Shown: one piece after another, positions 1-32,024 of the stretch
Position numbering within the stretch: the first letter of the stretch is position 1
Layout of the letters: the number at the start of each line of letters is the position of its first letter
NCBI GenBank assembly: GCA_027487375.1
Contig: JAIYDQ010000292.1
Coordinates: forward strand, 1 to 32,024
Direction of reading: 5' to 3'
Source of the DNA: Planctomycetaceae bacterium
Lineage (GTDB): Bacteria > Planctomycetota > Planctomycetia > Pirellulales > Pirellulaceae
DNA length: 32,024 nucleotides
The notes under the pieces: generated by a model
What the model saw: the letters and a program-made list of their open reading frames with translations, nothing else
Told to the model about the DNA's origin: nothing
The model's database searches: none
Program-made: the position numbers and the translations under genes

Positions 1-202
1 CTTCCTGGTACAAGTAGTCCTCGTCTCGCCGGCGACACCCGTAGTACAAGATGTTGCTGCCCACCTGGCGACCCTCCTTCCTAAAGTAGTCGCGCTCCTG
101 CACGAATCCTCGGAACGGCGCCAAACCGGTGCCAGGACCGATCATGATGATGGGCGTCTGAAATTTAAAGGGCAACCGGAACTGCGACTTGCGCACGTAG
201 AC
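1..202 (-). CDS. Fragment of metazoan-type NADPH-cytochrome P450 reductase (partial, probably foreign)
   Basis: The minus strand is open from 202 to 2 and reads about 67 residues without interruption. Recognisable blocks in order are FVRKSQFRLP-like (VYVRKSQFRLP), PIIMIGPGTGLAPFRGF, QERDYFRKEG, and YYGCRRRDEDYLYQE. These are the NADPH-binding region of the FAD/NADPH oxidoreductase half of microsomal P450 reductase. The VRKSQFRLP and GCRxxDEDYLY blocks are typical of animal enzymes; bacterial CysJ-type flavoproteins keep the GPGTGxAPFR loop but not those blocks. The stretch is visibly richer in G+C than the rest of the window and stops abruptly where a plus-strand TPR-like frame begins. It is most likely a host or contaminant sequence joined at a contig edge. 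Both ends are missing. Confidence 0.8.
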
Positions 203-454
203 TATTTACGTGGGCAATACTTAGAAGCGGAGGCGTCTCTGCACAAAATACTCGCAGCCGGTCACGAAGATGTCGAAGCAGCCTTGCTATTGGCATCGGT
301 TTTTCGGAGAACCGGGCGATTTCGGCAAGCCCTCACGTGCCTGGAGAAGCTCGAACGACTTGATCAATCTCGAAAGTGGTACGTGGAAATATCCAAGGAA
401 AAATCACTGAACCTGAAACATATTGCTCCAAAGGACTTGACGAGCGTTGCATAA
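203..454 (+). CDS. 3' end of a TPR-like helical-repeat protein (partial)
   Basis: The plus-strand frame ending at TAA 452-454 is open back past position 200. It encodes about 84 residues with helix-turn-helix repeat character: segments such as DYLRGQYLEAEASLHKIL, then AALLLASVFRRTGRFRQAL, then CLEKLERLD. The spacing of small and aromatic residues resembles tetratricopeptide repeats. The 5' part is missing, and the frame runs directly into the reductase fragment, so the true upstream sequence is unknown. No function beyond a protein-protein interaction scaffold can be suggested. Confidence 0.55.
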   Translation, partial: YLRGQYLEAEASLHKILAAGHEDVEAALLLASVFRRTGRFRQALTCLEKLERLDQSRKWYVEISKEKSLNLKHIAPKDLTSVA

Positions 455-782
455 TTCAAAACTGGTCATCCTGTCGGCTTTAAATAGAACCGGTACCACT
501 ATTGAGTCTTTTCCAACAATCGCTAAAAACAACCAAGAAGACTTTGATAGTAGTGTCAAATTGACAAGACAAAGAACGGAATGCGGTTTGCGGACGAAGA
601 TGGAGTCGTTTCACCTGACACTGGTGGCTCCGCACTTTCATCGAGATCTGACTATACGCGACGGAATGATGCGTGCCTTCGTTAAACAGGACCTAGGAAC
701 GGCTTGATTTATAAGTTTGAGAGCTAGTTGGCTTTCAACGAGCTTACGATTATTTGACGATTTAACCCCTGAGGTAAGAACC
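455..782. other. Intergenic region upstream of clpC
   Basis: There is no convincing gene here; an 86-codon frame at 447-707 has no family resemblance and no ribosome site. A TTGACA hexamer lies at 561-566 inside the 11-base palindrome GTCAAATTGAC (555-565), but no good -10 box follows at 16-18 bases. The clpC promoter must lie here, though I cannot place it. A GAGGT ribosome-binding site at about 770-774 precedes the clpC start. Confidence 0.4.
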
Positions 783-3335
783 ATGTACGAACGTTTCACA
801 GATCGTGCTCGCAAAGTGATGCAGCTCGCGAACCAAGAGGCACAGCGATTTAACCACGAATACATTGGGACCGAGCACATTCTTTTGGGTCTCGTGAAAG
901 AAGGTAGCGGGGTTGCTGCGAACGTTTTGAAGAATTTAGACGTGGACCTTCGCAAGATACGTCTGGAAGTGGAAAAGCTGGTCCAAAGTGGCCCAGAGAT
1001 GGTGACGATTGGAAAGCTGCCTCAAACACCACGTGCAAAGAAGGTTATCGAATACTCGATGGAGGAAGCTCGTAACCTCAATCACAACTATGTCGGCACG
1101 GAGCATATCCTGTTAGGCCTGCTTCGTGAGCAAGAAGGTGTTGCAGCACAGGTTCTCATGAACCTCGGTCTCAAGCTTGAGGACGTCCGCGAGGAGGTCT
1201 TGAACCTACTTGGGCACGGTATGGAAGGCGGCGAGTCCAGCAGTAGCGAACGCGGTGGCCGAGAAGGATCCGGAGTCGGCGCTGGAAGCGGCGACAGCGG
1301 ATCTTCGGCCAAGGGAAGCAAGAGCAAGACACCAGCTCTTGATAGCTTTGGGCGCGATCTGACTGAACTTGCTCGCCAAGGAAAATTGGACCCTGTCATC
1401 GGCCGTCAGCGTGAAATCGAACGGGCTATTCAGATCCTCTGCCGACGCTCCAAGAACAACCCTGTTCTCCTTGGTGAAGCTGGTGTTGGTAAGACTGCGA
1501 TCGTCGAAGGTTTCGCTCAGCGGGTCATCAACGGTGAAGTTCCCGACATTCTCGCCGACAAGCGAATTGTGGTTCTTGACTTGGCAATGATGGTCGCAGG
1601 TACCAAGTATCGCGGTCAATTTGAAGAGCGAATCAAAGCGGTAATGAATGAAGTTCGTCGCGCTCGGAACACCATTTTGTTTATCGACGAGCTTCATACC
1701 TTGGTCGGTGCTGGTGGAGCTGAAGGCGCAATCGATGCTGCTAACGTGCTGAAGCCTGCCCTGTCGCGAGGTGAAATTCAATGTATTGGCGCGACAACCC
1801 TGGACGAGTATCGCAAATACATCGAAAAGGACAACGCTCTGGCTCGCCGATTCCAAGAGATCACCGTTGAACCGACAAACACGGAAGAAACAATCGAAAT
1901 TCTCAAAGGATTGCGTCCACGTTACGAAGAGCACCACCGCGTACAAATTACCGACAATGCAATCGTCGCTGCGGTCGAGATGAGCGAACGATACATCACT
2001 GCGCGTTGCTTGCCTGATAAGGCAATTGACGTGATCGATGAAGCGGGTGCACGGATTCGTCTTCGCAGCATGAGCAAGCCACCTGATTTGAAGGAAATCG
2101 ACGAAGAAGTTGAGCGTTTGAACAAAGAAAAAGAAGAGGCTGTTGCTAATCAAGACTTTGAAAAGGCTGCCAACCTTCGTGATTCTGCTGATAAACTTCG
2201 CAAGAAAAAAGAGCAGATCACGCGAGACTGGCGCGAAAAGAGCCGCGAAACAGACGGAGTTGTCGATGAAGAGGTGATCGCTGAAGTCGTCAGCAAGATG
2301 ACCGGTATTCCGTTGACACGACTGTCTACCGAAGACTCCTTGCGTCTGATGAACATGGAAGCCGATTTGCACAAGCGAGTCGTAAGCCAAGAACAAGCGG
2401 TTACTGCGGTTGCTAAGGCTGTTCGTCGTAGTCGTAGTGGTCTGAAAGATCCTAAACGACCGACCGGTTGCTTTGTGTTCGCAGGTCCAACCGGTGTTGG
2501 TAAGACTTTGCTCGCCAAGGCACTCGCCGAGTCGCTCTTCGGTGACACTGACGCGTTGGTTCACATCGACATGTCAGAGTACATGGAGAAGCACAACGTG
2601 AGTCGACTTATCGGTGCCCCTCCTGGCTATGTTGGTTACGAAGAAGGTGGACAACTAACTGAGAAGATTCGTCGTCGACCTTACGCGGTTGTGCTGCTGG
2701 ACGAAATCGAAAAGGCACACCCAGACGTATTCAATATGTTGTTGCAAGTCATGGAGGAAGGTCGATTGACGGATAGCTTCGGTCGAAATATCGACTTCCG
2801 AAATACGATCTTGATCTTGACCACTAACGCAGGTGCTGAGGCGATCAAGAACGAATCGGCATTCGGATTCCAAAAACCCGATGGTGATGCTTCTTATGAG
2901 AGCATGAAGTCGCGTGTAATGGACCAAATTGAACGAGTCTTCCGACCGGAATTCCTCAATCGATTGGATGACACGATCATCTTCCGTCACCTGACCAAAG
3001 AAGATCTCAAGAAGGTCATCGATTTCGAAATGTCGAAGGTCACTGATCGACTTCGTGAGCGCGGCTTAGAACTAGTCCTGACTGATGAAGCCAAAGAGTT
3101 CATCATTTCCAAAGGTGCAAACCTGGATTACGGTGCACGTCCACTACGTCGCGCAATCGAACAACGCATTGAAGATCCTCTCTCGGAAGAACTTCTTCGA
3201 GGTGCATTCGAAGGCAAGGACACAATCGTGGTCGCAGCGATCAAGGGTGATGACGGGAAGATAACTCGATTGGATTTCCAAGGAGAATCGAGAGGGGTGA
3301 AACCTGTCGTTGAAGAAGCCCCAGCGGCCACCTAA
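783..3335 (+). CDS. clpC: ATP-dependent Clp protease ATP-binding subunit ClpC
   Basis: Class I Hsp100/Clp AAA+ unfoldase of 850 residues that feeds substrates to ClpP in the cytoplasm. Two N-terminal Clp_N repeats (roughly residues 5-140, each with a GTEHILLGLL-type block) are followed by a Ser/Gly-rich linker (about 148-185). The first AAA+ module has Walker A GEAGVGKT at about 230. A UVR-like coiled middle domain lies at about 438-480 (EVERLNKEKEEAV, FEKAANLRD), which separates ClpC from ClpA and ClpB. The second Walker A, GPTGVGKT, is at 568, followed by GYVGYEEGGQLTEKIRR and the C-terminal D2-small domain. I chose ATG 783 because it has GAGGT 8 bases upstream and starts with the family-typical MYERFTDRARKVMQLA; the frame is open 22 codons further upstream. 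The gene stands alone and ends at a hairpin. Confidence 0.96.
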   Translation: MYERFTDRARKVMQLANQEAQRFNHEYIGTEHILLGLVKEGSGVAANVLKNLDVDLRKIRLEVEKLVQSGPEMVTIGKLPQTPRAKKVIEYSMEEARNLNHNYVGTEHILLGLLREQEGVAAQVLMNLGLKLEDVREEVLNLLGHGMEGGESSSSERGGREGSGVGAGSGDSGSSAKGSKSKTPALDSFGRDLTELARQGKLDPVIGRQREIERAIQILCRRSKNNPVLLGEAGVGKTAIVEGFAQRVINGEVPDILADKRIVVLDLAMMVAGTKYRGQFEERIKAVMNEVRRARNTILFIDELHTLVGAGGAEGAIDAANVLKPALSRGEIQCIGATTLDEYRKYIEKDNALARRFQEITVEPTNTEETIEILKGLRPRYEEHHRVQITDNAIVAAVEMSERYITARCLPDKAIDVIDEAGARIRLRSMSKPPDLKEIDEEVERLNKEKEEAVANQDFEKAANLRDSADKLRKKKEQITRDWREKSRETDGVVDEEVIAEVVSKMTGIPLTRLSTEDSLRLMNMEADLHKRVVSQEQAVTAVAKAVRRSRSGLKDPKRPTGCFVFAGPTGVGKTLLAKALAESLFGDTDALVHIDMSEYMEKHNVSRLIGAPPGYVGYEEGGQLTEKIRRRPYAVVLLDEIEKAHPDVFNMLLQVMEEGRLTDSFGRNIDFRNTILILTTNAGAEAIKNESAFGFQKPDGDASYESMKSRVMDQIERVFRPEFLNRLDDTIIFRHLTKEDLKKVIDFEMSKVTDRLRERGLELVLTDEAKEFIISKGANLDYGARPLRRAIEQRIEDPLSEELLRGAFEGKDTIVVAAIKGDDGKITRLDFQGESRGVKPVVEEAPAAT

Positions 3336-3360
3336 GACTTGTTCTAAAGTTTAGATATAT

Positions 3361-3392
3361 ACATCCGGACCAGTGATGGTCCGGATGTTTCT
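3361..3392 (+). terminator. Hairpin terminator after clpC
   Basis: A perfect 12-bp inverted repeat, ACATCCGGACCA (3361-3372) and TGGTCCGGATGT (3377-3388), has a 4-base GTGA loop and is followed by TTCTTG. It sits 25 bases after the clpC stop and between convergent genes, so it can serve both strands. The short T-tract makes it a weaker intrinsic terminator than the stem suggests. Confidence 0.7.
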
Positions 3393-3451
3393 TGAACGGT
3401 GGGATAATCCTCAGGAAATGTTGCAGCACCGTGGTGGGTTCGAGAGAGGTA

Positions 3452-5254
3452 CTACTTCTTAATTTCTATGGGCCATGTTTTTGCAGCCCAGCCGTTGTCG
3501 CCGTAGACTGTGACTCGTAATTCCAGTTGTCCAACTGGCAAGCCATGCGTATCGAACTCGGCTTTGAAGTTGTCTTGAATTGCGGTTACGTTTTTTCGCG
3601 TAATCACAGCAGCGTTTGCGGCATCAAATAGCTGTTGTTGAAGCTCGAGTTTTTCTGATGTCGCTTTTTGGACGGCCGTGCGAAGTTTCTTTGCGGGGTC
3701 TGGAATGCGTTTTCTTGGGTAAACGATCTCGATGTCGCAACGCCCGGCAATCGGAGATGTCCCCGAAATGACGAGTACTTCACCTTGACGGATTGATTCC
3801 GGTGCCTTGATATCTACATCCAGCGGACGCGATATTCTCAACAGGGGATCACCGAGAAGATTAAACAGGTAGCAATGCTCCTCACGTTCTAATGCAATGT
3901 CGTGCCCGGAAGGACTGAGGGTTGTTGCTAATGTATCTAAAAACTCTCTTCGTGAGGGCTTGCTTTTTGACTCCGGTGCAACTTTTGGTTTTTCACTTGA
4001 GTTCGATTCGATTTTCGCAATCGAACTGCTTTTGGCGAGAGTTAGAATTTCACCGATCGTTGATCGTTGATCACGAAAAGTGGCTTCCAGCATTCCTCCA
4101 CCCAAGATTCCCATCCCGTATGGCATGGTGACACGGCTGCCAGCGATTGCTGCGATGGGACCGCCAGGTTGCATAATCATCTTTTCTGCTAGACAACCGT
4201 CTTTGGCGTCAAACGCTCCCAGATAACAAGCCAAGAAGACCGCGAGCGGCGGAAGTCCGGTCACCTTGATTTGGGGCAGTTGGTCATCTGTAAGAATCGG
4301 TAGCAATCGACCTTCATAGGGAATCATGTCCAACGTGTTTACGAAGCCGTGGCCAAGGTAAATCCAAAGTAAACTGCCGCGGTTTATTCGTTCTATTGCG
4401 GTTTTACTAAATAGGAGCGGATTCGGGTAATAGACACTAGTCGGACTCGCTTGCATCATGCTCAGTTGATACTCGAGTGGGACATCCTCCGAAAGTAATT
4501 GCCTCGCTACGCTTTCAACGACGGTATCGGTAAGGGCACCGAAACCGCCGACTCCAGCAACGATGTCGATCTGTCTCTGCGAACCATTGAATTCGTTCGC
4601 GGTATCGTATTGAATGACTCGATCGCAGTAGTCTTTCAAGGCTTGAGCATTTTTGGCGGGGATGCGGCCAACAATCGTCCGGTGGCTTTCATCCTGCCGC
4701 CAGTCAGAATATGGATGGTCACTTGCAATGGTTGGCGTCGAGCCGAAGTGAACAACCACTTTTGAATCTACATAGAACGTGGGAACGGTATCTGGACGAG
4801 CTGGAACAACTTGGTTCGGTGAGTAATCTGGCGAATCCGCAGCTAAGACGATAACGTCAACTTGGCTACCTTGCTGTTCGGCTACATTCTTGATCGCCTC
4901 ACGCGTAAGTTCTGCTGTTGCGGCAGGCGACACCACATGGATTCGATGGCCTTGGCCTCTTCGAAAATCTTCCCATTTTGATAGACTCGATTGCCAAGCT
5001 TCTGGAACAACCACAACGATATCTCGAAGTGGGTGTTCTTTGTTGATCGCTTCGACAGCAACGGTTGGGGCTGCCAGTAAAACGCAAATCAAGCCGGCAA
5101 AATAAAGTTTCGTGCAACAGGCGACAGCAGGACTAGCTGTTTGGCTAAAGTAACCAAGCTTGGTAGCAAGGTTGAATAGTTGTGATGAAGTCAGGTCTAC
5201 GTAACTAAGACGTTCGAGTTTGATTTCGTTACTGAGTTGTTGCACAGGAATCAC
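3452..5254 (-). CDS. Secreted C25 (gingipain-like) cysteine peptidase
   Basis: About 600 residues. A hydrophobic export segment (KLYFAGLICVLLAAPTVAVEA, about residues 49-69) is followed by DIVVVVPEAW and a Rossmann-like start typical of peptidase family C25. The clan CD dyad is visible: His in IYLGHGF at about residue 302 and Cys in FLACYLGAFD at about 343, followed by the conserved CLAEKMI and GGPIAAIAGSRVTMPYG blocks. A C-terminal beta-rich segment (about 480-600; PLDVDIKAPESIRQGEVLVISG) resembles the Ig-like domain that follows the catalytic domain in gingipains. No type IX sorting domain, PEP-CTERM or transmembrane tail is seen. The start is uncertain: the GTG at 5254 gives an unusually long region before the signal segment. 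It is probably an extracytoplasmic protease; its substrate is unknown. Confidence 0.82.
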   Translation of the reverse strand: MIPVQQLSNEIKLERLSYVDLTSSQLFNLATKLGYFSQTASPAVACCTKLYFAGLICVLLAAPTVAVEAINKEHPLRDIVVVVPEAWQSSLSKWEDFRRGQGHRIHVVSPAATAELTREAIKNVAEQQGSQVDVIVLAADSPDYSPNQVVPARPDTVPTFYVDSKVVVHFGSTPTIASDHPYSDWRQDESHRTIVGRIPAKNAQALKDYCDRVIQYDTANEFNGSQRQIDIVAGVGGFGALTDTVVESVARQLLSEDVPLEYQLSMMQASPTSVYYPNPLLFSKTAIERINRGSLLWIYLGHGFVNTLDMIPYEGRLLPILTDDQLPQIKVTGLPPLAVFLACYLGAFDAKDGCLAEKMIMQPGGPIAAIAGSRVTMPYGMGILGGGMLEATFRDQRSTIGEILTLAKSSSIAKIESNSSEKPKVAPESKSKPSRREFLDTLATTLSPSGHDIALEREEHCYLFNLLGDPLLRISRPLDVDIKAPESIRQGEVLVISGTSPIAGRCDIEIVYPRKRIPDPAKKLRTAVQKATSEKLELQQQLFDAANAAVITRKNVTAIQDNFKAEFDTHGLPVGQLELRVTVYGDNGWAAKTWPIEIKK

Positions 5255-5322
5255 CTTTCTGGGATTACCTTTCCGGAAAAGATTGTGCTTGTGTTATCTC
5301 ACTTATAGATTTGGATTGGAAG

Positions 5323-5973
5323 ATGAAAAAGGGTGAACGAGCGGATTACATATTGAGCGAGCTTAAACGGCTATACCCTAATCCCGCTGTACCTTTAGAT
5401 CATTTTGACACCTACTCACTTTTGGTTGCGGTACTATTAAGCGCTCAGACTACGGACAAAATGGTCAACCAAGTGACTCCCGATTTATGGAAGCTTGGGA
5501 AAACTCCTGCCGAAATGGCGAAGCGCAAGCCGAGTGAGATTCGCGAGGCGATCAAACGGTGCGGGCTCAGTCCTCAAAAATCGATCGCGATCCAAAAGCT
5601 CTCCGAGATTTTGGTACGAGAATATGATGGTCAGGTTCCCGATAGCTTGGAGGAGCTGGAGAAGTTGCCTGGAGTTGGCCACAAGACGGCCAGTGTCGTC
5701 ATGTGCCAAGCATTCGGGCAAAATGCATTCCCTGTGGATACTCACATTCATCGATTGGCTCAGCGATGGGGGCTAACGAGTGGCGCGAGTGTTGTACAAA
5801 CAGAGCGAGATCTCAAAAAGCTGTTTCCGGAGGAGAGCTGGAATAAGCTGCATTTGCAAATCATTTACTATGGCCGGGAACATTGTACCGCTCGGGGATG
5901 TGATGGAACCGTTTGTCCAATTTGCAAGGCGCTTTATCCAAGACGAAAGACACCCGTAGAAACCCGGAAGTAG
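5323..5973 (+). CDS. nth: Endonuclease III (DNA glycosylase/AP lyase)
   Basis: Base-excision repair enzyme that removes oxidised pyrimidines and cleaves at the abasic site by beta-elimination. 216 residues, the usual size. The helix-hairpin-helix LPGVGHKTASVV carries the catalytic Lys121, and VDTHI gives Asp139 (equivalent to E. coli K120/D138). The N-terminal block YSLLVAVLLSAQTTD is characteristic. Four cysteines near the C-terminus (188, 193, 198, 201) could hold the 4Fe-4S cluster, but the spacing is C-x4-C-x4-C-x2-C rather than the classical C-x6-C-x2-C-x5-C. I chose ATG 5323 because the protein then aligns with E. coli Nth from its first residue; a TTG at 5311 is also in frame. It is divergent from the C25 gene and convergent with icd. 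Confidence 0.93.
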   Translation: MKKGERADYILSELKRLYPNPAVPLDHFDTYSLLVAVLLSAQTTDKMVNQVTPDLWKLGKTPAEMAKRKPSEIREAIKRCGLSPQKSIAIQKLSEILVREYDGQVPDSLEELEKLPGVGHKTASVVMCQAFGQNAFPVDTHIHRLAQRWGLTSGASVVQTERDLKKLFPEESWNKLHLQIIYYGREHCTARGCDGTVCPICKALYPRRKTPVETRK

Positions 5974-6045
5974 AAGTGCTTGTCTGGAACATTAAAATGA
6001 GCCGACAGGCGTTCGCATCAGGGGGCTTTCCAATAATGAACGCCC

Positions 6046-6129
6046 AACAAGGAATGTCGAATAACGAAGTATTATGTTATCTCTTTCGAAATTCGAAATT
6101 CCTTGTTCGATATTCGAAATTGTTTTTTT
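6046..6129. repeat. Dispersed palindromic repeat, copy 1
   Basis: Inverted arms AACAAGGAATGTCGAAT (6046-6062) and ATTCGAAATTCCTTGTT (6091-6107) match with one mismatch. They are followed by CGATATTCGAAATTG and a T-run (6123-6129). A second copy with the same arms and the same trailing motif lies at 24264-24340. It resembles a REP/MITE-like element; in this position, downstream of nth, the stem plus T-run could also end transcription. Confidence 0.75.
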
Positions 6130-6154
6130 AAAACGCAGGCCTAATGAGTGCCAT

Positions 6155-6217
6155 TGGCCGTTAGCCGCCGGTTGCCTAAGCAGAAGAGAAACCGGACGCT
6201 AACGCGTTCCGGCTAAT
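6155..6217. repeat. Nested inverted repeat (TTAGCCG...CGGCTAA)
   Basis: The outer arms TTAGCCG (6161-6167) and CGGCTAA (6210-6216) enclose the inner arms CCGGTT (6168-6173) and AACCGG (6190-6195), with CGCTAACGCG between the right-hand arms. The composition is unlike the AT-rich surroundings. It looks like a planctomycete dispersed palindromic element; only one copy is seen in this window. Confidence 0.6.
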
Positions 6218-6242
6218 ATCAAATTCATGAATGTCCGATGTC

Positions 6243-7697
6243 TTACTGACCTTGGCTCTTGGTGAAGCCTGGCTTGCCGTCGAAGTTGTAGAGTCCTTCT
6301 GTCTTGACGAACTCAACACCAGCGTCGGTGATTCTATCCATCAAAGCCGTGATGGCTTTAGCAGAGACGGAACCTGTTGCCTCGTCGGGAAGCTTGAATC
6401 GGCATCGCGTCACATCGACAGTGAAGGTTTCTTCCATTCCACCTGGCCATACCTTCATGCCACGATTCGACAGCATCTCCAGTTTCATGCCGTCGCCGCC
6501 GAGCGGTTCCAAGATCGCAGCTAAAGAGTTCGCTGACTTGGTGTAGGCAACGAACACATCAACTCCAACTCGCTCTCGTACTTCCGAGGAACGAACATAA
6601 GGTGGGCGTGTCGTCAACGGTCGCGATGGAGCCTTGGAGTAATCCACTTCCTTCAGGATTTGTGGCTTCTGTCCGATGCGGCTTAGGACAGCTTGCGCAA
6701 ACTCCTTCGTGCCGACCTTTTCTTTCGAAATTCCCTCTTTGAAAATGTCGTAAGTATGAACGCCATCTTCGATCGTCTTGAGCCATGCGTTATGGGCGAG
6801 CTCCGCAACGCTTGCTTGGCCGATGTGAACCAGCATTTGGACCGCTCCCAGGAACAGACCGGATGGGTTTGCAAGATTTTGACCAGCTCGTCTTGGTGCC
6901 GAGCCGTGGATGGCTTCGAACATAGCACAAGCATCACCGATGTTCGCGCTTCCAGCCAATCCGACCGAACCTGCGATTTGAGCTGCAACGTCGGACAAGA
7001 TATCGCCGTAAAGGTTAGGCATTACTACGACGTCAAATACTTCCGGGGTATCTGCGAGCTTGGCTGCACCGATGTCGACGATCCAATGTTCGTTCTCGAT
7101 ATCTGGATACTCGGCAGCGATTTCATCGAAGACTTTATGAAACAAACCGTCGGTCAGCTTCATAATGTTGTCTTTTGAAAAGCAAGTAACTTTCTTGCGA
7201 TTGTAAGCGCGAGCGTACTCGAACGCGTATCGGCAGATCTTCTCGGTGCCCGGGCGGCTAATCAGTTTCAAGCACTGCATGACATCGATGGTTTGGCGGT
7301 GCTCGATACCACCGTAGAGATCCTCTTCGTTCTCGCGAACAATCACAACATCCATTTTCGGATGCTTGGTTCGAATAAATGGATCGTAGCTTAGGCACGG
7401 TCGGATGTTCGCGTAGAGTCCGAAAGCCTTGCGTGTTGTCACGTTGAGCGACTTAAATCCTCCCCCCTGAGGGGTGGTGATCGGTGCCTTTAGAAAGACT
7501 TTGGTTCGTCGAAGGCTTTCAAAAGCGCTGGGTTCGATGCCGGCGAGGTTTCCCTTTAGGTACTGCTTTTCCCCGATTTCAATAGTTTCAATATCTATTT
7601 TGGCGCCTGCTTCCTGAATAATTTTCAGGGTTGCGTCCATGATTTCGGGGCCGATGCCATCGCCGTGGGCGACTGTAATTGGGGTGGAAGATGCCAT
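6243..7697 (-). CDS. icd: NADP-dependent isocitrate dehydrogenase
   Basis: TCA-cycle enzyme that oxidatively decarboxylates isocitrate to 2-oxoglutarate. 484 residues, the length of the Thermus/Rickettsia-type enzyme, with a C-terminal extension beyond the common ~420-residue core. The N-terminus ITVAHGDGIGPEIMDATLKI is the isopropylmalate/isocitrate dehydrogenase signature. Also visible are the substrate-binding FGLYANIRPCLS and VIVRENEEDLYGGIEHRQ, the active-site Lys region KVTCFSKDNIMKLTDG, and the metal/cofactor region DVVVMPNLYGDILSDVAAQIAGSVGLAGSAN-like followed by FEAIHGSAPRRAGQNLANPSG. The C-terminal extension (about 370-484) has its own GVDVFV and MKVWPGGMEETF blocks. ATG 7697 is the only good start; no Shine-Dalgarno sequence is visible. 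Monocistronic, convergent with nth. Confidence 0.95.
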   Translation of the reverse strand: MASSTPITVAHGDGIGPEIMDATLKIIQEAGAKIDIETIEIGEKQYLKGNLAGIEPSAFESLRRTKVFLKAPITTPQGGGFKSLNVTTRKAFGLYANIRPCLSYDPFIRTKHPKMDVVIVRENEEDLYGGIEHRQTIDVMQCLKLISRPGTEKICRYAFEYARAYNRKKVTCFSKDNIMKLTDGLFHKVFDEIAAEYPDIENEHWIVDIGAAKLADTPEVFDVVVMPNLYGDILSDVAAQIAGSVGLAGSANIGDACAMFEAIHGSAPRRAGQNLANPSGLFLGAVQMLVHIGQASVAELAHNAWLKTIEDGVHTYDIFKEGISKEKVGTKEFAQAVLSRIGQKPQILKEVDYSKAPSRPLTTRPPYVRSSEVRERVGVDVFVAYTKSANSLAAILEPLGGDGMKLEMLSNRGMKVWPGGMEETFTVDVTRCRFKLPDEATGSVSAKAITALMDRITDAGVEFVKTEGLYNFDGKPGFTKSQGQ

Positions 7698-8268
7698 ATT
7701 GGGGTTATTCTGCTACCTAAATGCAAGGGATGAAAACTGACAGACCACGAATTTATTCATGAAAGCGTACCAGCACAACTAGACGGGCGACTTTATTGCA
7801 AAACCTTGGTGAAATCGCCGTAGAATCACGACGAATCCTGAGCTGTAGAGCCTGGTTCCTTGAGTACCTCGAGGCCGATCCCCCGCTGCGTTAGGAGCCA
7901 ATCTCGAGGGCGAAACGGCCAGGAACCGCGAGGGCTTCAAACCCACCCAATCCTGGAAAGCTCGAAAGTCAAGAAAAGAAATGTTCAAAAATTTTAGAAT
8001 GCACACAAAACACGTTCTATAGTTCGGCATCCCGAATCGAATTGGAGACAGTTCGACCAGGGAATAATAAGGAAATCGCAGGCAATTACTTTGTTCTACC
8101 TCCATCACCGGCGAGTCGAACAGGCAATTTCAAGTCCTCATGACCGAAGAGGTGATTCTCGGTAAGCGGCGTCTGGGTTTTCCTATTGGTTTGTTGCGGG
8201 TTCAGTCAAAAGATCGCAACTTGTACGAAAAATTCCAGTTCCCAAAATTGAAAGTTAATCTACCTAAA
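7698..8268. other. Intergenic region between icd and the surface cassette
   Basis: 571 bases between divergent genes, so promoters for both must lie here, but I cannot place them. The open frames across it look like non-coding shadows. The region holds the potential hairpin at 7854-7927. The 129 bases just before ATG 8269 are open in the gene's frame, without export-signal character. Confidence 0.4.
7854..7927. repeat. Potential long hairpin upstream of icd
   Basis: GGTTCCT (7854-7860) can pair with AGGAACC (7921-7927), and CTCGAG (7868-7873) with CTCGAG (7903-7908). The outer and inner arms are separated by 7 bases on the left and 12 on the right. On the minus strand it could fall in the icd 5' leader. 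No known riboswitch motif is recognised. Confidence 0.4.
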
Positions 8269-8784
8269 ATGAAAAACTACCTTCGCTTAGTGGCTGTTGT
8301 CGCAGTTCTTGCTCTCGCTCCATCAGCCGTACACGCTCAAACAACAGCATCACAAACCTTCACGATGGTCGTACCAAGCAGCATTAGCATTTCCGCTCCT
8401 GCTGCAGTCAGCTTAACTCACGATCAAACCGATAATCCTCAAGCATTCCCTGTACAAACATGGACCGTTCGGGGTAACGCAAGAAATGGAATGACTGTTT
8501 CGTTTGCGAGCGACTCATTCGTCAACCCAGCAGACACCACATTCAAGAGGAATGCAAAACTGGATTTGGCATTAAAATCCTCGAACGGCACTGGCGCCTG
8601 GAACGTTACTGTTCCATCGTCAACCTCAACCGGTACCACTCCTGCAACCGTGACCGCAACAACTACTGGTGTTGGTCGAGCAAGCCTGGACCTGGTCGTC
8701 TCTTTTCTTACCGAAGATTTCAGTTCCTTTGTCGCTGGCACTTATACCACGACCGTTGTTGGAACTGTCGTAGCGAATCCGTAG
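8269..8784 (+). CDS. Small secreted beta-rich protein, fimbrillin-like
   Basis: 171 residues. ATG 8269 is chosen because it starts a textbook signal peptide (MKNYLRLVAVVAVLALAPSAVHAQ, cleavage after AHAQ/VHA); the frame is open upstream to 8140 but that part has no export signal. The mature protein is Thr/Ser/Val-rich, almost Cys-free, and looks like one beta-sandwich. It begins with an alternating hydrophobic strand, SQTFTMVVPSSISIS, and ends with GTYTTTVVGTVVANP. Such N- and C-terminal strands occur in spore-coat-U/fimbrial subunits, where the N-terminal strand completes the next subunit's fold, but no family match is certain. It is followed by a strong terminator and then by a secretin and an Ig-like protein on the same strand, so a structural surface or fibre subunit is a reasonable guess. 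Confidence 0.6.
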   Translation: MKNYLRLVAVVAVLALAPSAVHAQTTASQTFTMVVPSSISISAPAAVSLTHDQTDNPQAFPVQTWTVRGNARNGMTVSFASDSFVNPADTTFKRNAKLDLALKSSNGTGAWNVTVPSSTSTGTTPATVTATTTGVGRASLDLVVSFLTEDFSSFVAGTYTTTVVGTVVANP

Positions 8785-8868
8785 TCAAAACGGACCTTCG
8801 CTATCGATAACCGGAAGCCATCAGAAATCTCGGGCGATCTCAAAGCTCGTTAAGCAAAAACTCCAAAT

Positions 8869-8910
8869 GCCCCCGCTGCTCGGTGAATGCCGAATTACGG
8901 GGGCTTTTTT
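8869..8910 (+). terminator. Intrinsic terminator after the small secreted gene
   Basis: GCCCCCG (8869-8875) pairs with CGGGGGC (8898-8904), followed directly by TTTTTT (8905-8910). The loop can form a small inner CGG/CCG stem. It lies 85 bases after the stop and before the secretin gene. Confidence 0.88.
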
Positions 8911-9032
8911 GCGTTTGTTACGCAAGATTTTCGGACAACCGAACATTCGGCTTGCCGCAATTGCTGAATGATTGTAAAAGCCGTCTCAACAATGACGAGA
9001 CTTCAAGATCTTTCAATTTCCAGGCAAAGCTG

Positions 9033-10619
9033 TTGTTAGTCGATCTTTTCGAAACCCGAAAATGCAACTTGGTGCTGGTGCTCCTTTGTTGCTTCGTCGG
9101 ATGCCACGGACAGGATCGAATTCATCGCAAAAGCATCGAAGATTTGTATGGAGAAGCTCTCTCAGCCGCAGCGGCAAGGCCCCCAGTGATTCAGCAAGTG
9201 ACGGCCCCTGATCCGAATTCGAATGCTTGTTCTTGTTCGCAGCAGGAACCAACCCGACTTTATGAGGCAGGGGCAAAGCAAGCTAAACAATTAGAGCATT
9301 GCGATTCTATGGATGTTGGTGTCTCGAACATCCATGGTCCACCGAGGCCCAAATCGTTACCCGTTTGGCCTTCGGGAAGCGGTCAGTCTGCCAACCAAGT
9401 CGTCCTTGCAAGCGCTGAAGAGATTGTTGCTTCGCCAGCACTACCTGAAGTTCGGGTTTCCGAAGTATTCGAGCAAACAGACATTCGCGAAGCGATTCAG
9501 ATTCTAGCCACGGCGGCTGGGGTTGAAGTGGTTATTGATGAGACGGTCGGCGGGATTACCAGCGCACAGATACAGGATGAGCCATTCGAACAAGCCTTAG
9601 AGAAAATTCTTTTACCTGTTGGATTAGTCTACGCAAAACACGAAGGTAAATATCTGGTTGCTCCTCCAGATCCCGATTCGCCACTCTTCTATCTGATCTC
9701 ACAGCGCTACCAATACTCACCCAACTTCCACGACGTTGCCAAGCTTACGTCGCTTCTTCCTGCGCGTTTTAAACCCTATCTACAGTCGTCAACCGAACGC
9801 AATATCATCGTGGTCGATGCACCGAAGGCCATTGGAGACGATTTGATCGAGCGCTTGCGCGAGTTGGACGCTCCTGTCCCGCAGATTGAACTCGAAGCGA
9901 TCGTTTGTGTGGTGAGTCCTGACAGTGGGTTTCGATTCGGGCTCGATTGGGGACATGTTGTCGGGGTTCAGGGGGTCGATTCACTCAAAGCAGGTTTGAC
10001 TGGCCTAACGTTCTCAGGTTCCGCAAGCAAGCAAGGTGTTAGTAACGCCTTCTCGGACTTCGCTGTCACATCGGCGTTTGTTCGCCTGCTTGCGTCCGAG
10101 GGCTATATCACGATTCGCGCTGCACCTCGTGTTACTGCGAAAGACGGCGAGAAAGCAAACATCTCGATCAATCGCGAAACATTTTTTAGCCTTCAACCAA
10201 ATAACAACAGCCTGCTCTTTCAGCAAAACGTCCAAAAGGTTGAAGCGGGTATAAGCCTGGAGATTATACCTCGTGTGCATGGCGACATGATCTCGGTGAA
10301 GATCAGTAAAGCCGAGGTTAGCGAAGACATTCGAACGAGCGACTCGCGCTCGGAACTGACTGCGAATCCCTACCCGATTATCAATCGTCGTGTCGTATCA
10401 ACTGACGTCAACGTACGCGACGGCCAAACGATTGTCATCGGCGGGCTCGTTCAACGCCAAACAGTTGACCGAATCAACCGTATTCCAGGGCTCAGCCGAA
10501 TTCCGATTGCAGGAAAGCTTTTCCAGACCATTGAAAAGCAAGAGCAAGATGCCGAGGTGGCGATTTTCATCTCGCCTCGAATCGTAAATGACCAACCTTG
10601 CGTATTGAACGAGAGATAA
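9033..10619 (+). CDS. Secretin-like outer-membrane lipoprotein
   Basis: About 528 residues. The first ~24 residues form a lipoprotein signal (TRKCNLVLVLLCCFVGC, lipidated Cys about 24). A Pro/Cys-rich variable linker leads to an STN/N0-type domain at about 140-210 (VRVSEVFEQTDIREAIQILATAAG). An N1-like KH-type domain follows at about 225-290 (DVAKLTSLLP, NIIVVDAPKAIGDDLIERL). The secretin domain covers about 294-515, with the hallmark DGQTIVIGGLVQ at about 463 and PGLSRIPIAGKLF at about 485. Secretins form large gated outer-membrane rings for type II/III secretion, type IV pili or phage export. The frame is open from a GTG at 8883 inside the terminator stem, so I prefer TTG 9033, which gives a sensible signal peptide. 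It is short for GspD or PilQ, and no ATPase or inner-membrane platform genes are beside it. Confidence 0.85.
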   Translation: MLVDLFETRKCNLVLVLLCCFVGCHGQDRIHRKSIEDLYGEALSAAAARPPVIQQVTAPDPNSNACSCSQQEPTRLYEAGAKQAKQLEHCDSMDVGVSNIHGPPRPKSLPVWPSGSGQSANQVVLASAEEIVASPALPEVRVSEVFEQTDIREAIQILATAAGVEVVIDETVGGITSAQIQDEPFEQALEKILLPVGLVYAKHEGKYLVAPPDPDSPLFYLISQRYQYSPNFHDVAKLTSLLPARFKPYLQSSTERNIIVVDAPKAIGDDLIERLRELDAPVPQIELEAIVCVVSPDSGFRFGLDWGHVVGVQGVDSLKAGLTGLTFSGSASKQGVSNAFSDFAVTSAFVRLLASEGYITIRAAPRVTAKDGEKANISINRETFFSLQPNNNSLLFQQNVQKVEAGISLEIIPRVHGDMISVKISKAEVSEDIRTSDSRSELTANPYPIINRRVVSTDVNVRDGQTIVIGGLVQRQTVDRINRIPGLSRIPIAGKLFQTIEKQEQDAEVAIFISPRIVNDQPCVLNER

Positions 10620-10674
10620 CTCGATAGCCAAGTACGGCGATAAAATAAGAGAACATAAACGGAGTAAAATTTCG

Positions 10675-12399
10675 ATGATACGTGCATTCATGACACAATC
10701 AAAAGCCATCGGACGATCACGCTTGCTTGTGAAGTTCTTAACAAACTTTGCCGCTGTCGTTTTTCTTCTTCATCTCTTTGTCGATCCTGTAATTGCACAA
10801 GCTCAACCGGCTACGAAACCGCAAGTTGGACGACCAACGAGTACCACGCGACGCGACCCACCACGTGAAATTTCGGTGACGCAAAGCTTTGAACCCGCTT
10901 TTGCTATTGAACCTCTTTCACATCGAATTGAAGGTCGCGCGAACGACGTTATTCCTTTTCAATTCAAAATTGAATCAGCCAATCGTGATGCACAAGTCGA
11001 AGTCTCGATCGTTGGGCTTCGGCAAGAGATGAATGGACAGATCTTTCACGATGAAAAAGCCGACATGACGGAACTCATTCGGCTCGTTTCACCAGACAAA
11101 ATGACTTTGCAAGCGGATAAACCAAGCGTGATTGAGGGCTTGGTTCAAATGCCACGCGGAGAATCCAAGTACCACTCATTCGGCATCTTAGTGCGCGACG
11201 TGGGGCGAGGCAACGACATCACTCCGCAGTTCAATCCGGATGGGAGTCAAAAAACACAAGCTGGCATACGATTCGTGACTCAATACATACTCAGGTTAGA
11301 TTTGGTCGTAGAAGGTATTCGAGGAGAACAAGGTCATCAGCTTCAAGTCGAAGATGTTCGAATGACGCCGCTCGATGGTCGCCCAAGACTACAGGCGATC
11401 GTATCAAATCCTACAGGGACTGCCTTTGAATTTGAGTTGCGAGCCAGGCTGCGTTCGTCGCCAAGCGATCGATCTTTCAAGACGCTTCGCTTGGTACTAC
11501 CTGTTCGGGCAAGCATTCAAGATGACACGCGTTATCAGGGACGAATACTTCCCAAGAGTCGTATTCGGATGGAGGAACTGCTTCCAGAAGCAATTGCTGG
11601 AGGCCAATACGAAGTGGACTTGGAATTGTTGTTTGAAAATCGTGTTGTTGATAAGAAGACTTTGCCTATCAGCGTCGTCGCACAAGACTTTCCTGCTCAA
11701 GAGGTCCTGATTGCGCAGGTTGGCGAAGGCTTGCAAGTATCACCTGCTCAGATTGAGCTTTCGCAAGCCCGCGGTGGCAGTCGACGTCAAACCATACTGC
11801 TGAAGAACACGGGTAAGGATGCAAAGTCGATTACGCTTTCTGCAATCGGGGCAAATCAACTTCCAATGGAAGCCGCGCTAATCCAACCCAATGAAGTGCA
11901 ACTACCACCGAACGGAAGCCGCAAATTGTCCGTTACATTACGAAGTCAATCCGCTGGTAGTGACACTGTTCAGTACGGGAAATTGATCGTAAGTTCCAAA
12001 AGCGATACTCGAGACTACAACGAAACAAAAGAGCTTCCAATGGCGATAGTGCTTAAGCAGCCCGATGCACCAGTCGTTACGATGACTCCCCTGGAATGGG
12101 TTGTTGATGGTGCTTATCCAGGCTTCGTGACGACATTAAAAAACAGCGGAGATACCCATCTGCCGTTGCAAGCGCTCTTATCGATTGTCGATTCTAACGG
12201 CCGCCGTATGACCATCCCAAGTGGTTTTGGTCGCTGGCTTATGCCAAGGTCGTCTTCGAAGCTTGAGTTTCGAATGGAAGGCCCGATGATACCCGGCGAG
12301 TATCAGCTCGCATGTGAAATCCTTAACCAAGATAAACCAATTACCGCCAAACAAGTCTTCACGGTTACCGATTTAGAAAATTCAGCAAGCAAGAACTAG
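10675..12399 (+). CDS. Exported Ig-like repeat protein, chaperone-like
   Basis: 574 residues. ATG 10675 has GGAG at 10661-10664. A signal peptide (FLTNFAAVVFLLHLFVDPVIAQAQ) ends near residue 44. The mature protein looks like several beta-sandwich domains. The first is at about 68-170 (FAIEPLSHRIEGRANDVIPF, LVSPDKMTLQADKPSVIEG, SFGILVRDVG); its order of strands recalls the N-domain of PapD-type chaperones and of WxL-interacting DUF916 proteins. A middle domain occupies about 200-345. A further one is at about 350-455 (VSPAQIELSQARGGSRRQTILLKNTG, then LPPNGSRKLSVTL), resembling ASH/MSP-type modules, and a last one at about 465-565. No lipobox or membrane tail is visible. It starts 55 bases after the secretin and is probably co-transcribed. 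A periplasmic chaperone or adaptor role is inferred from fold-like features and neighbours only. Confidence 0.6.
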   Translation: MIRAFMTQSKAIGRSRLLVKFLTNFAAVVFLLHLFVDPVIAQAQPATKPQVGRPTSTTRRDPPREISVTQSFEPAFAIEPLSHRIEGRANDVIPFQFKIESANRDAQVEVSIVGLRQEMNGQIFHDEKADMTELIRLVSPDKMTLQADKPSVIEGLVQMPRGESKYHSFGILVRDVGRGNDITPQFNPDGSQKTQAGIRFVTQYILRLDLVVEGIRGEQGHQLQVEDVRMTPLDGRPRLQAIVSNPTGTAFEFELRARLRSSPSDRSFKTLRLVLPVRASIQDDTRYQGRILPKSRIRMEELLPEAIAGGQYEVDLELLFENRVVDKKTLPISVVAQDFPAQEVLIAQVGEGLQVSPAQIELSQARGGSRRQTILLKNTGKDAKSITLSAIGANQLPMEAALIQPNEVQLPPNGSRKLSVTLRSQSAGSDTVQYGKLIVSSKSDTRDYNETKELPMAIVLKQPDAPVVTMTPLEWVVDGAYPGFVTTLKNSGDTHLPLQALLSIVDSNGRRMTIPSGFGRWLMPRSSSKLEFRMEGPMIPGEYQLACEILNQDKPITAKQVFTVTDLENSASKN

Positions 12400-12454
12400 A
12401 CTTGATCGATTCTTAGGTCAGTGCTGCTCAGGGTTGAGCACGATGACAAGTCAT

Positions 12455-12508
12455 AGGATAGGCTACCAGCCGGTCAATTGCTAAACCGACAGACTGGAAG
12501 CCTATCCT
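12455..12508. repeat. Palindromic repeat between convergent genes
   Basis: AGGATAGGCT (12455-12464) pairs perfectly with AGCCTATCCT (12499-12508), extended by an inner CCAG/CTGG pair and an AATTG-containing loop. No T-run follows. The sequence looks like a planctomycete intergenic palindrome that ends in CCTATCCTAC. It may double as a bidirectional terminator for the convergent genes on either side. Confidence 0.65.
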
Positions 12509-12566
12509 ACTGCTAGCGGGCTAACGTTTCACCAATAATTCATAGTAGCGTTTGTACTTGTCGCTG

Positions 12567-13532
12567 CTATGCGAATCGACGGGCAACCTTTACAGATAGC
12601 ATTGTAATCATCGTAAAGCCACACAATAGAATCGCGTTAGGTTCAGGAATCGCGGTGACGAACTCCAAGCTGGACACGTATCCCGTAACGTTGTTAGTAA
12701 ACGGATCGTACTGAGGACGAAACAGTAAGAAGCTGTTTTGAGATAGGGCAAGTCGATTTGTTCCCGAGTTATCAATAAATCCTCCCGTATCATCGCCGCC
12801 AATAACATTGGGTGGCAGTGCGGTGTAACGCGAGCCACCGTCAGCCACACCAACAGTCGCAGCAATCTCTCCAAACTTCGGATCCGTATCCTGGTATGGG
12901 ACATAGCTAAATGCAAGGTCGTCCTTGAGGAAGTCAAAACCTCGATATTTCATATCGCGTTCGAACCAAACAACTTGCATGCTTCGCTGTGTTTCGAATG
13001 CCTGAGTGCCTCTCGGTGAATCGAAAGCTAATCTTACATTTTTCCATGTAACCGCCAAGAAATCGCCTGGTACCGAATGCTCCAACACTGCATTCGTATT
13101 TCCGGTAACCAGCAAAACATCGTCCCATAAAGGGGCGATTAATCCGCCGGGAAATTGATTCTGAGTCGCAGGAGAATCCAGTCGATCAGAAAAGAAGTTT
13201 GGGTTATTGGCAAAATTGATGTTGCCGTTCTCGGATACGTTAAACGAGGTTCGAGATTGTCCGTAGAACTTACCAGAGAAGCCTGGTTTTTGGACAAGCA
13301 CAATTTGATCGACATTTGAATTCGGCGGCCCCTCCTCCGACATAAGAACTGTCGCGTTTGAAGGCGGTACGACAAGAAAATCAGCTTTTGAGAGACTTGC
13401 TATACAGTTCGTAAACACAACGACGAACGCAATAGTAAACCTGAAGACGAAATGCGGAAAAAAGGGCCTCGCAGGATGGCAGCTTTGGGTTCCTCTAAAC
13501 TGAACCTCAAATAAAGAATTCGTGAATTTCAT
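12567..13532 (-). CDS. PEP-CTERM surface protein with NIDO-like domain
   Basis: About 321 residues from ATG 13532 (in-frame alternatives at 13550 and a TTG at 13610; none has a good ribosome site). An export segment (FVFRFTIAFVVVFTNCIASLSKA) is followed by a domain with NIDO/nidogen features: FNVSENGNINFA, FPGGLIAPLWDDV, DFLAVTWKNVRL, a block around MQVVWFERDMKYRGFDFLKDDLAFSY, then ATVGVADGG. The C-terminus is a PEP-CTERM tripartite signal: IPEPNAILL, a hydrophobic segment, then a basic VARR end, so the protein is probably processed by an exosortase and displayed at the surface. The exosortase is not in this window. It is convergent with the surface cassette and divergent from the export operon. 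Confidence 0.78.
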   Translation of the reverse strand: MKFTNSLFEVQFRGTQSCHPARPFFPHFVFRFTIAFVVVFTNCIASLSKADFLVVPPSNATVLMSEEGPPNSNVDQIVLVQKPGFSGKFYGQSRTSFNVSENGNINFANNPNFFSDRLDSPATQNQFPGGLIAPLWDDVLLVTGNTNAVLEHSVPGDFLAVTWKNVRLAFDSPRGTQAFETQRSMQVVWFERDMKYRGFDFLKDDLAFSYVPYQDTDPKFGEIAATVGVADGGSRYTALPPNVIGGDDTGGFIDNSGTNRLALSQNSFLLFRPQYDPFTNNVTGYVSSLEFVTAIPEPNAILLCGFTMITMLSVKVARRFA

Positions 13533-13673
13533 CAATAGCAGACAGTCCATGTTGTTTTCGTTCAGCTTCCGTGCCTCAATCGATCCATTGAAAATGGATT
13601 CAAATTGCAATCGAAAATAAGAGGCGAATTATTTGGTATACATATAGGCGCGGCTCCGACAACTGTCAATTAC

Positions 13674-13976
13674 ATGAACGCCATCATGCACAACCAAATT
13701 TCACTACGAATGATTTTCGCATTAACGACTCTTTTGGCAGTCGTAATTGCTTGTTTTCAGAACCTGCCAAGCGGTGTCATCGTCTCTGCTTTCATGGCGA
13801 TGCTTACGATGTTGATTGTTACGTTTGCTCTTTTTGCTCTTGCCTTCATGGTCATGCTGCCTTTCGCACAACTGGGCAAGTACCTAGACGATCAATCTGA
13901 TGATGGGAGCAGTCCTTTCGCTCAAGACCGTCTGCCTTCACAGATTATTCCGCCTGTCGACCGAGGTGCCGAATGA
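13674..13976 (+). CDS. Small membrane protein heading an ABC export operon
   Basis: 100 residues from ATG 13674; the frame is open from 13605, but the upstream part lacks sequence character. It has two transmembrane segments: ISLRMIFALTTLLAVVIACF, and a long second one from VIVSAFMAMLTMLIVTFALF to AFMVMLPFAQL. A polar Asp/Ser-rich tail follows (DDQSDDGSSPF). The RMIFALTTLLAVV block is of the type that begins many small planctomycete membrane proteins. Its stop overlaps the next start by 4 bases (ATGA), so the two are translationally coupled. Function unknown; probably an accessory of the export complex. Confidence 0.6.
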   Translation: MNAIMHNQISLRMIFALTTLLAVVIACFQNLPSGVIVSAFMAMLTMLIVTFALFALAFMVMLPFAQLGKYLDDQSDDGSSPFAQDRLPSQIIPPVDRGAE

Positions 13977-16132
13977 GCTTTATCGGGCAGGAAACGCGGC
14001 AGTATTCTCTTAAGGGGCTACAAGCAGTAAACGTGCGCAGGGATGAATCTAATTACCTGATGCATCGTTGCAAATTGCTATTTTGGATTCTGAGTTGCTG
14101 CATCATCGGCTCCGATGCCCCGATCGCTTATGGGCAACTGAACGCTGCTATCAACAACCGCTCCGAGCGAGTCACATTGGTCATCGGCGACCCGTCTCTC
14201 GGAGAAACCTTAGGTCTATCTGGCTACCTTCACGGGATTGGAAGTGAAACCGAAGGCTATAACGGTTGGGAACTCGTTTTGCAAAACGCGGATGGTTCAC
14301 CATTTACAGCTGACTTGTCCTTGCAGCTTGATCTCAATATCAGCACTACTGGAGCGGTGAACTATTCAGTGGCAGTTCCCGTTGTCCTGAGTTCTGGATT
14401 ATCGGAGTCTCGCACACCATTTTTAGTCCCTTTTGGAGATTTGTCTTTGCAGGATGGAAGATGGATCTTGGTCAACTATCGTGTTCGGATTTCGCAAGAT
14501 GGTAGGTCGCTGCCTGGATTGTTCTCGGAGCGTAAGAATCATCATTCGATCACCCTGAGAACAAACGTCAATTCGAGCCAGATTCCGGTTCCGGGCTTGA
14601 TCTTATTGAGTAACGAGACTGTGCAAGGTCGGCAATCACAAGACTGGCAAAAAAGTGCTCCCGCAGTCAGTACAGCGAATGCTCGGAATGTTGTCGATGC
14701 CGAGCAACTCTTTAAGAATGACTGGGGAGAACTTGTCGCAAGCAGTCAATGGATTCACCCTAATTTTGGACTTGCCGTGGTGGATCGATTGCCGACGAAC
14801 TGGCTTGAGTTTTCTTCTAGGTCAAACGTAAATGTTTCCACTCAGGATTTTGCAAAACTCGATGCGGCGCAACTAGCAGCGATTCATGACTATGTACTTG
14901 CTGGTGGATCCTTCGTTGTCAGTAATTGTGATTACGAAGCGGGATTGGATTCGAACGTGCAAGCTTGGATTGAACAGATCGCTCCGAACCACCTGCAGTC
15001 GACGTTGAATCAAAGTACAGATTCTGAAAGCGCAAAGCGATTTCGAACAATCGAAGTCGGTTTCGGTAGTATCACACTTTCGAGCCATGACTTATCTTTT
15101 TTTCAGCACAACATTTTCGACGGCATTAGCAGATTGGGATTCAGCAGCCGAAGTGCGAGTCATGTAATGGATTGGTACATTCCGCGTGTAGGGCAGCCGC
15201 CCGTGATTGGATTCAGCATTTTTATCTGCGCTTTCGCATTCGTAGCGGGTCCGCTTCTTCTATGGTTTGCCCATCATCGTTTACAAAGGCCGATCTTACT
15301 GCTCTTAGTGTTACCGCCACTTGCAATAACAATTGCCGGTGCAATCCTGCTGTATTCGGTATTAAAAGATGGATTTGAAACTCATGCACGAGTTCGATCG
15401 GCAACTTGGGTAAATCAATCAACATCACGCGGCGTTAGTCATTCCAGGCAGACTTACTTCAGTGGGCTTCCCCCTCGTCAAGTTAGTTTTTCTTCACGAA
15501 GCGAAGTGTGGCCAACCCCCGAAACGTTATCTCGTCGAAGAGGTTATTCGCCGAGTTTAAACATCGGTTTGAACTGGGGTTCGGATTTCCAGTCCTACAA
15601 GGGATTTCTTACGCCTCGAACACAATGCCAATGGACTGTAACTACTCCGTTAGACTCGCTTCCTACTTTTGACTATGTGATAACACCCGAAACTGGCAAG
15701 CTCACGAAGATTCAAAACGTGATGAAAGACGATTGGATTGTCGGGTTCTTCTGTGACAAGAATTCTAAACTCAGTCGCGTCGGCCCGACCGCAGCAGGAG
15801 AACGAGGAGTTCTATCCGATGTTGTGGTGGAGAAGGCGCTGATTGAGATCAGAAAGCTCACCCGCCCACTCGCGTTTCCTACTGGCTATCCCACAACTGG
15901 CTCGCCATCGATTGGTGCTTGGATGATGAATTCATACGATGTTAATTACAATTCGGCGAATGCTACTCAAAGCGAAATGGAGCGGAAACTCGAGATGTGG
16001 TTGAATGGTAGCGAATTCCTGAAGCCGGGTGGATTTATTTTGCTTCTTCGCAGCGCGTCCTATCTTGATCAGCCGCTTCGCGAAACGGTCCGCGAGTCAG
16101 ATTCGTTTCATGTTCTGACAGGAACTTGGTGA
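13973..16132 (+). CDS. Large membrane-anchored accessory protein of the ABC export operon
   Basis: 719 residues. ATG 13973 overlaps the previous stop (ATGA) and has GAGG at about 13963. An alternative ATG at 14060 lies just before the export-type hydrophobic segment LLFWILSCCIIGSDAPIAYGQ. A periplasmic beta-rich region (about 60-270) is followed by a Rossmann-like block (about 285-330: LPTNWLEF, LAAIHDYVLAGGSFVVSN). This resembles the DUF4350/amidotransferase-like fold, in which a flexible region reports on substrate. Two adjacent transmembrane segments lie at about 408-462 (GFSIFICAFAFVAGPLLLWF and ILLLLVLPPLAITIAGAILL), followed by a soluble C-terminal domain. Its position upstream of an ATPase and permease points to an export or gliding-type complex. 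No specific family name is secure. Confidence 0.6.
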   Translation: MSFIGQETRQYSLKGLQAVNVRRDESNYLMHRCKLLFWILSCCIIGSDAPIAYGQLNAAINNRSERVTLVIGDPSLGETLGLSGYLHGIGSETEGYNGWELVLQNADGSPFTADLSLQLDLNISTTGAVNYSVAVPVVLSSGLSESRTPFLVPFGDLSLQDGRWILVNYRVRISQDGRSLPGLFSERKNHHSITLRTNVNSSQIPVPGLILLSNETVQGRQSQDWQKSAPAVSTANARNVVDAEQLFKNDWGELVASSQWIHPNFGLAVVDRLPTNWLEFSSRSNVNVSTQDFAKLDAAQLAAIHDYVLAGGSFVVSNCDYEAGLDSNVQAWIEQIAPNHLQSTLNQSTDSESAKRFRTIEVGFGSITLSSHDLSFFQHNIFDGISRLGFSSRSASHVMDWYIPRVGQPPVIGFSIFICAFAFVAGPLLLWFAHHRLQRPILLLLVLPPLAITIAGAILLYSVLKDGFETHARVRSATWVNQSTSRGVSHSRQTYFSGLPPRQVSFSSRSEVWPTPETLSRRRGYSPSLNIGLNWGSDFQSYKGFLTPRTQCQWTVTTPLDSLPTFDYVITPETGKLTKIQNVMKDDWIVGFFCDKNSKLSRVGPTAAGERGVLSDVVVEKALIEIRKLTRPLAFPTGYPTTGSPSIGAWMMNSYDVNYNSANATQSEMERKLEMWLNGSEFLKPGGFILLLRSASYLDQPLRETVRESDSFHVLTGTW

Positions 16133-16140
16133 TTCACAAG

Positions 16141-17199
16141 ATGCCAAATAAAAGCAACACAAACGAGTCCGCAAGTCTTGGCTCTTTAAACACGTTAAGT
16201 GTTTCTTCTGCTGTCGATGCGATCGCCTATACGCCCACTTTCGCAAAAGGGTTTCATCAAGCGTCGACACCGATGATTGAGGTGCGCCGGCTTTATAGAA
16301 CCTTTGGAAAGACTGAAGCGGTAAGCGATCTCTCTTTTGAGGTGATGGCGGGGCAAGTGTTTGGATTTATTGGCCCTAATGGTGCGGGCAAAACCACATC
16401 GATGCGGATACTTGCAACCCTGGAGCTGCCAACCTACGGGGACGCAATGATCGATGGGTTGTCGAGCATCAATGATCCGGATCTCGTTCGCAAGCGAATG
16501 GGTTTCATGCCCGATGGATTTGGAACTTATCCGAACATGGATTGCGTGGAGTATCTCGATTTTTTTGCTCGTGCGTACGGACTTGTTGGCAAGGATCGGA
16601 TTAACGCCGTCAAACGGACTCTCGCTTTCACGGGGCTTGATAAGATCGCTTCCAAAAGTATTCGCGGTCTTTCCAAGGGGATGCGGCAACGATTGTGTCT
16701 TGGCCGCGCGATCGTACATCAACCGAAGGTCCTCATCTTAGATGAACCCGCCAACGGACTTGATCCGCGTGCGCGAATTGAATTGAGGCAATTGATTAAT
16801 CAGCTTGCACAGGAAGGAGTCGCGGTCCTCGTTTCGTCGCACATCCTGACGGAGCTTGCCGAGATGTGCGATCAAGTCGGGATCATTGAACGAGGCAAAT
16901 TGTTAGCAGTAGGTAGTGTCGCCGATATTCAGGCTGCTTCCTCAAGCGGTCGTGAAGTCCGAGTGCGACTGGTTTCGCGAATGGAAGAGGCTTCGCAGTG
17001 GCTCGCAAGTCAAAGTCACGTGTCGCTGGTCACTGTCGAGGGAAACTCGATTTCGCTTCAACTAGCCGGCGACGTGTCTGACCAATCGCGACTGTTGCGT
17101 GGACTTATTCAACAGAATTTCGATGTGATCGAATTCGCCTCGAAGGAACGTTCACTCGAAGATGTCTTCATGCAGATAACAACAGGAGCTGTCCAATGA
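16141..17199 (+). CDS. ABC transporter ATP-binding protein (ABC-2 export type)
   Basis: 352 residues with a short variable N-terminal tail before the ATPase core (MIEVRRLYRTFGKTEAVSDL from residue 45). Walker A is GPNGAGKTT at about 78, the signature LSKGMRQR at about 177, Walker B LILDEPANGLDP at about 199, and the H-loop SSHI at about 233. The C-terminal ~100 residues are the regulatory extension seen in CcmA/GldA-type ATPases (SGREVRVRLVSRM, then RSLEDVFMQIT). I chose ATG 16141; a TTG at 16126 overlaps the previous gene and is also possible. The stop overlaps the permease start by 4 bases. It energises export of an unknown substrate with the following permease. Confidence 0.9.
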   Translation: MPNKSNTNESASLGSLNTLSVSSAVDAIAYTPTFAKGFHQASTPMIEVRRLYRTFGKTEAVSDLSFEVMAGQVFGFIGPNGAGKTTSMRILATLELPTYGDAMIDGLSSINDPDLVRKRMGFMPDGFGTYPNMDCVEYLDFFARAYGLVGKDRINAVKRTLAFTGLDKIASKSIRGLSKGMRQRLCLGRAIVHQPKVLILDEPANGLDPRARIELRQLINQLAQEGVAVLVSSHILTELAEMCDQVGIIERGKLLAVGSVADIQAASSSGREVRVRLVSRMEEASQWLASQSHVSLVTVEGNSISLQLAGDVSDQSRLLRGLIQQNFDVIEFASKERSLEDVFMQITTGAVQ

Positions 17200-18896
17200 G
17201 CACGATTTCGGAAGGCCAGACTCCAGACTCAGATCCGATTGCTGTCACACATTCGTCCACAATTCGAAGGCTTCTCGATGGCGAGTCTTCTTTGGATCGT
17301 TGGCTTGTTCAAGCAGGTGATTGGTGCAGTCCTATTCTAGTAAAAGAGACCCGGCAATCGCTCAAAAGTCGACAGTTCCAATGGACGTTCATACTTTTGA
17401 TGGTCGCCATTGCGGGGTGGACACTCTTTGCAATATTGACATCGGTTCCTGCGATCTACTTTCAGCCTGCAGGCCGATATTTGCTTGCGGGATACATCTT
17501 TATTCTCGTTATTCCTGCTTGTGTGGTTGTGCCCAATGCTGCGTACCGCTCGATGGCAAATGAGCTTGAGCAAGGGACGTTTGATGTGCTTACGCTTTCG
17601 CCTCTTTCTTCGTTTCAGATTGTGTTAGGAAAGCTTGCGGTGGCGAGCGTGCAAAGCGGGTTTTACTTTGCCTCGCTCACACCTTGTTTTGCTCTGACCT
17701 ATTTGCTTCGAGGCGTGACATGGATGTCGATCTTTTTGCCTTTGGCAACGATCGCCGTCGGGTCTTTGATTTTGATTTCAGTGGGGATACTTCTGGGGTC
17801 CTTGGATCGTGCGCGTCGCTACTCAACGTTGATTTCGATTGCCATGATCTTGTTGACCATCGCAGGTGCTTTCACGTTGTATGGCATGCTGACCGGGTTC
17901 GTGTTTGAAATGGCAAATATGAGTGGCGACCCCGATATTCAGATCGCATTTACGTCCATGTTGTTGTTTTTTCTTTGGCTGATGACGTATGTCGTGCTTA
18001 TCATCTTGGCTGCATCTGCGGCTATCGGTATGGCAAGCGAGAATTACTCGACAACCATTCGTTGGTGGGGCCTATTTCAAAGTCTCTTTATGGTTGGACT
18101 TTGGGGAGCAGGATTTGGTTTGATGGTTTCTCTGTCGCCTAGCCGAGGATCTGCGAGCATTGTTCGCGAGGCCGAACAAATGCTGAGCGTTCTTTTCATC
18201 ATTCAAGCTTTGCACTGGACGGTTTTGGGAGTCTTCTTTGTCTCTGAGAGAGGAGTTCTGACACCGCGATCAAGGCGTAGGCTGCCGGCAACAATGTTGC
18301 AACGGGTGTTTCTTTCGTGGGGGAACCCTGGTTCTGGAACAGGATATGTATTTATTCTTTTGTGCCTTGCCGGAGTTATCCTTTCAACGTTTCTCTTCGG
18401 CTTGTGGGTTATCATGGACCCTGGAGTATCGGTCCGCCGTTATGCTACTTATCAAGCCGGATATGGCGAGTTTCATAGCATCACCATTGGGACGATGGTT
18501 TGGTGTTGGCTGGCGTTTTATCTGGGGCTTGTTCGGTTGTTTATGGTCTGCTTTGCGAAGAATCGTGCAAACCGATTTGTGCTAGGTATTGTTTTGCTGC
18601 TGCTTTTTCAATTCATCGGGATTGCAGGCACGCTTTACTTGTCGACTTTGGGATCGAACACCAATACCCCTACCTTCGAATGGTATTCGATAGCGAATAT
18701 ACCTTGGTCGATCGTTGATAGTCAGAAGTTACCGTCTGGCGCATTGGAGGCACTGATGCTCTTTTCGGCGATCGTTATTGTGTTGAATTGGTTAACGCTT
18801 TCACGAGACTTAACTGTTGTTAAACTTGCCGTTCCGCCAAGAGTGAAAGAGGCTCGAATCGAAAGCAAAGCGATTGCCGTCGATGAATTAGATTGA
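17196..18896 (+). CDS. ABC-2 type permease
   Basis: 566 residues with about ten to twelve hydrophobic segments. AGGAG lies 7 bases before ATG 17196, which overlaps the ATPase stop. The cytoplasmic N-terminus carries the block PILVKETRQSLKSRQF followed by a first membrane segment (FQWTFILLMVAIAGWTLFAI). The loop ANELEQGTFDVLTLSPLSSFQIVLGKL is a hallmark of ABC-2 exporters, where it couples to the ATPase. Further segments follow at about 145, 175, 210, 260 and 300, with a second half from about 335. It ends the operon that starts at 13674. The substrate is not deducible. Confidence 0.87.
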   Translation: MSTISEGQTPDSDPIAVTHSSTIRRLLDGESSLDRWLVQAGDWCSPILVKETRQSLKSRQFQWTFILLMVAIAGWTLFAILTSVPAIYFQPAGRYLLAGYIFILVIPACVVVPNAAYRSMANELEQGTFDVLTLSPLSSFQIVLGKLAVASVQSGFYFASLTPCFALTYLLRGVTWMSIFLPLATIAVGSLILISVGILLGSLDRARRYSTLISIAMILLTIAGAFTLYGMLTGFVFEMANMSGDPDIQIAFTSMLLFFLWLMTYVVLIILAASAAIGMASENYSTTIRWWGLFQSLFMVGLWGAGFGLMVSLSPSRGSASIVREAEQMLSVLFIIQALHWTVLGVFFVSERGVLTPRSRRRLPATMLQRVFLSWGNPGSGTGYVFILLCLAGVILSTFLFGLWVIMDPGVSVRRYATYQAGYGEFHSITIGTMVWCWLAFYLGLVRLFMVCFAKNRANRFVLGIVLLLLFQFIGIAGTLYLSTLGSNTNTPTFEWYSIANIPWSIVDSQKLPSGALEALMLFSAIVIVLNWLTLSRDLTVVKLAVPPRVKEARIESKAIAVDELD

Positions 18897-19223
18897 AGGT
18901 GGCATTGACCAACAGTTCTGTGTCTCTGTGTTTCCATTCCATACGATTTTTCGTTCTTTTGGTCGCATTGCTCGAGCCTTATTTTAGAAACACAGCGGCA
19001 CAGAGATCACAGAGGAGAAAGAAGGTATTTTGTGATTCTCGAACTTAGAAATGGTTGCGTTCGGCGGGAAGTCACCTGAAAGCTCCAATTTTCCTGGCCC
19101 GTCTAGCATGAATCGGTTACGGGGCTTTACAATGCTGCACATCATCAATTCTGTTTTGTTGGGAATGGAGTTCTCGATACAGCTTTGATGCAAGGACTTT
19201 TTTGGGAATAAAACGCAAACTCG
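18897..19223. other. Intergenic region before the tandem DUF3467 gene
   Basis: 327 bases between co-oriented genes with no convincing coding frame. It holds the inverted repeat at 18917-19015. The remainder, up to the start at 19224, has no clear -10/-35 pair or ribosome site. Confidence 0.4.
18917..19015. repeat. Inverted repeat of CTGTGTCTCTGTGTTT type
   Basis: TCTGTGTCTCTGTGTTT (18917-18933) is largely complementary to the purine-rich arm at 18988-19012 (AAACACAGCGGCACAGAG, then ATCACAGA), with bulges. The ~50-base loop is AT-rich. CACAGAG-rich elements of this kind recur in planctomycete and related genomes. A single copy is seen here. Confidence 0.5.
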
Positions 19224-20048
19224 ATGTCATACCCTTCGAATCCAGCAGACAGACCTGACCCTATGGAAAATGCTCCTCCAATGCGTGCCCGAGTTCCCGA
19301 GCATGTCGCTGCAGGACAGATCAGCACTGGAGTCATCGTAGTTACAGGGGCGACTGAGTTTATCCTGGACTTTGTTAGAAATCTTCCGCGGCCAAACATT
19401 ATTGTCGCTCGAGTTGTACTGCCGCACCAAGTGATGCCTCAGTTCATCGAAGCGCTCTCAACGAACATCGGCTTGTATCGCCAACGGTTCACTGATTTAA
19501 ACGCCTCACCAAGTGGCACTACGGCGATTCAAAGTTTTTCCGAGCCCAATCCTGTTCCCTTCCCACCGGCGTCGCCTTCGGATGCAAACTCCGTCACTCC
19601 GCAGACGGGGGCAAGTGGCGAGTCTTCAAAGCCGCGTCCAAGTGACACCCCTACGGCATCGCTTTTCGGAAATCCAATCGATATTCATGCGGGAGCAAGT
19701 GTTCCCAAGGAATCTGGCATCAATAAAGGGGAATCCGGTTCCCAGCCAGGGAATCCATCCGATCCAGAGTCTTTGCCGACTCCTCCACCGAAACCATCGA
19801 TAACACGGCATCCTTCCCCGCAGGAAGTCTACGATGAACTGAAGCTGAAGGACGAATTGCTAAGCGGCTCTTATTCCAACGCTGTCATGATTGGGCATGG
19901 CCCTCACGAGTTTAGCTTCGATTTTATTACGAATTTCTATCCTCAGTCGGCAGTCAGTTGCCGCGTGTTTATGGCGGCTGGGCATGTCGGACGGCTTTTG
20001 GATTCTTTGAAAGCCTCGTGGGATCAATTAAAGTCGAGAATGGGCTGA
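19224..20048 (+). CDS. Tandem DUF3467 protein
   Basis: 274 residues with two DUF3467-like halves around a disordered linker. The N-terminal half (about 29-92) has TGATEFILDF, NLPRPNIIVARVVL and the helix MPQFIEALSTNIGLYRQRF. The C-terminal half (about 215-272) has the same pattern: YSNAVMIGHGPHEFSFDF, VSCRVFMAAGHVGRLLDSL. Between them is a Pro/Ser/Thr/Gly-rich stretch of about 110 residues. DUF3467 proteins are normally a single ~90-residue domain of unknown function. No signal peptide or membrane segment is seen, so a cytoplasmic location is likely. The stop lies 52 bases before an ECF sigma gene on the same strand. Confidence 0.75.
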   Translation: MSYPSNPADRPDPMENAPPMRARVPEHVAAGQISTGVIVVTGATEFILDFVRNLPRPNIIVARVVLPHQVMPQFIEALSTNIGLYRQRFTDLNASPSGTTAIQSFSEPNPVPFPPASPSDANSVTPQTGASGESSKPRPSDTPTASLFGNPIDIHAGASVPKESGINKGESGSQPGNPSDPESLPTPPPKPSITRHPSPQEVYDELKLKDELLSGSYSNAVMIGHGPHEFSFDFITNFYPQSAVSCRVFMAAGHVGRLLDSLKASWDQLKSRMG

Positions 20049-20100
20049 GTCTCGCTTCGGAATTGGGAACTGGTTTCAAACTGCTTCGTCTATTGAGTCA

Positions 20101-20706
20101 ATGCTGCTTGTGGAAGCAAACCCTTTATTCGATGAAAAGGCGGTCGTTCAGGCGATCCTTCAAGGGCAGTCGTATCGATTCAACGAATTAGTTGTCCGAT
20201 ACCAGGATCGGCTGTTCAATGGCTTGTACGCGATGCTGGGTAATCGTCATGATGCGGAAGATGTAGCTCAAGAAGCTTTCGCGATGGCGTATCGAAAACT
20301 GGCTAGTTACGAATCCAAAAGCTCGTTTTTTACTTGGTTACATCGGATCGCTTTTAATCTTGCAATCGACCACAAACGACGTGAAAAACGCCATAAACAT
20401 CCTCAAGAACTCTCCGATGGAGATTCGGGAGTTGGTATGGAATTGATGGATAACCGCCCAGGTGAAACCCCGATCGAACAAATAGAACGAGAGGAGTCGT
20501 GTACAAGGCTCTACGCGGCTCTTGCGCAGATCGATCCCGAGCGTCGGGCGGTTCTCACGCTTCGCGATTTACAGGGGCTCAATTACGATGAAATCTCTCT
20601 GTGCTTGGGAATACCAGCAGGAACCGTTCGAAGTAGGCTTCACCGCGCGAGACTCGAATTGAAAGAAGTCCTTCTCTCGCAGGGACAATGGAGCGAAGTT
20701 CAATGA
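20101..20706 (+). CDS. ECF-family RNA polymerase sigma factor
   Basis: 201 residues. The sigma-2 domain (about 10-90) contains RFNELVVRYQDRLF, the -10 helix block RHDAEDVAQEAFAMAYRKL and FFTWLHRIAFNLAIDHKRR. The sigma-4 domain (about 130-190) has LAQIDPERRAVLTLRDLQGLNYDEISLCLGIP and the recognition helix GTVRSRLHRARLELKE. Domains 1.1 and 3 are absent, as in extracytoplasmic-function sigma factors. The downstream gene starts in the sigma stop (ATGA at 20703) and looks like its membrane anti-sigma partner. It was probably made with that partner and released by an envelope signal; target promoters are not identified. Confidence 0.93.
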   Translation: MLLVEANPLFDEKAVVQAILQGQSYRFNELVVRYQDRLFNGLYAMLGNRHDAEDVAQEAFAMAYRKLASYESKSSFFTWLHRIAFNLAIDHKRREKRHKHPQELSDGDSGVGMELMDNRPGETPIEQIEREESCTRLYAALAQIDPERRAVLTLRDLQGLNYDEISLCLGIPAGTVRSRLHRARLELKEVLLSQGQWSEVQ

Positions 20707-22211
20707 TCGATCAACCAACCAATCAGAACACACCAGATGACGTATTCGATGAGTCCTTGCTGTCTGCGTATCTGGATCAAGAGCTGACCGCAAGTGAACG
20801 CTCGCTTGTTGAGTCACGTTTAAGTGAAGACGCAGCGCTTCGAAAGGTATTCGAAGATCTTCAGCAGGTTCGTCAATGGATTCTTTCCAACCCGTCGGAA
20901 GACAGGATCACGAAACCGATTCAGGGCGAGTGGGACCGTCAACCTGGAGCAACGGTAGCTAGCGTGTTGATGGCAACTGCAACGACCGATAATGCGCAGG
21001 CCGATTCAACCGTGAATGCTGAAACGCATATCAGCAGTAAAATGAAATCTGGATTTCCTAGTAGATCTTGGTGGAGCCTTGGTTCGTTGGCAGCGAGTCT
21101 TCTTGCGATTGTGTCCGGAATTTATCTGCTGCCGTCGATCCTTCGGTCTCCGTCAGGCGAGCTCGCGAAATCAGTACCAACCAAAGTTTCACCAGCCGTT
21201 GCTGATGATTTCAAATCACCGCAAAGCCCCGGTCCAAACCTTAAACCAAACGCGAGCCAAGTTCCAAGCGTGAATCTAAGCCCGCAAACTTCTCAAGTAG
21301 CATCTGATCCCGCACCAAAACAAATTGCGCCTGGAATCGGCCCTTCCATGGATGCCGCGGCAAGCTTTTACTCGCTTCAAGAGGCAGAGGTAGTGAAGCT
21401 TGCAGTGTTGCCTAAAACAACTGTCTTCATTCAAGCAAGACGTAGCGGGCAGTCCCAGTTCAATACGCAGTACCAACAGAATCTTGCTGTATCAGATAAC
21501 GCTCGTGTTCAAGCGAACGCGTCCTCAGCGCTTCCGCCAACAACTGCAAATTCTCCAACCGTAAGCCAAAGCGAAGGGAATGCTTTGAGATCGTTAGTTG
21601 AAGATGCTTTACCAATGATTGCAACAAGCGATGCCAAAGCTGATTCCGAGAGTACTCTCGAAGCCGCCGCAAAGGATAAGTCGCTGAAACTAAATGGTGA
21701 ATCGAAAGCCAATCGGAATGAGGCTTCGTCTGCGATGGGAGCGCCGCAAATTGGAGTGGCTGATCAAATGACTGCTGATCAAGATATTATCGAGGCAGTG
21801 ATGCCACGCTCTCAGATCGCTTTCTTTTTAAACGAGAACCAGTTGGATAAGCTGGTTGAAGATGAGATATCACCAACAAAACCTGAAAGAAATGCTTATG
21901 TCCAGGACAGGCTATCTCGTCAACGGAGCGGCAGGAGTGTGCAGCAATACTTTGGTAATGGCACCCAACAGATCGCACCCGCAGAGTTGTCTCAAAAAAT
22001 GGACAATAAATCGCTTCAAAAAAATCAGGAGATGCAGAGTGCGGAAATTCAAAAACCCGAGAGCTTGTCTCGTGCGAGTATCATTGATACAGCAGCCGGT
22101 TCCTTATCGAACGCTCAATCGAGAGCTAAGGAGTCAACAGATTCTCTTAAGCCGACTGAGATTGGCGAAAGTGATGATTGGGTACATGTTGTCATCGAAG
22201 TCGTTCCCTAA
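20703..22211 (+). CDS. Membrane anti-sigma factor
   Basis: 502 residues. I chose ATG 20703, which overlaps the sigma stop and has GGAG at 20690-20693; an in-frame ATG at 20688 is less likely. The cytoplasmic N-terminus has the block ESLLSAYLDQELTASERSLVE found in many planctomycete anti-sigma proteins; the zinc-binding HxxxCxxC motif of ZAS proteins is not visible. One transmembrane segment (LAASLLAIVSGIYLLPSIL, about residues 130-150) is followed by a long low-complexity Ser/Ala/Gln-rich periplasmic part (about 150-500) with short acidic blocks. It ends in a small hydrophobic DDWVHVVIEVVP. The partner is inferred from the overlapping sigma gene. Confidence 0.82.
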   Translation: MIDQPTNQNTPDDVFDESLLSAYLDQELTASERSLVESRLSEDAALRKVFEDLQQVRQWILSNPSEDRITKPIQGEWDRQPGATVASVLMATATTDNAQADSTVNAETHISSKMKSGFPSRSWWSLGSLAASLLAIVSGIYLLPSILRSPSGELAKSVPTKVSPAVADDFKSPQSPGPNLKPNASQVPSVNLSPQTSQVASDPAPKQIAPGIGPSMDAAASFYSLQEAEVVKLAVLPKTTVFIQARRSGQSQFNTQYQQNLAVSDNARVQANASSALPPTTANSPTVSQSEGNALRSLVEDALPMIATSDAKADSESTLEAAAKDKSLKLNGESKANRNEASSAMGAPQIGVADQMTADQDIIEAVMPRSQIAFFLNENQLDKLVEDEISPTKPERNAYVQDRLSRQRSGRSVQQYFGNGTQQIAPAELSQKMDNKSLQKNQEMQSAEIQKPESLSRASIIDTAAGSLSNAQSRAKESTDSLKPTEIGESDDWVHVVIEVVP

Positions 22212-22246
22212 TACGTGTCGACATTCGACAAAGTAGTTGCCTACTA

Positions 22247-22870
22247 ATGACCTTAGACAATATCGAACTGCCTTTGAATGATCGTGAGCTTCCCTCCAGA
22301 GTCCGTGACTTCATATACGAGGCAAACACCCGCGTCGCCGCGTTTATGGAGGCTCGGCCCAAACCGCTTGTCGGTTTCTTTCCGAGTTGTTTCGAGACGG
22401 TATATCGAGCATTGCTAGAAATCTCAAACCGTCGACTGACTGCCGGGAATTCCTTCTGCGAATGGGGTAGCGGTTTTGGAGTGACCGCATCGATGGCCTC
22501 CATGCTGGGATTTGATTCTTATGGAATTGAGATTGATCCAGAGTTGTGTGAGGTTTCGCGAGAGTTGGCTTCGCAATTCAATCTCTCTGTGAACTTCACT
22601 ACCGGAAGCTTTATTCCCAAGGGCTCGGATCGTTTGATTGATCGCGCTTATGCAAATTGTCAGGGTGACATGATGATCGTGCCGCATACAGATCATAGCT
22701 ACGAAGATATTGGAATGGATGTGCGTGATTTTGATCTGATCTTTGCTTATCCATGGCCCAAGGATGCGAGGCTAACAAGTGCGTTGTTTGACAAGTTCGC
22801 GTCGAGTGATGCTTTGCTGCTGACTTACAACGGCTTGGAGTCTCTTCGGCTGCAACGAAAACGTGCGTAG
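22247..22870 (+). CDS. Putative SAM-dependent methyltransferase-like protein
   Basis: 207 residues from ATG 22247. The frame is open from 22178, where the translation carries no family character and overlaps the anti-sigma gene. The central block FCEWGSGFGVTASMASMLGFDSYGIEIDPELCEVSREL reads as a class I methyltransferase: a glycine-rich motif I (about residue 90) and acidic motif II (IEID). Later motifs (FDLIFAYPWP) fit a Rossmann fold. No catalytic motif specific to DNA, RNA or protein methylation is evident, so the substrate is unknown. It starts 35 bases after the anti-sigma stop and may be its co-transcribed neighbour. Confidence 0.7.
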   Translation: MTLDNIELPLNDRELPSRVRDFIYEANTRVAAFMEARPKPLVGFFPSCFETVYRALLEISNRRLTAGNSFCEWGSGFGVTASMASMLGFDSYGIEIDPELCEVSRELASQFNLSVNFTTGSFIPKGSDRLIDRAYANCQGDMMIVPHTDHSYEDIGMDVRDFDLIFAYPWPKDARLTSALFDKFASSDALLLTYNGLESLRLQRKRA

Positions 22871-22891
22871 CCCTACACAGTTAGTAGTTTG

Positions 22892-22945
22892 GGACCATTG
22901 TCCCGAACGGGCCTTGATGCGGGTCTTGGACGGGACGATGGTACC
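22892..22945. repeat. Imperfect palindrome between convergent genes
   Basis: GGACCATTGTCCCG (22892-22905) pairs imperfectly with CGGGACGATGGTACC (22931-22945). It ends close to the CCTAC motif also seen after the palindrome at 12455-12508. Lying between two convergent genes, it may act as a terminator for both. It is another member of the intergenic palindrome group. Confidence 0.5.
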
Positions 22946-22966
22946 ATCCTACACATTAATCGCGCG

Positions 22967-23974
22967 CTATAGATATTGTCGCGTTGGCGTGGCCATGCTG
23001 TCGTTGGCACGGCTGAGAATTTGAAGAGCGCGATAGGTATCTTCTAGGTCGCCCGTTTTGCGAACAAAGCTAGTAACTGTTCGGTGGAACTGCTTAAAAA
23101 GTTGCTGCCCTACGGATAGTTCAGTGTCGAGGACTTCTTGATGTCTTCCGGCATCGTCAAACCAAATTAAAGTGCTGGGTAGATCGACAAACGCGAGTCC
23201 CTTCTCACAACTGACTTGAACGGCTGCAGGAGGGCGAAACGCGACTGCTTCTCCCCATTTACCTGGGATGTAAGCGCCACAAGAAATCTGCGCGAGGATT
23301 GCATCAGGGTCTGTCTCGGGATCACCAAAGCCGAGGCTGAGAACCTGGTAGTCGCTTTTGGTGACGTCTCCCGGGCTCGGATGCCGAATAGCTTGTACCC
23401 ACGTCGGTTCTGCGCCAACGATGTATCTGCACCAATCAATCAGTTCTACCAATTCGCGTTGGCTCCGTTGCTGAAGCGGCTTTTGCGATCGCGGAGCTTC
23501 CGGTTCGCTGGGGAGCCGGCGGTGACAGAATAGCAACCGTGGCTTTCCTAGTCTCGTTGCCATTAGCTCTTTCAATCGCAATGTTGCAGGAGCGAACCGC
23601 CTAGGCAGCTCCATCATGAACGCGATGCCAGACTGGTCAACATGCGTCTTCAGCTCAGAAGCAACCTCGGGTAATAAATCGACGCTCGCACCACAGAAGA
23701 CCGCTTTACCAAACTCGCAAGCGGCCAACATCGGCTTCAGTCCGTACCAATCAGATTCCAGGATCATGACTGCATCGATATCTGGTCTGGCTATCATGGA
23801 CCGAAACCCATCGGAACGTTCGGCTCCGAAATCTCGGGCTACGTTATCTGCCAGGGCTGATACCGAGCTGTATACCGCTCGGACATCAAACCGATCCTGC
23901 ATCAACCTCAGAGAAGGTTGATATCTCGCATTCCATTCGGTTCCTTGGCCGATGAGACCAACTTTTAACCGCAT
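22967..23974 (-). CDS. GFO/IDH/MocA-family oxidoreductase-like protein
   Basis: 335 residues. The N-terminal Rossmann fold starts VGLIGQGTEWNARYQPSL, with RPDIDAVMILE typical of the family (about residues 65-75). The usual EKP motif that follows, whose Lys is catalytic, is missing: here it reads GKAVFCGASVDL (about 88-99). The C-terminal alpha/beta half (WCRYIVGAEPTWVQAI, AAVQVSCEKGLAFVDLP) fits a family member. The change suggests a non-catalytic or altered role, or a planctomycete-specific subgroup. ATG 23974 is the natural start. It is convergent with the methyltransferase-like gene and followed upstream by tRNA-Ser on the same strand. Confidence 0.8.
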   Translation of the reverse strand: MRLKVGLIGQGTEWNARYQPSLRLMQDRFDVRAVYSSVSALADNVARDFGAERSDGFRSMIARPDIDAVMILESDWYGLKPMLAACEFGKAVFCGASVDLLPEVASELKTHVDQSGIAFMMELPRRFAPATLRLKELMATRLGKPRLLFCHRRLPSEPEAPRSQKPLQQRSQRELVELIDWCRYIVGAEPTWVQAIRHPSPGDVTKSDYQVLSLGFGDPETDPDAILAQISCGAYIPGKWGEAVAFRPPAAVQVSCEKGLAFVDLPSTLIWFDDAGRHQEVLDTELSVGQQLFKQFHRTVTSFVRKTGDLEDTYRALQILSRANDSMATPTRQYL

Positions 23975-24029
23975 AAAGAATTACCTATCCGCTTGTAAAA
24001 ATATGAACAAAGGACAGGTTGGGTCAAAC

Positions 24030-24117
24030 GGAGAGGACAGGATTCGAACCTGCGGTAGAAAGTAAATTCTACGCCGAATTAGCAATCCGGTGCTTTCGAC
24101 CACTCAGCCACCTCTCC
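24030..24117 (-). tRNA. tRNA-Ser(GCU)
   Basis: On the minus strand an 88-base tRNA folds with 7-bp acceptor arms GGAGAGG and CCTCTCC. The D-arm region is GTGGCTGAGTGGTCGAAAG. The anticodon arm is CCGGA-TTGCTAA-TTCGG with anticodon GCT, and a long variable arm (GTAGAATTTACTTTCTAC) identifies class II serine. The T-arm contains GGTTCGAATCC. The 3' CCA is not encoded. It reads AGC/AGU codons. Confidence 0.96.
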
Positions 24118-24855
24118 AATTCATCTCTATATTCTGTCAGAAACCTCCGCCGATGCAAGCCCGGTTTCAGCCAGGGCAACTTAGTTTTATGGTCCAGGTC
24201 GATTAGCCGTTGGGCATAAGCAAAATGTACTTACCTTCGGTTCCATTGAGGTATTGACCGCCGAACAAGGGATGTCGAATGAGGAAGGAAATCAAGTATT
24301 GCCTCGTTATTCGACATTTCTTGTTCGATATTCGACATTGATTTTGATCACGCAGTCGAAAAGTGAATTGCATTTGTCTTCAGCCCAGGGTTTCCTAGGA
24401 ACTGGGGGCACTCAATTCGGCTCAATTGCGCGAACTCAATTAGTTACCAGCTCTGCGGCTTCCGCAAGCATGATTGCTAGGAAGCCGGCATTGGAGTTCG
24501 CTTGGCTGCTCGTCCATCCGCGTCGGAATGATTACGTATTCTGCTCTGCCAGACTGCCGCTCAGAAGCCCCAGACCTAAACTAAGAGCAACTCGTAAGAG
24601 TATTAAGCTTTATTTCTAAATTTGATTTTACGTAGCTGCATCCCTTGGAGGTGCAGGAATCTCGCGTCTCGGAGAGGCGGGTCTGTGTGCTCAGAACCAA
24701 AGCCTAATTCGACAACGCCACGTTGAACCTGAAAAGCAATCACAACTCTGATGGCTTACAGCCTTTAGGGGCTAAGCACCTTGGATGCTCCAAAAGCGGC
24801 TAAAGCGTGGACTCCAGGGCAAAGAAGAGCTGTCCACCTAATCTCAAGGCTAATC
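24118..24855. other. Repeat-rich intergenic region
   Basis: 738 bases without a convincing gene; the 121-codon frame at 24254-24619 runs through the palindromic repeat and has no family character. It contains repeat copy 2 (24264-24340). A second stretch near 24750-24815 (GGCTTACAGCCTTTAGGGGC, then AAAGCGGCTAAAGCGTGGAC) resembles intergenic repeats of planctomycetes. I see no tRNA, terminator or clear promoter in the rest. Confidence 0.5.
24264..24340. repeat. Dispersed palindromic repeat, copy 2
   Basis: Arms AACAAGGGATGTCGAAT (24264-24280) and ATTCGACATTTCTTGTT (24309-24325), with two mismatched positions between them, are followed by CGATATTCGACATTG. This matches the copy at 6046-6129 in both arms and the trailing motif, while the central loop differs. 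The copies lie about 18 kb apart in unrelated contexts. Confidence 0.75.
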
Positions 24856-26187
24856 TCACGGCGTTCTTCGCGTCTTAGAAAATCGCTTGTCGAGTCGATA
24901 TTGGTTTTTGAGTTTCTCAATAGCCTGGGTTGGGTTAGATAGATCAATTTCCTCACGACTCTCAGGGGACAACTGCAGATAAAATTCCATCAATTCGTCG
25001 TTTGATGGTGGTTTCGCCTCGTCCCATCCACCAGATCTTAGCAACCATGCCATCATCACGAGCATCTGAGATTCATAGGCAACGCCACGGAACAGCGTAC
25101 TCGATTTTTCGCTAAGCCCTTTGCACAAGCTTTCACAAAGCTCCTCATGGTCCGGCAAGATCATGGTGGAGTGTTGTGGCAGCACATACAAAGCGAAGTA
25201 AAGCAATCGCCCAAGAGGGGCATCCTTCATAAACGGCATAGCTTCTCGAAGACGATCCTCGAATTCGTTTTGCCCCCAGTTCACAATCGCTTCTTGTTCC
25301 TCTTTGGTCAAATTATCGGTGTGGTTGATGGCAATCGCATAGTAAGCATCTTGACGCAGTCGAATTATTTGGCGTTCCAGCGGTAGTGAAAGAATTTCAT
25401 CGCGATGATTCGAAGGCATTGAATTCAAGAGCGCGATGAAAGCAGATCCTGCTTTAAGTAGCTTTTCGTGATCTGGTTCCTCTTGAATCGCGAGGTAATA
25501 CTTGAGATCGTTCATCGATGCAAAATCAGTTCGCAACAGTTCTTGATGTTGTTTCCACAGGACGCTTTGCTGCTGAACATTCAGTCCTGCGACCCACTTT
25601 CGAACATTACTGAGCTGTTCAAAATAAGGCGGATCGGGCAGCATTCTGTCGATTACGCTTTGGTCATTGAGTAGATCTTCCCAGTATGGAATTTCAGTCA
25701 GAGCTTTCAGCAGCTTCATGTCCGGGAATGACTGCAACGCCGGAAGATAAGCTGCGACAGCCATAGTTCGCAGCTCCAGTTTTTGTGAGAAGACGCGCAC
25801 TCTCCATCCGATAAAGCTTCCGACCAAAATTGCAATACAGCCAACAGTAATCCATCGTGCCGCAACAGGTTTTGAGTTCCACCAACCAAATCGAGGCTTC
25901 TTTGCTGTGGAATTCAAGGTTGCAGGCTCGGAAGAACTTGCCGACTCTTTCTCAAGGTTGACCGCAACCATTTCCATCGTGGTCTGCGTGAAGTCGGGCT
26001 TGAGTGTTGCGTTGGGTAAATCACCAAGCATCTCGAATGCCTTGCGAAGCTCTGCAAGTTGTTGCCGTAAGCCAGATTCAACGACGAGGCGACGTTCTAA
26101 TTCTTGACGTTCTGCTTGAGTCAGCTCCTGATCTAGATATGCCGAAAGCAGTTCCTCGTCTGCTTCGGATATTGATAGATTTGTCAT
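24856..26187 (-). CDS. Large membrane anti-sigma factor
   Basis: 443 residues. ATG 26187 overlaps the sigma stop by 4 bases. The N-terminal cytoplasmic block EELLSAYLDQELTQAERQELERRL parallels that of the anti-sigma at 20703; no zinc-binding Cys/His motif is seen. One transmembrane segment (ITVGCIAILVGSFIGW, about 112-130) leads to a ~310-residue extracytoplasmic domain that is helical and rich in charged and aromatic residues (FPDMKLLKALTEIPYWEDLLN, then VLWKQHQELLRTDF). It has no recognisable family. It probably holds the adjacent ECF sigma at the membrane; the large helical domain may sense an envelope signal. Confidence 0.8.
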   Translation of the reverse strand: MTNLSISEADEELLSAYLDQELTQAERQELERRLVVESGLRQQLAELRKAFEMLGDLPNATLKPDFTQTTMEMVAVNLEKESASSSEPATLNSTAKKPRFGWWNSKPVAARWITVGCIAILVGSFIGWRVRVFSQKLELRTMAVAAYLPALQSFPDMKLLKALTEIPYWEDLLNDQSVIDRMLPDPPYFEQLSNVRKWVAGLNVQQQSVLWKQHQELLRTDFASMNDLKYYLAIQEEPDHEKLLKAGSAFIALLNSMPSNHRDEILSLPLERQIIRLRQDAYYAIAINHTDNLTKEEQEAIVNWGQNEFEDRLREAMPFMKDAPLGRLLYFALYVLPQHSTMILPDHEELCESLCKGLSEKSSTLFRGVAYESQMLVMMAWLLRSGGWDEAKPPSNDELMEFYLQLSPESREEIDLSNPTQAIEKLKNQYRLDKRFSKTRRTP

Positions 26188-26852
26188 GCTGAGTCTCCTT
26201 TTGCGATCACTTGCTCATTGTCTTCTACTCCATTTTCGTCTGTCGACGCAGATTCTGAAATGCTTGTTACGGCTAGCCCTGAACCTTCATCCATGTAGGG
26301 TTGCAGAAGCGTTTTCAAGTTCACTCGTGCGCGGCTTAAAAGCGACTTTACTGCTTTCACGGTAAGACCCATCGTATCAGCAATTTCTTGGTACGACATG
26401 TTCTCGAAGCGACTCAAAATCAGGGCGACTCGCTGCCGTTCACCCAAAGCCATTACGGCTTGTTGCACGACTTCGGCTCTTTCGCTTCGATCCACAATGC
26501 GGGTCGGCATCGCTCCACTGGCTGCTAACGCGATGTGCTCAATTCCGACATCAGTCGTCGATGAGTTCAACGGGAGACCGACTTGATATTCTTTGCGCTT
26601 CGAACGATCGCGAACGTTGTTGCTGGCGACATTATTGGCGATGCGATAAATCCAGGTGGTAAACTTTGCGGTCGGTTCGTAGGACTTCCTCGAGCGAAAG
26701 ACTCTCAAAAAGACCTCCTGCACCAGTTCTTCGGCAACTTCTTGCGAATGGACCCAGCCCATCATCAGCCGAGCTATTCGCGACTGGTATCGAGCGACCA
26801 GCATCTCGAACGCAACCGCGTCATCATCCTTAATTCGTAGCATCAGCAACAC
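26184..26852 (-). CDS. ECF-family RNA polymerase sigma factor
   Basis: 222 residues from the GTG at 26852. Sigma-2 is seen in FEMLVARYQSRIARLM, SQEVAEELVQEVFLRVFR and FTTWIYRIANNVASNNVRDR. Sigma-4 follows with MALGERQRVALILSRFENMSYQEIADTMGLTVKAVKSLLSRARVNLK. A charged C-terminal tail of about 45 residues is unusual. The family-typical DPDVLLMLRIK block straddles the GTG, so the true start is probably upstream, yet no ATG, GTG or TTG lies in frame before the stop near 26970. A CTG at 26924 with GGAG 9 bases upstream is a candidate. The stop overlaps the anti-sigma start. It is divergent from the FHA activator gene. Confidence 0.9.
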   Translation of the reverse strand: MLLMLRIKDDDAVAFEMLVARYQSRIARLMMGWVHSQEVAEELVQEVFLRVFRSRKSYEPTAKFTTWIYRIANNVASNNVRDRSKRKEYQVGLPLNSSTTDVGIEHIALAASGAMPTRIVDRSERAEVVQQAVMALGERQRVALILSRFENMSYQEIADTMGLTVKAVKSLLSRARVNLKTLLQPYMDEGSGLAVTSISESASTDENGVEDNEQVIAKGDSA

Positions 26853-27158
26853 ATCCGGATCGATGTTGGGTGAGTTTTCTATTTTGGCCGGGAACAGCGG
26901 CGGTGTATCGTGCGAGGACGGCAGGGGACTAGACTCCGCGATTACGAGTAGGTTTACAAACTCCTTGCCAAGTTATTATTGCCGGTGTCGGTCTCATCTT
27001 AAACGCCCCGGGGCCAAGAAAGTTTCGTTTGCACCGGAGGAATAGGGTTCAAAAACAAAAATTGCAACCCGAATCGGTCGAACCAAGCCGAATGCGATGG
27101 ATTAATCTGCTTCCTTTGCCTAAGATTTATATTGGCAAAGTTTTGTTCGAAAGGTGTT
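26853..27158. promoter_or_regulatory. Divergent promoter region, sigma pair / FHA activator
   Basis: 306 bases between divergently transcribed regulators, so both promoters should lie here. I see no confident -35/-10 pair. An AAAGG ribosome site lies at 27150-27154 before ATG 27159. A TTGGCA-N5-TTG arrangement at 27132-27146 vaguely resembles a sigma54 site but is too close to the start. Confidence 0.35.
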
Positions 27159-28994
27159 ATGACAGCGTATTTTCTCGTTACTCGCGGGCCAGATTTAGAT
27201 CATCGGTTTAGCCTGAATAAGTCGGTCGAAAACAAGATGGGACGCGGACTCGGTTGTCAGGTACAACTGAGTGACCCGTTGACGTCGCGAGTGCATGCAT
27301 CGGTCTCGTGGCGGGATTCACAGTGGGTTTTGACTGACGCTGGATCGAGGAATGGCTCGCTGGTGAACACCGCCAAAGTCGACGAAGCAGTTCTGGTCTC
27401 TGGCTGCAAGGTGCAAATTGGCGGAACAGAACTCGAATTCTTTGACGAATCAAGCAAGGTTCGCGACGACTTGACGATTGACACGATCAATCTTGCACAC
27501 ACGCTCGGCGAAGAATCGGCATCCCTTCGAACAGCATTTGGTGCCCTACGCGACCGCAAGCGACTCGAAGAGATGCTCGATCTCTACCAGTTGGCATACA
27601 ACTGCCTCACCATGGTTGATCAGAACCAAACAGTAGAGAACGCCCTGGAAGTGATTCGCGGTAGAACTCATGCAACGGTTGCGGGCTTTCTTGTTTTAGA
27701 TAACGACGGAAGCTTGCGACCACAGATAATTGTTCCATCCGACGGCGGTGAGTCGCGGCTGAAACTGAGTTCAAAACTGACCGACATGGTATCGCGACAG
27801 ATGACCGCGATTTGGGGACAACACAACAAAAAGCGAATACCGGGCGAAGGCGTCTCAAAGCAATACGCAGATGCCATTTGTGTGCCTCTACTACAAGACA
27901 AAACAACCATTGGTGTGTTGCACTTGTATCGCGACGTGGAGCCTTTCGAAGCTCATCACTTCGACTTTGCGATCTCCGCTGCGGCGATTCTAAGCGCTTC
28001 GCTATCTCGATCGAGATCAGAGCAAACATTGCAAGCCGCTCACGATCGCTTGATCGAACGCAACGCAGACTTTGACGAACTGCTCGGCGAAAGTAAACCG
28101 ATGCTGCAATTGAAAGAACGCATTGTTCGTATCGCCCGAGCAAACGGTACAGTGATGATTCGTGGCGAAAGCGGTTCAGGAAAAGAGCTAGTCGCACGAG
28201 CCATCCATCGCGAAGGAAATCGTTCTCATCGACCCATGTTGAGCGTCAATTGCGCAGCGATTCCATCCGAGTTGATGGAAAGCCAACTCTTTGGTCACAT
28301 CAAAGGTTCATTCACCGGCGCAGATAAAGATCATAATGGATTCTTTCAGCAAGCCGATGGTGGCACGTTGTTTCTCGATGAAGTCGGTGAGCTGAACTTA
28401 AGCGGACAAGCTAAGTTGCTTCGAATATTAGAAGGCCACCCATTCCTGCCTGTCGGGGCAACGAAAGAAGTGCGAGTCGATGTTCGTGTACTCACCGCAA
28501 CGAATCGTGACTTGCGAGAATTCGTCAAGGAAAAGCGGTTCCGAGAGGATTTGTATTATCGATTGAGCACCTTCGAGTTGTGGACACCTCCTCTTCGCGA
28601 GCGTGAAGGAGACATTGCTCTTCTCCTGGACCATTTCTTCGACCATTTCAAGCGAACCCATGGCCGACCGAAATTAAAGCTGAGTGATTCTGCACGCAAG
28701 AGACTACTCGACTACGCGTGGCCCGGTAACGTGCGTCAGATGCGAAACGTTGTTGATAGCGCGACCGTACTGGCTGTTGGCGATGAAGTGCGAGCATCCG
28801 ATCTCGCGCTCCACGATGCAAGCTTTGATACGCTTGATACGTTGCGAATCGATGATTGGGAACAGCGGCTTATTCGTGAAGCCTTGAAACGGACCCGAGG
28901 TAGCATTCCTGATTCAGCAGACCTACTCGGGATTTCTCGAGCAACGCTCTATCGAAAACTAGAGACCTTCAAGATCTCGAAAGATGGTGATTAG
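27159..28994 (+). CDS. FHA-GAF-AAA+-Fis transcriptional activator (NtrC-like)
   Basis: 611 residues from ATG 27159 (AAAGG just upstream; the frame is open from 27132). An FHA domain, residues about 1-95 (MGRGLGCQVQLSDPLTSRVHA, then DAGSRNGSLVNT), binds phosphothreonine peptides. A GAF-like region follows at about 140-300. The AAA+ domain of sigma54 activators covers about 310-540: Walker A GESGSGKE at about 336, GTLFLDEVGEL as Walker B and RFREDLYYRLS. The sigma54-contacting loop, normally GAFTGA, reads GSFTGA (about 382). A Fis-type HTH ends the protein (LLGISRATLYRKL). Input by FHA suggests control through Ser/Thr kinases. It is convergent with the TolC-like gene at a 16-base gap. Confidence 0.93.
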   Translation: MTAYFLVTRGPDLDHRFSLNKSVENKMGRGLGCQVQLSDPLTSRVHASVSWRDSQWVLTDAGSRNGSLVNTAKVDEAVLVSGCKVQIGGTELEFFDESSKVRDDLTIDTINLAHTLGEESASLRTAFGALRDRKRLEEMLDLYQLAYNCLTMVDQNQTVENALEVIRGRTHATVAGFLVLDNDGSLRPQIIVPSDGGESRLKLSSKLTDMVSRQMTAIWGQHNKKRIPGEGVSKQYADAICVPLLQDKTTIGVLHLYRDVEPFEAHHFDFAISAAAILSASLSRSRSEQTLQAAHDRLIERNADFDELLGESKPMLQLKERIVRIARANGTVMIRGESGSGKELVARAIHREGNRSHRPMLSVNCAAIPSELMESQLFGHIKGSFTGADKDHNGFFQQADGGTLFLDEVGELNLSGQAKLLRILEGHPFLPVGATKEVRVDVRVLTATNRDLREFVKEKRFREDLYYRLSTFELWTPPLREREGDIALLLDHFFDHFKRTHGRPKLKLSDSARKRLLDYAWPGNVRQMRNVVDSATVLAVGDEVRASDLALHDASFDTLDTLRIDDWEQRLIREALKRTRGSIPDSADLLGISRATLYRKLETFKISKDGD

Positions 28995-29010
28995 CCGCCG
29001 ATTCAGTGCG

Positions 29011-30909
29011 CTACCATGCTTTTCCGCGACCTTCAGCGCGGGTCTTCGCATCTGTATAAGCCTCTGCATCAGATGCCGACTCTGTAAGGTTTACGCCGCA
29101 GTATTGCAGCAGAGTTCCTTTTTCAAATTGCACATTGCGTAATGCCAATTGGTAATCGATGCGAGTTTGGTGATATCTCAATCGAGCATCCAGAAGTCGG
29201 CGATGTGTATCTAGAAGGACATCCAACGCCGGATCTTGACCTGATTCTGAACGAGCCTGTAGGCTTTCAAGTTGCCTAACTATTTCAACGAGTCTTTTCT
29301 CTTGAAGCTGCATCGAATCGAAAGCTCGCTTCATTTCGTTGATGGAATTGCTCAGACCATACAGAATGTTTCGCTCTTGCTCCTTCAGAATCTCAGCGTC
29401 ACGACGTATCGCCAATTGCGAGTTTCTTACTGCCGCGTGTGCCTTTCGAAACCCAACTGGTAGCGAGTATTCGACACCAGCTTGCCATTCTTGATACTCG
29501 CCGTCCAACATATTCGAAACCGCGTCCAACTGGTCATCGTAATTTAAGAGATCTTTGCCGAATCCGCGAAATCGATATCGACCGATCAGATCTAGTTGTG
29601 GCTTCAAGAAGTTGCGATTCGCAATCAGCTCAAGCTCTCGCTGCTTCAACACCCAGCGTTGGCGTCGGATCTCCTCGCGTTTTTCGAGTGCTTCCACTGC
29701 GGAAGCCTCCCAGTCGACAAGAATGGGTGCTTGAGTTGGGTCATCCATAGGACGAATAATTTTGCCGTCATTGATGTCGAGTCCGATGATCAGTCGAAGT
29801 CGTCGTTCGGCCACTCGGAGTCCACCCGTGCCACGAAAACTACCACCAGCACTACCGTTATTTGTCTTCGTTCCATCCAGTGGCCGACCATTGATAGCGT
29901 CAATTACTTCGGATTCAAATCGATAGTATTGCTCCATCGCCTGCGCGGCATCCCCTGTTCCTTGGGTGGCCGTCTGGTTCTCAAGTTTCTTCGCAGTGAT
30001 TCTTGCGATGTCACGTGCGTCTACTTTGGCTTCTAAGTCGCGATAAGCAAAGTGTAAATCCCAGTAGGCGTTCTCAACATCCGCAACGAGATCACGTACA
30101 CCTCGGTCAAAATCGGTCATGGCAATATCGGTTCGAATGCGACCGATTAACACGCCGTTGATCTGGCCTGGTCGCGCTCCTGGCCCCGCGATTCGATTAA
30201 ACTGAGTTCCGGCGCCTTGGAGTAAAGGTTGCCGAACTTCTGATTCCAGTATTTGATCAAAGGAGGAGGCTCCGATCGCATTGGATAACTGGTTGTTGCT
30301 GTCATAAGTTGTGAGATTTCTCACGCTCATCAAACCGCCAGTTGCCGATCGTTTGCGAATGGCTGCGGAGTAATTGTGAAGGTCCTGACGAAAGAATCCT
30401 TGGTTGCCGAAAAATCGATTGTTGAGTCGGCGATCGTTATTCTCAAAATACGCAGACGTTTCAAAGGTTGCGTCGAACTCGGAAAGGGCTGCTTCTTCTC
30501 CAAAACGTGGATCAGTAAAGGCCAGTGCTGGGTCGTTCCGAGTAATCGAAACTTGTGGAGACCTCAGAACAGTCCCTCCCAAATCTCGCATAACTCTCGA
30601 GTTTTGAAGTGCAATTTCTATAGTCTGCTGTAGCGTGAGCTCGATGGTGTCGGTAGGAGTCAGAGACGTTAGATCGATATCGAGGGGGGAGCTCCCGACC
30701 TGATTGCTGTTTGAGTAATTGCAGTCTAGTAGTGGTTCGCTCGATGAGAGTTGTGCTGGTCCGCAAGATGGGATAGTGGATTCAGCACATGGACAATTCT
30801 GGTTTTTCGAATCCGCACAAAAAGGCAGTCTCTTTGAAAAGGCGCGGCATCCCGTGATTGACGTGTAAAGCACGACGAGGACCAAACTAATCGTCCTCGC
30901 TTTACTCAT
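29011..30909 (-). CDS. TolC-like outer-membrane efflux lipoprotein
   Basis: 632 residues. ATG 30909 has AGGGAA upstream. A lipoprotein signal (ISLVLVVLYTSITGC) places the lipid anchor on Cys21, followed by a Cys-rich stretch. The mature part is the two-repeat OEP/TolC helical barrel: DTIELTLQQTIEIALQNSR, a beta-rich segment (FDATFETSAYFENNDRR), a helical half with DLVADVENAYWDLHFAYRDLEAK, and the second repeat (ILKEQERNILYGLSNSINEM, then RLLDARLRYHQTRIDYQLALRNVQF). It is longer than E. coli TolC. It forms the outer-membrane exit channel of tripartite export systems. The divergent neighbour at 31108 may be its membrane-fusion partner. Confidence 0.88.
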   Translation of the reverse strand: MSKARTISLVLVVLYTSITGCRAFSKRLPFCADSKNQNCPCAESTIPSCGPAQLSSSEPLLDCNYSNSNQVGSSPLDIDLTSLTPTDTIELTLQQTIEIALQNSRVMRDLGGTVLRSPQVSITRNDPALAFTDPRFGEEAALSEFDATFETSAYFENNDRRLNNRFFGNQGFFRQDLHNYSAAIRKRSATGGLMSVRNLTTYDSNNQLSNAIGASSFDQILESEVRQPLLQGAGTQFNRIAGPGARPGQINGVLIGRIRTDIAMTDFDRGVRDLVADVENAYWDLHFAYRDLEAKVDARDIARITAKKLENQTATQGTGDAAQAMEQYYRFESEVIDAINGRPLDGTKTNNGSAGGSFRGTGGLRVAERRLRLIIGLDINDGKIIRPMDDPTQAPILVDWEASAVEALEKREEIRRQRWVLKQRELELIANRNFLKPQLDLIGRYRFRGFGKDLLNYDDQLDAVSNMLDGEYQEWQAGVEYSLPVGFRKAHAAVRNSQLAIRRDAEILKEQERNILYGLSNSINEMKRAFDSMQLQEKRLVEIVRQLESLQARSESGQDPALDVLLDTHRRLLDARLRYHQTRIDYQLALRNVQFEKGTLLQYCGVNLTESASDAEAYTDAKTRAEGRGKAW

Positions 30910-31107
30910 AGAATTTTCCCTGCGAATGATCTTGTATGCACAACAAAACGAAATTGCGTTACGCTTACAATTCCTAATGTTTAAGTTCGGTATCGATCAT
31001 GAACGTCGTGCAGATTATTCTCATCGTAAGGATTGAATTGCCGTAGTCATTTTGATGACCTTTGACCGAGTTTCAATAATGTGTAACGATATCGCAGTCT
31101 TGGTAAC
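30910..31107. promoter_or_regulatory. Divergent promoter region, TolC-like / GAF-like genes
   Basis: 198 AT-rich bases between divergent genes. Promoters for both must lie here, but I see no clear -35/-10 pair or operator. No hairpin or repeat stands out. Confidence 0.4.
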
Positions 31108-32024
31108 ATGGATAATCTGAGTAGCCCTAGCGAGATTGCGAAAGTGGATCAGCTTTTGAATGAGCTCGATCGCTTATCCAAGCTCGATATTCAGCCTTCG
31201 AAGTTTTATTCAGAGCTACTTCGTCGACTAAATCATTTAGTTGGAAGTTCTGTTTCATGGGTAGTACATGCATCTTCAGACTCGAAATGGCATGTCCTTG
31301 CATGCGAGGGTGAGGAGTCTCAGTTCGATTGTTGTGGATGGCTTTCCCAAGAACTCAAAAAGCACGCGCAGGTACTCCCTGTTCAGGTCAGTCAAAGGGA
31401 TCACAGTGGGGCATGGATAGGTATCAGCTTAAGGTCGATCGGTTGGACATCGGGCGGTATTGTCATACGTATACCTGCATCCATTCCACCGGCAGCCGAT
31501 TCAGGTATCGCAGAACTCTTAAGTGCCTTCTGCGAGATTGCTAACTCTTTTCAGTTAAATGGACCAATCCAGCGATGGGAAAGCCTTCGCGGTCCACTGC
31601 GATTGATCGCAAACGATATCGTTGCCAGCGATAATCAACACGAGGCGTCGCGAGCATTGGTCAACGGAATCCGAGCTTTGCTGGACGCGGACCGAGTTGC
31701 CATGGTAAGGAGCCTCACTAGAGGCGGTTCTGGAGGGCAAAACGAAGTTTCTGTTCTAGCCATTAGCAACGCTAACCTCATCAATACGAGCTCACCTGTT
31801 GTTCAAGAATTGTTAGAAGCTGCGAAGTCGATCCTGGTTTCACGAAACCCGAACGATACGCTTGCGAATCTTGCGAAGCAACAGGCGATGGCCTCCTCAA
31901 TCGCGATTCCAGTGTCTAATGCGTCTAATGAACTGGCTGGGATCACTTCCACCGAGATCGCGCCAAGAAACCAAGAGTTGCTTATTGTTCAATGGGCCGA
32001 CTCCGACCGATACTTGAACGCTGC
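31108..32024 (+). CDS. GAF-like N-terminal part of a probable membrane-fusion protein (partial)
   Basis: The frame from ATG 31108 (GGTAAC just before, a weak ribosome site) stays open to the window end, giving about 305 residues. An N-terminal helical segment (IAKVDQLLNELDRLSKLDIQPSKFYSELL-type pattern) leads to a GAF-like domain (about 40-150: VGSSVSWVVHAS, then GISLRSIGW) and a second GAF-like stretch (about 190-305: LVNGIRALLDADRVAM, then MASSIAIPVS). In planctomycetes, GAF repeats are fused to HlyD-type membrane-fusion modules beside TolC-like genes. That assignment is inference from the neighbour, as the HlyD part, if present, is beyond the window. Confidence 0.6.
   Translation, partial: MDNLSSPSEIAKVDQLLNELDRLSKLDIQPSKFYSELLRRLNHLVGSSVSWVVHASSDSKWHVLACEGEESQFDCCGWLSQELKKHAQVLPVQVSQRDHSGAWIGISLRSIGWTSGGIVIRIPASIPPAADSGIAELLSAFCEIANSFQLNGPIQRWESLRGPLRLIANDIVASDNQHEASRALVNGIRALLDADRVAMVRSLTRGGSGGQNEVSVLAISNANLINTSSPVVQELLEAAKSILVSRNPNDTLANLAKQQAMASSIAIPVSNASNELAGITSTEIAPRNQELLIVQWADSDRYLNA

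Follow-up and report, generated by a model that had tools for sequence, protein, structure and literature searches.

Three neighboring genes of aquatic bacteria look like a stripped-down surface-fiber machine

Results and Discussion

Three co-oriented genes in a Pirellulaceae contig

The window—the whole 32,024-nucleotide stretch of DNA analyzed here—is contig C272 of the Pirellulaceae genome G000 (5.46 Mb in 529 contigs, 87% complete). Positions 8269-12399 hold three consecutive, co-oriented genes on the + strand, all of them where a preliminary description of this DNA had placed them. The first, SUB (8269..8784, +), encodes a small secreted beta-sandwich protein with a pilin-like fold, 171 aa long when read from the ATG at 8269. 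It is followed by SEC (8883..10619, +; open frame from the GTG at 8883), which encodes a lipoprotein secretin, and by IG (10675..12399, +), which encodes an exported protein of four Ig-like domains (574 aa) for which we propose the role of a double periplasmic chaperone. No operon terminator or promoter stood out clearly above shuffled sequence at the module.

The surroundings contain several other recognizable genes. Convergent to IG, the − strand at 12567-13610 encodes a secreted protein with a PEP-CTERM-like C-terminus (IPEPNAILL...); its relatives occupy the same place in 11 loci, which does not make the arrangement general. A gingipain-type Peptidase_C25 gene (3452-5254, −; E 2.5e-43) is kept in a locus of the same genus, L016. 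Farther downstream (13973-18896, +), a large protein, an ABC ATPase with a DrrA-type tail, and a further protein are encoded in a row that resembles a GldA/GldG-like transporter set.

SUB resembles fiber subunits in predicted fold and has a candidate donor strand

What kind of protein is SUB? It carries a signal peptide ending in AVHA and was modeled with AF2 at pLDDT 91 as an Ig-like beta sandwich, which bears out the earlier view of a small, secreted, beta-rich protein. The model lies near fiber subunits: in Foldseek, CfaB leads the list, which also includes CS17, FimG, the PapG pilin, archaeal bundling pili, and cannulae, and CsuE and CanA are among the fold matches as well. VIA-align gives Z 8.0 to a fibrillar adhesin domain and 6.5-7.9 to many pilins. 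These scores are moderate at best (Z up to 8.0, Foldseek E 1e-3), and integrin domains reach similar ones, so that the fold alone would not settle pilin identity. Neither Pfam nor NCBIfam yielded a family for SUB, there was no match to a WxL family, and searching the PDB with sequence profiles turned up no usable match for either SUB or IG. The WxL chain of 9i25 is absent among the 50 fold matches listed for SUB, which is not evidence against a WxL protein. The label "pilin," as we apply it to SUB, would rest on fold and residue pattern, not on sequence homology; SUB appears closest to pilins and other subunits of strand-exchange fibers.

The residue pattern concerns the segment ahead of the sandwich. 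Residues 29-36 (QTFTMVVP; 8353..8376, +) are a candidate donor strand with alternating hydrophobic positions: residues 31, 33, and 35 are hydrophobic in 98, 96, and 95% of 47 non-redundant relatives, and residues 30, 32, and 34 in 17, 13, and 31%. The segment precedes the first strand of the monomer model and has no strand assigned to it there. Since SUB residues 37-171 align on CfaB residues 13-147 (VIA-align), residues 29-36 would be the counterpart of the N-terminal donor-strand extension of pilins. At the other end the protein is fixed, the chain stopping just past the last strand, with Asn or Lys as its usual final residue.

IG joins a WxLIP-like pair to a PapD-like pair of domains

IG begins with a signal-like N-terminal helix, and its model (AF2, pLDDT 81) ends in strands and a short tail, with no C-terminal membrane helix of the kind that is a feature of WxLIP proteins. 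VIA-align divides the protein into two units. Domains 1-2 (residues 75-342; 10897..11700, +) are WxLIP-like: their match to the Enterococcus faecium WxLIP 9i1y (Z 16.3, 233 residues aligned) is the strongest that we found for IG, and by fold they correspond to the PGBD and HBD domains. Domains 3-4 (residues 350-562; 11722..12360, +) form a PapD/FimC-like two-domain chaperone unit, with Z 12-15 over 165-187 residues to SfaE, FimC, PapD, CsuC, and Caf1M, and the fold match extends to the PapD-family trait of two Ig-like domains in an L shape. Both sets of matches stand well above unrelated structures. The first IG domain had been likened beforehand to either a PapD or a WxL-interacting fold; the second half of that proposal holds for the first pair of domains, and the PapD/FimC resemblance belongs to the last pair.

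Sequence families give a fainter picture. Pfam WxLIP_HBD matches 10 of 16 IG members weakly (best 1.7e-5); the window IG itself falls under the Pfam WxLIP cut-off, its HBD match (E 0.0066) being placed on domain 4, and a distant IG homologue, L114, exceeds the WxLIP_PGBD cut-off (31.4 vs. 27.3 bits). The PapD family is absent among the Pfam matches listed for the 16 members at E up to 1. With regard to the PapD cleft, IG has no conserved Arg at the strand-A position of Arg8; as a possible counterpart of Lys112, 11 of 16 members have Lys or Arg at residue 452, which mapping by eye puts in what may be strand G.

Might IG then be a structural component rather than a chaperone? In Gram-positive bacteria, the genes for WxLIP and small WxL proteins occur together, and insertion of a WxLIP strand into its WxL partner has been predicted (PMC10599100). 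By analogy, the module could form a WxL-like surface complex of diderm cells: SUB and IG would be exported via SEC and stay together at the surface or peptidoglycan without making a fiber, and IG would act as a structural partner, as WxLIP does in Gram-positives, instead of being a chaperone left behind. The top-ranking WxLIP fold match (Z 16.3) and the L114 homologue above the WxLIP_PGBD cut-off both speak for such a complex. However, IG lacks the C-terminal membrane helix and also has a complete PapD-like pair, and SUB, with no WxL family match, finds its best fold matches among pilins. We consider a complex of this type unlikely.

SEC is a secretin in a clade of its own

The identity of SEC as a secretin is clear (Pfam PF00263, E 8.2e-37, 126.8 bits vs. 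a cut-off of 27.5). Its secretin core lies at 10089..10586 (+; PF00263, residues 403-568) and was also found by a search of G000. Upstream are an N0/STN domain (9468..9659, +; Pfam STN E 1e-4 and GspD_N0 E 0.002, both below cut-off) and, after it, an N1-like region up to about 9990 (+). The true start is probably near the TTG at 9033, because the lipobox Cys codon is at 9102-9104; the Gly-Cys lipobox is conserved in relatives. A lipoprotein secretin with STN and N1-like domains is what had been described at the outset, and these features agree with it.

Does SEC belong to an ordinary secretion system? A PDB profile search with SEC matches PilQ, GspD, and phage pIV, and its scores stay below the NCBIfam equivalogue or subfamily cut-offs for PilQ (138 vs. 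284 bits), GspD (127 vs. 351), and MshL (107 vs. 250). In a tree, SEC and the IG-linked secretins of planctomycete families f32, f97, and f112 form one clade (support 99/95, some branches being long). G000's own type II secretion (T2SS) GspD, L005, groups with E. coli GspD, so that SEC stands apart from it as well as from the other secretins of G000. The idea that SEC might turn out to be a usual GspD or PilQ thus finds no backing in the tree.

The three genes form a conserved module in Pirellulaceae

Do the three genes occur together beyond this contig? A SEC search over 84,980 species genomes returned 14 loci, most with SUB, SEC, and IG side by side. Profile searches of 241 Pirellulaceae genomes found IG in 41, SUB in 40, and both in 39—that is, together in 39 of the 42 genomes with either, far more than chance would give (Fisher p about 2e-41, ignoring relatedness), with 12 of 68 genera represented. 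Two of the three mismatches are very fragmented assemblies (G460 and G521). In the third, G565, the IG match (contig C95, 18542-19585) is cut by a stop codon and SUB has no match, a possible case of joint decay of the module. SEC adjoins IG in all 43 family-type loci that were read (about 35 distinct). SUB lies on the same stretch as the SEC-IG pair in most of them, with one to three copies (paralogues) per locus; in four genomes (G516, G459, G574, and G575) it is present on other contigs.

SEC and IG are thus the tightest pair (adjacent in 43/43 loci), and SUB is sometimes elsewhere, as would be expected if IG served the assembly or stability of the SEC ring and SUB were either a beta-sandwich accessory to the pore or a surface protein with no connection to it. 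Yet gain and loss of SUB go hand in hand with those of IG from genome to genome and, to our knowledge, secretin pilotins are not WxLIP- or PapD-like. This explanation strikes us as highly improbable.

When the flanking ORFs of 28 loci were clustered, the sole family present in at least four loci was a response-regulator-like ORF (7/28). The conserved set therefore includes no ATPase, inner-membrane platform, or usher. That SUB, SEC, and IG are a real conserved gene module, with the folds given above, is well supported.

The arrangement recurs in distant planctomycete families

Two weak matches of the IG profile in other planctomycete families were both directly beside a secretin. Distant loci were chosen by IG, not by the secretin, in searches first with the G419 protein and next with a profile built from the distant proteins. 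The IG-secretin arrangement was found in f32 (G069 twice, G157, and G139), f97 (G362), f112 (G419), and f40 (G207). Next to most of these loci lie small, secreted, SUB-type beta proteins, the order being SUB-IG-SEC or, in G207, SEC-SUB-IG. Their matches to the SUB profile are weak (E 0.006-0.08), and in G207 the assignment was made by position and look; the secretin of that genome matches the SEC profile at 3e-106. In the reciprocal search, the profile of the distant IG proteins, which are shorter (about 400 mature residues), found the window IG as its sole match in G000 (E 7e-7). Conserved co-occurrence of the three genes, which the preliminary description had named as the thing to look for, is therefore seen in many Pirellulaceae genomes and in distant families.

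No usher was found in 14 carriers, and no motor gene recurs beside the module in the family

What might drive export through SEC? A PF00577 search that detected its E. coli positive control found no usher in G000 or in any of 13 further carriers. Motor components exist elsewhere in G000, which has ten PF00437 and fifteen PF00482 matches. In G419 (L114, 4576-8999), a pilin-like gene and a PilB/GspE-type ATPase lie about 4 kb downstream of SEC; the pilin-like protein (GFTFTELL), encoded downstream of the IG-SEC pair, has a FecR-like tail. Given this ATPase near SEC and the ten PF00437 matches in G000, a motor acting in trans is possible. As for the absence of an ATPase or usher near such loci, it holds for the usher in all 14 carriers searched, and neither recurs beside the module in the family; the exception is the ATPase of G419.

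Secretins otherwise work with motors of the T2SS or type IV pilus (T4P) type. SEC could accordingly be a borrowed part, an alternative ring for T2SS/T4P motors, with SUB as its cargo, IG as a cargo-specific escort, and the ATPase supplied in trans. The PF00437 and PF00482 matches of G000 and the gene pair beside IG-SEC in G419 fit this arrangement, as does the general habit of secretins. Nevertheless, motor genes do not recur next to the module among the family's loci, a separate GspD-like secretin belongs to the T2SS on contig C207, and SEC forms its own clade; we judge the arrangement to be quite unlikely. On that contig (L033), the T2SS ATPase frame carries one in-frame TGA and adjoins the GspD-like secretin and a T2SSF gene.

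A proposed chaperone-secretin pathway

We think it somewhat probable that the module is a chaperone-secretin pathway, as yet undescribed, for the export or assembly of surface fibers. From the folds and the gene set we infer that SUB binds IG, polymerizes by donor-strand exchange, and passes through SEC with no need for an ATPase. In this scheme, all three proteins would cross the inner membrane by Sec, and SEC, once lipidated, would form a ring in the outer membrane. IG would hold SUB in the periplasm via one or both of its chaperone-like units; the N0-N1 portion of SEC, on the periplasmic side, would receive the complex, and SUB would exit through the ring. Subunits would then link by their N-terminal strands, so that a fiber could grow without an usher barrel, and the energy could come from the folding of the subunits, as it does in chaperone-usher pili. 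Where a locus has more than one SUB copy, the additional ones may be minor or tip subunits. More speculatively, the two chaperone units of one IG chain may keep a pair of successive subunits next to each other; our guess is that the tandem units would do the job of the usher's two binding sites, against which the smaller size of the distant IG proteins (about 400 mature residues) counts somewhat.

A secretin in the place of the usher had been suggested from the start, as had the lack of any described system of this composition. The former gains support from the co-occurrence of the genes, the SUB fold, the grouping of SEC, and the absence of an usher in 14 carriers; as to the latter, searches of the open-access literature for a chaperone-secretin system, or for a secretin together with WxL, found nothing relevant.

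How does the module compare with known systems? With chaperone-usher pili (Fim/Pap, archaic Csu, and class 5 CFA/I) it shares a predicted pilin-like subunit fold, a PapD-like two-domain chaperone, and a small gene cluster without a dedicated ATPase, but it has a secretin instead of the usher barrel (no PF00577 in 14 carriers), and its chaperone is in tandem with a WxLIP-like pair. Like Gram-positive WxL/WxLIP clusters (DUF916-DUF3324), it encodes a WxLIP-like protein with at least one small beta protein. Unlike them, it occurs in diderms, with a secretin and an added PapD-like pair, its IG is without a C-terminal membrane helix, and its SUB is not recognized as WxL. GspD, PilQ, MshL, and phage pIV have in common with SEC the secretin core and the N0 and N1-like domains, and some are lipoproteins as SEC is; SEC differs in its separate clade and in a family-type conserved set without ATPase, platform, or pseudopilins. 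Finally, TasA/TapA and archaeal strand-exchange fibers (bundling pili and cannulae) are among the likenesses of the SUB fold and exchange strands without an usher, but they belong to single-membrane cells, which need no outer-membrane ring, and have no secretin-linked chaperone.

A broader proposal, to which we give somewhat less than even chances, is a separate class of outer-membrane fiber assembly in several planctomycete families, in which strand-exchanging subunits are exported without ATP hydrolysis and the usher gives way to a secretin ring plus a tandem WxLIP-PapD chaperone. Such a class would form a link between the WxL complexes of Gram-positive bacteria and the pili of Gram-negative ones. 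If this is true, secretins can do the work of an usher, and three genes suffice for a fiber across the outer membrane. WxLIP and PapD chaperones would meet in one system, raising the question of which came first, and planctomycete surface fibers would gain a gene handle. Planctomycete fibers of 12 nm and 6 nm arise from crateriform structures, in an account where secretins are unmentioned (Boedeker et al. 2017, PMC5394234). We rejected the module as a general explanation of crateriform structures, because it is too patchy, being found in few genomes outside Pirellulaceae.

Related gene clusters

Three further places with IG-like proteins (in G188, G334, and contig C14 of G419) had no secretin in view. 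The one in G188 (L130, 4575-10579) encodes four small pilin-like secreted proteins and a PapD/WxLIP-like chaperone, together with a large protein that has the look of an outer-membrane barrel and a C-terminal CarboxypepD_reg domain; this cluster is perhaps a planctomycete usher-like counterpart. On contig C14 of G419 (L126, 3911-8617), a single-unit chaperone of 303 aa is encoded together with four small, secreted beta proteins, downstream of a sigma-54 regulator and cyclase-like genes, with no exporter before the contig end. In two f32 genomes (L127, 8416-9519, and L128, 1267-2373), a TPR-like lipoprotein is encoded directly after SEC.
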